Virus record (IMG/VR): IMGVR_UViG_3300037993_000667
Span: 1 to 42,898 of that record
Source: a virus
Length of the DNA stretch: 42,898 bases
Strand: one strand, 5' to 3'
This document shows positions 1 to 42,898 of this stretch, piece after piece. Numbering within the stretch: position 1 is the stretch's first letter; the number at the start of each line of letters is the position of its first letter. Position numbers and translations under genes: made by a program. Below the pieces are notes generated by a model. It was given only the letters and a program-made list of their open reading frames with translations. It ran no database searches and had not been told where the DNA came from.

Positions 1-84
1 GGACGCGAGTGATTTCCGGCGTACATCGAAAAAACGCGCCAGCGTCAGACCAAAAGTGGAAAGTGCTACTTCCACGCTTGCCGT

Positions 85-127
85 GGGCGGTTAGCTCAGC
101 TGGTTAGAGCGCCTGCCTTACAAGCAG
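85..127 (+). tRNA. 5' half of tRNA-Val(UAC), truncated; putative att site
   Basis: The sequence gives a normal tRNA 5' half: acceptor strand GGGCGGT, D-stem GCTC/GAGC, anticodon stem CCTGC and loop CTTACAA with anticodon TAC (Val). It continues through GCAG of the 3' anticodon stem, then the next base mismatches and no T-arm or 3' acceptor strand follows. No 3' half was found elsewhere in the window. Phages often integrate in tRNA genes, so I read this as attL/attP, with the crossover near the anticodon loop. The unusual polarity (5' half kept, 3' half lost) means either host DNA lies to the left, or the phage carries a 5' half that restores the host gene at the other junction. Confidence 0.75.
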
Positions 128-177
128 TGAGTTGTACGAAAAACGGAAAGAGCACCTTACATAGTCTGGATCTGAGG

Positions 178-200
178 CTGGATTTGGGAGAGAAATCCAG
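178..200 (+). promoter_or_regulatory. hairpin presenting the Shine-Dalgarno of the first gene in its loop
   Basis: CTGGATTT (178-185) and AAATCCAG (193-200) form a perfect 8-bp stem around the 7-base loop GGGAGAG, which is the ribosome binding site for the GTG start at 200. The first base of the start codon is the last base of the stem. The geometry suggests translational control of the first gene, but function is inferred from structure only. Confidence 0.45.
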
Positions 201-436
201 TGCTCAATCACAAACTGCTTCCAACAGCCCATCCATTAGCGACTCACCATCAGCCCAACGAAATTACCCTCCAACCCGGTGCCGCTGAAATCTTCCGCCT
301 CTTCGGAACCAATGTTCTGCCGGTGAATCCCGGTCCCGGCTGCGACACAATGCGAGACGTGCACCTGGATCTCGAGCTCGCGCTGCTGCTCGAAATTGCT
401 CTGGCTGCGATCGCCAAAGCGGAGGGTCGCCAATGA
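200..436 (+). CDS. hypothetical protein, first gene of early run
   Basis: This 78-residue protein starts at a GTG preceded by GGGAGAG. I do not recognise a family. The C-terminal third is predicted helical and rich in Leu/Ala/Glu (DLELALLLEIALAAIAKAEG). It is the first gene after the tRNA fragment and overlaps the next gene by the four bases ATGA, so it is probably translationally coupled to it. Everything downstream to about 15.1 kb is on the same strand, so this may be the head of the early transcript. Confidence 0.6.
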   Translation: MLNHKLLPTAHPLATHHQPNEITLQPGAAEIFRLFGTNVLPVNPGPGCDTMRDVHLDLELALLLEIALAAIAKAEGRQ

Positions 437-666
437 CAAACTGGGTATATATCCGCAGTGAGCCAGGCGTCTTTACGGTCGGATTCTACGATCCCCGCGG
501 CCAATGGCATGCAGATAGCGACCACCCGACAAGCGATGAGGCGGCCCAGCGGGTTCACTTTCTCAATGGAGGAAGAGCCGAGGATCCCGAGCCATCCGAC
601 ACCTGGGAAACCTACAAGCAGATTAAGGCAGAGCACGCTAGGCGCTCCACAGGCGGTGCAGCATGA
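433..666 (+). CDS. hypothetical protein
   Basis: A 77-residue protein with an N-terminal region (WVYIRSEPGVFTVGFYDP) that looks like short beta strands, followed by a helical segment ending in a basic stretch. No domain is recognised. It starts with an ATGA overlap with the preceding gene and ends in Gly-Gly-Ala-Ala, because its last codons (GGT GCA GCA) contain the ribosome binding site of the next gene. It is probably co-translated with its neighbours as part of the early accessory run. Confidence 0.65.
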   Translation: MTNWVYIRSEPGVFTVGFYDPRGQWHADSDHPTSDEAAQRVHFLNGGRAEDPEPSDTWETYKQIKAEHARRSTGGAA

Positions 667-1151
667 CACTGCACGTCAATGATCCACGGAGCGAACACGA
701 GATCCGCCGCGACGAGCTGCAGCTATTGATTCGCCAGAAGCTTCTGCTCGGCAATAGCAGGATCGAGGGCTCGGCTGAAATTGCGCCGACTCTCTCGACC
801 GTCGCCCTGCTTGAAATCGCATCGCAGCTTCACCAATTGAATTTGAACCTGGAACGGCATGTCGGAGATTCGTTACCGGCGGTTCGCACCGACGTCCACG
901 AATTCAGCGTGCTGATGTCCGAGGTAATGGATTGCAAGCACCGCGAGCGCGAAGGCCGCGGCGATCCGCAGTACATGAGCGCGGATTACTCCCTGGGCGA
1001 TGCCATCCATGGGCTGGAAGAAAAGACGGAGATACTTTTCCAATCGGCGTCGGCCTCTGACGTGGACCATGCCGTGAGGACGGCCCTTCATGTGGCCAAC
1101 TACGCGATGATCATCGCGCGCAAACTCAAGGCGCAGGGCGGTGCTGCATGA
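663..1151 (+). CDS. hypothetical mostly helical protein
   Basis: This 162-residue protein looks mainly alpha-helical and is charged. Its last third (HVANYAMIIARKL) faintly recalls the C-terminal helix of phage MazG-like or dATP/dGTP pyrophosphohydrolase proteins, but the EExxE/ExxD catalytic motif of that family is not evident, so no function is claimed. Start and stop both sit in 4-base ATGA overlaps, and the protein ends in Gly-Gly-Ala-Ala from the embedded downstream ribosome binding site. Confidence 0.7.
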   Translation: MTLHVNDPRSEHEIRRDELQLLIRQKLLLGNSRIEGSAEIAPTLSTVALLEIASQLHQLNLNLERHVGDSLPAVRTDVHEFSVLMSEVMDCKHREREGRGDPQYMSADYSLGDAIHGLEEKTEILFQSASASDVDHAVRTALHVANYAMIIARKLKAQGGAA

Positions 1152-1450
1152 ACCTCGACGGCACTTTCAACGAGGGCGCTCAGGGCGCGGCGATCACGGT
1201 GCGCTGCCATGCTCTGCAGCTCATGGCCGTGCACGGCTTTCTTGCGCTGGCGCTCAAGCATCCGGAGGCCAGCAAAAGACCTTCCGCCCCCCTGGTCGCT
1301 CAGTTTGCCCGCGACGCATTGCAGGGCGCCATCGACGCCGGCCTGTTCACCGAGCGCGGATTGATGATGATCGCGCACGATGAGGCCACGGAAGATTGGG
1401 TTCTGCCCGACTGCTTACTTGAGCTGCGCCGAAAAGGTGGTGCTGCATGA
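1148..1450 (+). CDS. hypothetical protein
   Basis: A 100-residue protein with long hydrophobic helices in its first half (ALQLMAVHGFLALALKHP) and an acidic middle. No transmembrane segment is convincing and no family is recognised. It is translationally coupled on both sides by ATGA overlaps; the upstream SD is GGCGGTG, six bases before the ATG, and the protein ends in Gly-Gly-Ala-Ala. Confidence 0.65.
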   Translation: MNLDGTFNEGAQGAAITVRCHALQLMAVHGFLALALKHPEASKRPSAPLVAQFARDALQGAIDAGLFTERGLMMIAHDEATEDWVLPDCLLELRRKGGAA

Positions 1451-1731
1451 GCCGCCGCACGAAACAGGCCGAAAACGAAGGCAGATGCAGAGTCTGCTGG
1501 TGCACCGACGAGGACGCGTGTCCGGGTGGCTGCGCCTGGGTCGATGACGCTCACACGCTGTGCGATAGCCCTACGTGCGTCGAGATGGCGCCCGTCCTGG
1601 ATGCCGCGCGGGAGTTGCTGCGCTCGGCCCTGCAGGGCTCTTCAAGGCTGAAACCTTTGCGCGACGCGATCACCGCCTTCGATGAACACGCCGCGCAGTT
1701 CCAGAAAGAGATCCAGGGGGCGGACCTATGA
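1447..1731 (+). CDS. small Cys-rich zinc-binding-like protein
   Basis: This 94-residue protein has an N-terminal Cys cluster (CRVCWCTDEDACPGGCAWVDD, split CxxCxC...C...C...C) of the kind frequent in phage and prophage accessory proteins, probably a metal-binding knuckle. It is followed by a helical segment without recognised motifs. It overlaps its neighbours by four bases on each side. A nucleic-acid or protein interaction role is possible, but only the Cys pattern is seen. Confidence 0.65.
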   Translation: MSRRTKQAENEGRCRVCWCTDEDACPGGCAWVDDAHTLCDSPTCVEMAPVLDAARELLRSALQGSSRLKPLRDAITAFDEHAAQFQKEIQGADL

Positions 1732-1955
1732 CACGCGTATGCATGCTGTGCGGCGCGGTCATGGGCGAGCGCTGCTCGCAGTGCGGGGCTGAGGCGACGC
1801 CCGATTGCCACGTTTCCGGCTGGTTCTGGTGTGCCGAGCACGGCCCGTTCGAAGCCGGCGAAGGCGGAGAGTCGCACGGCGTCTGTGCAAAGTGCGAGCC
1901 GGCCTGGCGCGCCCGCGCGCTGACGCGCATGCCGCTCGCGGGAGGTGCCTCATGA
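1728..1955 (+). CDS. small zinc-ribbon-like protein
   Basis: A 75-residue protein containing CMLC, CSQC, a C/H pair (WFWCAEHG) and CAKC, so at least two possible four-ligand metal sites. No named family is recognised. It starts in an ATGA overlap with the preceding Cys-rich gene and its end contains the GGAGGTG ribosome binding site of the next, giving the C-terminal Gly-Gly-Ala-Ser. It is the second of three consecutive Cys-rich small proteins. Confidence 0.65.
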   Translation: MTRVCMLCGAVMGERCSQCGAEATPDCHVSGWFWCAEHGPFEAGEGGESHGVCAKCEPAWRARALTRMPLAGGAS

Positions 1956-2179
1956 ACGGCGCAAAACGCTTTGAGCCCACGCCGAAAGAGTTGATCGGCG
2001 TGACTTGCCCATACTGCGGCGCGCCAGCAGGTTATTGCTGCGACACGCCAGCAACGGGCGAGCTCAAGAAGACGGTCCACAGCATGCGCCGAAGTGCAGC
2101 GATCGCGTTTCACGGCTGGATTGAACGCCGGCTGAAGCGTGATGAGTATCGCCCCTCAGCGAAAGGCGGTGCCGCATGA
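1952..2179 (+). CDS. small zinc-finger protein
   Basis: The start at ATG 1952 gives 75 residues; a longer in-frame reading from 1805 lies within the preceding gene and lacks a ribosome binding site. The motif CPYCGAPAGYCC followed by a spaced His and Arg (VHSMRR) matches the CPxCxAxxGxxC...HxxR zinc-finger type common in phage-encoded small proteins. The C-terminus is basic. It ends with Lys-Gly-Gly-Ala-Ala over the next ribosome binding site. A nucleic-acid-binding role is inferred from the finger and charge. Confidence 0.7.
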   Translation: MNGAKRFEPTPKELIGVTCPYCGAPAGYCCDTPATGELKKTVHSMRRSAAIAFHGWIERRLKRDEYRPSAKGGAA

Positions 2180-2499
2180 CGGTTGACCACTGCGCTACCG
2201 CGGCCGCGGTCCTCGTGCTGGCCTTTAACTTTTCAGTAGCCTGGCGGCTCGTGCTGGCACGAGTGCACGCCTCGCATTGGTGGCGCAAGCGCAGCGCGGC
2301 GCAGGTCCGCCAAGCCTGCCGGGCTACCAACGACTGCACATTGGCTATCTGCTTTCAGGATTGGACCGTCGACGGATGCAATCAACCGGCGGTGATGATC
2401 TGCTGCGAGACGCACGGCCTGGTGCGCATCGTAACCGATGCCGGCCACGTTGCTGCATACGCCGCCATGGTGCGCACGCGTGAAGGCGGTGGACGATGA
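2176..2499 (+). CDS. hypothetical protein with N-terminal membrane segment
   Basis: This 107-residue protein begins with a hydrophobic segment (about residues 6-27) suggesting a membrane anchor, followed by a basic stretch and then a Cys-containing domain (CRATNDC, CNQPAVMICCETHG). The CNQPAV...CxxH pattern resembles a small zinc-binding fold. No family name is assigned. Starts and ends in ATGA overlaps. Confidence 0.6.
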   Translation: MTVDHCATAAAVLVLAFNFSVAWRLVLARVHASHWWRKRSAAQVRQACRATNDCTLAICFQDWTVDGCNQPAVMICCETHGLVRIVTDAGHVAAYAAMVRTREGGGR

Positions 2500-2774
2500 A
2501 GATCCGCGTGATGACCACCGCCGACAAGGGGCATAAGAAGGCGCCGACGATGCAGGAGGCTGCCGGCATGCCGGTCCGCGTAACCAGCTTCAGCGCAGCA
2601 ACGCCTTCCTCGAAGACGGAAGCCCTGGTGATTCTTACCGGCGGCAGCATCCGCTCGATCGTCTGCCGCCCGGGAGAGTGCGACCTGTACCTCTCCCCAT
2701 GGGCAACGTTTCAGCTGATTGCACCCGAGCCGGTCATCGATCCGGAGAAGACGACGGAGGTGCAGCGTGGCTGA
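2496..2774 (+). CDS. hypothetical protein
   Basis: A 92-residue protein with no recognised domain; its middle has alternating hydrophobic residues typical of beta strands (LVILTGGSIRSIVC). It ends in EVQRG because its last codons carry the GGAGGTGCAGC ribosome binding site used by the DUF5131 gene, whose GTG start lies inside this gene (8-base overlap). The DUF5131 protein ends in the same residues for the same reason. Confidence 0.6.
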   Translation: MKIRVMTTADKGHKKAPTMQEAAGMPVRVTSFSAATPSSKTEALVILTGGSIRSIVCRPGECDLYLSPWATFQLIAPEPVIDPEKTTEVQRG

Positions 2775-3705
2775 CACGGCGATCGAGTGGACCGAAAAAG
2801 TTTGGAACCCGGTGACCGGCTGCACCAAGGTTTCCGAGGGCTGCCGCAACTGCTACGCCGAGCGCTATTTTCAGCGACCATACCCGGGCCGCAAATTCAC
2901 CGACATCGTTTGCCACAAAGATCGGCTCGATGCCCCGCTCCACTGGCGCAAGCCGGCGCGCATCTTTGTCAACTCGATGGGCGACCTCTTTCACGAGAGC
3001 GTGCCGGATGTGTTCATCGCCCGCGTAATCTCTCAGGCTGGTGCGGCGAGGCGGCACACATTTCAAATTCTGACGAAACGCCCACAGCGCATGCTCGACT
3101 TCTTTTCGCGCTGTAGGGCCGATGGTCTCGGATGGATTACCCACAACGGCGCCGAGATAGAGGGCTATGGCGGCGATGGCATAGCAGTTGGCAATAAGGA
3201 GCGGTGGCCGACCCCTAATATCTGGCTCGGCGTCTCGGTCGAGAACCAGGCGACCGTCGCCGAGCGCATTCCGCTGCTGTTGCAAACCCCGGCGGCGCTG
3301 CGCTGGGTGAGCGCGGAACCTTTGTTGGGACCGCTAAATATTGCCGTGTATCTTGGCGGTGACGTCGATCCGAGCGATGAAAACCGCGAGGATCCCGGCA
3401 TCGATTGGGTTGTCTGCGGCGGCGAGAGCGGGCCGCGCGCGCGGCCGATGAGCCCCGATTGGGCGCGCTCGCTGCGCGATCAGTGCCAAGCGGCGCATGT
3501 GCCTTTCTTCTTCAAGCAGTGGGGCGAATGGCTTCGCGCTGACTGCGGATTTCCGGTCCACGTGAGCCGGTTGCAGGAATCCAAATTCGTTGTCTTCGAC
3601 ATCGATGGCGAGCAAGAGATATATGCCCGCGTCGGCAAGCGGGCTGCTGGGCGCCTGCTCGACGGGCGCGAGTGGAACGAATATCCGGAGGTGCAGCGTG
3701 GCTGA
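2767..3705 (+). CDS. phage Gp37/Gp68 family protein (DUF5131)
   Basis: This 312-residue protein matches the phage Gp37/Gp68 (DUF5131) family: IEWTEKVWNPVTGC near the N-terminus, Cys19/Cys26/Cys29 in a Cx6CxxC pattern, a central TKRPQRM segment, RWVSAEPLLGPL, DWVVCGGESG and FFFKQWGEW near the end. The family's three-Cys motif looks able to hold an Fe-S cluster and has been compared to radical-SAM enzymes, but its reaction is not established. GTG 2767 is chosen because GGAGGTG stands at correct distance; the longer reading frame upstream lies in the preceding gene. It is commonly found in phage early accessory regions. Confidence 0.9.
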   Translation: MADTAIEWTEKVWNPVTGCTKVSEGCRNCYAERYFQRPYPGRKFTDIVCHKDRLDAPLHWRKPARIFVNSMGDLFHESVPDVFIARVISQAGAARRHTFQILTKRPQRMLDFFSRCRADGLGWITHNGAEIEGYGGDGIAVGNKERWPTPNIWLGVSVENQATVAERIPLLLQTPAALRWVSAEPLLGPLNIAVYLGGDVDPSDENREDPGIDWVVCGGESGPRARPMSPDWARSLRDQCQAAHVPFFFKQWGEWLRADCGFPVHVSRLQESKFVVFDIDGEQEIYARVGKRAAGRLLDGREWNEYPEVQRG

Positions 3706-4129
3706 ACCAGTTATCACCCGAGCGCTCAGCGTCCGCCCTCCCTGGTGGTGGTTTATCCTGCACTCAAAGAAGCCGGTCGAAAACCGCGACTGGCCGACTA
3801 CCTTTCGTGGACGCGTTTTGCTGCACGCGAGCAAATGGTACGTTCACCGCGACGTGATCGATGACATCTGGTACGTTCGCCGGTTATTCCCGGGTGTCGT
3901 CACCCCGGATGCTCACCCCTACGAGTGGCTGAAGACGCACGGCGGCTGCATCGTTGGCTCCGTCGAGATCACCGATTGCGTCACAAAATATGACAGCGAG
4001 TGGTTTTCGGGTAAGTACGGGTTCCTGCTCAGCAACCCCGTGGCATTCGAGAAACCTGTTCCATTTAAGGGAGCACTCGGTTTCTTCTACGTCCCCCCGA
4101 GTATCACAGTGGAGGCTCTCCGTGGCTAA
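3698..4129 (+). CDS. ASCH-domain protein
   Basis: A 143-residue protein starting at GTG 3698 inside the end of the DUF5131 gene, with the same GGAGGTGCAGC leader. The N-terminal ALSVRPPWWWFILHSKKPVENRDW, with GRVLLHASK after it, is typical of ASCH domains, a PUA-like RNA- or nucleotide-interacting fold frequent in phages. GGCIVGSVEITD and the late KPVPFKGALGFFYV segment also fit. DUF5131 and ASCH genes are often near each other in phages; the biochemical role here is not known. Confidence 0.85.
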   Translation: MAEPVITRALSVRPPWWWFILHSKKPVENRDWPTTFRGRVLLHASKWYVHRDVIDDIWYVRRLFPGVVTPDAHPYEWLKTHGGCIVGSVEITDCVTKYDSEWFSGKYGFLLSNPVAFEKPVPFKGALGFFYVPPSITVEALRG

Positions 4130-4514
4130 GGTGCTTGCCGTCCTCCTCATTGCTTGCTGTTGCGCCGCGGGACAGGCACGGCCAAGGTTCTGGACGCGGA
4201 AAAATATCATCTTGCACTCGATGAACCTGGCGGTGCAGACCGTCGACATGGTCTATACGCGCTACGGAATTGACGATCTGCACGCGCGCGAAGCCGACCC
4301 GGTTGCGCGCTGCTTTGTCGATCACGGATGGGCTGGAAGCGTTGCCCTTAGCTACGGCTTGAACGTAGGTGGCCCGGCGCTTATTTCTTACGCCCTGCAT
4401 CGCAGGCGGCACGAACGCTTAGAAGGGCTGCCTCCAATCGCGCTCTCAGTCGGTGGAATTGCCGCCACTATCTCCAACACAATTCAAGTGCAGAGATCCG
4501 GAGGCGCGCGATGA
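4122..4514 (+). CDS. hypothetical secreted or membrane protein
   Basis: This 130-residue protein starts at GTG 4122, preceded by GGAGG at proper spacing. Residues 1-20 form a signal-like sequence (VLAVLLIACCCAAGQA) with three cysteines that could act as a lipobox, though this is uncertain. It then has VQTVDMVYTRYGI...EADPVARCFVDHGW, recalling the DxxxTR...E.NP pattern of small DUF5658-like membrane proteins, and two more hydrophobic helices. A membrane location is likely; function unknown. Confidence 0.6.
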   Translation: MAKVLAVLLIACCCAAGQARPRFWTRKNIILHSMNLAVQTVDMVYTRYGIDDLHAREADPVARCFVDHGWAGSVALSYGLNVGGPALISYALHRRRHERLEGLPPIALSVGGIAATISNTIQVQRSGGAR

Positions 4515-4603
4515 AGACGCCATCGAAGATCACCATTGTGGCTTTTCAGAGCCCTCAGGGTTTCTCAAGGCGATTGGAGGCCAGGCGTGACGAAGCTCAC
4601 TGA
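4511..4603 (+). CDS. 30-residue small protein
   Basis: ATG 4511 overlaps the previous stop as ATGA and has a good GGAGG six bases upstream. The frame encodes 30 residues (MKTPSKITIVAFQSPQGFSR...) and stops at 4603, and its end contains the GGAGG used by the next gene. Its start, spacing and coupling are like those of its neighbours, so I list it, but coding cannot be proven at this length. Confidence 0.45.
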   Translation: MKTPSKITIVAFQSPQGFSRRLEARRDEAH

Positions 4604-4838
4604 GCGCAAGACGCGGCTGCTGTTTGAGACAGAGGAGACCGCACGATATCGCGGAAAGGAGCGCGCTATCGTCGTTGAGCCGGACATGCATGGCCTTACG
4701 CTGACGATGCGATTGAAAGGAACAAAGGTGCGTTACGAGGGCTCCTGGGGAGCAGTGTTTGATTTGTTTGCGAAGCTGCACGCGGAGCGCCTCCGCTACG
4801 AGCGGCAGATGGAACGGAAGGGACGGAAACTCAAGTGA
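4587..4838 (+). CDS. hypothetical basic protein
   Basis: An 83-residue protein from GTG 4587, chosen because GGAGG lies seven bases upstream; a longer reading from 4536 lacks a ribosome binding site. It is rich in Arg/Lys/Glu, with beta-like segments (GLTLTMRLKGTKVRYEGSWG) followed by a charged C-terminal helix. No family is recognised. It overlaps the next gene by four bases (GTGA). Confidence 0.6.
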   Translation: MTKLTERKTRLLFETEETARYRGKERAIVVEPDMHGLTLTMRLKGTKVRYEGSWGAVFDLFAKLHAERLRYERQMERKGRKLK

Positions 4839-5149
4839 AAAAGCAAGAACTCTACAGGCAGGGAGACGTGCTGATTCGGCGTATTGACGGCCTGCCGAAG
4901 CAAAAGGCCGTAAAGAGAGCGAGTGGAACGATCCTCGAGGGCGAAGCCACCGGCCACGTCCACCGCATCGCGGAGCTGACTCAGGCCGAGGTGCTGGAAA
5001 TCCAAGACGGAGTGTATCTGCGCGTTGGCGAAAAAGGCGTGCGCATCATCCACGAAGAGCACGCGCCGATCACGCTGCCGCCCGGCGAATATGAGGTGAT
5101 TCGCCAGCGCGAGTACTCACCCGAGGAGATCCGCAATGTCGCGGACTGA
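4835..5149 (+). CDS. conserved phage hypothetical protein
   Basis: This 104-residue protein begins at a GTG. The order LYRQGDVLIRRIDGLP, EGEATGHVHRI, EVLEIQDGVYLRV, IIHEEHAPITLPPGEYEV and IRQREYSPEE...VAD is that of a small all-beta family found widely in phages and cyanobacteria, whose function I do not know. The GHVHR and HEEH histidines are candidate metal ligands and are the best preserved part of the family as I remember it. It overlaps the DUF6745 gene by 14 bases. Confidence 0.75.
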   Translation: MKKQELYRQGDVLIRRIDGLPKQKAVKRASGTILEGEATGHVHRIAELTQAEVLEIQDGVYLRVGEKGVRIIHEEHAPITLPPGEYEVIRQREYSPEEIRNVAD

Positions 5150-6731
5150 GAGGACTTCAAAGGTAGCGCTGCAGCGCTTCACCGAGGCCTGCAGCTACCC
5201 TGGCACGATCGACGAGTCCGCAGTCGATCGCCAATTACGCCGGTACCTGCAGGCCCTCGGAATTAAGCGCGACGTTCGTCGACTTCAGCGTGGTTGGCGG
5301 TTGGACCGCGAGCCTGCGCTGCAGAAGTACGTTGACGGGGTGCTCGCCGAGTTTACGAGGCGAGCACCCAAAACCGCGCGGGATGCGCGGGATGCGCTGG
5401 ATGCGCTGGCTGCGCGGGATGCGCTGGCTGCGCGGGATGCGCGGGATGCGCGGGATGCGCTGGATGCGCTGGATGCGCGGGATGCGCGGGATGCGCTGGA
5501 TGCGCTGGCTGCGCGGGATGCGCTGGCTGCGCGGGCTGCGCGGGATGCGCTGGATGCGCGGGCTGCGCTGGATGCGCGGGCTGCGCGGGCTGCGCGGGAT
5601 GCGCGGGATGCGCTGGATGCGCGGGCTGCGCTGGATGCGCGGGCTGCGCTGGATGCGCGGGCTGCGCGGGATGCGCTGGATGCGCTGGATGCGCGGGCTG
5701 CGCTGGCTGCGCGGGCTGCGCGGGCTGCGCTGGATGCGCGGGATGCGCGGGATGCGCGGGCTGCGCTGGCTGCGCGGGCTGCGCTGGATGCGCGGGCTGC
5801 GCTGGATGCGCGGGCTGCGCGGGCTGCGCTGGATGCGCGGGATGCGCGGGCTGCGCGGGATGCGCTGGATGCGCTGGCTGCGCGGGCTGCGCTGGATGCG
5901 CGGGCTGCGCGGGCTGCGCTGGCTGCGCGGGATGCGCTGGATGCGCGGGCTGCGCTGGATGCGCGGGATGCGCTGGCTGCGCGGGCTGCGCTGGATGCGC
6001 GGGCTGCGCGGGCTGCGCTGGATGCGCGGGATGCGCGGGCTGCGCGGGCTGCGCTTCAACGCTTCGCTGCCTGGTGTGTCGGCTCGACCTGGTGGCGCTG
6101 GTGGGGATTTGAGCTTTCGTGGGTGGCTACTTCTCATATCGGTGCGCTCCAGCTCGCCAATACCGCGCTCCAATCATGGACGGAGCCGCTGTTTGAGGCA
6201 TTTATTGCCGGCGCCTGGATGCTGCACTGGACCGAAGATGCCGTTTACTGGATTGCCAAGCCGGCGGTCCATGTTGAGCGTGTAGCGGACCGTCGACGTC
6301 TCCACAATTCGTCAGGTCCGGCGCTCGATTCCGATCTTGAGCCTCTCTACTTCTGGCACGGAGTGATGGTCGACGATTATGTTGTCGAGCGGCCTGAGCT
6401 CATCACCGTCGAGCAGATCCGCAACGAACGCAACGTAGAGGTCCGCCGCGTCCTGCTCGAGCGCTACACGTTCCCGCGGTACATCCAGGACACCGGCGCG
6501 CAGAAGATCCACGAGGATGAGTTCGGCGAACTCTACCGCGCGGAGCTCGAGGGCGACGAGCCGATCGTCATGGTCCGGGTGTTGAATTCGACCCTCGAAG
6601 AGGATGGCTCGCGCAAGCCGTATTTTCTGCGCGTGCCGCCGACGGTCGCTAAGGCGCGCGATGCCGTCGCGTGGACGTTCGGGTATGACGACAGCGCCGC
6701 ATACATGAAGGCGCTGGTTCAGCAGACGTAA
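5136..6731 (+). CDS. DUF6745-like protein with 75-unit tripeptide array
   Basis: A 531-residue protein from ATG 5136 (GAGGAG upstream). Residues 1-80 are a charged helical leader. Residues 81-305 are 75 tandem tripeptides Ala-(Arg/Leu)-(Asp/Ala). Residues 306-531 carry a DUF6745-like end: [82 protein letters not shown] and AVAWTFGYD. The family is of unknown function and is found in actinobacteria, acidobacteria and phages. The Ala-rich array would form a long helix or coiled rod joining the two parts. The array also keeps other frames open by composition; those are not genes. Confidence 0.85.
5376..6050 (+). repeat. 75-copy tandem array of the 9-mer GCG-CKG-GMT
   Basis: From 5376 every nine bases read GCGC(G/T)GG(A/C)T without exception for 75 units, ending where GCGCTT follows. 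Only base 5 (G/T) and base 8 (A/C) vary, giving four unit types: I count about 20 Ala-Arg-Asp, 21 Ala-Leu-Asp, 25 Ala-Arg-Ala and 9 Ala-Leu-Ala. Not one synonymous difference is seen. Units 1-6 recur at 12-17 and units 47-53 recur at 68-74, so segmental duplication of 99 and 189 bases is visible. The first 17 units contain no Ala-Arg-Ala. Confidence 0.95.
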
Positions 6732-6744
6732 CCCAGGAGAGGCC

Positions 6745-6987
6745 GTGGCAATCACTCGCAGCTGCGTTGCGCAATTTATAGCTCCGAAAAAGGGGCGCGC
6801 CGTGGTCTGGTTCTATCGCAACCAGGCGAGCCTGAGCATCTACGTTCGGCCGCTCGACAAAGACGGCCGCGAAATGGTGCGTGAGCCTATCTCCTTCCGG
6901 ATACTGTTGAACGCGAAGCCTGCGGCCGCAGCCTCGCCAATCTCGGTACAAACCCAACGTCTTGAATTTCCGGGGTCTGCTACATGA
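6745..6987 (+). CDS. hypothetical protein
   Basis: An 80-residue protein from GTG 6745, preceded by AGGAGAGG. The N-terminal half alternates hydrophobic residues as in a small beta sheet (AVVWFYRNQASLSIYVRPL). No family is recognised. It is coupled to the next gene by an ATGA overlap. Confidence 0.6.
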   Translation: MAITRSCVAQFIAPKKGRAVVWFYRNQASLSIYVRPLDKDGREMVREPISFRILLNAKPAAAASPISVQTQRLEFPGSAT

Positions 6988-8183
6988 GCGCCGCGCCGGT
7001 GTGCGTAAAATGCGGATGCTGTCCTGCTTACCAGCGTGAGGGCGAGACGGCAACGCTGTGCCTGTTCTGCGAAGACGGACTGCCGTGCGCAGGCGAGCAG
7101 CGCCGCAAGCGGGCGGAAAAACTGGCTGCGCTGCGATCGCCGGCAGAGCTGCGAAAGCAGGAAGCCAGGAAGCCCGTTCCCCCTCGGCACGAATTAAAAA
7201 AAGCCGAAGAGAAGCGCAAGCGCAAGGCGAAGCGGGCAGTCCACGCTAAAGGCAAGCCGACGCGGTCGAGGCAAGAGCCGAAATCTGCCCCAACGATAAG
7301 GCTTCCTCTCTGCGAGGTGCCGCTCGCGGATCCAAAGGCACCACGAAAAGGGGAATGCGAGATTTGCTCGGCCGAGTTTGTCGGCAGCAAGAGGCGTCGT
7401 TATTGCGATGATTGCATCGCCAAGCTGCAGGCAACCGCCAAATCCGCACGACCTAATCCTCGCTCCAAATATGCGTTCACCACGCAGCAGGATGCGCGGA
7501 TCCGGGAAGTTTATGCGCTGAAGCTCGGCGCTCAGAAGAAGATATCGATCAAGGGGACGCTGGAAAAGGAATTCGGCATTCCCGGCTGGCGAATTTTGCG
7601 CAGAGCGCGGCAGATAGGCCTGTCGAGAACCAAGGAAAAGCCATGGTCGAGAACCGAGCTTGAGCTGCTCGATCGAAGCGCATGGAAGACGGACGGGATT
7701 ATCTCGGGAATTCTGCGACAAGCCGGCTACCAACGCACCCCGACCGCGGTGCATGTGATGCTAACGCGCCGGGTGGGAAGAAAGAGGGAGCAATATCCCT
7801 TCTACTCGGCCACCGGCCTGTCAAAGCTGGTGGGCGTCGATGCCCACGTGATCACCGGCTGGATAGAGCACGAATGGCTGAAGGCCGGCGGGCGTGCGAC
7901 GGAGCGCACCGCGCGGCAGGGCGGAGATCCGCACGAGATTTGGCCCTACGACGTCTACGAGTTCATCCGCGAACACCCGGAGGAAATTGACCTGCGCAAG
8001 GTAGACCAGGGCTGGTTCCTTGAACTGATGCTGCACCCCGAGAAAAGAACCAGGTCAGAGGAGGCGATAGGCGAGCAAGTAGACACGGCAATTGCGAAGA
8101 CGCTCCTTGATTCCCGTCGGCAACTGCGGACGCCGCTACCTTCCGCTTTGAGCGTGCCGGTGCACGCGGAGGCCACGCAATGA
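6984..8183 (+). CDS. zinc-finger / HTH DNA-binding protein
   Basis: This 399-residue protein has CVKCGCC...CLFC at residues 7-30, a long Lys/Arg/Glu-rich linker (about 32-105), a second Cys pair set CEIC...YCDDC (about 125-145), two SANT/Myb-like or HTH segments (TTQQDARIREVYALKLG; KPWSRTELELLDRSAWKTDG followed by RTPTAVHVMLTRR), and a MerR-like HTH (YSATGLSKLVGVDAHVITGWIE). The layout indicates a DNA-binding regulator acting by several modules, probably of phage gene expression. I do not recognise a named family for the whole. It sits directly before a Fis-like HTH gene, overlapping it by four bases. Confidence 0.75.
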   Translation: MSAAPVCVKCGCCPAYQREGETATLCLFCEDGLPCAGEQRRKRAEKLAALRSPAELRKQEARKPVPPRHELKKAEEKRKRKAKRAVHAKGKPTRSRQEPKSAPTIRLPLCEVPLADPKAPRKGECEICSAEFVGSKRRRYCDDCIAKLQATAKSARPNPRSKYAFTTQQDARIREVYALKLGAQKKISIKGTLEKEFGIPGWRILRRARQIGLSRTKEKPWSRTELELLDRSAWKTDGIISGILRQAGYQRTPTAVHVMLTRRVGRKREQYPFYSATGLSKLVGVDAHVITGWIEHEWLKAGGRATERTARQGGDPHEIWPYDVYEFIREHPEEIDLRKVDQGWFLELMLHPEKRTRSEEAIGEQVDTAIAKTLLDSRRQLRTPLPSALSVPVHAEATQ

Positions 8184-8455
8184 GCGCCACGGCCGGAACA
8201 GCAAAGCGCCCGGCGGATCCGCCGCTGGCGGTCCGCAAGCCAAACGCTGAGACCCGCTATCGACTCCGCATGTGCGTGCAGCAGGTGCTGACCGAAGGGT
8301 ATAGCTACCGCGAGGCGCAGGACCTATATCGGGAATTTTTGTTGGATCAAGCGTTGGTAAACGCGCAGGGAGTGAAAACGAAGGCCGCGGAGCGGCTGAA
8401 AATCTCGCGCGATCATGTGCGCGACTACCACGCCCGCGGAAAGGAGCTGCTCTGA
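8180..8455 (+). CDS. Fis-like HTH protein
   Basis: A 91-residue protein whose second half (YREAQDLYREFLLDQALVNA, KTKAAERLKISRDHVRDYH) has the arrangement of Fis-type HTH domains: a helix for dimer contact, then AAxxLxI followed by a recognition helix. A similar protein is encoded 0.9 kb downstream (9376-9657). It may regulate early transcription or bend DNA; this is inference. The next gene starts one base into its stop (TGATG). Confidence 0.7.
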   Translation: MSATAGTAKRPADPPLAVRKPNAETRYRLRMCVQQVLTEGYSYREAQDLYREFLLDQALVNAQGVKTKAAERLKISRDHVRDYHARGKELL

Positions 8456-8813
8456 TGGCGGCAAAGCAAGATCTGATTCTGCCGCCGGCGCCGGAACAGC
8501 CGGGATCGGCGAGCGAGATCAAGCATGGGCGCTGGTTGAGCTGTTTGGACATCAACGCATTGTCGGCTACCTGTCACAGCAAACGTTTCCGAGCGGTGTG
8601 TTGTTCAGAGTCGACGTGCCCGACCTACTGAAGGACGGCAAGTCCGTGCGCGCCGGCTTCACCAGGTACTTCGGCTTGTCGGCCATCTACTCGATCACGC
8701 CTGTTGATGAACAGACGGTGCGCGAGCTGCTGCCGATGATCAGCGGTACTCCGGAGGCGCGGCCGTTGTCGCTACGCAGCTATGGCCGCGGCGAACGAGA
8801 AGAGGGCTGGTGA
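8455..8813 (+). CDS. conserved phage protein with apparent frameshift
   Basis: From ATG 8455 (AAGGAG upstream) the frame reads MAAKQDLILPPAPEQPGSASEIK and then loses sense and stops early. The neighbouring frame begins in sense at AWALVELFGHQRIVGYLS and runs through LFRVDVPDLL, FTRYFGLSAIYSITPVDE to 8813. WALVELFGHxR...FTRYFxxxAIYSITPVDE is a recurring phage protein. The two parts join if one base near 8518-8525 is removed (a -1 shift). No classic slippery heptamer is present, so mutation or a sequencing error is more likely than programmed shifting. The alternative start at 8415 has no ribosome binding site. Confidence 0.65.
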
Positions 8814-9379
8814 TGTCTGGAGATTATGGGCCGACCTGGAGGGAGATTGAAAGCGAGCGCAACCCGCACGAGCTCGAGTTGGAATGCGAGGCTTATGGGC
8901 TGCTTGCGGAACTCGAGGCCGAGCACAGACGCATGCTTCGCGAGATACGCGCAGCCGAGCGAGAAGAGGGCGAGCTGGCCGGCCGCTGGTACTCGATGCG
9001 GCGGCTTTTGATGGAGGGGCAAATGGAGTTTCTGGTGGATGCCGGGCGAATTCAAAAGGTGACCGACACCAGTGCACGCGCGGCCGCGCAGTTAACTCTA
9101 ATCGACCTGGGACCTCGTGCGCAATGGCCCATCGACGTCTATTCACCGGCAGGTGATGTGACAAGGTTTGTGCTCGCGCCTCCGGAACCGCCGGCGCCGG
9201 CGCCAAACCACCCGATAAGAGCTCGGAACGGATGGCACGAAAAGCACACTCCTTCAGCGGATGGTCCACGGAAGAAGCCTGCGCGGTCGGAGGCCACAAC
9301 TGAAGGCAGACCCAAAAAGACTGGCTGGAAGCATTTGTTCTGGCGCCAAAGCAAGCGCCAAAGGAGGAAGCTGGCGTGA
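8813..9379 (+). CDS. hypothetical coiled-coil protein with basic tail
   Basis: About 188 residues from ATG 8813 (a GTG at 8810 is also in frame). Residues 10-80 are strongly charged heptad-like helices (LELECEAYGLLAELEAEHRR), the middle is hydrophobic with an APPEPPAPAP linker, and the last 50 residues are very basic, ending QSKRQRRKLA. The basic tail suggests nucleic-acid contact. No family is recognised. Confidence 0.65.
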   Translation: MSGDYGPTWREIESERNPHELELECEAYGLLAELEAEHRRMLREIRAAEREEGELAGRWYSMRRLLMEGQMEFLVDAGRIQKVTDTSARAAAQLTLIDLGPRAQWPIDVYSPAGDVTRFVLAPPEPPAPAPNHPIRARNGWHEKHTPSADGPRKKPARSEATTEGRPKKTGWKHLFWRQSKRQRRKLA

Positions 9380-9657
9380 GCGCATTTCATGGCTTGTTCG
9401 ACCGCGGGCAATCCCTCAATGAGCAAACAGGCGCCCTCGTGAGTAGGGCTCTGGTGAGCGGAATAACTTATCGCGAGGCCGTGCGAGAGTTTCGAAAGTG
9501 CTTCATCTTTGCCGTACTCAAAGGGAGTGGCTGGAACCAGCTCAAGGCTGCTCGGAAGCTTGAGATGCACCGCAACACGCTCGCTCGTACGATTGCCGAG
9601 TTGAGGATCGATGTGCCAAGGCCCGGCGCGCGCCGGCCGCCGCGAGGCCAGCGATGA
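9376..9657 (+). CDS. Fis-like HTH transcription regulator
   Basis: A 93-residue protein from GTG 9376. The segment ITYREAVREFRKCFIFAVLK...WNQLKAARKLEMHRNTLARTI is a clear Fis/HTH_8 pattern (KAAxxLxMHRNTLxRxI), the DNA-binding tail also found in NtrC-type activators. It resembles the product of 8180-8455, sharing YREA and the HTH layout, so the phage seems to carry two divergent Fis-like proteins. Its C-terminus is Arg/Pro-rich. Confidence 0.8.
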   Translation: MSAFHGLFDRGQSLNEQTGALVSRALVSGITYREAVREFRKCFIFAVLKGSGWNQLKAARKLEMHRNTLARTIAELRIDVPRPGARRPPRGQR

Positions 9658-9818
9658 TTCTTATTTGCAGCTGCGGTGAGGTCTTCAACGACGAGAACCC
9701 GCTGAATAGAGATGTGATTATGCCGTGGTTTCATGCGGTCGCGGGGCACACTCTATCGGAAGAGACGGAACCTGCCGCCACAATTCCAATGGCGGACGCC
9801 AGGGGGAGCGAAGCGTGA
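9654..9818 (+). CDS. 54-residue hypothetical protein
   Basis: ATG 9654 overlaps the preceding stop (ATGA) and the stop at 9816-9818 overlaps the GTG of the next gene (GTGA), so coupling at both ends supports this small gene. It begins MILICSCGEVFNDEN, with a CxC that could be half of a metal site, and contains PWFHAVAGH. No family is recognised. Confidence 0.6.
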   Translation: MILICSCGEVFNDENPLNRDVIMPWFHAVAGHTLSEETEPAATIPMADARGSEA

Positions 9819-10207
9819 GCGTCTATGTCGATCCAATAGCCGCATGGGGCGGAAGCAAGGCCTTCCGTTGGACGCGTTCATGCCACCTGTTTGCCGACAC
9901 CGTCGAGGAGCTGCACGCGATGGCACTTCGCATTGGGATGAAGCGCGAGTGGTTTCAAAACGAACGATTGAAGCATTACGACCTGACGGAGTCGAAGCGC
10001 CGCGCGGCGATCGCCGCCGGAACGATCGAAGTCAGCTTCGGGCAAATGGCTGAATTTATGAAATCCGGGAAGATAGTTGGCACGGCGGCAGACAATCGAC
10101 AGCCGAGCTTGTTTGGGGAGCCTGCTGTAGAAAATCAATCAAGGAGGATCGATGGAACAGAAAATGGAGCCATTTGCGAAGGGGGCACCAGAGGTGTACT
10201 TCAATAA
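9815..10207 (+). CDS. DUF4031 domain-containing protein
   Basis: This 131-residue protein from GTG 9815 has SVYVDP, CHLFADTVEELHAMALRIGMKREWFQ, HYDLTESKRRAAIAAGTIEV, which is the DUF4031 signature (VYVD...H.ADTxxELHxMAxxIG...HYD...xKRxxAxxxGA). The family is small, common in phages, and of unknown function. Its last ~18 codons overlap the next gene, which has its own strong ribosome binding site; the DUF4031 fold itself ends well before that overlap. Confidence 0.85.
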   Translation: MSVYVDPIAAWGGSKAFRWTRSCHLFADTVEELHAMALRIGMKREWFQNERLKHYDLTESKRRAAIAAGTIEVSFGQMAEFMKSGKIVGTAADNRQPSLFGEPAVENQSRRIDGTENGAICEGGTRGVLQ

Positions 10208-10373
10208 GCCTTACTTACGCCGGCAGCACGTTAGCGCGCGCCGCCGGCCGGCCCGATTACAAACCAGCAAGGTCGGGAATAAGAATAGCACGACGAGGAG
10301 GCTGCGGGTGATGGCCAGATTTTGGAGTTGGTGGTACTCCTGGTTCCCCTCGCCGCTCGGCGACAAGGTCTAA
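10152..10373 (+). CDS. small basic hypothetical protein
   Basis: ATG 10152 is preceded by AAGGAGG four bases before it, one of the strongest ribosome binding sites in the window, although the frame overlaps the end of the DUF4031 gene by 56 bases. The 73-residue product is Arg/Lys-rich (RRPARLQTSK, TTRRLRVMARF) and ends with an aromatic stretch (FWSWWYSWF). No family is recognised. A restart at ATG 10311 would keep only the aromatic end. Confidence 0.5.
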   Translation: MEQKMEPFAKGAPEVYFNKPYLRRQHVSARRRPARLQTSKVGNKNSTTRRLRVMARFWSWWYSWFPSPLGDKV

Positions 10374-10522
10374 TTTACAAATTCGGTGAGGAAAGGAGGT
10401 CGCGGAGAATCGCCAGTCGCCATTGTTGCGGCTGGCCACGCCAGAGCCATTGTCCGGGCGCGGGCCACGGGGAGAAGTAACGGCCCGCGGACGGGCCGAT
10501 GAAGTTAACCATGGAGTACACA
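10374..10522 (+). promoter_or_regulatory. short intergenic leader with hairpin
   Basis: This gap holds an orphan AAAGGAGGT at about 10393-10401 with no start codon at the right distance, and a perfect 8-bp inverted repeat CGCGGGCC (10459-10466) / GGCCCGCG (10482-10489) upstream of the tandem paralogue genes. It may be a translational leader or weak terminator; there is no U-tract. The orphan ribosome binding site suggests that a small gene was lost or replaced here. Confidence 0.35.
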
Positions 10523-10741
10523 ATGACAGTCCGACAAGTACGCGAAGTGTTCCGCAAGATCTCTGCCGGCGAGCGGCCGCACGGAAGCTTTCTGACCGCC
10601 TTCGCGCGGGCGATAGTGCTTGCCGACGACGAAAACGAGCTGATCCTGCAGGCCCCGGCACACCAACTGATTGAGAAGTACGGGCTGCAGGATTACGCAA
10701 AACAAGGAGGAGCCACGAGTGATGAGCGAAACCGGGCTTAA
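10523..10741 (+). CDS. small conserved phage protein, tandem paralogue 1
   Basis: ATG 10523 (GGAG six bases upstream) gives 72 residues; ATGs at 10499 and 10511 are in frame but have weaker leaders. The protein reads VREVFRKISAGERPHGSFLTAFARA...AD..NELIL...LIEKYGLQDYA. It is clearly homologous to the next gene's product over about 55 residues. The pattern HGxFLxAFAxA...AD..N...L..P....LI.KYxLxxY is one I recognise from phage early regions, with unknown function. Confidence 0.7.
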   Translation: MTVRQVREVFRKISAGERPHGSFLTAFARAIVLADDENELILQAPAHQLIEKYGLQDYAKQGGATSDERNRA

Positions 10742-10949
10742 CGCGCAACAGCTGCGCGAGGTGTTTCGCAAAATAGCCAGCGGAGAGCGCCGGCACGGTC
10801 AGTTCTTAACGGCATTCGCACAGGCGTATCTCTCAGCGGACAACAGCAACGAGTTGCTGATGGCGCCGATCGGACGGGCTTTGATCGCCAAATATAAGCT
10901 GGAGGCCTACGCCGACGGCGGAACTTCCGAGGAAGGGCAGTCCGGATAG
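10722..10949 (+). CDS. small conserved phage protein, tandem paralogue 2
   Basis: About 75 residues from ATG 10722 (or GTG 10719), with AAGGAGG at 10704-10710. The core LREVFRKIASGERRHGQFLTAF...LSADNSNELL...ALIAKYKLEAYA matches the preceding gene product at most positions, so the two arose by tandem duplication and have since diverged. It starts inside the end of its paralogue. Function unknown. Confidence 0.7.
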   Translation: MSETGLNAQQLREVFRKIASGERRHGQFLTAFAQAYLSADNSNELLMAPIGRALIAKYKLEAYADGGTSEEGQSG

Positions 10950-10952
10950 GCG

Positions 10953-11369
10953 ATGAAGACGCTTGCGGAAGTAGCGGAGTGGCACGAGGGCGCAGAGGAG
11001 CGACTCGAATGGGACCTGCTCGCGCGCGATCCGGTCTGCCAATTGTTCTTCCGCTGGGTGGACGATCTTGGGCTCTACCGCGGCAAAGAGCTTGCATGCA
11101 GCACGCACGGCAAAGATATAGCGTTGCTCTTCGCTCGTCCGTATCCGTTGGCGTTGCCGCTCTCGGCGGGCGAGCCGCGACTCTCCGAGCAAGGCGAAGT
11201 GGAAATGTTCGGCGCGGAAAAGATTGCCTCGGGGATGTGGGCTCTGTCGCCCTCGTTGAATATGCCCGGCATCATCCACGCCTTTGTCGTGCTTTACGGC
11301 GTGCCGGATCCGGCGCCGTGGGAGCGGATGATTGTGTTGGTGGGCGAGAGCGGAATTGTGCTGGGATGA
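10953..11369 (+). CDS. hypothetical protein
   Basis: A 138-residue acidic protein beginning MKTLAEVAEWHEGAEERLEWDLLARDP. The N-terminus is helical and charged and the rest alternates hydrophobic residues (GIIHAFVVLYGVPDPAPWERMIVLVGESGIVLG). No family is recognised. It overlaps the next gene by four bases (ATGA). Confidence 0.6.
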   Translation: MKTLAEVAEWHEGAEERLEWDLLARDPVCQLFFRWVDDLGLYRGKELACSTHGKDIALLFARPYPLALPLSAGEPRLSEQGEVEMFGAEKIASGMWALSPSLNMPGIIHAFVVLYGVPDPAPWERMIVLVGESGIVLG

Positions 11370-11554
11370 GCAAACACGGCGCGGAAATCGTGTTTGTGCG
11401 CACTTTGAAGGGCCAGTTTTTCTACGACCTGGTGATGAGCGAGAAGACTGAAAAATGGCTAGCGCGCAAGTGGCAAATATCGGTTGGGGAAGTACGGAAG
11501 CTGCGATCGATGGGTCGCGAGATCATGGACACCAAACGGAAGCGAGCACGATGA
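11366..11554 (+). CDS. small basic HTH-like protein
   Basis: A 62-residue protein from ATG 11366, coupled by ATGA overlaps at both ends. It reads KTEKWLARKWQISVGEVRKLRSMGREIM, where a short helix, a turn and a second helix suggest a minimal HTH, followed by a Lys/Arg tail. It lies directly before the ATPase gene and may belong to the same module; this is inference from position only. Confidence 0.55.
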   Translation: MSKHGAEIVFVRTLKGQFFYDLVMSEKTEKWLARKWQISVGEVRKLRSMGREIMDTKRKRAR

Positions 11555-13431
11555 AGATCAAGATCGGAGAGGCGAGTAGCAAAGGCGTGGGCTTTGACCT
11601 GGACACGTTGCTGGTCACTCGTCTGCTCATCCAGGCGAACAGCGGCGCCGGTAAGAGCTGGTTGTTGCGCAAACTGATTGAGCAGCTCTATGGACACGTC
11701 CAAGTGATCGTGATCGACCCCGAAGGCGAGTTTGCCACGCTGCGCAAGAAATACGATTTTGTTTTGGTGGGCGCCGGCGGCGAGACTCCTGCAGACGTAC
11801 GCTCGGCCGGGCTGCTTGCCGAGAAGCTGCTCGAGCTGCGGGCCTCGGCCGTCTGTGACCTTTATGAGATGCGGCCGCACGATCGGCATCGCTGGGTGAA
11901 GGCCTTCATCGAGGCCATGGTGAATGCGCCCAAGAAGCTCTGGCATCCCTGCATCGTGGTGGTTGACGAGGCGCAGCTATTCTGCCCGCAGGATGGCGAG
12001 AGCGAAGCTGAAGAGGCTATGGTCTCGCTCACGACGCGCGGCCGCAAGCGGGGCTTCTGTGCCGTGTGGGCTACGCAGCGCCTGGCCAAGGTCAACAAAG
12101 ACGCCACCTCGATGCTGCTAAATCGCCTGGTTGGAGGAACTTTTGAAGACGTCGACATCAAGCGCGCGCTCGATCTGCTGAGTGTGCCGTCGGAAGACAA
12201 GTTTGCCGTCTCGCAGCAGCTCAAGACAATCGATCCCGGCTGGTTCTTCGCCTTCGGGCGCGCGATCTCAAAGGAACGGCTGCTGTTCAAGGTTGGCCAA
12301 GTCGAGACGCCTCACCCCCAGGCGGGTTCGGCAAAGCATGCCGCGGAACCTCCTCCGGCTCCGGAGAAGATCCGCGGACTGCTTCCCCAGCTCGCCGACC
12401 TGCCGCAGGCGGCTGAAGAAAAGGCGCGCACTATCGCCGAGTTGCAGCGCGAGCTGCGCACCACGCGGGCCCAGCTTGTCGCCAAAGAGCGCGAAAAGCC
12501 CATGACGCCGGCGGCGGTGGTATCGGAGCGGGCGATCGACGCAGCGGTCCGCAAAAGCTCCGCCGCATTCGAGCGCACCGTCAAAAAGCTTCGCCAGGCG
12601 CTGGAGGAGGCAATGAAAATCATCGTTGCGGTGACGGCAACGGGCTTCGAGGGCACGGCTGTCAATTCAGGCGACGTTAAGGCCGTCATGGAAAAAGCGG
12701 CCGAGCAGATCGCACGCATTGCAGAGAGCAGAATCAACGCCCGCAATGCCGAGTTCGAGCGGCTCAAGAAAGAAGCGGACAGGCTCGCGAAACGGCTGAA
12801 GGCAATCCTCGAGAACGAGGAAGAGATAAAAGTTGAACTGGACGTAAAGCGAAACGAACCGTTCACAATTCGACCGCCCCAGCTCTCTCCGAGGGCCGCC
12901 GTTTCGAAGGCGATCTCCACCGAAAGCAATAACGGAGAAGTTAACCTGAGCCGCCCCCAACTTGCTCTGGTTCGGGCTCTCGCGGAGGCCGAGGCTGTCG
13001 GCCGCTCGCCGATCGGACGCAGCTGGCTGGCCTTTCTTGCGGGCGTTTCTCCGCTCTCGAGCGGCTTTGAAAAGAACGTCTCGACGCTGCGAACCACCGG
13101 TTATGTTGACTACGGCGGGGCCGGGACGGTGCAGCTAACGGAGCAGGGCCGCGCGATCGCGCCGGCCATTGACTCGCCGGTTACTACCGACGAACTGCTG
13201 GAGCGCGTCTGCCGTTTGCTCTCCAATCCGCAGGCGGTACTGCTGCGGATACTGCACAATCACTTCCCGGGCAGCTTCTCACGTGAGAAACTGGCAGAGC
13301 TTGCCCAAGTCTCACCACTCAGCTCCGGCTACGAGAAGAACGTTTCCACGCTCTCGAGCCGCGAGCTGGTGACGTATCCCGACCGCGGCCTGGTGCGCGC
13401 GGCCGATTGGCTGTTCCTGGAGGCTAGGTGA
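11551..13431 (+). CDS. HerA/FtsK-like ATPase with tandem C-terminal winged-helix repeats
   Basis: A 626-residue protein from ATG 11551 (ATGA overlap; a longer upstream reading has no support). Walker A is ANSGAGKS at residues 29-36, IDPEGEF follows (54-61), Walker B is IVVVDEAQ (135-142), and WATQR (173-177) is a typical sensor strand. This order is that of HerA/DUF87-type ATPases, which form rings on DNA. Residues about 260-450 are coiled coil. Residues about 466-626 contain two copies of a winged-helix-like unit that both include VSPLSSG(F/Y)EKNVSTL (starting at 499 and 587). A DNA-translocating or replication-associated role is likely. Confidence 0.8.
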   Translation: MKIKIGEASSKGVGFDLDTLLVTRLLIQANSGAGKSWLLRKLIEQLYGHVQVIVIDPEGEFATLRKKYDFVLVGAGGETPADVRSAGLLAEKLLELRASAVCDLYEMRPHDRHRWVKAFIEAMVNAPKKLWHPCIVVVDEAQLFCPQDGESEAEEAMVSLTTRGRKRGFCAVWATQRLAKVNKDATSMLLNRLVGGTFEDVDIKRALDLLSVPSEDKFAVSQQLKTIDPGWFFAFGRAISKERLLFKVGQVETPHPQAGSAKHAAEPPPAPEKIRGLLPQLADLPQAAEEKARTIAELQRELRTTRAQLVAKEREKPMTPAAVVSERAIDAAVRKSSAAFERTVKKLRQALEEAMKIIVAVTATGFEGTAVNSGDVKAVMEKAAEQIARIAESRINARNAEFERLKKEADRLAKRLKAILENEEEIKVELDVKRNEPFTIRPPQLSPRAAVSKAISTESNNGEVNLSRPQLALVRALAEAEAVGRSPIGRSWLAFLAGVSPLSSGFEKNVSTLRTTGYVDYGGAGTVQLTEQGRAIAPAIDSPVTTDELLERVCRLLSNPQAVLLRILHNHFPGSFSREKLAELAQVSPLSSGYEKNVSTLSSRELVTYPDRGLVRAADWLFLEAR

Positions 13432-13988
13432 TGGCTCTAAGCCGAAAAGAGCGGTTACGAAAGCGGGAACGCTTCGAGCAGCGTCAGGCGAGGCGCACGC
13501 GGCGGAGTGCCGCGGAACAGCACGAACTCGATCAGCAAGCAGATCTTTTGCGGGCGCTTCCTGAAGAGGAGCAGCAGGTGTTGGTCGGGCTTTGCGCCAT
13601 CGCCAGTAACCTCCCAGGAAAGCAAAAAACCATCCGGTATCCAACTCCGAAAATGTTTAAGTATTGGGGCATCACGGATCTCGATCAAAAAAGGGTCATA
13701 TACCTCCTCTGGTTTCTGGGCCTGTTCGAAGGGGAATGCGACGAATCGATCAAGCGAGCCTTCGGAAAGGTCTACTGGATCCAAATCAGCGGAGTGTGCG
13801 AGGCCATTGGCCTGGGGCCGGAATCCTCGCACTTTTTGAAGGTACTCGAAGCCCTCGATGTTCCGGGTCTTAAATACACCTGCGAGTTTGCCGGAGAACT
13901 CGAGGAACGCGAGCGGATACCATTCGCATTCAATTTTGAGGTCGAGGCCCAGCCTTCTGAGGGGCCGAGCCAGGAGCAATTGACATAA
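13431..13988 (+). CDS. hypothetical protein following ATPase
   Basis: About 185 residues from ATG 13431 (a GTG at 13428 is in frame). Residues 1-35 are extremely basic (KERLRKRERFEQRQARRTRR), then a helical domain with IRYPTPKMFKYWGITDLDQKRVIYLLWFLGLF, which could be a winged-helix or small DNA-binding fold, and an acidic end. The basic arm beside an ATPase gene suggests nucleic-acid contact. No family is recognised. Confidence 0.65.
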   Translation: MALSRKERLRKRERFEQRQARRTRRSAAEQHELDQQADLLRALPEEEQQVLVGLCAIASNLPGKQKTIRYPTPKMFKYWGITDLDQKRVIYLLWFLGLFEGECDESIKRAFGKVYWIQISGVCEAIGLGPESSHFLKVLEALDVPGLKYTCEFAGELEERERIPFAFNFEVEAQPSEGPSQEQLT

Positions 13989-14035
13989 GCGCGAAGCCAC
14001 AACGCGAATCAGCCACGTTCCCAACCCCAAAAGGG

Positions 14036-15148
14036 ATGTGGCGTCCCGGCATGCCCGCGTCGAGTCGCGTGTTGCGCTTCCCTAACCTCTTCTATGAGTT
14101 CCGGGGAGCTGAGTACACTACGCACAAACGCACGCGCTGCCGGCGACCGGCCGCTAAGGACAGGCAGCGTGATTCTGATGTGGCGCACGCTTTGATTACA
14201 CTTGATGCGATTCCCCAGGATGGCGGCCACAAGTTCCGGTCGCAAGCGCAACCGCTTCTCCAGGAAGTGGCCTTTGCGTTAGGCCAGAAGTCAGCGGAGT
14301 CGGCTTGCCGGCTTTTGCATCGCCCCGGCAGGAGCTTTATAGAGGTCAAGGCAACCAAACACCGCCTCAGTTATCGGATGGGGATCCCGGAGAAGGGTGC
14401 TGCATCGCGCACCTACGAGAAGCAGTACTTTCAGGCGCCCAGTGCACGCGAAGCCGTTAAGAACGCGGAGCTGGCGGAGTTTCTGGGCAATGACGTAAAT
14501 AAGCTTTCCAAGGTCAACTTCGTCAAGTTTTTTGAAATTACGCATCACAGGCTCTCCCCGCTCAATCGTACCGACCGTGCAGTCTATGACTTTCTGTGTG
14601 AATCGGGCCTGTATTTACAGGACAAATCCGGTAAGCGGTGGAAGTCCGGAAGCGTCCAGCTCACGCAGGAATTCATTGGCAGCAGGATAGGCCGTCACCG
14701 TGACACCGTGCGCCGATCGTTGCGCCGCATGGCCCTTGAGTGGACCGATCGTCCGCCGAAGGACTCCGGCCGCTTACCGACAACGTATAAAGGCATGGGA
14801 CTGTTCAAAATGATTGGGAAGCCCGGTGCCTGGATGAAGTACGGCAAGCCGGTTCCCAAGGGCACGGAAGGCGCCGTGTGGCAGCAGGACGAGTCAAATG
14901 AGTACATCGGCATCTGTGAGTGGGCTGAGACCGAGAAGGAGCGCTACGATCGCGCGATGGAGGCCATCAGGGCCACGCGCAGCGAGTGGGCGAAGGTAAT
15001 GGACCCGATCTTCGCGCAGACGCGCCTGGAATGGCTGGAAGAGGGCAAGCAGTTGAAAACTTTTCAGCAGGAGTGCTGCCGGCGCATGGCCGAGGCCGGC
15101 ATTCCCGAGAAAATCCTCGAGCGAGTATTTCCCCGCCCTCCAGACTGA
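14036..15148 (+). CDS. HTH protein, probable replication initiator-like or regulator
   Basis: The open frame from ATG 14036 gives 370 residues, but its first ~110 residues are poor in recognisable structure and the true start may be ATG 14378. From there it reads MGIPEKGAASRTYEKQYF, LSPLNRTDRAVYDFLCESG, then SVQLTQEFIGSRIGRHRDTVRRSLRRM (a winged HTH as in phage replication initiators that resemble RepA/DnaD-type N-termini), and a long charged C-terminal helix. It is the last gene of the early block, followed by a terminator and an origin-like intergenic region, which fits a replication role. Confidence 0.55.
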   Translation: MWRPGMPASSRVLRFPNLFYEFRGAEYTTHKRTRCRRPAAKDRQRDSDVAHALITLDAIPQDGGHKFRSQAQPLLQEVAFALGQKSAESACRLLHRPGRSFIEVKATKHRLSYRMGIPEKGAASRTYEKQYFQAPSAREAVKNAELAEFLGNDVNKLSKVNFVKFFEITHHRLSPLNRTDRAVYDFLCESGLYLQDKSGKRWKSGSVQLTQEFIGSRIGRHRDTVRRSLRRMALEWTDRPPKDSGRLPTTYKGMGLFKMIGKPGAWMKYGKPVPKGTEGAVWQQDESNEYIGICEWAETEKERYDRAMEAIRATRSEWAKVMDPIFAQTRLEWLEEGKQLKTFQQECCRRMAEAGIPEKILERVFPRPPD

Positions 15149-15177
15149 CAATTCCTTCCAAAATAGCTGAAAACTGA

Positions 15178-15214
15178 GCACGGCGGGGGGCGAGGTGTCT
15201 CCGGCCGTTTTTTT
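15178..15214 (+). terminator. rho-independent terminator closing the early operon
   Basis: GCACGGC and the GGGG after it pair with CTCC and GCCGT (one bulged G), followed by seven T residues at 15208-15214. It lies 30 bases after the stop of the HTH gene at 15148 and is the natural end of the 15-kb early transcript. Confidence 0.75.
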
Positions 15215-15841
15215 GTGCGCACGCGGGAAACACTGCTACTTCGCAAGTTGGCTCTTTGGCGAGTGCGAACTTGAGCTAGCACCGGCGGAAAACGCGAATA
15301 CGAACAAATAGCGAAAGATCCTCCGGGCCAACAACGACGGCTCAAAAGTGCGAACTGGAGTTCGCAGTAAGTATCCACAGGAGAGGAAAACCATTGTGGG
15401 TCGTTGATTGAAAACAACATGGTCACTTGATCAAAAACGACACCAGGTTGACGAGAACCAACACTCACCTATGCAAAAAGCTGCAATTAGTATTTAGGTT
15501 CATTCTTACGGCCTTATTGATATATAGACGCGGCCGTTGATTTCCGCTGTGGAGATCTCGGATAACTACTTAAAGGAGGCCGGCGAACAACACGCCGGCA
15601 ATAACAACTCCTCGACATCAGCTTTCAAAAACGGCGACAATGGATCTCGCATAGAATTTTCTAAACTTCTCCCAACTAAGGGAGAAGTGCATTTACACTG
15701 CCAACCGAACTGCCGAACCATGCGACTAAGTACTTTTACCTATTGTTTTTTCAGAGTACCTTGGAGCAGAGTAGATGATGTTTCCAGTCCAAGCAGTAGC
15801 CTCCAGCGCCCGGGCTCGCCAAGGGCTGCACCCCAAACACT
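15215..15841. promoter_or_regulatory. AT-richer non-coding control/origin-like region
   Basis: This 627-base interval has no convincing gene and is richer in A/T than its surroundings. It contains a perfect inverted repeat TGCGAAC-TGGA-GTTCGCA (15349-15366), whose left half is repeated as TGCGAACTTGAG at 15264-15275, and GTATCCACA at 15371-15379, one mismatch from a DnaA box. It also has GCCGGCG-N7-CGCCGGC (15579-15599) just after AAGGAGG (15573-15579), and ACTTCTCCC-N6-GGGAGAAGT (15665-15688). Such a set fits a replication origin, operators of the late promoter, or a non-coding RNA. Confidence 0.5.
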
Positions 15842-16147
15842 ATGAGCAATCGTGTACCTGCAGCGCATTCATGCGCAAGTGTATCAGTGTATGGGCCGAA
15901 CACTCCCAGTTCGCGTGAGGCGGATTATCTCGTCCTGCGTGCCGTCGCGCGTTCCTACGTTGCCGAAGGTCTTGCCATGTGGATCGACCGAGCTAATGCG
16001 ATTCGCATGCTCTTCAAGCGGGCACTTGCGATTCGCGATCAGAGCTGTCGTTGCGGCCAGCTGGTGATGGAAGCTTACATCGAGGGCCGTCATTGGGCGG
16101 TCGCTATCGTAGAGGCGTGGGCACTACGGGCGACGATCAGTGACTGA
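15842..16147 (+). CDS. hypothetical protein upstream of HNH gene
   Basis: A 101-residue protein from ATG 15842, without a clear ribosome binding site, so translation may be leaderless or start elsewhere. It includes a helical middle (LVLRAVARSYVAEGLAMWIDRANAIRML) and CRCGQ. It overlaps the HNH gene by 8 bases, which supports its reality. No family is recognised. Confidence 0.5.
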   Translation: MSNRVPAAHSCASVSVYGPNTPSSREADYLVLRAVARSYVAEGLAMWIDRANAIRMLFKRALAIRDQSCRCGQLVMEAYIEGRHWAVAIVEAWALRATISD

Positions 16148-16790
16148 TCCAGACTATATTGTCTGCGATCTGAAAATCTGCGAACTGTGCGGCGTGAACT
16201 TTACACGCGAGAGCGGTGATCAGTCCGCGGTATGTCCGCGCTGTCAGCCGAATGCCTCAGCGATTCTACCAAGCAAAGACAACCTCCAGCGACAACGTCT
16301 AGCCCTGCATTCCGAGCTCGTCCACCGATTGCGCACCTGCGATAGCATCGGCCCGTACGAGCAAGCGTTAGCCCAGCAGCTCGAACAGATTGATCAGCGC
16401 CTAAAGATCGCGGTCGAAAGCTTTCTGTCTCAGGGCATTTCAAAAAGAAATTTAAGAAGCGTGCCGATCAGGCCAAGGCGACCGTGTACCGAACCCGGTT
16501 GCGATGAACTGTCTGACTGCGGTCTCTGTGCGGCGCACCGAAGAGAGCGTGATCGACGGCGAGCAAGCTCCTCGGAGCGCGGCTACGATCGAAGGTGGCA
16601 GCAGGCCGCTTCTGGGTATTTTGCACGGCATCCCGTGTGTGAGTCTGATCGGGGCTGCACGCGGCCGGCGACGGTAAGACATCACATCAGACGCCTGGTC
16701 GACGGTGGAGCGAAGTACGACGAGCGCAATCTGCAGCCGCTCTGTGATGAGTGTCACAATAAGCTAGGCGGTCGAGGGGGTCGAGGTTAA
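16140..16790 (+). CDS. HNH endonuclease, packaging-associated
   Basis: A 216-residue protein from GTG 16140. The N-terminus has a zinc-ribbon-like pair CELC...CPRC, followed by a coiled coil (residues 50-105). The C-terminal part has Cys pairs CTEPGC/CGLC..H, RGYDRRWQQAASGYFARHPVC, then RHHIRRLVDGGAKYDERNLQPLCDECHNKL, the HNH core with its His pair, Asn and zinc Cys pair. Such HNH proteins adjacent to terminase genes assist cleavage of cos DNA during packaging in HK97-like phages. Here it lies 0.2 kb before the terminase small subunit. Confidence 0.9.
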   Translation: MTDPDYIVCDLKICELCGVNFTRESGDQSAVCPRCQPNASAILPSKDNLQRQRLALHSELVHRLRTCDSIGPYEQALAQQLEQIDQRLKIAVESFLSQGISKRNLRSVPIRPRRPCTEPGCDELSDCGLCAAHRRERDRRRASSSERGYDRRWQQAASGYFARHPVCESDRGCTRPATVRHHIRRLVDGGAKYDERNLQPLCDECHNKLGGRGGRG

Positions 16791-16987
16791 GAACCCAGGG
16801 GGGCTCGATTTCCTTTTGCGCCCACGCTCGTAGACCGCCCGTCCAAGAAAATCCCCATATCCGCAAAATTCCACTTTTTTTTGCAAAAAGTCCTTCCGGG
16901 CCGCCGAAGGCAGCCGATGGCCAACCTGCCACCTGCCAGACGCGGCCCGGGACGGGCGATTACTGCACTATAACGTCGTAATTCCTT
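16791..16987 (+). other. intergenic region, candidate cos site
   Basis: This 197-base gap between the HNH endonuclease and terminase small-subunit genes has no gene. It contains the G-tract CCAGGGGGG (16795-16803), a long T/A tract CACTTTTTTTTGCAAAAAG (about 16872-16890) that may bend, and GC-rich flanks. The position HNH - gap - small terminase is where cos lies in several HK97-like cos phages. The nick positions cannot be read from the sequence. Confidence 0.4.
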
Positions 16988-17446
16988 ATGGCACGACCGC
17001 GCACCCCAACATCGCAACTCGAAGCGTCCGGAGCCTTTGATCACGATCCGCAGCGCCGCGCCGCGCGCGAGAACGAACCGGTTCCCTCTGGTCCCCTCGG
17101 CGATCCTCCAGCGCACCTGACGCGCGTGCAGCAGGTTGTATGGCGCGAGCTCGCAGCACAGGTTCCCGCCGGCGTGTTGACCATTGCCGATCGCATGTTG
17201 GTGGAAATCTATTGCAGCCTTGTGGCTCGTCATCGCGGCGGCGATCCCGGCCCCGACGAAGAACCGAATCCGCCGGAAGTTCTCAAGTCCGGCGAGTACA
17301 ACCTGATCATTTCTATTTTGTCTCGCATGGGCTTGACGCCGAGTGATCGCAGCCGCGTAGATGCTCCCACGGATCCCAAACGACGCGCGAAGGATACCTT
17401 TGCGCAGCTAGCTTCGACTCCACGTGGCTCCCACGTCAAGCAGTGA
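16988..17446 (+). CDS. phage terminase small subunit, P27 family
   Basis: A 152-residue protein from ATG 16988. GPLGDPPAHLTRVQQVVWRELAAQVPAGVLTIADRMLVEIYCSLVAR and YNLIISILSRMGLTPSDRSRV are typical of P27-type small terminases, which recognise phage DNA and recruit the large subunit for packaging. The segment PEEPNPPEVL in the middle is a loop. The 3' end overlaps the large-subunit gene by 23 bases. Confidence 0.9.
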   Translation: MARPRTPTSQLEASGAFDHDPQRRAARENEPVPSGPLGDPPAHLTRVQQVVWRELAAQVPAGVLTIADRMLVEIYCSLVARHRGGDPGPDEEPNPPEVLKSGEYNLIISILSRMGLTPSDRSRVDAPTDPKRRAKDTFAQLASTPRGSHVKQ

Positions 17447-19160
17447 GCGCGATTACCTCGCCATCGCGAGCAGCTATGCGCGCGACGTCATCAGCGGCAA
17501 GATTCCGGCGTGCAAGCAGGTCGTTCAGGCCTGCAAAAGGCACTTTAAGGACTTGCAGCGCTCGGCCGCGGCGGTCTCCCAGGCGGATCCAAAGTTCGAG
17601 TTTTATCTCGATGCGGATTCTGCCGTACGGGTGTGCCAGTTTTTGGAGGCGCTCCCGCACGTCAAGGGCAAGTGGGCGCTCAAAAAAGAGATGCTGCGCC
17701 TCGATCCCTGGCAGGTGTTCATTTTTGTTTCGCTCTTCGGGTGGGTCGAGCGCGCGGATCCAACCAGGTATCGTTTCCGCGAGGCGTATATCTGCGTTCC
17801 CCGCAAGAACGGCAAGTCATTCAAGGCGGCCGGTACCGGGCTTTATAAGTTTGCGGCCGACGGGGAGTACTGCAGCGAAGTTTATTTTGGCGCGACCAGC
17901 GAGGAGCAGGCCAAGCGCGTCGGCTTCAAACCGGCGCGGGCCATGGCCGTGAAGTCTCCGGCACTGTGCAAGGCTTTCGGCATCAAGGTCAACGTCCACA
18001 ACCTGGTCAGGCTCGAGGACGGATCGATTCTCAAGCCTGTCATAGCGCGTCCGGGGGATGGCGACTCGCCGAGCTGCGCCATCATCGACGAGTATCACGA
18101 GCATCCGACCCCCGAGCTTTACGACACTATGAAGACGGGCATGGGCGCGCGTGAGAATCCGCTCCTGCTCGTCATCACCACCGCCGGCAGCAATCGCGGC
18201 GGTCCCTGTTTTCTGTTGCAGAAGGACGTTGAGGCCATCCTTGCCGGCACCATCGTCAACGAGCGGCTCTTTGGCATCATCTACACCATCGACCCCGAAG
18301 ACGATTGGACGTCGGATGCCGCACTCGTCAAGGCCAATCCCAATTTTGGAATATCGATCGATCCTGAGTTTTTGCGCAACGAGCAGCACGCCGCGCGGCA
18401 GTCGGCGCGAAAGCAGAACATTTTCAAAACCAAGTACCTAAACATCTGGGTCAACGCTGCCGTCGCCTGGATGAACATGGAGAAGTGGAAGGCGCTCTCC
18501 GATCCGGCCCTTCTGCTCGAGCAGTTTGCCGGCGAGCCGTGTCTCATTGCGCTCGACCTGGCGAGCGAGATAGATATTGCTTCCAAGGTGTATCTTTTCT
18601 CGCGCGAGCTACAAGAAAAGCAGCATTTTTATTGCTTCTGCAAGCATTACCTCAATCAGCAAGCTATTGAGGAAGGCCGCGGAGAACACTATGCCGCGTG
18701 GGCGGAAGATGGTTGGCTGACCGCTACGCCGGGCAACGTAACCGATTATCCGATGATCTGCGACGACCTAATCGACGACTCCGAAAAGCACTTAGTGAGG
18801 GAAGTCCCTCACGATCCTTATCACGGCGCGCCGCTCGTACAGTTCGTACAAAAGGATCCGCGCTGGGATCAGTCCATCGAGTTCGTCAAGATCACGCAGA
18901 ACGTCCAAAACCTTTCGCCGGCGATGAAGCAGCTCGAGGCGCTCGTTCTGGACGGGCGCCTGCACCATGACGGGGATCCCGTGCTCGAGTGGATGATCTC
19001 CAACGTGGTTGCTCGGACGATTTCCAAAGACAACATCGTGCCGGACAAAGAGAGCCCTGAGCGCAAGATTGATGCCGCGGTGGCGCTGCTGATGGATATC
19101 TCGCGGGCCTCGACGCTCAATGTCTCCGCGCAGAGTCTGCCGGCCGTTTCCATCTTATGA
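17424..19160 (+). CDS. phage terminase large subunit
   Basis: A 578-residue protein from GTG 17424, within the end of the small subunit gene. ATPase motifs: PRKNGKS (residues 126-132) as Walker A, CAIIDEYHEH (218-227) as Walker B, and TTAGSN (252-257) as motif III. The nuclease half begins near LIALDLASEIDIAS (Asp of the RuvC-like site) and continues to DAAVALLMD. This is the Terminase_1/YmfN-like type that cuts and pumps DNA into the prohead through the portal. Length is usual for the family. Confidence 0.95.
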   Translation: MAPTSSSERDYLAIASSYARDVISGKIPACKQVVQACKRHFKDLQRSAAAVSQADPKFEFYLDADSAVRVCQFLEALPHVKGKWALKKEMLRLDPWQVFIFVSLFGWVERADPTRYRFREAYICVPRKNGKSFKAAGTGLYKFAADGEYCSEVYFGATSEEQAKRVGFKPARAMAVKSPALCKAFGIKVNVHNLVRLEDGSILKPVIARPGDGDSPSCAIIDEYHEHPTPELYDTMKTGMGARENPLLLVITTAGSNRGGPCFLLQKDVEAILAGTIVNERLFGIIYTIDPEDDWTSDAALVKANPNFGISIDPEFLRNEQHAARQSARKQNIFKTKYLNIWVNAAVAWMNMEKWKALSDPALLLEQFAGEPCLIALDLASEIDIASKVYLFSRELQEKQHFYCFCKHYLNQQAIEEGRGEHYAAWAEDGWLTATPGNVTDYPMICDDLIDDSEKHLVREVPHDPYHGAPLVQFVQKDPRWDQSIEFVKITQNVQNLSPAMKQLEALVLDGRLHHDGDPVLEWMISNVVARTISKDNIVPDKESPERKIDAAVALLMDISRASTLNVSAQSLPAVSIL

Positions 19161-19381
19161 GCGAACAAAAACCTGACGCACCGCCGCCCGAGCGATCCAC
19201 TTTGCCCAATGTGCTGCTCGTTGCCGGAGCCGCCGCCATTATCGTCGGCATCGCCATGTTCAAGCTCGGCGCAGGTGTCATTGCCCTGGGAGTATTTCTC
19301 GTTCTTGGAGCCCTCGCCTCGACCGCTGGGAAGTCCCAAGCAGCGCAACTAGACAAACTAAAGAAATCCCTTAACCAGTGA
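19157..19381 (+). CDS. small two-helix membrane protein
   Basis: A 74-residue protein from ATG 19157 (ATGA overlap with terminase). Residues 17-57 hold two hydrophobic helices joined by a short turn (LLVAGAAAIIVGIAMFKLGA, IALGVFLVLGALAS), with a basic coiled tail. It lies between the terminase and portal genes and overlaps both by four bases. A membrane protein here is unusual; it could be a holin-like or host-exclusion protein, but no family is recognised. Confidence 0.7.
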   Translation: MSEQKPDAPPPERSTLPNVLLVAGAAAIIVGIAMFKLGAGVIALGVFLVLGALASTAGKSQAAQLDKLKKSLNQ

Positions 19382-21051
19382 ACCTCATCAGCTCGCTCGT
19401 CAGCAACATTCGCGCCCTCACCATGGAAGACCCGGCGCAACCGCTGCAGCCCTACAGCGTGTTGATGGATATGCTCGGCATGACCATCACCGACAGCGGC
19501 CTGCTGGTCAACGAGAAGACAGCGCTTCGCCAGACCACGGTGCTGCGCTGCGTCCTGGCAATCTCCCAGGGACTTTCCTCGCTCCCTCTCGTGGTCTATC
19601 AGCGCGACGGCAAGCGCAAGCGGCCGGCAGCCGATCACCGGCTCTACCCGCTGCTGCACGACGAGCCGAATAAGCAGATGTCGTCCATCGTCATGCGGGA
19701 AGGGCTTGAGGCGCAGCGCCAGTTGTGGGGCAACTCCTACTCTGGGCTGCAACGTGACAAGGCCGGGCGAGTCGTGGCCCTCTGGCCGCTGCCCTCGGAC
19801 CGCACCAATCCCGAGCGCGTTAACGGAGAGCTGCGCTACGTCACCACCGCCACGCCCAACGGCGCGCAACGCTACATCCAGCCAAAGGACATGCTGCACA
19901 TTCCGGGGTTGGCCTTCGATGGCATCACCGGCATCTCGCCCATCGGCCTCGCCAAGCAGACGGTGGGCCGCGCCCTCGCCATGGAGCGTTTCGGGGCGCA
20001 GTTCTTCGGCAACGGTATCCGCCCGAGCGGCGCCTTTGTCATCCCGGGCTCGCTCAAGCCCGAGCAGAAAGACAACCTTCGCCAGACGTTGCAGTCCGCC
20101 ACGAGCGGGGCCAACGCCCAGCGGCCGCTGCTGCTGGAAAACGGCTTAGAGTGGAAACCGTTTTCGATTAATCCCGACGAGGCGCAGTTCGTCGACGCGA
20201 TGAAGTTCAGCGTCTCGGAGATAGCGCGCATTTTTGGCGTGCCGTTGCATCTGGTGCAGGATCTCGAGCGGGCTACCAATAACAACATTGAGCAGCAGGC
20301 GCTCGAATTCATCATGTATCGCCTCCGGCCCGATGCGGTTCGCACTGAGCAGGAACTCAACCGCAAGCTCTTTCTTGGGAGCGATTTTTTCTGTGAACAC
20401 TCGATGTCGGCGCTGCTGCGCGGCGACTTCAAGACGCGCATGGAAGGCTACGCCACTCTGTTTCAGACCGGGGCGCTCTCGCCCAATATGGTCTGCGAGC
20501 TCGAGGATTGGAACCCCATCCCGGCCAAAGAGGGTGGAGATCTGCGCTTCGTGCCCATGAACATGATTCCCCTGGTCGGAGTGCAGCAAGGCCTCAGCGA
20601 GCAGGTTACTCCCTCCGGGACGGACGGTGGCGGAAGTGGCACCCCTGACGACCCGAACGATCCAGATGAGGGCGGTGACAACGACCAGGGCACGGGCGGC
20701 AATAGAGACCCAAACGGCGCCATTCGCCGCGAGCGCGTCTTCACCGGCTGCCGGCACATCTTTCGCGATGCGGTTCAGCGCACCATCAGCCGCGCGCGGC
20801 GGGACAAAGAGACTGTTACGAAGATCTGGCAGCCAGTTGTGGGTGTTGCCGCACAGATGGTGGCCCTTTGCTTGGCAGGTGTAGCCAAGCTGCCGCAGGC
20901 TGCACAGCAGTTCAGCGACGGCTACGCGGGCCATATTTGGACTCGCGCCCAAGCCTGGAAGTTGGAAAAAGCTGTGGATATCACGGAAAACGAGTTGGCG
21001 AGTGCTTATGAGGCCCTTTGTGAGCATGTGCTCGCCGGAGGAAATAGATGA
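19378..21051 (+). CDS. phage portal protein, HK97 family
   Basis: A 557-residue protein from GTG 19378. TTVLRCVLAISQGLSSLPLVVYQR, LWGNSYSGLQRDKAGRVVALWPL, MLHIPG, GVPLHLVQDLERATNNNIEQQALEF and MEGYATLFQTGALSPNMVCELEDWNPIP are diagnostic of HK97 gp3-like portals, the dodecameric head vertex through which DNA passes. After residue ~415 there is an added Gly/Asp/Pro-rich linker (GGxxTPDDPNDPDEGGDNDQG) and about 110 more helical residues, beyond the usual portal core. Confidence 0.95.
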   Translation: MNLISSLVSNIRALTMEDPAQPLQPYSVLMDMLGMTITDSGLLVNEKTALRQTTVLRCVLAISQGLSSLPLVVYQRDGKRKRPAADHRLYPLLHDEPNKQMSSIVMREGLEAQRQLWGNSYSGLQRDKAGRVVALWPLPSDRTNPERVNGELRYVTTATPNGAQRYIQPKDMLHIPGLAFDGITGISPIGLAKQTVGRALAMERFGAQFFGNGIRPSGAFVIPGSLKPEQKDNLRQTLQSATSGANAQRPLLLENGLEWKPFSINPDEAQFVDAMKFSVSEIARIFGVPLHLVQDLERATNNNIEQQALEFIMYRLRPDAVRTEQELNRKLFLGSDFFCEHSMSALLRGDFKTRMEGYATLFQTGALSPNMVCELEDWNPIPAKEGGDLRFVPMNMIPLVGVQQGLSEQVTPSGTDGGGSGTPDDPNDPDEGGDNDQGTGGNRDPNGAIRRERVFTGCRHIFRDAVQRTISRARRDKETVTKIWQPVVGVAAQMVALCLAGVAKLPQAAQQFSDGYAGHIWTRAQAWKLEKAVDITENELASAYEALCEHVLAGGNR

Positions 21052-21527
21052 AGGGTGATCCGAAAGTCATGGCCGGCCTGCAGGAGTCCATCGACCTCGA
21101 ATTGTCGCTGTGCCTGCAATACATGCTCGACTGGCGCAACGTGAAACGCTGCGGCCTCAGCATCAAGAAGGGGCTCTATAAACTTCACGAGCAGTCGGAG
21201 AAGCACGCGCAAAGCCTCATTAGTCGGCTGCTATTTCTCGATGGTGTCCCGCTCTCCGCTCCGGCTCAAGCTAAAACACATATCGATATTGGCGACATCC
21301 TCTCGGACGCCACCGCGGCCGAGATGGCTATTGTCGCGCGTTATGCCGAGCTCGCCCGCCAGGCCTTTGACGCCGGCGATATGTCGAACTTTCATCTCTA
21401 TCAGCACCTCGCAAAGTGGCACCGCGAGGGCGACAAGAAGTTCATCGGGCATCTCGCCTGGCTGCAAAAGCAGAACTGGCAGTTGAAAGAATTCGGCGAG
21501 ACAGATTATGAAGAAGTGAAGGCCTGA
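21048..21527 (+). CDS. bacterioferritin-like protein
   Basis: A 159-residue protein with the length and layout of bacterioferritin. It starts MKGDPKV and has LxxxIDLELSLCLQYMLDWR, LHEQSEKHAQSLISRLLFLDGVP, IGDILSDATAAEMAIVARY and a last helix with HLAWLQKQ. Compared from memory with E. coli Bfr, Glu18 and Tyr25 are kept. The ExxH pair reads S-E-K-H (Ser for Glu51, Glu for heme Met52, if one residue is gapped), Glu94 is kept, and the second ExxH looks like D-K-K-F. So the fold is kept but the di-iron site seems incomplete. It is coupled to the portal gene by ATGA. Its role in the virion or assembly is unknown. Confidence 0.8.
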   Translation: MKGDPKVMAGLQESIDLELSLCLQYMLDWRNVKRCGLSIKKGLYKLHEQSEKHAQSLISRLLFLDGVPLSAPAQAKTHIDIGDILSDATAAEMAIVARYAELARQAFDAGDMSNFHLYQHLAKWHREGDKKFIGHLAWLQKQNWQLKEFGETDYEEVKA

Positions 21528-21557
21528 CCACCCAAATCCAACGAAACGGAAGCCATC

Positions 21558-22814
21558 ATGTCACTACTGAGTCCGCAGAGTGCTGCAAAGCCGAAGCCCA
21601 TCTTCGCCGCCGCCAAAAAGGCGAACGTGCTCGAGCTGTGCGTCTATAACGAGATTGGCCAGAACTGGTGCTGCGACGACGGGGTCACTCCCGCCTCCGT
21701 GCAACAGGCGCTCAAAGACGCCGGCAAGGTCGACTCCATCACCGTGCGCATCAACTCGCCGGGCGGCGCTTCGTTCGTCGGCGTCGCCATCCACAACATT
21801 CTTCGTCAGCAGGGCGTCCCGGTCAGCGTCATCGTTGAGGGCATCGCCGCGTCGGCAGCCTTCACCGTTGCCATGGCCGGCGACACGATACAAGTATGCG
21901 ACGGCGCCATGATGATGCTGCACAACGCCTGGTCCTGTGCGGTGGGCGATGCTAACGCGATGCGTGAGATGGCCGACCTTCTCGACAAGGTCAGCGGCAC
22001 CATGCGCGACCTCTATGCCAAGCGCTCCGGGCTTTCCGCGGGCGAAGTTTCCGCGCTCATGGATGACACTACCTGGCTCACCCCGCAAGAGGCTGTTGAA
22101 AAGGGCTTTGCCACTGCGCTCCTCAAAACCACTCCCGAAAAAGCCAACGAGGCCAAGGCTCTGGCCGCGCAGTTCGATCTTGCCAGGTTCTACGGCAAGA
22201 TTCCTGAGCGCGTCAAGCAGGCAATCGCTGTGCCTCCCGGACCTCCTGGAACTGAAGATGATGCCCAGGTCCCTCCGGGTCCTCCGGGCACTGAAGAGGC
22301 CGAGTACGGCATGGTCGATTGCGCCTGCGATTGCTCCAGTTGCAAGCAGGGCGACTGCAGCCATTGCTCAAACGAAGACTGCGACGACGACAACTGCGTG
22401 CACGAGGGAGAGACCGACGCAAAAGCCCGGGCGCGGGCTGCGCGGATAGCCACCGCAACAAAAAAAGACACCAAGCGCGTCGATAAGAAAGACCTGCCGA
22501 AGAGCTGCTTTGCCTACAGGCCCGACGACAAGAAGGAAAACTGGAAGCTTCCCATCGAGTCTCCCGATCACGACAAAGAGTGGGAGGCCAACCATATCCG
22601 CAACGCCATCTCGCGCTGGGGCCAGACTGACATGCCGGACAAAGCCGAAAAAGACAAGGCGCGCGATCGCATCAAGGCTGCGGCCAAGGCCCACGACATC
22701 ACCGTCGACGAAGACAGCCTGAAAGATAGCGCCGCGCAGCCGGACATCCGGGCGCGCCGCCTGCGCCTGGCCGAACTCGAAGCCGGCCCAAATATTTCTC
22801 AGTCGGTCCAGTAG
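21558..22814 (+). CDS. ClpP-type head maturation protease with C-terminal modules
   Basis: A 418-residue protein from ATG 21558. Residues 25-200 are the ClpP-like domain: INSPGG (65-70), GIAASAAF with catalytic Ser99, MMMLHNAW with His122, and WLTPQEAVEKGFA. Then follow two copies of VPPGPPGTE (225-246), a Cys cluster of eight cysteines in residues 255-280 (CACDC, CSHC, CDDDNC), a basic linker, and a DUF6582-like end (LPKSCFAYRPDD, HIRNAISRWGQTDMPDKA, RIKAAAKAHDI). It cuts scaffold and itself during capsid maturation; the C-terminal parts may serve as scaffold. Confidence 0.9.
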   Translation: MSLLSPQSAAKPKPIFAAAKKANVLELCVYNEIGQNWCCDDGVTPASVQQALKDAGKVDSITVRINSPGGASFVGVAIHNILRQQGVPVSVIVEGIAASAAFTVAMAGDTIQVCDGAMMMLHNAWSCAVGDANAMREMADLLDKVSGTMRDLYAKRSGLSAGEVSALMDDTTWLTPQEAVEKGFATALLKTTPEKANEAKALAAQFDLARFYGKIPERVKQAIAVPPGPPGTEDDAQVPPGPPGTEEAEYGMVDCACDCSSCKQGDCSHCSNEDCDDDNCVHEGETDAKARARAARIATATKKDTKRVDKKDLPKSCFAYRPDDKKENWKLPIESPDHDKEWEANHIRNAISRWGQTDMPDKAEKDKARDRIKAAAKAHDITVDEDSLKDSAAQPDIRARRLRLAELEAGPNISQSVQ

Positions 22815-23030
22815 GCCGATAAGTTTGCCATAAGTAAGCCATTTTATGCGGGGCACCCCAGCGTGCACCGTTCGTTTGCCCCGGGTATCCGCCGGACGCG
22901 GAGTGCCGGGGGAGCAACTCAGTCACTCGCCTGACGCGATGGCCTGGAGGAGCACCCGCTTCACAGACTGGCGCTGCCCCTCAGCGCCGGGCGCCCCGCG
23001 CAATGCGGACGCCTCACGGAGAACCGCAAT
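22815..23030 (+). promoter_or_regulatory. structured leader before the capsid gene
   Basis: This 216-base gap has no convincing gene (a 62-codon frame at 22846 is GC-driven). It contains a two-part hairpin CCCCGG (22879-22884) and TCCGC (22888-22892) pairing with GCGGA (22898-22902) and CCGGGG (22906-22911), and ends with CGGAGAACCGCA before the capsid ATG. It probably serves as a structured 5' leader raising or regulating capsid mRNA. Confidence 0.45.
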
Positions 23031-24311
23031 ATGAAACTCGCAGAATTGGTTGAGCAGCGCAACGTCGCTGTCAAAGAGATGCGCTCTTATCTGGAGAAGG
23101 GCGACACCGTCAAATTCGACGAAATCGACGCCAAGGTAGTCGAGCTCGACAAGCAGATAGCGGCGCTCAAAAAGCTGGAAGACGCCGAGAAAGTCCAGGC
23201 TGCCTTTGCCGACACCAGGCAGCCGCCCATGAGTAACATCGCTCCCCACCTGGTGGACGGAGGCCGCAATGAGGAATGGCAGAAGACCTACTCCAAGGTC
23301 TTCTCCAAATATCTCCGCGGAAATATCTCTTCGCTCTCGCCCGAAGAGCAGCAGATCATGCTGGGCACCTGGCGCGATGCTGGTGGCACCCAGATCCGCG
23401 CGGCCCAGACGGAAAGCACCACGGGCGGCGGCTACATCATCCCGCAGGGGTTCAGCGGCCAACTCGAAGAGGCCATGAAGTGGTACGGCGGGATCGACGG
23501 CATCGTCGACTCCTTCGAGACCGACACCGGCAATCCGCTGCCCTGGCCGACGATCAACGACACCACCAACAAGGGACGCATCCTTGGCCTCAACACCCAG
23601 GTCACCGAAACCGATCTGGTCTTCGGACAAATCATGTTCGGAGCGTTCACCTTCTGCTCCGATTCCATCCTCATCCCCATCCAGTTGATGCGCGACTCCT
23701 ATTTCGACCTGGATAAGGAAGTAGCCAAGCTGCTCGGCATCCGCCTCGGCCGCTTGTTCAACAACAAATTCACCGTCGGCGCCGGCACCACCGAGCCTTT
23801 GGGCATTGTCACCGCCGCTCTGAATGCTCCCGGCGGAGGCCTCACCTACACCACGGCCTCCGGTCAGACGTCGACCATCATCGGCGATGATCTGATCAAC
23901 CTGGAGCACACGGTCGACCCGGCCTATCGTCCGGGAGGCCGCTATATGCTGGCCGATTCCACCCTGAAGGCCATCAAGAAGTTGAAGGATAGCTATGGGC
24001 GTTACCTGTGGCTTCCCGGCCTGGCCGCCAACGATCCCAACACGATCAATGGCTACAAATACGTCATCAACCAGGACATGGCGGCGCTCGGAACCAGCGG
24101 CTCTCCGGTGACTGGCAATGCCTTCCTGCTGTTCGGCGACATGAGCAAATACAAAGTCCGCCGGGTAGCCGGAGACACCACCGTCATGCGGCTCACCGAG
24201 CGCTATGCCGATTACCTGCAGGTCGGCTATCAAGCCTTCCTGCGCGCCGACGCGCAGCTGCTCGATGCCGGCACGCACCCGATCGCCGTGGCTGTGCAGG
24301 CAACGTCGTAG
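23031..24311 (+). CDS. major capsid protein, HK97 family
   Basis: A 426-residue protein from ATG 23031. The first ~65 residues are the coiled-coil delta domain (LVEQRNVAVKEMRSYLEKGD, ELDKQIAALKKLED), normally removed by the head protease. The body has TTGGGYIIPQGFSGQLEEAMKWYGGI (N-arm/E-loop region), DSILIPIQLMRDSYFDLDKEVAKLLGIRLGRLFNNKFTVG (spine helix) and MRLTERYADYLQVGYQAFLRADAQLLD (P-domain end). It assembles the icosahedral shell. Confidence 0.97.
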   Translation: MKLAELVEQRNVAVKEMRSYLEKGDTVKFDEIDAKVVELDKQIAALKKLEDAEKVQAAFADTRQPPMSNIAPHLVDGGRNEEWQKTYSKVFSKYLRGNISSLSPEEQQIMLGTWRDAGGTQIRAAQTESTTGGGYIIPQGFSGQLEEAMKWYGGIDGIVDSFETDTGNPLPWPTINDTTNKGRILGLNTQVTETDLVFGQIMFGAFTFCSDSILIPIQLMRDSYFDLDKEVAKLLGIRLGRLFNNKFTVGAGTTEPLGIVTAALNAPGGGLTYTTASGQTSTIIGDDLINLEHTVDPAYRPGGRYMLADSTLKAIKKLKDSYGRYLWLPGLAANDPNTINGYKYVINQDMAALGTSGSPVTGNAFLLFGDMSKYKVRRVAGDTTVMRLTERYADYLQVGYQAFLRADAQLLDAGTHPIAVAVQATS

Positions 24312-24500
24312 AAAGCCAGATTTCAGGCTTTCTGGGGTGAAATTTGGTCCCCGGACGACGCGCAGTTTGTCGTCCGGAATTGTTCTCTCCGGGACCGGCC
24401 TTCAGCCGGTTTCTCCCGGGGTCCCCGACGCGGCACCTATCCCCGTCGCGCCGGGGATTCACCTGGCGCCAGCGGCCGGCGCCTGGAAGGCCGTCACCGA
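24310..24500 (+). terminator. string of hairpins after the capsid gene
   Basis: Four successive hairpins follow the capsid stop: AGAAAGCC/GGCTTTCT (24310-24333), CCGGACGAC/GTCGTCCGG (24351-24377), CCGGGA...CCGGC-CTTCA-GCCGG...TCCCGG (about 24391-24420), and CCCCG...CGGGG (about 24442-24457). None has a long U-tract, so they may be weak terminators, RNase barriers that protect capsid mRNA, or phage/host palindromic repeats. The interval contains no gene before 24501. Confidence 0.55.
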
Positions 24501-24692
24501 ATGCCAAAAGAAGATCAAGATGACGCTCTCGCCGCTTATGCGCGCGATCCGCGGCAATATCGCCGCCAGCTGGCCGAGCCCGATGAAGCTCCGGCCGCTG
24601 AGGCGGAACCCGAAAAAACTGCTCTGGTGAAAACCACCGGAAAATCTGGCCAGAATGCGCAGCGCGATACGCGCAACGCAAAACGGCGATAG
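24501..24692 (+). CDS. small highly charged protein
   Basis: A 63-residue protein from ATG 24501, with GGAAGG upstream at somewhat long distance. It is very charged and Ala-rich (MPKEDQDDALAAYARDPRQY, AEPDEAPAAEAEPEKTALVKTTGKSG) with a basic end, probably disordered. It ends three bases before the connector gene. Its position between capsid and connector is where many phages have a small decoration or accessory gene; identity unknown. Confidence 0.5.
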   Translation: MPKEDQDDALAAYARDPRQYRRQLAEPDEAPAAEAEPEKTALVKTTGKSGQNAQRDTRNAKRR

Positions 24693-24695
24693 CCT

Positions 24696-25580
24696 ATGGG
24701 CTTTCAACTCTTGCAGGCGCCTGCGGTCGAACCGGTCTCGGTAGCCGAGCTGGCAGCACATCTGCGCATCATTCCCTCGGACGAGGACACCAGCACGCCC
24801 GCGCTGCTGGCTAGCTATGCGCAGTCCGCGCGCGAGTGGGCTGAAACCTTCACCGCCAGAGCCTTTGTCACCCAGCGTTGGCGCATGTATCTCGACGCCT
24901 TTCCCGGCTACATCGATCAGCGCCTCGGCGGCAACATCGTCACCTCGCCCATTGCGATCGGGGCTACCTCGTACATGGCCGGCATCCGCTGGGCAATTGT
25001 TCCGCCCTTTCCACCGTGCCAGTCCATCGATGCGCTTAATTATCTCGATCCGGACGCCAATCCGGTCACGATGGTACCGAACGTCGATTACCTCATCGAC
25101 ATCATTTCGAACCCGGCGCGCGTCACGCCGATGTTCGGCAAGTTCTGGCCCATCTCGCGTATCCAGACCAACTCTGTCTGGATCGATTACACCGCCGGCT
25201 ACGCCAATGCCGCCGTGGTACACATGACGGCTGGCTCTCCCGCGCTCGGCGGCGCCACGTTTCCGGTCGGCAGTCCCAGCCCGGCGGTTGGCCAGGCGCT
25301 CTCTGTCATAGGAGCCGGGCCGGGTGGCGCTACGTTGGTCACCACGATCGCCAGCGTCGATGGCGAAGGTAATGCCACCGCTGCGCAGGCCGCGGCTACG
25401 GCGGTCACCGGGGCCACCGCCTTCTGGGGCGGCATCTTTCCTGAATCCATTCGCAATGCCATCAAGATGCTCGCCGGCCACTGGTATGAGAACCGCGAAA
25501 ACAGCGCTGCCGACCAATTGCATGAAGTTCCGATGGACGCCAAGCAGTTGCTCTATCCTTATCGCGACCTGAGGTTATAG
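24696..25580 (+). CDS. head-tail connector protein (gp6-like) with inserted domain
   Basis: A 294-residue protein from ATG 24696. PVSVAELAAHLRI, LLASYAQSAREWAETFTARAFVTQRWRMYLDAFP, IDALNYLDPDANPVTMVPNVDY and WIDYTAGY are typical of the phage gp6-like connector family that rings the portal; FPESIRNAIKMLAGHWYENRE is the usual end. Between YTAGY and that end about 65 Gly/Ala/Val/Thr-rich residues (roughly 172-240) are inserted, looking like a small beta domain exposed at the head-tail collar. Confidence 0.85.
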   Translation: MGFQLLQAPAVEPVSVAELAAHLRIIPSDEDTSTPALLASYAQSAREWAETFTARAFVTQRWRMYLDAFPGYIDQRLGGNIVTSPIAIGATSYMAGIRWAIVPPFPPCQSIDALNYLDPDANPVTMVPNVDYLIDIISNPARVTPMFGKFWPISRIQTNSVWIDYTAGYANAAVVHMTAGSPALGGATFPVGSPSPAVGQALSVIGAGPGGATLVTTIASVDGEGNATAAQAAATAVTGATAFWGGIFPESIRNAIKMLAGHWYENRENSAADQLHEVPMDAKQLLYPYRDLRL

Positions 25581-25588
25581 TCAGCGCG

Positions 25589-25630
25589 TTGTCATCCTGA
25601 GCGGCGTCGGGGTGACAGAGCGAAGGATCC
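25589..25630 (+). repeat. intergenic palindromic repeat of host type
   Basis: TTGTCATCCTGAGCGG...GAGCGAAGGATCC lies in the 92-base gap between the connector and nuclease genes. TGTCATCC also pairs with GGGTGACA at 25610-25617 to form a hairpin. I know GTCATCCTGAGC(G)...GCGAAGGATC as a very frequent dispersed intergenic repeat in Acidobacteriota and some other environmental bacteria; host assignment from it is an inference. Confidence 0.5.
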
Positions 25631-25672
25631 TTATCCGACCGACGCCGCTCTGGAATTTGAGGGTCTGACTAC

Positions 25673-26440
25673 ATGAAAAGGCTCATCGACTGGATCGTCC
25701 TCATTCCGGTACTCGGCGCCGCCCTGCTTCTGCCGGCGCGGTTGCCCGCGGCCACAAAAGAGTGCCCCAATATTCCGCTGCCTCAAGTCGAGGCGCAGAC
25801 CGAGAAGATCTGCGAGACGGCCTACGTTTCGCTCTACGACGCTGTGTTGCACTCGCCGCGCCTGGTTGCTTATGAGTTGACGGCCAAGCACACCCTGGGA
25901 TGCCTGCCGCGTAAGGCCAATTTTCACAGTGAGGGTCCGAGTGCCAAAGCGAGCGAATACCTCGACAGCGGCTATGACCTCGGGCACATGATGAGCGCCG
26001 AAGACGCCAGCTGGCGTGACGATGTTTCTTACGATTCCTTTTCCATGGTCAACGTCGCGCCCCAGCTTGGCGGCCTCAATCGCCAGCAATGGGCGCGGCT
26101 GGAAGAGTCCGTCCGGGCCTGGGCCTGGTCACGCGGGGATCTCATCGTCTACGTCGGCCCCATATTTTCAGACAAACCGAAACACCTCGGCAAAGACGTC
26201 GCTGTTCCAAGCGCATTCTTCAAAGTCCTGGTCGACAAAAAGAGCGGAGAGGTCCTTGCCTTCGAGATGCCGCAAAAACCGATCAACAAAGGCGACCTGG
26301 CGCCATGGATCACGGCGCTCCAGGTCATCGAGAGCGAAGCCGGCATAAAGTTTCCCGGCAGGCAGGCAAGCGACAACGCCCTCTGGCCGCTCGACCTCTC
26401 CGGCTGGCGAAAAGCCCACAAGGAGGCCTGCGGAAAATGA
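25673..26440 (+). CDS. secreted DNA/RNA non-specific endonuclease (NucA-like)
   Basis: A 255-residue protein from ATG 25673. Residues 1-27 form a signal peptide (IDWIVLIPVLGAALLLPARLPAA). The nuclease part has YDLGHMMSAEDA (residues 101-112), the DRGH motif with Leu for Arg and catalytic His105 retained, and NVAPQLGGLNRQQWARLEE with metal-binding Asn136 and Glu144. VYVGPIF and VPSAFFKVLVD complete the beta-beta-alpha-metal nuclease pattern. It would be exported and degrade nucleic acid outside the cytoplasm. It lies amid head-tail genes, at the start of the glycosyltransferase cassette. Confidence 0.85.
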   Translation: MKRLIDWIVLIPVLGAALLLPARLPAATKECPNIPLPQVEAQTEKICETAYVSLYDAVLHSPRLVAYELTAKHTLGCLPRKANFHSEGPSAKASEYLDSGYDLGHMMSAEDASWRDDVSYDSFSMVNVAPQLGGLNRQQWARLEESVRAWAWSRGDLIVYVGPIFSDKPKHLGKDVAVPSAFFKVLVDKKSGEVLAFEMPQKPINKGDLAPWITALQVIESEAGIKFPGRQASDNALWPLDLSGWRKAHKEACGK

Positions 26441-26697
26441 CGCTTTATCGATCGGATACCTGCCTGGGGGCAAAGCGGCTCAAGATATTTCTCGTGTCCT
26501 GGGAGCTGCTTCGGCAGATGTTCACCCCGGGCGAGCATGCCGAGCATTACCGGGTGCTGAGCGCCGCAGTTCCCGCAGACGCCCAGTGCGAGTCCGTTTG
26601 CGAATCGCGCGATTATCCCGGCCTGCTGGAGATCACCATTTCGAGCGCTACCTTTCCCGAAGTGCGCCAAGGTCCGATGCTGGGCGGAAACATCTAG
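26437..26697 (+). CDS. small conserved phage protein
   Basis: An 86-residue protein from ATG 26437, with AAGGAGG seven bases upstream and an ATGA overlap. The middle LKIFLVSWELLRQMFTPGEH..HYRVLSAAVPADAQ is a pattern I recall from environmental phage hypothetical proteins, without known function. Its TAG stop shares its last base with the GTG start of the first glycosyltransferase, so the two are coupled. Confidence 0.65.
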   Translation: MTLYRSDTCLGAKRLKIFLVSWELLRQMFTPGEHAEHYRVLSAAVPADAQCESVCESRDYPGLLEITISSATFPEVRQGPMLGGNI

Positions 26698-27359
26698 TGC
26701 TCGTCTCCTGCATCATGCCCACCCACAACCGGCGCGAGATGGTGCCGATTGCCCTGCGCTCCTATCTCGCGCAGGACTGGCCGGAAAAAGAGCTGGTCGT
26801 CGTCGATGACGGCCCCGATGTGCTCTGGGACCTCTTTGCCGGGCGCCCAGGTGTGCACTACGTCAGGCTCGCCGGACGCCGTCGCATTGGTGCCAAGCGC
26901 AATTTGGCATGCCAAGTGGCACTTGGCGAAGTTATAGTCCATTTCGACTCCGACGACTGGAGCGCTTCAGGCAGGATCCGCGACCAAATCGAGCGCCTGC
27001 TCGCTTCCGGCAAGGCGGTCAGCGGTTATCATTCCGGGCTCTTTTACGACCCAGCAAGACGCGAGGCCAGCAAGTATATCTGGGACGGCCATCCGGACCA
27101 CTACTCACTGGGGACTGCTCTCTGCTACCGCCGGGACTTTTGGCGGCGCAACCAGTTCACCAACTCCGACATGCAGGAAGACAACGACTTCGTCGACGCG
27201 GCAAAGGCCGCTCGGCAGCTTGTGTCGGTCGACGGCGGCCAGTTCATCGTTGCCCGCATCCATGCCGGCAACACCTGCAATCATGTGCCGCTGCGCTGGC
27301 CCGTGGTGCCGATCGAGGAGATTCCGGACGCCTTCCTGGAGGCCTGTGGCGCGTATTAA
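26697..27359 (+). CDS. glycosyltransferase family 2-like (GT-A)
   Basis: A 220-residue protein from GTG 26697. It has the GT-A start VSCIMPTHNRREMVPIALRSYLAQDW, ELVVVDDGPD, RIGAKRNLACQVALGEVIVHFDSDDW (DxD-type nucleotide-sugar/metal site), and a late HAGNTCNH segment. It transfers an activated sugar; donor and acceptor cannot be read. It is the first of four glycosyltransferase genes placed between the connector and head-closure genes. A longer frame start at 26586 falls inside the previous gene and lacks a ribosome binding site. Confidence 0.85.
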   Translation: MLVSCIMPTHNRREMVPIALRSYLAQDWPEKELVVVDDGPDVLWDLFAGRPGVHYVRLAGRRRIGAKRNLACQVALGEVIVHFDSDDWSASGRIRDQIERLLASGKAVSGYHSGLFYDPARREASKYIWDGHPDHYSLGTALCYRRDFWRRNQFTNSDMQEDNDFVDAAKAARQLVSVDGGQFIVARIHAGNTCNHVPLRWPVVPIEEIPDAFLEACGAY

Positions 27360-28263
27360 CGTCTGCACTAACCTCACCAACGGAGTCGGGCTGCAGCGGG
27401 ATTACGAGATGCTGCGCGCGGAGCTGGAAAAGCGCGGCTACGAAGTCAACGGCATCATGTGGAACGCCAAGGAGGCGCCGCGCGCGGACCTGAATATCTT
27501 TATTGAGCTCCTGAACCTTGGCATATTCCAGCGTGCTCCTCGCCAGTGGGCGATCCCGAATCCCGAGTGGTGGTTCGCCGGGTGGGACGTTAATCTGCCA
27601 CAGATCGAGTCAGTCCTTTGTAAGACCCACGACTGCGAGCGAATCTTTCGCGGCAAAGGACCGAAGACCCGATATATCGGCTGGCAGGCGCGCGATCTGT
27701 ACCGCCCGGAAATCCAGCGCGAACGCAAAGTTCTGCACCTGGCCGGAAAGTCACATGCCAAGAACACCGAGGCCGTCGTCGAATGTTGGCGGAGGTACTC
27801 GCCAGAGATAGACCTCACCGTCGTGTCAGAGCATTTTGTGGGCGTCGGCTCGAGAACGAGTTCATATCGGCGCGTCACCGAAGAGCAACTGACGTTGTTT
27901 CTGAACTCGCACCTGTTTCACCTTTTGCCATCAGCCTACGAAGGCTACGGCCACGCCATTCACGAGGCGCAGGCGGTCGGGGCGATCCTGATGACCACCG
28001 ACGCCGCCCCGATGGACGAAGCCGGCGCTCCGGTGCGTCTTCCCTCCTGTCGCAGAAGGAATGCTAACCATGCGCCCTACTTCGATGTGAGCCCGGAGGC
28101 TATCCGAGATGGTATTGAGCGCGCGCTTGCCATGAGCGAAGAGGAAATCAGGTTAGCGAGCGAGGCGGCCAGGGCGAAGTACGAGGCTGATTGCGCGGAG
28201 TTCCAAGCGTCACTGAATGAATTGTTCGGCAAAGCGATTGAGCTAAGGGCAGCGACGGCATGA
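27346..28263 (+). CDS. glycosyltransferase, GT-B fold (GT4-like)
   Basis: A 305-residue protein from GTG 27346 with GGAGG four bases upstream; it overlaps the preceding gene by 14 bases. NVCTNLTNGVGLQRDYEMLRAELEKRGYEV is a GT-B N-terminal Rossmann half, KVLHLAGKSHAKNTEAVVECW starts the second half, and HLLPSAYEGYGHAIHEAQAVGAILMTTDAAPMDE is the sugar-nucleotide site with the EGxGxxxxEA pattern. Predicted cytoplasmic. Acceptor unknown. Confidence 0.85.
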   Translation: MARINVCTNLTNGVGLQRDYEMLRAELEKRGYEVNGIMWNAKEAPRADLNIFIELLNLGIFQRAPRQWAIPNPEWWFAGWDVNLPQIESVLCKTHDCERIFRGKGPKTRYIGWQARDLYRPEIQRERKVLHLAGKSHAKNTEAVVECWRRYSPEIDLTVVSEHFVGVGSRTSSYRRVTEEQLTLFLNSHLFHLLPSAYEGYGHAIHEAQAVGAILMTTDAAPMDEAGAPVRLPSCRRRNANHAPYFDVSPEAIRDGIERALAMSEEEIRLASEAARAKYEADCAEFQASLNELFGKAIELRAATA

Positions 28264-28940
28264 ACCACGGCGAGATCGTAGTCTCCATGGCCGCGAGCCG
28301 GTCCGCTGGGCTGATGCGAACCTATGTCGAGCAGTTGGTTAATGCCGGCGTTGCCGTGAATATCGAGCCGATGCCGAAAGAATGGGCCAATAACAATCTT
28401 GGCGACCTCGGTCAGCGGGTAGCCTCGCAGCGGCGCACTCTCGAGCACCTTTCCGGATTCAACAAGATCATCATCGCGGATGCCTGGGACGTTTTATTCT
28501 ACGGGCTCCGGGAGGAGTTGGTGGCGAAAGTGCCCGACCGCGGCGTGCTGTTTTCCGCTGAGCGCGTCTGCTGGCCGGAACCGGAACTATCGTTCGGCTT
28601 TCCCGACACTGGCAACGCCTGGCGCTACGTCAACGCTGGCCTCATGGCTGGCACGCATCGCGCGATGTCCGAGTGGCTTGAATGCTTGGTTGCGAGCCTT
28701 CCGGAACACGGCAGCTTTGTAGACCAGCGTTTACTGAACAGGCTTCGCTCCGAGAACAGCCCGCTTGCTCCCATCGACAGCCAGACGAAGTTGTTCTACA
28801 CGATGACGCAGGAACACGGCGAGCTGGAGAGGCGCGACGGACGACCGTTCAACAGGGTGAGCGGCCAATATCCGAACTTCATTCACTTCTGCGCGAAGAC
28901 AGATCCGGCCCCGTTCCTGGAGATGATGAAAAAGTCGTGA
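28260..28940 (+). CDS. PLOD/procollagen-glycosyltransferase-like enzyme
   Basis: A 226-residue protein from ATG 28260 (ATGA overlap). FNKIIIADAWDVLFYG, EELVAKVP, VLFSAERVCWPE and NAWRYVNAGLMAGTHRAM match the conserved core of the glycosyltransferase domain of procollagen lysyl hydroxylase/galactosyl- and glucosyltransferases (DxxD...FSAE..CWP...yxNxGxxxG), a domain also seen in giant viruses and some phages. FVDQRLL and FIHFCAK fit later parts. Donor and acceptor are unknown. In this phage, collagen-like Gly-X-Y repeats occur in the tail fibre and the head protease. Confidence 0.8.
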   Translation: MNHGEIVVSMAASRSAGLMRTYVEQLVNAGVAVNIEPMPKEWANNNLGDLGQRVASQRRTLEHLSGFNKIIIADAWDVLFYGLREELVAKVPDRGVLFSAERVCWPEPELSFGFPDTGNAWRYVNAGLMAGTHRAMSEWLECLVASLPEHGSFVDQRLLNRLRSENSPLAPIDSQTKLFYTMTQEHGELERRDGRPFNRVSGQYPNFIHFCAKTDPAPFLEMMKKS

Positions 28941-28964
28941 CGCTCACCAGAAGGTGACAGACAA

Positions 28965-29798
28965 ATGAAGCCCGACATCGTAGTGGTGCCGACCTTTTCC
29001 CGGCCCGAGTATCTCTGGCTCTGCCTCGAAAGAATCGCCGCGTGCCCTGAGAGCCGAATGCTCGACATCTGCGTGTACGTCGACAACCACGAGAACCGGG
29101 TGCCCGCTCCGAAAGACGAGATCGAAAGAGTAACGACGAAATGTCCAGGCCTCTCGATCTACCTTCTGACTCGCGCTCCGCACAGATTTATCGGCAACAG
29201 CTTCAATGTCCTCGAGGCCTACAGAGAGGCCTACGGCACGGGCTGTGAATACGTCTTCCAGGTAGAAGACGACGTCATGGTCACGCCCGATTTCTTCACT
29301 TGGCATTATCGCGTGCAGAGGTCCGGAAGATGGTTTTGCTCAGTCGGCTGCAAGAGCCCGAGAGTCCCGCCGCCTGAAGGCGCGGACGACTTCTACGGCA
29401 CCGTGGATTTCTGCTCCTATGGGGTCTGCTTCCCGCGAAACGCCCTCGCGACAGTCATCCAGCACGCGCGCCCGGAGTACTACGGCAACATGGACGGCTA
29501 TATCGGGAGCAACTTTCCCGATCTCGGCTTCGCTGGGCGATTCACCGAGCAGGACGGCCTTATACATCGCCTGGTGAAGATGAGCGGACTACCTTCGGCA
29601 TGGCCAGTTAAACCGCGCTCATGCCATTGCGGCTACTATGGCTATCACCGCGGCAAGGGACTCAGGCCGGAAGGCACTCTCGAACAGCGCTACGAGCAGG
29701 TAAAGAAGATTATCGCGAGCGCCGACGAACTTCGTCGCAACTCCCGCGATTACGACGACCTCGAAGCCCTAGACGATGAAATCATTGCAGGCCGATAG
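28965..29798 (+). CDS. glycosyltransferase, GT-A type (GNT-I-like)
   Basis: A 277-residue protein from ATG 28965, with AGAAGGTG upstream. DIVVVPTFSRPEYLWLCLERI and ICVYVDNHENRV start the domain, NSFNVLEAYREAYGTGCEYVFQVEDDVMVTPDFF contains the ExDD metal site typical of GNT-I-like or GT2 enzymes, and FTEQDGLIHRLVK follows. It is the fourth glycosyltransferase of the cassette, not similar to the other three, so the group could build a branched or multi-sugar modification. Target unknown; virion proteins or host surface are the likely options. Confidence 0.8.
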   Translation: MKPDIVVVPTFSRPEYLWLCLERIAACPESRMLDICVYVDNHENRVPAPKDEIERVTTKCPGLSIYLLTRAPHRFIGNSFNVLEAYREAYGTGCEYVFQVEDDVMVTPDFFTWHYRVQRSGRWFCSVGCKSPRVPPPEGADDFYGTVDFCSYGVCFPRNALATVIQHARPEYYGNMDGYIGSNFPDLGFAGRFTEQDGLIHRLVKMSGLPSAWPVKPRSCHCGYYGYHRGKGLRPEGTLEQRYEQVKKIIASADELRRNSRDYDDLEALDDEIIAGR

Positions 29799-30134
29799 AT
29801 GAGCACTCGCTGGACCGGAGCCGGCCGGCGCCGCCACCTGATCAACATCATGCAGCCCTCTGCCACGCAGAGCAGCTTCGGGGATCTCACGCCGGCGACC
29901 GTGCCTTTTGCCTCCGGCGTTTGGGCAGAGATCAGTGAGGTGCAGGACCGCGAGCTTTACCGGACGCAACAGTTCGTCTCCGAAGTTACGCACCGCATGA
30001 ACATCCGCTACATCGCCGGAGTCGTGCCCAAGATGCAGGTTGTTTTTCAGGGGCGCACATTTCAGATTCAAGCCGTCTCCAATCCTGAGATGCGCAACCG
30101 AGAATTGAACCTGCTTTGTTTGGAGAGGCAATGA
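29799..30134 (+). CDS. phage head closure protein
   Basis: A 111-residue protein from ATG 29799, directly after the previous stop. GDLTPATVPFASGVWAEISEVQDRELYRTQQFVSEVTHRMNIRYIAGVVPKMQVVFQGRTFQI is the SPP1 gp16/Phage_H_T_join pattern (xWAxIxxxxGxE...xxxxxTHxxxIRY...MxVxxxGRxFxI). It seals the connector after packaging. Its position shows that the glycosyltransferase cassette splits the connector and closure genes that are normally adjacent. Confidence 0.9.
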   Translation: MSTRWTGAGRRRHLINIMQPSATQSSFGDLTPATVPFASGVWAEISEVQDRELYRTQQFVSEVTHRMNIRYIAGVVPKMQVVFQGRTFQIQAVSNPEMRNRELNLLCLERQ

Positions 30135-30286
30135 GACTACCGTTCTGGATAAAAGTCGGCCCGCTGGTTCAAGCTCCGGGGGGCATGACGGTCACCATCG
30201 GGATTCGGGCTTGGGCAATGCCATTTCTATGGGCCTGGGCGTTTTTCCGGGTTGTGCGCCAGCGGTTTTGTCAGGGGCGCAGCTAG
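30131..30286 (+). CDS. 51-residue membrane-like small protein
   Basis: ATG 30131 overlaps the previous stop (ATGA) and the TAG stop directly precedes the next ATG, so the frame exactly fills the gap. The product has a hydrophobic helix of Trp/Phe/Ala/Met (GIRAWAMPFLWAWAFFRVV) and basic ends, so it is probably a single-pass membrane peptide. Function unknown. Confidence 0.6.
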   Translation: MRLPFWIKVGPLVQAPGGMTVTIGIRAWAMPFLWAWAFFRVVRQRFCQGRS

Positions 30287-30949
30287 ATGGCCGAAGAGAT
30301 CGAGGTTCGTGGCCTTGCTGAGTTGCAGACCACGCTGCTCAACATGCCGATTAACGCCTCCCGGATCGCCATGCGCGAAGCGCTTATCGCCGGCGGCACC
30401 GTCTTCCTCGACGAGATTGAGGCCACCATCCCCAGGCTGACCGGCGAGCTCGCCGGCGACATGGTCATCGTCGCCAAAGTGGGCAGCGATCTCTCCAAGA
30501 ATTTCTGTGAAGTCGGCCCCGCTTATATTCCTGGAAGAACCAAGGACAGCGAAGACGATCCGGGAGTCTTCATAAAGTTTCTGGAATTTGGCCACCGCAG
30601 CCCGTCGGGCAAAAATGGTAAGAGCAAAGGCACGATGATCCCGCCCCATCCCCTCATGCGTCCAGCTTTCGCCGCTGGCGCGGACCGTGCGCTGCAGGCT
30701 TTTGTCGAGGTTATTCGGGCGCTGCTGGGGCCGTGCGTTACGGGCACCGGCACGAGCTCCGCCGCGCTGCCCGACGGCGGGATTTCCGCTAATATGGGAG
30801 GCCGATCTGCGAGTGCAAGGGACGCCAAAGCTGGCCGAAGCGCGACGCGCAAGTCCCTCTCTGCTAAGCAGGCCTGGTCCGACTATGTAAAGCAGCACAC
30901 GCCCGGCGGCGAGACGTGGCAGTCATTCCGCTCAAAGCGAGGCGTGTAA
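30287..30949 (+). CDS. HK97 gp10-like tail completion protein
   Basis: A 220-residue protein from ATG 30287. EIEVRGLAELQTTLLNMP, REALIAGGTVFLDEIEATIPRLTGELAGDMVIVAK, PGVFIKFLEFGHRSP, PHPLMRPAFAAGADRALQAFVEVI are typical of the HK97 gp10 family at the head-tail interface. The family is often 130-150 residues; the last ~70 here (GGISANMGGRSASARDAKAG and SLSAKQAWSDYVKQHTPGG) are an extra Ser/Ala/Lys-rich end. Confidence 0.85.
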   Translation: MAEEIEVRGLAELQTTLLNMPINASRIAMREALIAGGTVFLDEIEATIPRLTGELAGDMVIVAKVGSDLSKNFCEVGPAYIPGRTKDSEDDPGVFIKFLEFGHRSPSGKNGKSKGTMIPPHPLMRPAFAAGADRALQAFVEVIRALLGPCVTGTGTSSAALPDGGISANMGGRSASARDAKAGRSATRKSLSAKQAWSDYVKQHTPGGETWQSFRSKRGV

Positions 30950-31390
30950 GTGATTCAAGACGGTCTGGCGCTGCGACTATCGAACGATGCCGGCGTCAAG
31001 GCTGTCGTTGGTCTGCCCGCGTCACGCACCTCAGCTGACAGTCCCGATGGCGACAACGGCGTCTTCCCCGTGCAGGCCCCGGAGGCGGCGGTCACGCCGT
31101 ACCTGGTTTACAACGTCATCACCGGCACAGAGGAATGCACGCTCCAAGGCGCGAGCGGCTTTAGCATGCTGCGCCTCCAGGTCGACTGCTATGGCGGTAA
31201 CTATGGGGCGGCACAGGCGCTCGCGCTCGCCGTGCGCAACTGCCTCAAAAGCTTTAGCGGGGCGCTGACCGATTCTGCCGAGACCAACGTCTCAGGGATA
31301 TTCCCGCTTGGGCCGCCCATCGATTTCTTTGAAGACGTGCCCCTCGAATACCGCCTCATGCTCGAATTCGAAGTTTGGTACCAACAGTGA
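30950..31390 (+). CDS. DUF3168 / tail completion (gp17-like) protein
   Basis: A 146-residue protein from GTG 30950, which follows the previous stop directly. IQDGLALRLSNDAGVKAVVG, TPYLVYNVITGTEECTLQGASGFSMLRLQVDCYGGNYGAAQALALAVRNCL and PLEYRLMLEFEVWYQ are the DUF3168 pattern, the protein that joins the tail to the head. Its stop codon lies inside the first copy of a structured inverted repeat (31385-31438). Confidence 0.9.
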   Translation: MIQDGLALRLSNDAGVKAVVGLPASRTSADSPDGDNGVFPVQAPEAAVTPYLVYNVITGTEECTLQGASGFSMLRLQVDCYGGNYGAAQALALAVRNCLKSFSGALTDSAETNVSGIFPLGPPIDFFEDVPLEYRLMLEFEVWYQQ

Positions 31391-31438
31391 GCCATCAGCC
31401 GGAGGGCAATCTTTCGCCCGTACCCGGCTGAGGCGAAC
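31385..31438 (-). repeat. structured palindromic repeat, copy A
   Basis: Read on the minus strand it is 20 bases GTTCGCCTCAGCCGGGTACG, 14 bases of core, then 20 bases CTCCGGCTGATGGCTCACTG. Both 20-base flanks are found exactly at 36504-36558 on the plus strand, with a different core. TCAGCCGG/CCGGCTGA can pair around the inner core hairpin (GGGC/GCCC). It spans the end of the DUF3168 gene and the leader of the tail-tube gene. Confidence 0.8.
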
Positions 31439-31461
31439 ATCAGCCTCTAAGGAGAAGCACC

Positions 31462-31923
31462 ATGCCAGGATCAGGTTCCAGCGGGCCGTTCATCGGCCTC
31501 GGCACACAATTGCAATATGGCAACGGAGGCTCGCCGGAGACCTTCACCACCGTCGCCCTGCTCAAAACCGTCCAGAAGTCGGGCGCCAAAGCCGGCACCG
31601 AAGATGTCACGACTATGGACAACATCGATGGCAAGCAGCGCTTTATAGGTACGCTGATTGACGAGGGAGAATACAGCCTCGCAGGCATCTTCTCCGCCAA
31701 CGACACTACTCAGGCCGAGCTGGAGTCGATCTTTCAGTCGCGCCTCGCCAACGACTTCAAGATCGTGTTGCCACCATTCGGGACCTACGCCACCAGCCTG
31801 GGCAATTGGGCCTTCTCTGCCATCATCACCGGCATTGACATCGAGCTGCAGCATGACAAAGCCTCGACCATCTCTATCAAGCTGAAGGTCTCGGGCGGCG
31901 TCACCTGGACCGCCGGCAGCTAG
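31462..31923 (+). CDS. major tail tube protein
   Basis: A 153-residue protein from ATG 31462 with AAGGAG upstream. FIGLGTQLQYGNGGSPETFTTVALLKTVQKSGAK, VTTMDNIDGKQRFIGTLIDEGEYSLAGIFSANDTTQ, FSAIITGIDIELQHDKASTISIKLKVSGGVTW are typical of siphophage tail tube proteins that stack as rings along the tape measure. The gene has its own leader and trailer containing hairpins, as the capsid gene does. Confidence 0.9.
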   Translation: MPGSGSSGPFIGLGTQLQYGNGGSPETFTTVALLKTVQKSGAKAGTEDVTTMDNIDGKQRFIGTLIDEGEYSLAGIFSANDTTQAELESIFQSRLANDFKIVLPPFGTYATSLGNWAFSAIITGIDIELQHDKASTISIKLKVSGGVTWTAGS

Positions 31924-32038
31924 AGCCATCAGCCGGCGACGCATGTTGCTTGCGCTTTGCGCTCGCGTTTGCGAGCGAAGAATCGAGAATCCCAATCGCG
32001 GCCGTCAGGCCGCATCTCTAAACGGGAGACCACACCCG
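31923..32038 (+). repeat. partial repeat copy and hairpins after tail-tube gene
   Basis: GAGCCATCAGCCGG at 31923-31936 directly follows the tail-tube stop and is identical to 31389-31402 just before the gene, so 14-base direct repeats flank it, 534 bases apart. Further on, CGCTCGC-GTTT-GCGAGCG (31960-31977) is a perfect 7-bp hairpin and GCGGCC/GGCCGC recurs at 31998-32014. No gene is in this 115-base gap. Confidence 0.65.
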
Positions 32039-32395
32039 ATGTCCACCGCTTTGCAAAATGTGCTCGCCCCGCCAGTGCTCATCACGCTCGGCGGTCGCGA
32101 GCTGAAACTCGTCTTCGACTTCAATGCCGTCGCCTTCGTCGAGGAGCAAACCGGCCGCAACCTGCTCGATGAGAGCGGGTGGCAAAAGATCAACGGCTCC
32201 GCGCTCTCCATCGTGCTTTGGGCCGCCGCGCTCAAGGAGCAGCCTGAGCTTACGCTGAAAGAAGTCCGCAGCCTCATGCGCGGCAACCAGGTCCCGCTCG
32301 TAAGCAGCAAGGTCCTCGAGGCGTGGACTCTGAGCAAGCCCGAGGAAAAGCCAGACCCTACCGGGGCGGCGACCGTCCAACCGAGCGCCGCGTAA
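32039..32395 (+). CDS. tail assembly chaperone (gpG-like)
   Basis: A 118-residue protein from ATG 32039 with GGGAG upstream. LITLGGRELKLVFDFNAVAFVEEQTGRNLLDE, LSIVLWAAALKEQPELTLKEVRSLM is typical of the first of the paired tail chaperones of siphophages that coat the tape measure before tube assembly. The frame ends in a Pro/Ala-rich tail and overlaps the next reading frame in a -1 arrangement. Confidence 0.85.
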   Translation: MSTALQNVLAPPVLITLGGRELKLVFDFNAVAFVEEQTGRNLLDESGWQKINGSALSIVLWAAALKEQPELTLKEVRSLMRGNQVPLVSSKVLEAWTLSKPEEKPDPTGAATVQPSAA

Positions 32396-32760
32396 TAAAG
32401 CTGTTGGATCTCTGGGCCATGGCCCGCTTTGACCTGGCGCTGTCGCTTGCCGAGTTTGGCGGCCTCACGCCGCGGCAGTTCGATCGCCTCCTCGATCGCC
32501 ACGAGCTGCGCGAGCGCCGCGCGTATCTTCGCGCCGGCATCGTCGCAGCCACGGTTGGGAATAGCGCGCCCTTCGGCGATCCCGATCGCAAGGCGCTCTC
32601 GCCGCTCGATTTCGTTCCCGGAGGGCGAGAACCGGAAAAGGAAATGGGCCTGGAGGAGCAAATCCGCTTCCTCAAACTTCACTTTGGCTCGGGGCCCCCC
32701 GAAGACGCATTCACGTCCTCTGGGGTGCAGCCCACGCCTCTGGGTTTGTCAAAGGGATAA
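32323..32760 (+). CDS. tail assembly chaperone extension (gpT-like), -1 frame
   Basis: This frame is open from 32323 and is probably reached from the gpG-like gene by a -1 shift near 32350, adding about 136 residues to make a GT-type fusion. LLDLWAMARFDLALSLAEFGGLTPRQFDRLLDRHELRERRAYLRAGIVAATVGNSAPFGDP is the typical second part of phage tail chaperones (LTPRQF...). Independent starts (GTG 32323, ATG 32419) have no good ribosome binding site, which favours frameshifting. Confidence 0.7.
   Translation: MDSEQARGKARPYRGGDRPTERRVIKLLDLWAMARFDLALSLAEFGGLTPRQFDRLLDRHELRERRAYLRAGIVAATVGNSAPFGDPDRKALSPLDFVPGGREPEKEMGLEEQIRFLKLHFGSGPPEDAFTSSGVQPTPLGLSKG
32344..32350 (+). promoter_or_regulatory. candidate -1 ribosomal frameshift site GGAAAAG
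   Basis: In the chaperone frame the codons read GAG-GAA-AAG. GGAAAAG could allow tRNA-Lys to slip from AAG to AAA, giving ...KPEEK then ARPYRGGDRPTERRV in the -1 frame, a join that matches the usual GT fusion sequence (PYRGG.RPTE). Lambda uses GGGAAAG, and GGAAAAG is a weaker variant, so the exact slip position is uncertain. Confidence 0.55.
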
Positions 32761-32857
32761 CGCGCTGGAAGCCGCGTTACGAATGTAATTTGCAAAGCGC
32801 GAGAAACGCGGTACTCTGGACGCCTTCAACTTCCTTCAAGTGCTCAGGAGGAACCCC
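32761..32857 (+). promoter_or_regulatory. gap with hairpin and possible promoter before HIRAN gene
   Basis: CCGCGTT (32770-32776) pairs with AACGCGG (32803-32809). TTGCAA (32788-32793) and TACTCT (32810-32815), 16 bases apart, form a weak sigma70-like promoter candidate. AGGAGGA at 32846-32852 is the strong ribosome binding site of the HIRAN gene. The gap, unlike the tight gene joints around it, marks an insertion boundary. Confidence 0.3.
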
Positions 32858-33457
32858 GTGGAAGCCGTCCTGTTCTTCGCATTTCTGCTCGCTGTGGTAA
32901 TCGGCTACTATTTCTACTCCAATCTCAACAAGCCCCCGGCCCAGCGCGGTCGCGATGATTTAGTCCGGATAGAAGTTCCCGAGGGGATAGATCCCGCAGC
33001 TGCCCGTGCAGAGATAGTTGCTGCGGAGCAGCTATTTCTGGAGCAGTTCAAGGCTGAGATCGATTACAGCTTTCACAGTCGCGTAGCCGGCACCTCGTTT
33101 AAGACAAAGGATGGCCACTCCCGGCAAGCGGTCCTGAAGCACTTGAAGCCGATGGACATTCTGCTTCTATCGCGCGAGCCAAACAACAAGTATGACGACA
33201 ACGCAGTCCTCGTGTTGACCGCCGAAGCCAAGGACATCGGGCATCTGCCGAGAGAGATTGCGGCGGAGATTGCGCCCGAGCTCGATAGCGGGAAGTTATG
33301 GATTGCCGCAATATCGGGCGTCGGCCGCCCAAGTGGTGTATCGAGAACGGGAGCCTCGCTCCTGCTGATGCGCCTAAGCGAAGCCGGCATCAAGCGATGG
33401 TTCCCGGACGGTGAGCTCCGCGAAATCTGCCGCGGCGATGCGGAGGTGACAACATGA
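32858..33457 (+). CDS. membrane-anchored HIRAN-domain protein
   Basis: A 199-residue protein from GTG 32858, five bases after AGGAGGA. Residues 2-20 are a transmembrane anchor (AVLFFAFLLAVVIGYYFY). Residues about 72-155 match the HIRAN domain: SRVAGTSFKT, LKPMDILLLSREPNNKYDDNAVLVL, DIGHLPREIAAEIAPELDSG. HIRAN domains bind DNA ends or single-stranded DNA in helicase and repair proteins (HLTF, Rad5) and occur alone in phages. A membrane-anchored form in a tail operon is unusual. It is coupled to the next gene by ATGA. Confidence 0.8.
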   Translation: MEAVLFFAFLLAVVIGYYFYSNLNKPPAQRGRDDLVRIEVPEGIDPAAARAEIVAAEQLFLEQFKAEIDYSFHSRVAGTSFKTKDGHSRQAVLKHLKPMDILLLSREPNNKYDDNAVLVLTAEAKDIGHLPREIAAEIAPELDSGKLWIAAISGVGRPSGVSRTGASLLLMRLSEAGIKRWFPDGELREICRGDAEVTT

Positions 33458-33843
33458 AGCGCCATCGCACAGCAACCCTAGCTGCCGTCCTTATTGTCGT
33501 AGCCGTATTTGCGGCATGGCTCACTCTCCAGCGGAGCGCGGAAGCAGCTCGCGCCGAACACGTCCGCCAGGTCGAGCTCAACAATCGGCTTGCCATGGCG
33601 GCGGAGCATGCGCGCATGGAGGAAGAACATGCATGCAGCGGGCTCTCGCCGATTAAGCAAAAGCAGTGTGAGGTAAATCAGCTCGAGGCGAAAGCGCGCG
33701 TCGCAAAAGCGCAGCTCGATAAAGCAACGGCTGAATATCGGCGGCTCGTGGTTGAAGCGCAGCGAGAGCAACAGAAATATGACTCGGCGTCCCTCTTCGG
33801 CAAGCTGCGTATCCGCGTCACCAATTGGCTCAAGTCGCTCTGA
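33454..33843 (+). CDS. membrane-anchored coiled-coil protein
   Basis: A 129-residue protein from ATG 33454. Residues 6-25 are a transmembrane or signal-anchor segment (TATLAAVLIVVAVFAAWLTL), followed by a coiled coil rich in Ala, Glu, Arg and Gln (about 28-112) with two cysteines (CSGLSPIKQKQC), which may form a disulfide in the periplasm. It resembles spanin-like or scaffold-like membrane proteins in layout only. It forms a pair with the preceding HIRAN gene. Confidence 0.65.
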   Translation: MKRHRTATLAAVLIVVAVFAAWLTLQRSAEAARAEHVRQVELNNRLAMAAEHARMEEEHACSGLSPIKQKQCEVNQLEAKARVAKAQLDKATAEYRRLVVEAQREQQKYDSASLFGKLRIRVTNWLKSL

Positions 33844-33877
33844 GCCACGAAAAGTTTTTAAGCAGGGCAGCCCATAA

Positions 33878-35989
33878 ATGTCTCAAATTAGCGCCGGCAC
33901 AGTAGTCATCGGGCTTCGCGCGGACCTCGCCACCTTGCAGTCCGACATGGCGAAGGCCAGCTCAACCACCTCTGCCGCCACACGGAAGATGGCCTCCGCC
34001 ATGAGAGCGAATGTCACCGAAGGCACGCACTCGCTGCGTTTCTTCGGTGAAGCTATGGGCGTTCACGTTTCAAGGCCGATAGCGCGGGTCATCGCCCAGT
34101 CAAAATTACTTGGGCCTGCGCTCTCTGCGGCTTTTGGCGGTGCAGCCGCGCTCGCTATCGGCATGATGGTGTGGGAAAAAATTGGCCCCAAGATCAAAGA
34201 GGCGACGGACTATCTCGCCGGATGGGGAGAGGCTAACCAGGAGGCTTATAAAGAACAGATCAAGGTCAATGACAGCCTGGCAAAGATGGCCGAAGAGGGG
34301 AAAAAGCTCGACGAGCAGTTCAAACGCATCGGACTCTCTTCAATGCAGGTTAAGCAGCTGAACCTCAAAGAGGCTAACGCCGCGCTCGCCGAGCATGAGA
34401 AAAAAGTCCGCAAGCTGGGTGACGAATACGCCAAGCTCGCTCGCGAGAAGATGAAGCTTGAGGAGGCCCACGGGGGCGAGCTAGCGTCAACGGGCGCAGA
34501 ATCTGTCATGCCGATTGGGGGAGAGCTTTCCCCGGAGGCTCAGGGCCGCATTCAGCAGCTTGAAGCGGAGATATCATCACTGGGGGCTGAACTTCTGAAC
34601 CTTCAGAAGCAAAGTCGCAATGCCGCCAAAGAACTGAAGCTCGCCGAAGCGGAAGAAGGTCGCCGAAATCTGGAAGCCGCGAACGCGGCGGCCAAGCAAC
34701 TCGGGAAAACCATTGCAACCAGCCTGCAATCCCTCGCGATCCCGGCAAACGACCCTTTTGCGGCTATAACAGAACAAAAAGATAGAGCGCTTGTGTCGTT
34801 GGCCAAGAGCTACTTTGAGGCGAGAGAGGCCGCGGTTAAAGCTGGGCAGCCGGTGGCCGATTTGGATGCTCGATATGACCGAGCAACGGCAACGGTCGAA
34901 AAAATGACCGCCGCCCTGGTGCGTCAGAAGGCCGCCCTTGAGATACTTGAGACGCGCGGCTCCGTGCTCAAATCATTTGGCATCGAGTTGAGCCCCAAGA
35001 CGCCGCTAGCACTTCCGCCCTCGATCAGCAGCGCCATTCAGGCGATGCCGCAAGCCGCTATGCCGAAATTGGCCGTCGATCCCGTCGCCCAGGCTATGGC
35101 CCGCTTCAATAACTCCACCAAAGAACAGGCTGACTTTCTCAACGACGTGACCAAAAAAACGCTGACCTACAGCCAGGCGCTCGCGGTCGAAAAAGGGAAA
35201 CTCGATGCACTGGTTGCCGCTCATCTGATTAGCCCGGAGCAAGAGCAGAGAGCGATTCAGGTCTTCACTGAAAGCCTGGACAAGGCCATGAAGAAGAACA
35301 TGGATTCAGTGGACGGCTTCTTCCAGTATTACATTGATTCCGCGCGCAACACCGGTCGCCAGGCCGCCCAGATCATGCAGCAAGCCTTTAGCGGTTTCGA
35401 AAAGAACCTCGCCGACACCATCCTCGGCAAACAAAAGAAAAATGCCTGGTCCGATTACTTCGGAGGCATGGCCAGTAAAACCATGGAGAGCGGCATCCAC
35501 ACCGCCCTGGGCGCTGGTATGAAGGCCCTGGGCCTCGGCGGATTTGGCAAAAAAGACGGCTCCTCTCCAAGCAGAGCCCTCTACGTGCAATTTGCGGGCG
35601 CGGCCAGTCTATTGTCCGGAGGCGCTGTCTCGGGAGGCGCCGATAGCATGGCTAAAGCTGGCGGTGGCATTGCCGGCTTTCTCGCCAAGCTCTTCGGCGG
35701 AGGCCACGCCGGCGGCGGCGATATCTTTTCCGACCGCTTCTATCTCACCGGGGAAAAGGGCCCCGAATTGGTCGGCGGCATGAATGGCCACGTCTTCTCG
35801 AATTCACAATCGCGCTCCATGCTGGGGGGCGGTGGCTCGCCCACCTACTACATTGACGCCAGGGACGCCGATGCCGCGGCCATCGATCAGCGCGTCAATC
35901 GTGCGCTCGTGGCCGTCCACGGCTCGGCCATACGCGGCGGCTTCGCCAGCAGCCAGGAGTGGGCCAAGCGCCGCCCCAAGAACGCATAG
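33878..35989 (+). CDS. tail tape measure protein
   Basis: A 703-residue protein from ATG 33878. The N-terminus TVVIGLRADLATLQSDMAKASSTTSAATRKM is typical of tape measures. A hydrophobic segment (LLGPALSAAFGGAAALAIGMMVW, about 71-93) and long coiled coils (100-350) follow, and the Gly-rich end (GGGIAGFLAKLFGGGHAGGGDIFSDRFYLTGEKGPELVGGMNGHVFSN) matches the usual C-terminal motif. By the usual ~1.5 angstrom per residue rule the tail would be about 100 nm. Confidence 0.9.
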   Translation: MSQISAGTVVIGLRADLATLQSDMAKASSTTSAATRKMASAMRANVTEGTHSLRFFGEAMGVHVSRPIARVIAQSKLLGPALSAAFGGAAALAIGMMVWEKIGPKIKEATDYLAGWGEANQEAYKEQIKVNDSLAKMAEEGKKLDEQFKRIGLSSMQVKQLNLKEANAALAEHEKKVRKLGDEYAKLAREKMKLEEAHGGELASTGAESVMPIGGELSPEAQGRIQQLEAEISSLGAELLNLQKQSRNAAKELKLAEAEEGRRNLEAANAAAKQLGKTIATSLQSLAIPANDPFAAITEQKDRALVSLAKSYFEAREAAVKAGQPVADLDARYDRATATVEKMTAALVRQKAALEILETRGSVLKSFGIELSPKTPLALPPSISSAIQAMPQAAMPKLAVDPVAQAMARFNNSTKEQADFLNDVTKKTLTYSQALAVEKGKLDALVAAHLISPEQEQRAIQVFTESLDKAMKKNMDSVDGFFQYYIDSARNTGRQAAQIMQQAFSGFEKNLADTILGKQKKNAWSDYFGGMASKTMESGIHTALGAGMKALGLGGFGKKDGSSPSRALYVQFAGAASLLSGGAVSGGADSMAKAGGGIAGFLAKLFGGGHAGGGDIFSDRFYLTGEKGPELVGGMNGHVFSNSQSRSMLGGGGSPTYYIDARDADAAAIDQRVNRALVAVHGSAIRGGFASSQEWAKRRPKNA

Positions 35990-36010
35990 TTAGAGCGCAA
36001 GTTCAGTAAT

Positions 36011-36037
36011 TTGTACAATTCGTATATTTTTTACATT
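36011..36037 (+). promoter_or_regulatory. candidate promoter of a moron unit
   Basis: TTGTAC (36011-36016) and TACATT (36032-36037), 15 bases apart, lie in a sharply AT-rich stretch (TTTGTACAATTCGTATATTTTTTACATTTT) between the tape measure stop and a small zinc-ribbon gene. The spacing is short for sigma70, but the base composition contrasts strongly with the phage genes around it. Confidence 0.4.
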
Positions 36038-36063
36038 TTGCCGCGTGTGGTAGGTTGGTGGCC

Positions 36064-36357
36064 ATGACTGAGCAGACGAAGCGCTACGTCGAACTGAGTG
36101 ACCTAGTAAACGTTCACCTCACCTGCAAGCACTGCGGCGCCAGCATCACGCTGCGTCTTCGCAGTCTTTCTGATTCTCCAGTGCCGTTGCCGGCAACCTG
36201 TGTGGGCTGCACTACGCCGTGGACTTCAGTAGAGGGTGTGCCAACACACAAGGCCTTGAAAGAATTTGCGGCCGCGCTGGAGATACTCGAGCGCGTGATT
36301 GCAAAGCGGCAGGTTAGTCTTCGGATCGAGCTCTCCCCGCAGCCCGATGCCAAATGA
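36064..36357 (+). CDS. small zinc-ribbon protein (moron gene)
   Basis: A 97-residue protein from ATG 36064 (TTG 36055 and GTG 36058 are in frame). It has CKHCGASITLRL and CVGCTTPW, a four-Cys zinc ribbon, and a helical end (KALKEFAAALEILERVIAKR). It lies between the tape measure and the minor tail genes with an AT-rich promoter-like region before it and a strong terminator after it (36460-36483). That is the layout of a moron, an independently expressed accessory gene. Function unknown. Confidence 0.7.
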   Translation: MTEQTKRYVELSDLVNVHLTCKHCGASITLRLRSLSDSPVPLPATCVGCTTPWTSVEGVPTHKALKEFAAALEILERVIAKRQVSLRIELSPQPDAK

Positions 36358-36419
36358 CCGAACCGCGCTACATCATAGTCGGCAGCTTTGAAGAGCCCAC
36401 TGAGTTTGCAGTCAGATAG
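36354..36419 (+). CDS. 21-residue possible peptide
   Basis: ATG 36354 overlaps the preceding stop (ATGA) and encodes MTEPRYIIVGSFEEPTEFAVR before TAG at 36419. It is in the same small unit, before the terminator. The coupling is like that of real neighbours here, but the length is too short to decide. Confidence 0.25.
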   Translation: MTEPRYIIVGSFEEPTEFAVR

Positions 36420-36459
36420 TTCGCAATCATAGATTCAGAAATCATAGAGTTGTCACTTG

Positions 36460-36483
36460 AGCCGCTCGCAGAGCGGCTTTTCT
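36460..36483 (+). terminator. rho-independent terminator
   Basis: AGCCGCTC (36460-36467), loop GCA, GAGCGGCT (36471-36478) form a perfect 8-bp hairpin followed directly by TTTTCT. It closes the small unit begun near 36011 and would also end read-through from the tape measure operon, so the downstream tail genes may have another promoter or antitermination. Confidence 0.85.
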
Positions 36484-36498
36484 ATTGCTTAATTTCTT

Positions 36499-37185
36499 GT
36501 GCCGTTCGCCTCAGCCGGGTACGCGCCGGCTACCGGCGCTCCGGCTGATGGCTCACTGGTGATCACCGGCACTTTCAACGGCTGGAACATCGTCGCTCTC
36601 CCGTCGGCGCCCGGGCTGCGCTCGGTCGATTGGACGATGAACGACTCGGTAGACCCTGAAACCTCGCCGTTTTCGCGGATCACCCAAATTCAGGATTGGA
36701 TGGCCGACTGGTGGGAAGGCCAAGCCAGCTTTCCCCCGATGCCCCGCTCGCAAGCGGCGGCCGTCATTGCGTGGCTAGGCGAACTGCGCGGCATGGGGGG
36801 CGTCTTCTACCTGGGTGACCCTTTGGGCCGCATTCCCCAGGGCATGGCCCAGGGCGTGCCCCTGGTGAACGGGGCGAATGCCTCTGAAGCCACATCGCTA
36901 CTCACCCGCGGCTGGGCGCCCAGCAAGTTTGGGCTGCTGATGCCCGGCGATTACGTGCAGATCGGCGTGCGCCTCCACCTCGCACTTGATCGCGTCGACA
37001 GCGACTCGAGCGGCGGCGCCACCATCAACATCTGGCCGCGGATCCGCGAAGCGCAATCCGACGGCGCCCCCGTGATCGTCAGCAACGCCAAAGGGCTCAT
37101 GCGCCTCTCCGGCAACGCCCGGAAGTACTCCACCAACGAAACCAGGCTGATTGCTGTGTCGTTCGAGTTTGAGGAGGCCCGTTGA
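36499..37185 (+). CDS. minor tail protein
   Basis: A 228-residue protein from GTG 36499, a weak start lying close after the terminator; its first ~20 codons are made of a structured repeat copy (36504-36558). The body (DWTMNDSVDPETSPFSRITQIQDW, FYLGDPLGRIPQG, LLMPGDYVQIGVRLHLALDRVDSDSSGGATINIWPRIRE, SNAKGLMRLSGNARKYS) follows a pattern I associate with phage tail proteins located after the tape measure (distal tail-like). Name and exact role are uncertain. Confidence 0.7.
   Translation: MPFASAGYAPATGAPADGSLVITGTFNGWNIVALPSAPGLRSVDWTMNDSVDPETSPFSRITQIQDWMADWWEGQASFPPMPRSQAAAVIAWLGELRGMGGVFYLGDPLGRIPQGMAQGVPLVNGANASEATSLLTRGWAPSKFGLLMPGDYVQIGVRLHLALDRVDSDSSGGATINIWPRIREAQSDGAPVIVSNAKGLMRLSGNARKYSTNETRLIAVSFEFEEAR
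36504..36558 (+). repeat. structured palindromic repeat, copy B
   Basis: GTTCGCCTCAGCCGGGTACG (36504-36523), core of 15 bases, CTCCGGCTGATGGCTCACTG (36539-36558). The flanks are exactly those of copy A at 31385-31438 in inverted orientation. TCAGCCGG/CCGGCTGA forms an outer arm, and the core forms GCGCCGG-CTA-CCGGCGC. Here the repeat encodes the N-terminus FASAGYAPATGAPADGSL of the minor tail protein. Confidence 0.8.
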
Positions 37186-37382
37186 GTGCCTCGCTGGAAA
37201 CTCGCCATTGCTCGCACTGCGGCGCTGCGGTCACACTGCCTCGCCCCTGGCCGCCCCGGGTGACGTGCTTCTGGTGCGATAAAGAGTTCTCCACCACTGA
37301 GGCTGAGCCGAAAAGCAGCCTCTATCACCAGAGCTTGCGGAAGCAGCTTAAATCCATGACCGCCAAACAAGGAGCGAGGTAG
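37182..37382 (+). CDS. small zinc-ribbon protein
   Basis: A 66-residue protein that starts at TTG 37182; the start overlaps the previous stop (TTGA) and has GAGGAGG five bases upstream, so the rare start is supported. CSHCGAAVTLPRPWPPRVTCFWC is a zinc ribbon; the end is basic. It resembles in size and Cys spacing the moron product at 36064-36357. Function unknown. Confidence 0.65.
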   Translation: MSASLETRHCSHCGAAVTLPRPWPPRVTCFWCDKEFSTTEAEPKSSLYHQSLRKQLKSMTAKQGAR

Positions 37383-37383
37383 C

Positions 37384-38034
37384 TTGCCCCGCCAGGTCTC
37401 GACTGCCGCGGCGGCCCAGCTCGTCGCCAGCTACGTGCGCATGGCTGTTTTTGTCAGCGCTCAGTTTCTCTCGGAAACCAGTTATGTTTGGAGCGGCTTC
37501 GGGCCAATCACCACGCCCGCGGGACTGGCGGTACCGGCGCAGACCTGGAAAGGCCTTGGCGCGCTCGGTTCCATCGGCACCATCGCCGAAGACTCTACGC
37601 TCACCGCCCAGGGGATCACTATCGGGCTCAGCGGCATCGACCCTGATCTGCTTGGCGACTGCATGGCCGAAGTCCAGCAGGGACTTCCGGTCAACATTTA
37701 TCTGGTGTTTTTCAACGCCGACGGAACGATCATCGACGGCATCATGTGCTATTCAGGCCGTATGGACCAGCCCTCGTTCGATGAGGGCGTCGATAAGTGC
37801 ACGATCACCATTGCCTGCGAGAACCGCCTCAGCGACCTGCAGCGGGCCTCGCAGCGGCGCTATACCTACCAGGACCAGGCGCAGCGCTATCCCGCCGACA
37901 AGGGTTTGCGGTACATCGCTCAGAGCCAGGACTGGAACGGAGGCTGGGGGCAAGGTTCAGACTGGTCCAACGCGGTTGTCGCTGCGACTTCAGCCTTCGC
38001 CGGGCCATGGGCCGGCATCGGCGGCGGCAGATAG
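37384..38034 (+). CDS. minor tail protein
   Basis: A 216-residue protein from TTG 37384, preceded by GGAGCGAGGTAG. AVFVSAQFLSETSYVWSGFGPITTPAGLAVPAQTWKGLGALGSIGTIAEDSTLTAQGITIGLSGIDPDL, MCYSGRMDQPSFDEG and ITIACENRLSDLQRASQRRYT is the pattern of siphophage minor tail proteins that lie between the distal tail gene and the NlpC-like gene. It probably forms part of the tail tip. Its exact family is not certain. Confidence 0.75.
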   Translation: MPRQVSTAAAAQLVASYVRMAVFVSAQFLSETSYVWSGFGPITTPAGLAVPAQTWKGLGALGSIGTIAEDSTLTAQGITIGLSGIDPDLLGDCMAEVQQGLPVNIYLVFFNADGTIIDGIMCYSGRMDQPSFDEGVDKCTITIACENRLSDLQRASQRRYTYQDQAQRYPADKGLRYIAQSQDWNGGWGQGSDWSNAVVAATSAFAGPWAGIGGGR

Positions 38035-38036
38035 CC

Positions 38037-38216
38037 GTGAGGTGCCTCTGGTATGACCACGTGCACTACGAGGGCATTCACCTTGGCCCCATCGGCCCGA
38101 GCGATCTCTTCTTGCTGCGCGCGGCTCGCGTTAGCTGGCCCGAACTCGAAGCTGTAGTGAAAGGCGAAGCGCCGCCGGAGGCGCACAGTACCGGCCGCAT
38201 CTGGGACCGCCCCTAA
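38037..38216 (+). CDS. small conserved phage tail-region protein
   Basis: A 59-residue protein from GTG 38037. RCLWYDHVHYEGIHLGPIGPSDLFLLRAARVSWPELEAVVKGEAPPEAH looks compact and conserved-like (HLGP..P.DLFxLRAARVSWxEL). It starts two bases after the previous stop. I do not know its function; its position suggests a tail-assembly helper. Confidence 0.65.
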   Translation: MRCLWYDHVHYEGIHLGPIGPSDLFLLRAARVSWPELEAVVKGEAPPEAHSTGRIWDRP

Positions 38217-38258
38217 ATCGAACGCTCGGCATCTGAAACCTGAAATCGAAACTCTGCA

Positions 38259-38696
38259 ATGGCTCTCAAGCGTGCTGATGATTGGCCGGAGCGCCTTCAC
38301 GAGGCGATCCAGGCGCAGCGCCGTTTGCCCTTTGCCTGGGGCTCGCACGACTGCGCTCTCTTTGTTGCCGACTGCATCTGGGCGATGACCGGAACGGATC
38401 TGGCGGCCGACTACCGCGGCAAATACACCGACGAGGCCGGAGCCGCGGCAACCATCAAGCAAGTAACCGGCGGCTCGACTGTCGAAGACGTCGCCATCAA
38501 AGCGGCGAAAGATCACGGGCTTGCCGAGATCTCGCCCAAGCTGGCACAGCGCGGCGACATGCTTTTGTTTGACCTGGCGGGCGGCCCGACTTTGGCGATC
38601 GTGAACCTCGACGGCGTCCACGCCCTGGCCGTTTCCCCCAAGGGCCTCACGCGCCTGCGCACGCTCGACGCCAAACGCGCCTGGCGCACATCGTGA
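38259..38696 (+). CDS. DUF6950 / NlpC-P60-like tail protein
   Basis: A 145-residue protein from ATG 38259. LPFAWGSHDCALFVADCIWAMTG with Cys32 as candidate nucleophile, DYRGKYTDEAGAA, RGDMLLFDL and a later GVHALAVSPKGL with a candidate His follow the DUF6950 and NlpC/P60 arrangement. Such proteins sit in the tail tip of many siphophages and may open peptidoglycan during DNA entry. It lies right before the J-like tip gene, which is the usual order. Confidence 0.85.
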   Translation: MALKRADDWPERLHEAIQAQRRLPFAWGSHDCALFVADCIWAMTGTDLAADYRGKYTDEAGAAATIKQVTGGSTVEDVAIKAAKDHGLAEISPKLAQRGDMLLFDLAGGPTLAIVNLDGVHALAVSPKGLTRLRTLDAKRAWRTS

Positions 38697-38778
38697 CGTT
38701 CATTTGCTCTATGCATTCTTATTCAGGACAAATTCTATATAGGGGTCCCCAACGGGGCTCGGCTCGTTGGGGTGACTG
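38697..38778 (+). promoter_or_regulatory. AT-rich gap and hairpin before tail tip gene
   Basis: This 82-base gap is AT-rich (ATTCTTATTCAGGACAAATT, then CTATATAGG, a -10-like element). A perfect 8-bp hairpin CCCCAACG (38747-38754) / CGTTGGGG (38765-38772) ends six bases before the ATG, and its 3' arm TTGGGG is the only ribosome-binding-like sequence. The hairpin may thus hide the binding site until opened. Confidence 0.4.
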
Positions 38779-41364
38779 ATGCCGCAAGCGATCGAAGGCG
38801 TCGGCCTGGCCCTCGGCATGGGCGTAGCTGCCTTTCTCGACCCCGCACTGATCCCGTTTCTTATTCAGATTGCGCCCGAGGTCCTCAGCATCAGCGCCGC
38901 GCTGGTGCTGGAGGGCATTGCCAGCCTTCTTCGCTCGCCGGTCGGCACCACGGTTGCCATCCGCCAGCCGCAGGCATACCGCACGGCCGTCTACGGTCGC
39001 GCCCGCATGGGGGGCACCTTCTTCCCCGTCGCGACGACAGATGGCGCAGGCACCATGCATCTGATCGTCATCCACTGCGATGGCCCGGTCGAGGGCTGCA
39101 ATGGCCTCTATTTCGACGGCCGCCAGGTCTTTGTCAACGAGAGCGGCGACTCCATCGACGCCACTTACTATGACAACGAAGGCAACGCCTATAACTTTCA
39201 CAGTAAAGTGCATTGGGAGTTTTTCGACGGCACCCAGACCACGGCGTGCGCCACGCTGGTCGCGGCCAACGTCGGCTGGGACGCCTCCTGCGTCCTCAAC
39301 GGCATCTGTTATAGCTACCTGCGTTTGCAGTACGACGTCGGAATCTTTCTCAGCGGCATCCCGGGGATCCGCGCCGACATCGTCGGCAAGAACGATATCT
39401 ACGATCCACGCACCGGCCTAACCGGCTACACCGAAAACTGGGCGCTCTGCGTCGCCGATTTCCTCTGTCACAACCCGGACAGCTACGGTCTGGGCTGCAA
39501 CTATTCCAGCGAAATAGATCAGGATCAGCTCATCGCCGCGGCCAACATCTGCGACGAAGCTGTGGCGCTTGCAGGTCCTCCACTGTGGCAGGCAAATCAG
39601 CAGTATTACGTTGGCCAAAGCGTGAACGGCGGCGGCTATATGCAGGTCTGTACCCAGGCGGGCACCAGCGGTGCCACCGCGCCGAGTTGGAACGCTACGC
39701 TCGACGGCACGACCGGTGATGGCAGCAGCAGCCCGCAGTTGCAGTGGCAGAACCAGGGCTCAGCCACCGGCCTCACCGAGCCGCGCTATGCCATGAATGG
39801 CGCCTTCTCGATGGACCGCGCAGCCGGCGACATCCTCAATGAGATGATGACGGCGGCCGCCGGCCGCATCGTCTACATTGGCGGCACGTGGAAGATCTTT
39901 CCGGCCGCGTGGGCCGGGCCATCGCTCTCGCTCACCGACGACGATTTGATCGGCCCCATCAAGTGGAGCTCGAAGCGCAAGTATCGCGACCTGGTCAACG
40001 GCGCCAAGGGCACGTTCGTCTGTCCTGTTTATCCGTATCTCGCGGCCGGCCCTGGTCTACCGCTCAATCAGAAGCAGAGCGGCGTCTTCAATGGCGAGTG
40101 GCAGCCGACAGACTTCCCGCCATATTGCCAGGACGCGTTGCACGGCTACGCGAGCGATGCGAATTATACGGCTGATGGCAGCGTCCGCCTCTGGCTCGAT
40201 ACGCGCTTTCCTTACACCATCTCCGCGGCGGCCGTGCAGCGCCTCGCTAAGATCATGCTGCTCCGCAATCGCCAGCAAGGCCTCGGCTCGCTGCCGTGCA
40301 AGCAGACTTCGCTACTCTCGCAGACGCTCGATGTGATCGAGGTGACGCACTCGCGCTGGGCGGCGAACGGATGGACAAATAAGCTGCTCGAGGTCGCCGG
40401 CACGCGGCTCAACTTCAAGACCGAAAGCGGCCGCGGCAAGAATCGCAAGCCGCCACGCTTCTACGTCGAACTTGACGTGCAGGAGACCGACCCGTCGGTA
40501 TATGCATGGTCGACCAGCGAAGAGTTGACCATCGAAGATGGCCCCTCGCCGGCCGTGGCGCTGCTGACGAACGTCGCCACGCCCGCAACGGTCACGCTCG
40601 AGTCCGGACCGGCCGAGGTCATCGCCGGCGCCGACGGCGTCAAGCGCAGCCAGATACTCGTCTCGTGGGACACGCCGACCGATCTCTCAATTCTGAACGG
40701 CGGCAGCATGGAGCTGCAATATCAGCAAGTCGGCACGAGCGCGTGGACCCCGGCCGGGACCTTCGATGCGGGCGTTTCGGAGGCATACATCGGCAACGTC
40801 AACGACGGCCAACAGTATCTTGTGCGGCTCAGGTGCATCAGCGTCGCCGGCGTGCCCTCGAATTGGGTGGTTGCCGGGCCGATCACGGTGAGCAACACCT
40901 ATTCGGAGATCACTACCAGCGGTCTCTCGCTGAACATCCCGTTTAATCAGTCCAACGACCTCACGCTCATGCCGGTGTACTCGGGAACGACCGGCGTGGT
41001 GGGCCAGTACGGTTTCGAAGCGTACGGACCCGGAGGCCCGGGGACCTCGGGGACACAGACGCTCGGCGATGGCAGCACGGTGACGATTCCGCCAGTGCTC
41101 GCGCTTGGACAGAGTCCGTCGACCTCTTACACCGTCTTTTACATTCCCAGCGCGGGCAACTTTTTTTGCGTGCCGCTTAGCGATACCGGAGCGGCAATCC
41201 CAGACGGCTATCTGATTCTTGGCAGCTTTACCACGATGGGTGGCCTGTCCAATTGGCGGGCGGCCCCGGGAGTTGTGGGCGGTGGGGCTGCCGGCGGCAT
41301 GGGCGGTCCGCGCGCCGGCACTGTCAGTCCCACGCCAGTCTCTGGAGGAGTGAACGGGGTCTAG
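38779..41364 (+). CDS. tail tip / host specificity protein (J-like)
   Basis: An 861-residue protein from ATG 38779. Residues 1-55 are hydrophobic (GVGLALGMGVAAFLDPALIPFLIQIAPEVLSISAALVL), next comes a hub-like region (RQPQAYRTAVYGRARMGG, CDGPVEGCNGLYFDGRQV). About residues 272-335 have a carbohydrate-binding-like insert (LWQANQQYYVGQSVNGGGYMQVCTQAGTSGATAPSW). ILNEMMTAAAGRIVYIGGTWKIFP and TRFPYTISAAAVQRLAKIMLLRNRQ are typical of J-like tail tips. A fibronectin-III-like domain lies at about 610-705, and the end is Gly-rich. It probably contacts the host receptor. Confidence 0.85.
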   Translation: MPQAIEGVGLALGMGVAAFLDPALIPFLIQIAPEVLSISAALVLEGIASLLRSPVGTTVAIRQPQAYRTAVYGRARMGGTFFPVATTDGAGTMHLIVIHCDGPVEGCNGLYFDGRQVFVNESGDSIDATYYDNEGNAYNFHSKVHWEFFDGTQTTACATLVAANVGWDASCVLNGICYSYLRLQYDVGIFLSGIPGIRADIVGKNDIYDPRTGLTGYTENWALCVADFLCHNPDSYGLGCNYSSEIDQDQLIAAANICDEAVALAGPPLWQANQQYYVGQSVNGGGYMQVCTQAGTSGATAPSWNATLDGTTGDGSSSPQLQWQNQGSATGLTEPRYAMNGAFSMDRAAGDILNEMMTAAAGRIVYIGGTWKIFPAAWAGPSLSLTDDDLIGPIKWSSKRKYRDLVNGAKGTFVCPVYPYLAAGPGLPLNQKQSGVFNGEWQPTDFPPYCQDALHGYASDANYTADGSVRLWLDTRFPYTISAAAVQRLAKIMLLRNRQQGLGSLPCKQTSLLSQTLDVIEVTHSRWAANGWTNKLLEVAGTRLNFKTESGRGKNRKPPRFYVELDVQETDPSVYAWSTSEELTIEDGPSPAVALLTNVATPATVTLESGPAEVIAGADGVKRSQILVSWDTPTDLSILNGGSMELQYQQVGTSAWTPAGTFDAGVSEAYIGNVNDGQQYLVRLRCISVAGVPSNWVVAGPITVSNTYSEITTSGLSLNIPFNQSNDLTLMPVYSGTTGVVGQYGFEAYGPGGPGTSGTQTLGDGSTVTIPPVLALGQSPSTSYTVFYIPSAGNFFCVPLSDTGAAIPDGYLILGSFTTMGGLSNWRAAPGVVGGGAAGGMGGPRAGTVSPTPVSGGVNGV

Positions 41365-41365
41365 C

Positions 41366-41800
41366 ATGTCAATCGATCTGGTCAGCACGAGCATAGACGT
41401 AGAAGCAAAACAAGAGCATGTCGTCCTGATGGATGATTATGGCGCTTCTTTCCATCTCTATATTCCCGTCTCAGCGGGAGCCAGCCGCCAAACGCTCATC
41501 AATGCCAAAGTTGTGCTGATGCAGGCCAACCAGACCAACATGGAGAGCTACGCGGCGGCAAACAGCATCGACCTCAGCGCGCAGAAGACCGCAGGGGCGG
41601 CTAAAAAACAGGCGCTGCTCGCAAAAGCCGCGCCGACGGTAGCAGCCGCGATGAAGGCAACCACGGCCGCCGCGCAGGCAGCGAGTGCCCCGGCAAGCTC
41701 AGCTTCCGCGGTAAATAGCTCCCAACCAGCGCAGCCAGCGGCTGCCAATTCGGCGGCTGCAGCTCCAGCAGTCGCGCCGCCAGCGACCAAACCCGCCTAG
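41366..41800 (+). CDS. hypothetical protein with Ala-rich tail
   Basis: A 144-residue protein from ATG 41366, one base after the preceding stop. The first ~45 residues look like a beta-rich domain (EHVVLMDDYGASFHLYIPVS), followed by a helix and a long Ala/Ser/Pro-rich, probably disordered end. It is placed between the tip protein and the tail fibre and may be a small tail accessory or fibre-assembly protein. Confidence 0.6.
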   Translation: MSIDLVSTSIDVEAKQEHVVLMDDYGASFHLYIPVSAGASRQTLINAKVVLMQANQTNMESYAAANSIDLSAQKTAGAAKKQALLAKAAPTVAAAMKATTAAAQAASAPASSASAVNSSQPAQPAAANSAAAAPAVAPPATKPA

Positions 41801-41837
41801 CTCATCAGGCGAAATCAGACCTTATCCGGACAATCTC

Positions 41838-42898
41838 ATGAAACGCTTTCGCTTATTGACAGCGCTCGCCGGGGCCCCCGGCAAGGCTCTGATTGCTGGG
41901 GTGATCGTCGCCGTGTCGTTGTTGTTGCTCAGCGCGTCGGCTCAAGCCTCGAACTTCACCCCGATCTCCGCCTCGCACATCTACCAGGACGGCGGCGGCA
42001 ATCTGCTCGCCAGCGGCCAGGCTTGTTTCATCGCGCAACCTCTGGGCGCGAGTTTGCCAATCCCATTCAACGTCAATGGCGCGGGCATCGCTCTGCCGGA
42101 GGGTACCGCCTGTTGGCAAATCACAAACGGTGTGCTCGCCGCGGGAGCGCAGGTGGTTGATTCCAATCTGAGCCATCCGCAGTACATGCAGTACCAGATT
42201 GTAATTACCGACGAGACGAGCGGCGGAAGCTACGCCATCGGCACCACGCAGATCACCTGCAGCATTAGCCCCACGCCCTCCAATTGCACAAGCGGCACCT
42301 GGTCGCTTGATGGCTATCAGCCAAAAATGTCGGCCATGTCGCTGGTGGAGACGGGACCGATGGGACCGATGGGACCGATGGGACCTCCTGGGCCGGCCGG
42401 GGCCATGGGCTCTTACGCTGGCGTCTACAGCGCAACCGTGGGCTACAACCTCGGCGACATCGTCTACTACAACGGCGCCAGCTACGTCTCACTCGCCGCC
42501 TGCAATGTCGGAGCCCAGCCGGATGTGAGCCCGAGCGCATGGTCGCTGCTGGTGGCAGCGGCTGGAGTGCAGATTGCCGGCGACCTGGGCGGAACGAATA
42601 ATCTGCCGCAAGTCACCTCGACGCACCTCAGCGCGCCGCTTCCGGTGGCGCAAGGCGGCACCGGCACCAGTACCGGCGCGATTGGCGTCGACGGCACGGG
42701 TGTGCCCAACGCCAATCTCAGCTCGACGACGCCTTCGGCCGACACTGGTTTTGTGCAGGCGACGCTGAAGAAGAGCGGCAGCAACATCTCGATCGAGTGT
42801 CCCTCGGCGGCGACGCAGGGCGCGGCAGCCGACAGCGCGGTGGTGCACAATACGGGCGATGAGACGATCCACGGCACGAAGACGTTTGATACTGTCGC
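41838..42898 (+). CDS. tail fibre-like protein with signal peptide and collagen-like repeat (partial)
   Basis: An open frame from ATG 41838 runs off the right end (353 codons seen). Residues 1-37 look like a Sec signal peptide (KALIAGVIVAVSLLLLSASAQA). Residues 173-190 are collagen-like triplets (GPM x3, GPP, GPA, GAM), encoded by a 9-base tandem GGACCGATG x3. GYNLGDIVYYNGASYVSL...SPSAWSLL is like a chitin-binding type 5/12 module, and LPVAQGGTGTSTGAIG is a common tail-fibre repeat. It probably makes trimeric receptor-binding fibres; an export signal on it is odd. Confidence 0.8.
   Translation, partial: MKRFRLLTALAGAPGKALIAGVIVAVSLLLLSASAQASNFTPISASHIYQDGGGNLLASGQACFIAQPLGASLPIPFNVNGAGIALPEGTACWQITNGVLAAGAQVVDSNLSHPQYMQYQIVITDETSGGSYAIGTTQITCSISPTPSNCTSGTWSLDGYQPKMSAMSLVETGPMGPMGPMGPPGPAGAMGSYAGVYSATVGYNLGDIVYYNGASYVSLAACNVGAQPDVSPSAWSLLVAAAGVQIAGDLGGTNNLPQVTSTHLSAPLPVAQGGTGTSTGAIGVDGTGVPNANLSSTTPSADTGFVQATLKKSGSNISIECPSAATQGAAADSAVVHNTGDETIHGTKTFDTV

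Follow-up and report, generated by a model that had tools for sequence, protein, structure and literature searches.

The DNA analyzed here (the window), a 42,898-base virus record, carries a head module on the plus strand. The module includes the terminase small subunit TerS (16988-17446; phrog_83, 1.5e-22), the terminase large subunit TerL (17424-19160; phrog_9, 9.4e-156), an open reading frame for a 74-aa hydrophobic protein (19157-19381), an HK97-type portal protein (19378-21051; phrog_12, 1.4e-113; PF04860, 4.3e-99), a ClpP-like head-maturation protease (21558-22814; phrog_94, 2.4e-57; PF00574, 4.1e-23), and an HK97-fold major capsid protein (MCP; 23031-24311; phrog_10, 1.8e-59; PF05065, 1.4e-49). 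The portal and the protease form the upstream and downstream edges of a slot filled by the gene studied here, which runs from an ATG at 21048 to a TGA ending at 21527 and encodes a 159-aa ferritin-like protein, P0001, with the N terminus MKGDPKVM. The portal TGA is shared with the ferritin ATG in an ATGA at 21048-21051, and a GGAGG lies upstream, inside the end of the portal gene, as part of a ribosome-binding site (ggaggaa; site and overlap together at 21027-21051). With these signals, the two genes are predicted to be translationally coupled. The preliminary description of this DNA had placed a ferritin-like reading frame inside the head operon, coupled to the portal and ahead of the head protease, and it was right on all three points. 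A chimeric assembly can be ruled out because L001, a separately assembled contig, has the identical gene order, with 5 mismatches across 9,878 nt. Elsewhere in the window, the head-tail module encodes a DNA/RNA non-specific endonuclease with a signal-peptide-like N terminus (25673-26440; PF01223, 4e-33) and a run of four glycosyltransferase-like genes between the head-tail adaptor and tail completion genes (26586-29798), possibly for virion glycosylation; the early region encodes a DUF5131 protein (2719-3705; PF07505, 4.4e-94) and a DUF6745 domain protein (5136-6731; 6.5e-41).

Profile searches and modeling agree that P0001 has a fold derived from bacterioferritin (Bfr). The Pfam Ferritin family matches P0001 at 4.7e-12 (PF00210; 46.5 bits against a gathering cut-off of 24.5), and Bfr is the PDB match both of P0001 (2.2e-9) and of a family profile built from 44 relatives (1.3e-13). 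The AlphaFold2 (AF2) monomer, with a pLDDT of 93.4, has helices at residues 5-34, 40-63, 81-108, 112-126, 135-149, and 151-154, and corresponds to a Bfr-type four-helix bundle of about 158 aa; the top 50 Foldseek matches to this model are all Bfr or Ftn, the best at TM 0.88-0.89 and 1.3-1.5 A. The most divergent relative modeled, L027, is also predicted to adopt the Bfr/Ftn fold (monomer pLDDT 87). The profile search and structure prediction that had been proposed as checks therefore find ferritin similarity far above chance and a Bfr fold, in keeping with the Bfr length and order noted at the outset. The suggestion of a Dps-like packaging aid, on the other hand, is not sustained, as all strong sequence and structure matches are to Bfr or Ftn; with the family profile, Dps chains score 5e-4 or weaker against 1.3e-13 for Bfr, and Dps is missing from the Foldseek top 50. 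P0001 is 20-28% identical to solved Bfrs and scores 41.9 bits against TIGR00754 (bfr), below the equivalog cut-off of 125.6. Among phage resources, PHROGs gave no credible family for P0001 (best match, 0.036), INPHARED phage records gave weak matches only, mostly to host-type bfr genes in Salmonella and Acinetobacter records, and the BFVD structure library gave weak matches only to the P0001 fold. The latter include three long uncultured-phage proteins (A0A6J7WIS1, A0A6J7WVS4, and A0A6J5N5R9), one named a prohead protease and the others a Dps or Ferritin/DPS domain, which are possibly ferritin-domain fusions to head proteins.

The di-iron ligands of Bfr are E18, E51, H54, E94, E127, and H130, among which E51 and E127 are the bridging pair (PMC2777505); in E. 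coli Bfr, the B-type channel through which iron enters is lined by D132, E135, and D139, and D118 is a three-fold channel residue (PMC4319037). Across 45 non-redundant members of the phage ferritin family, E18 is retained in 41 and H54 in 33, and the equivalents of E94 (Glu92) and H130 (His135) are present in every member. The E51 position is occupied by Cys (39 members), Ser (4), or Ala (2) and never by Glu, the window having Ser50 where most members carry Cys, and the residue at the E127 position is not Glu in any of the 45. The assignment of this second position depends on a 7-residue insertion that the phage members have in helix D relative to Bfr. Because the alignment to host Bfr is free of gaps through helix C and into the middle of helix D, and because AF2 extends this first half-helix to residue 126 in P0001 (to 124 in L027, just past the equivalent His), residue 125, a His in 45/45 members, should sit at the E127 position and probably occupies it. 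When sequence alone is aligned, the insertion falls earlier and E127 lines up with residue 132, which is mostly Phe; under either placement, the Glu is lost. The haem position M52 is never Met in the 45 members (Glu51 in the window), D50 is Gln in all, and the B-channel residues D132, E135, and D139 are replaced by mostly Ala, by Gln in every member, and by an aromatic residue in every member, respectively; D118 has become His116 in 44/45 members, and position 122 is His120 throughout. The acidobacterial MAGs in which the phage gene occurs also encode host Bfrs, and these retain the ferroxidase and haem ligands. With both bridging Glu residues and the haem-ligating Met52 gone, the phage family is, on its residue pattern, not a working Bfr. 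Most of what had been read by eye stands, namely the retention of Glu18 and Glu94 (Glu92 here), Ser in place of Glu51, and no Met at the haem position; the claimed loss of the second ExxH is correct for its Glu but not for its His, which is kept as His135 after the insertion. The invariant or near-invariant His116, His120, His125, and His135, together with Glu92, suggest a rebuilt metal site, in which the pocket geometry of Glu92, His125, and His135 is derived from the helix boundaries of the model.

The preliminary description had called for a search for the portal-ferritin-protease order in other phages, and this order was found to recur: viral-contig scans recovered about 70 distinct relatives, 48-67% identical and almost without exception on viral contigs. 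Phage members form one clade apart from host Bfrs (support 100/100), within which the window groups, weakly and on a long branch, among the lambda-type members (support 80/90). All relatives except the window and L001 have a lambda-type head module, with a GpA-type TerL, a lambda-type portal (PF05136), and a fused protease-capsid protein (PF25209/phrog_4523). The order portal, ferritin, protease-capsid is seen at 65 loci, the remainder being cut by a contig end or a remnant. No similarity was detected between any head gene of the window and the lambda-type loci, nor was a portal C terminus common to both head modules seen, so that, as far as sequence comparison can tell, one gene slot between portal and protease is shared by two unrelated head modules. 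The dN/dS ratio of the ferritin gene (0.117, as compared with 0.077 for the portal and 0.151 for the protease-capsid gene) indicates purifying selection. In open-licence papers, we found no description of these phage ferritins, nor of any ferritin gene located between those for portal and protease. As for hosts, a search of genome contigs returned only a Bryobacterales MAG, whose contig L088 carries the lambda-type arrangement with the ferritin, and one prophage remnant on an Acidobacteria MAG chromosome (L089:8001-8500), in which ferritin residues 39-159 and the start of the protease-capsid gene persist; among 396 sampled genomes of the phylum of the Bryobacterales MAG, the phage ferritin gene occurred in that MAG only. 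These two cases suggest that the lambda-type group infects Acidobacteriota, the host of the window itself being a separate matter, and the soil phages carrying the ferritin cassette probably infect Acidobacteria.

The gene is present at this junction in some phages and absent from it in their relatives, as would be expected of a moron or other accessory gene. For example, the portal, protease, and MCP of L153 are 65, 54, and 75% identical to those of the window, but in L153 the protease gene begins within the stop of the portal gene, and no ferritin is encoded anywhere on the 57-kb contig. L153 also has a 62-aa counterpart of the hydrophobic protein encoded before the portal and two tandem GT2 copies where the window has the glycosyltransferase-like run. 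Among the 80 lambda-type loci closest by portal, a sample biased by having been drawn with gene-bearing queries, 10 lack the ferritin, with portals 82-88% identical. In four of these (L214:3790-4160, L215:1730-2080, L217:3610-3985, and L218:3160-3535), the protease-capsid reading frame opens with the initial ferritin codons (MKGNPDVITGLEE), joined in frame to the protease-capsid protein through a Thr/Ala-rich linker; these fusions are deletion scars. The protease-capsid proteins of L186 and L199, which start MNPQVTAG and MNPQVIAG, probably record a second deletion event, which gives at least four and probably six scars in all among the 10 ferritin-less loci. The cultured phages PY223 and RcDormio, which have related portals, likewise carry the portal directly beside the protease-capsid fusion with no gene between. 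The other side of the junction also bears a mark. In nearly all ferritin-bearing lambda-type phages, the gene after the ferritin starts M[PSA]LL, a start found in none of 246 other ORFs there. The window protease starts MSLLS, with ATGTCACTACT identical to L026 and L096, and that of L153 starts MKQHAIKR. The 30-nt intergenic stretch and first protease codons of the window (ATG TCA CTA CTG AGT; 21528-21572) thus probably mark where a cassette acquired from a lambda-type phage ends on its 3' side, and the transfer would then have run from lambda-type phages to the window. From these comparisons, the ferritin gene is best described as an accessory cassette of a single gene, inserted where portal and protease meet; it is dispensable because close relatives do without it.

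Because the same slot is filled in two unrelated head types, the phage ferritin probably serves the head or late infection and not iron storage; the recurrence of the slot favors a link to the head, and the residue pattern is more in line with a rebuilt metal site than with storage of iron. The explanation that we consider best, and hold tentatively, is a head-linked metal-binding accessory protein. P0001 would be a phage-specific descendant of Bfr, carried as a one-gene cassette, that still forms a ferritin-like oligomer and binds a transition metal at the rebuilt Glu92-His125-His135 pocket (plus Cys/Ser50) instead of a di-iron center, with perhaps a second metal place at His116 and His120, which would face the three-fold axis. 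Since its translation goes with that of the portal and immediately precedes that of the protease, it would be made at head-assembly time and may act on or inside the procapsid or virion as a metal-binding passenger that aids particle or genome survival, storing no iron for the cell; it is the oligomer, the metal binding, the virion association, and the head-time role that we infer here. A more specific version, which we regard as rather unlikely, makes the domesticated Bfr a virion component in both head types. In this version, the protein, as a cage or a smaller assembly stripped of di-iron chemistry but provided with a His/Glu metal pocket and a His-lined three-fold axis, would assemble together with the portal and end up inside the procapsid, a natural phage counterpart of encapsulin-ferritin cargo loading. 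Operon position is insufficient for virion association because the late operon also has a secreted nuclease and glycosyltransferases. The earlier idea of a structural protein reusing the fold divides in two: since the gene is missing from close relatives, a constitutive part of the structure is unlikely; the fold may be reused in or near the virion, and an accessory or moron role is likewise possible.

The main rival to the head-linked reading is a late moron that acts in the host cell, sequestering metal or blunting metal or oxidative stress during lysis or lysogeny and taking only its promoter from the head operon. This is possible, if less probable, in our view. Its accessory distribution and the company of other probable morons in the module (the endonuclease and the four glycosyltransferase-like genes) are what such a gene would show, and gut phages (Gratiaviridae) do carry Dps and Mn-catalase as oxidative-stress genes (PMC8008677), but two unrelated modules place the gene in one and the same slot, and in the window it is coupled to the portal, both of which speak against a purely cellular moron, and standard Bfr/Dps detoxification is unlikely because the catalytic carboxylates and most iron-entry residues are lost. 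That loss bears equally on the iron-storage moron considered in the preliminary description, which finds no support in a family that has lost its ferroxidase bridging ligands throughout, along with most of the acidic path for iron entry. A functional bacterioferritin taken up as an iron-storage auxiliary metabolic gene, which the Pfam Ferritin and Bfr matches and the Bfr fold might have suggested, is the least probable reading of all, given the TIGR00754 score and the replacement of E51 and E127 in all members and of D50, D132, E135, D139, and M52. It is also improbable that the protein enters mixed cages with host bacterioferritin as a dominant-negative or modifying subunit and alters host iron release. 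Bfr/Ftn hetero-oligomers exist (PMC12120770), the PDB entries 9iig, 9h1u, and 9bts are among the best matches, and the host MAGs encode canonical Bfrs; the low identity to solved Bfrs and the missing haem Met count against such mixing, which would also leave the linkage to the head-gene slot unexplained. Finally, the position, the translational coupling, and a constraint similar to that on the capsid gene could all be taken as signs of an essential head structural or assembly protein such as a connector, scaffold, or portal adaptor. The natural absences in L153, in the ten lambda-type phages, and in PY223 and RcDormio largely refute this reading and make it very improbable.

The clade has no annotated PHROG function, and it combines a dismantled iron-oxidizing center with four His and one Glu that are invariant or nearly so. 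The recurrent slot, the presence/absence pairs, and the deletion scars make a head-linked function directly testable. A virion location would make the protein a metal-binding passenger of phage capsids, comparable to the cargo of encapsulins. Otherwise, it would still be a new metal protein, expressed late by soil phages whose probable hosts are the poorly studied Acidobacteriota.

Compared with bacterioferritin (e.g. PDB 1bcf, 9iig, and 4am2), the phage protein shares the chain length, the four-helix bundle with a short helix E, the MKGxPKV start, the closely superimposable predicted fold, and the equivalents of Glu18, Tyr25, Glu94, and His130, but it differs in lacking the bridging Glu and the haem Met, in having mostly replaced iron-entry residues, a helix D insertion, and a new invariant His, and in being encoded in a head operon. 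In encapsulin systems, a ferritin-like cargo protein is encoded next to the gene for an HK97-fold shell, whereas the present gene lies in a complete phage head module, where neither a shell of the encapsulin type nor a targeting peptide was identified. Genes of the ferritin superfamily are already known in phages, including Dps, Mn-catalase, and the ferritin-like protein of Sajous1. The phage Dps and ferritin stress genes, that of Lactobacillus phage Dps among them, resemble the present family in bringing this superfamily into phage genomes; they belong, however, to a different subfamily, reached by weak structural hits only, and are described as oxidative-stress enzymes with no fixed portal/protease slot. 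The gp217 protein of Sajous1/Vi01-like phages is likewise ferritin-like (assigned by Phyre2 only), but it is encoded near a tail gene, and a gp217 peptide has been detected by virion mass spectrometry, although a proposed Ferrojan-horse role was unsupported by TonB/FeoB mutants (PMC10892097).
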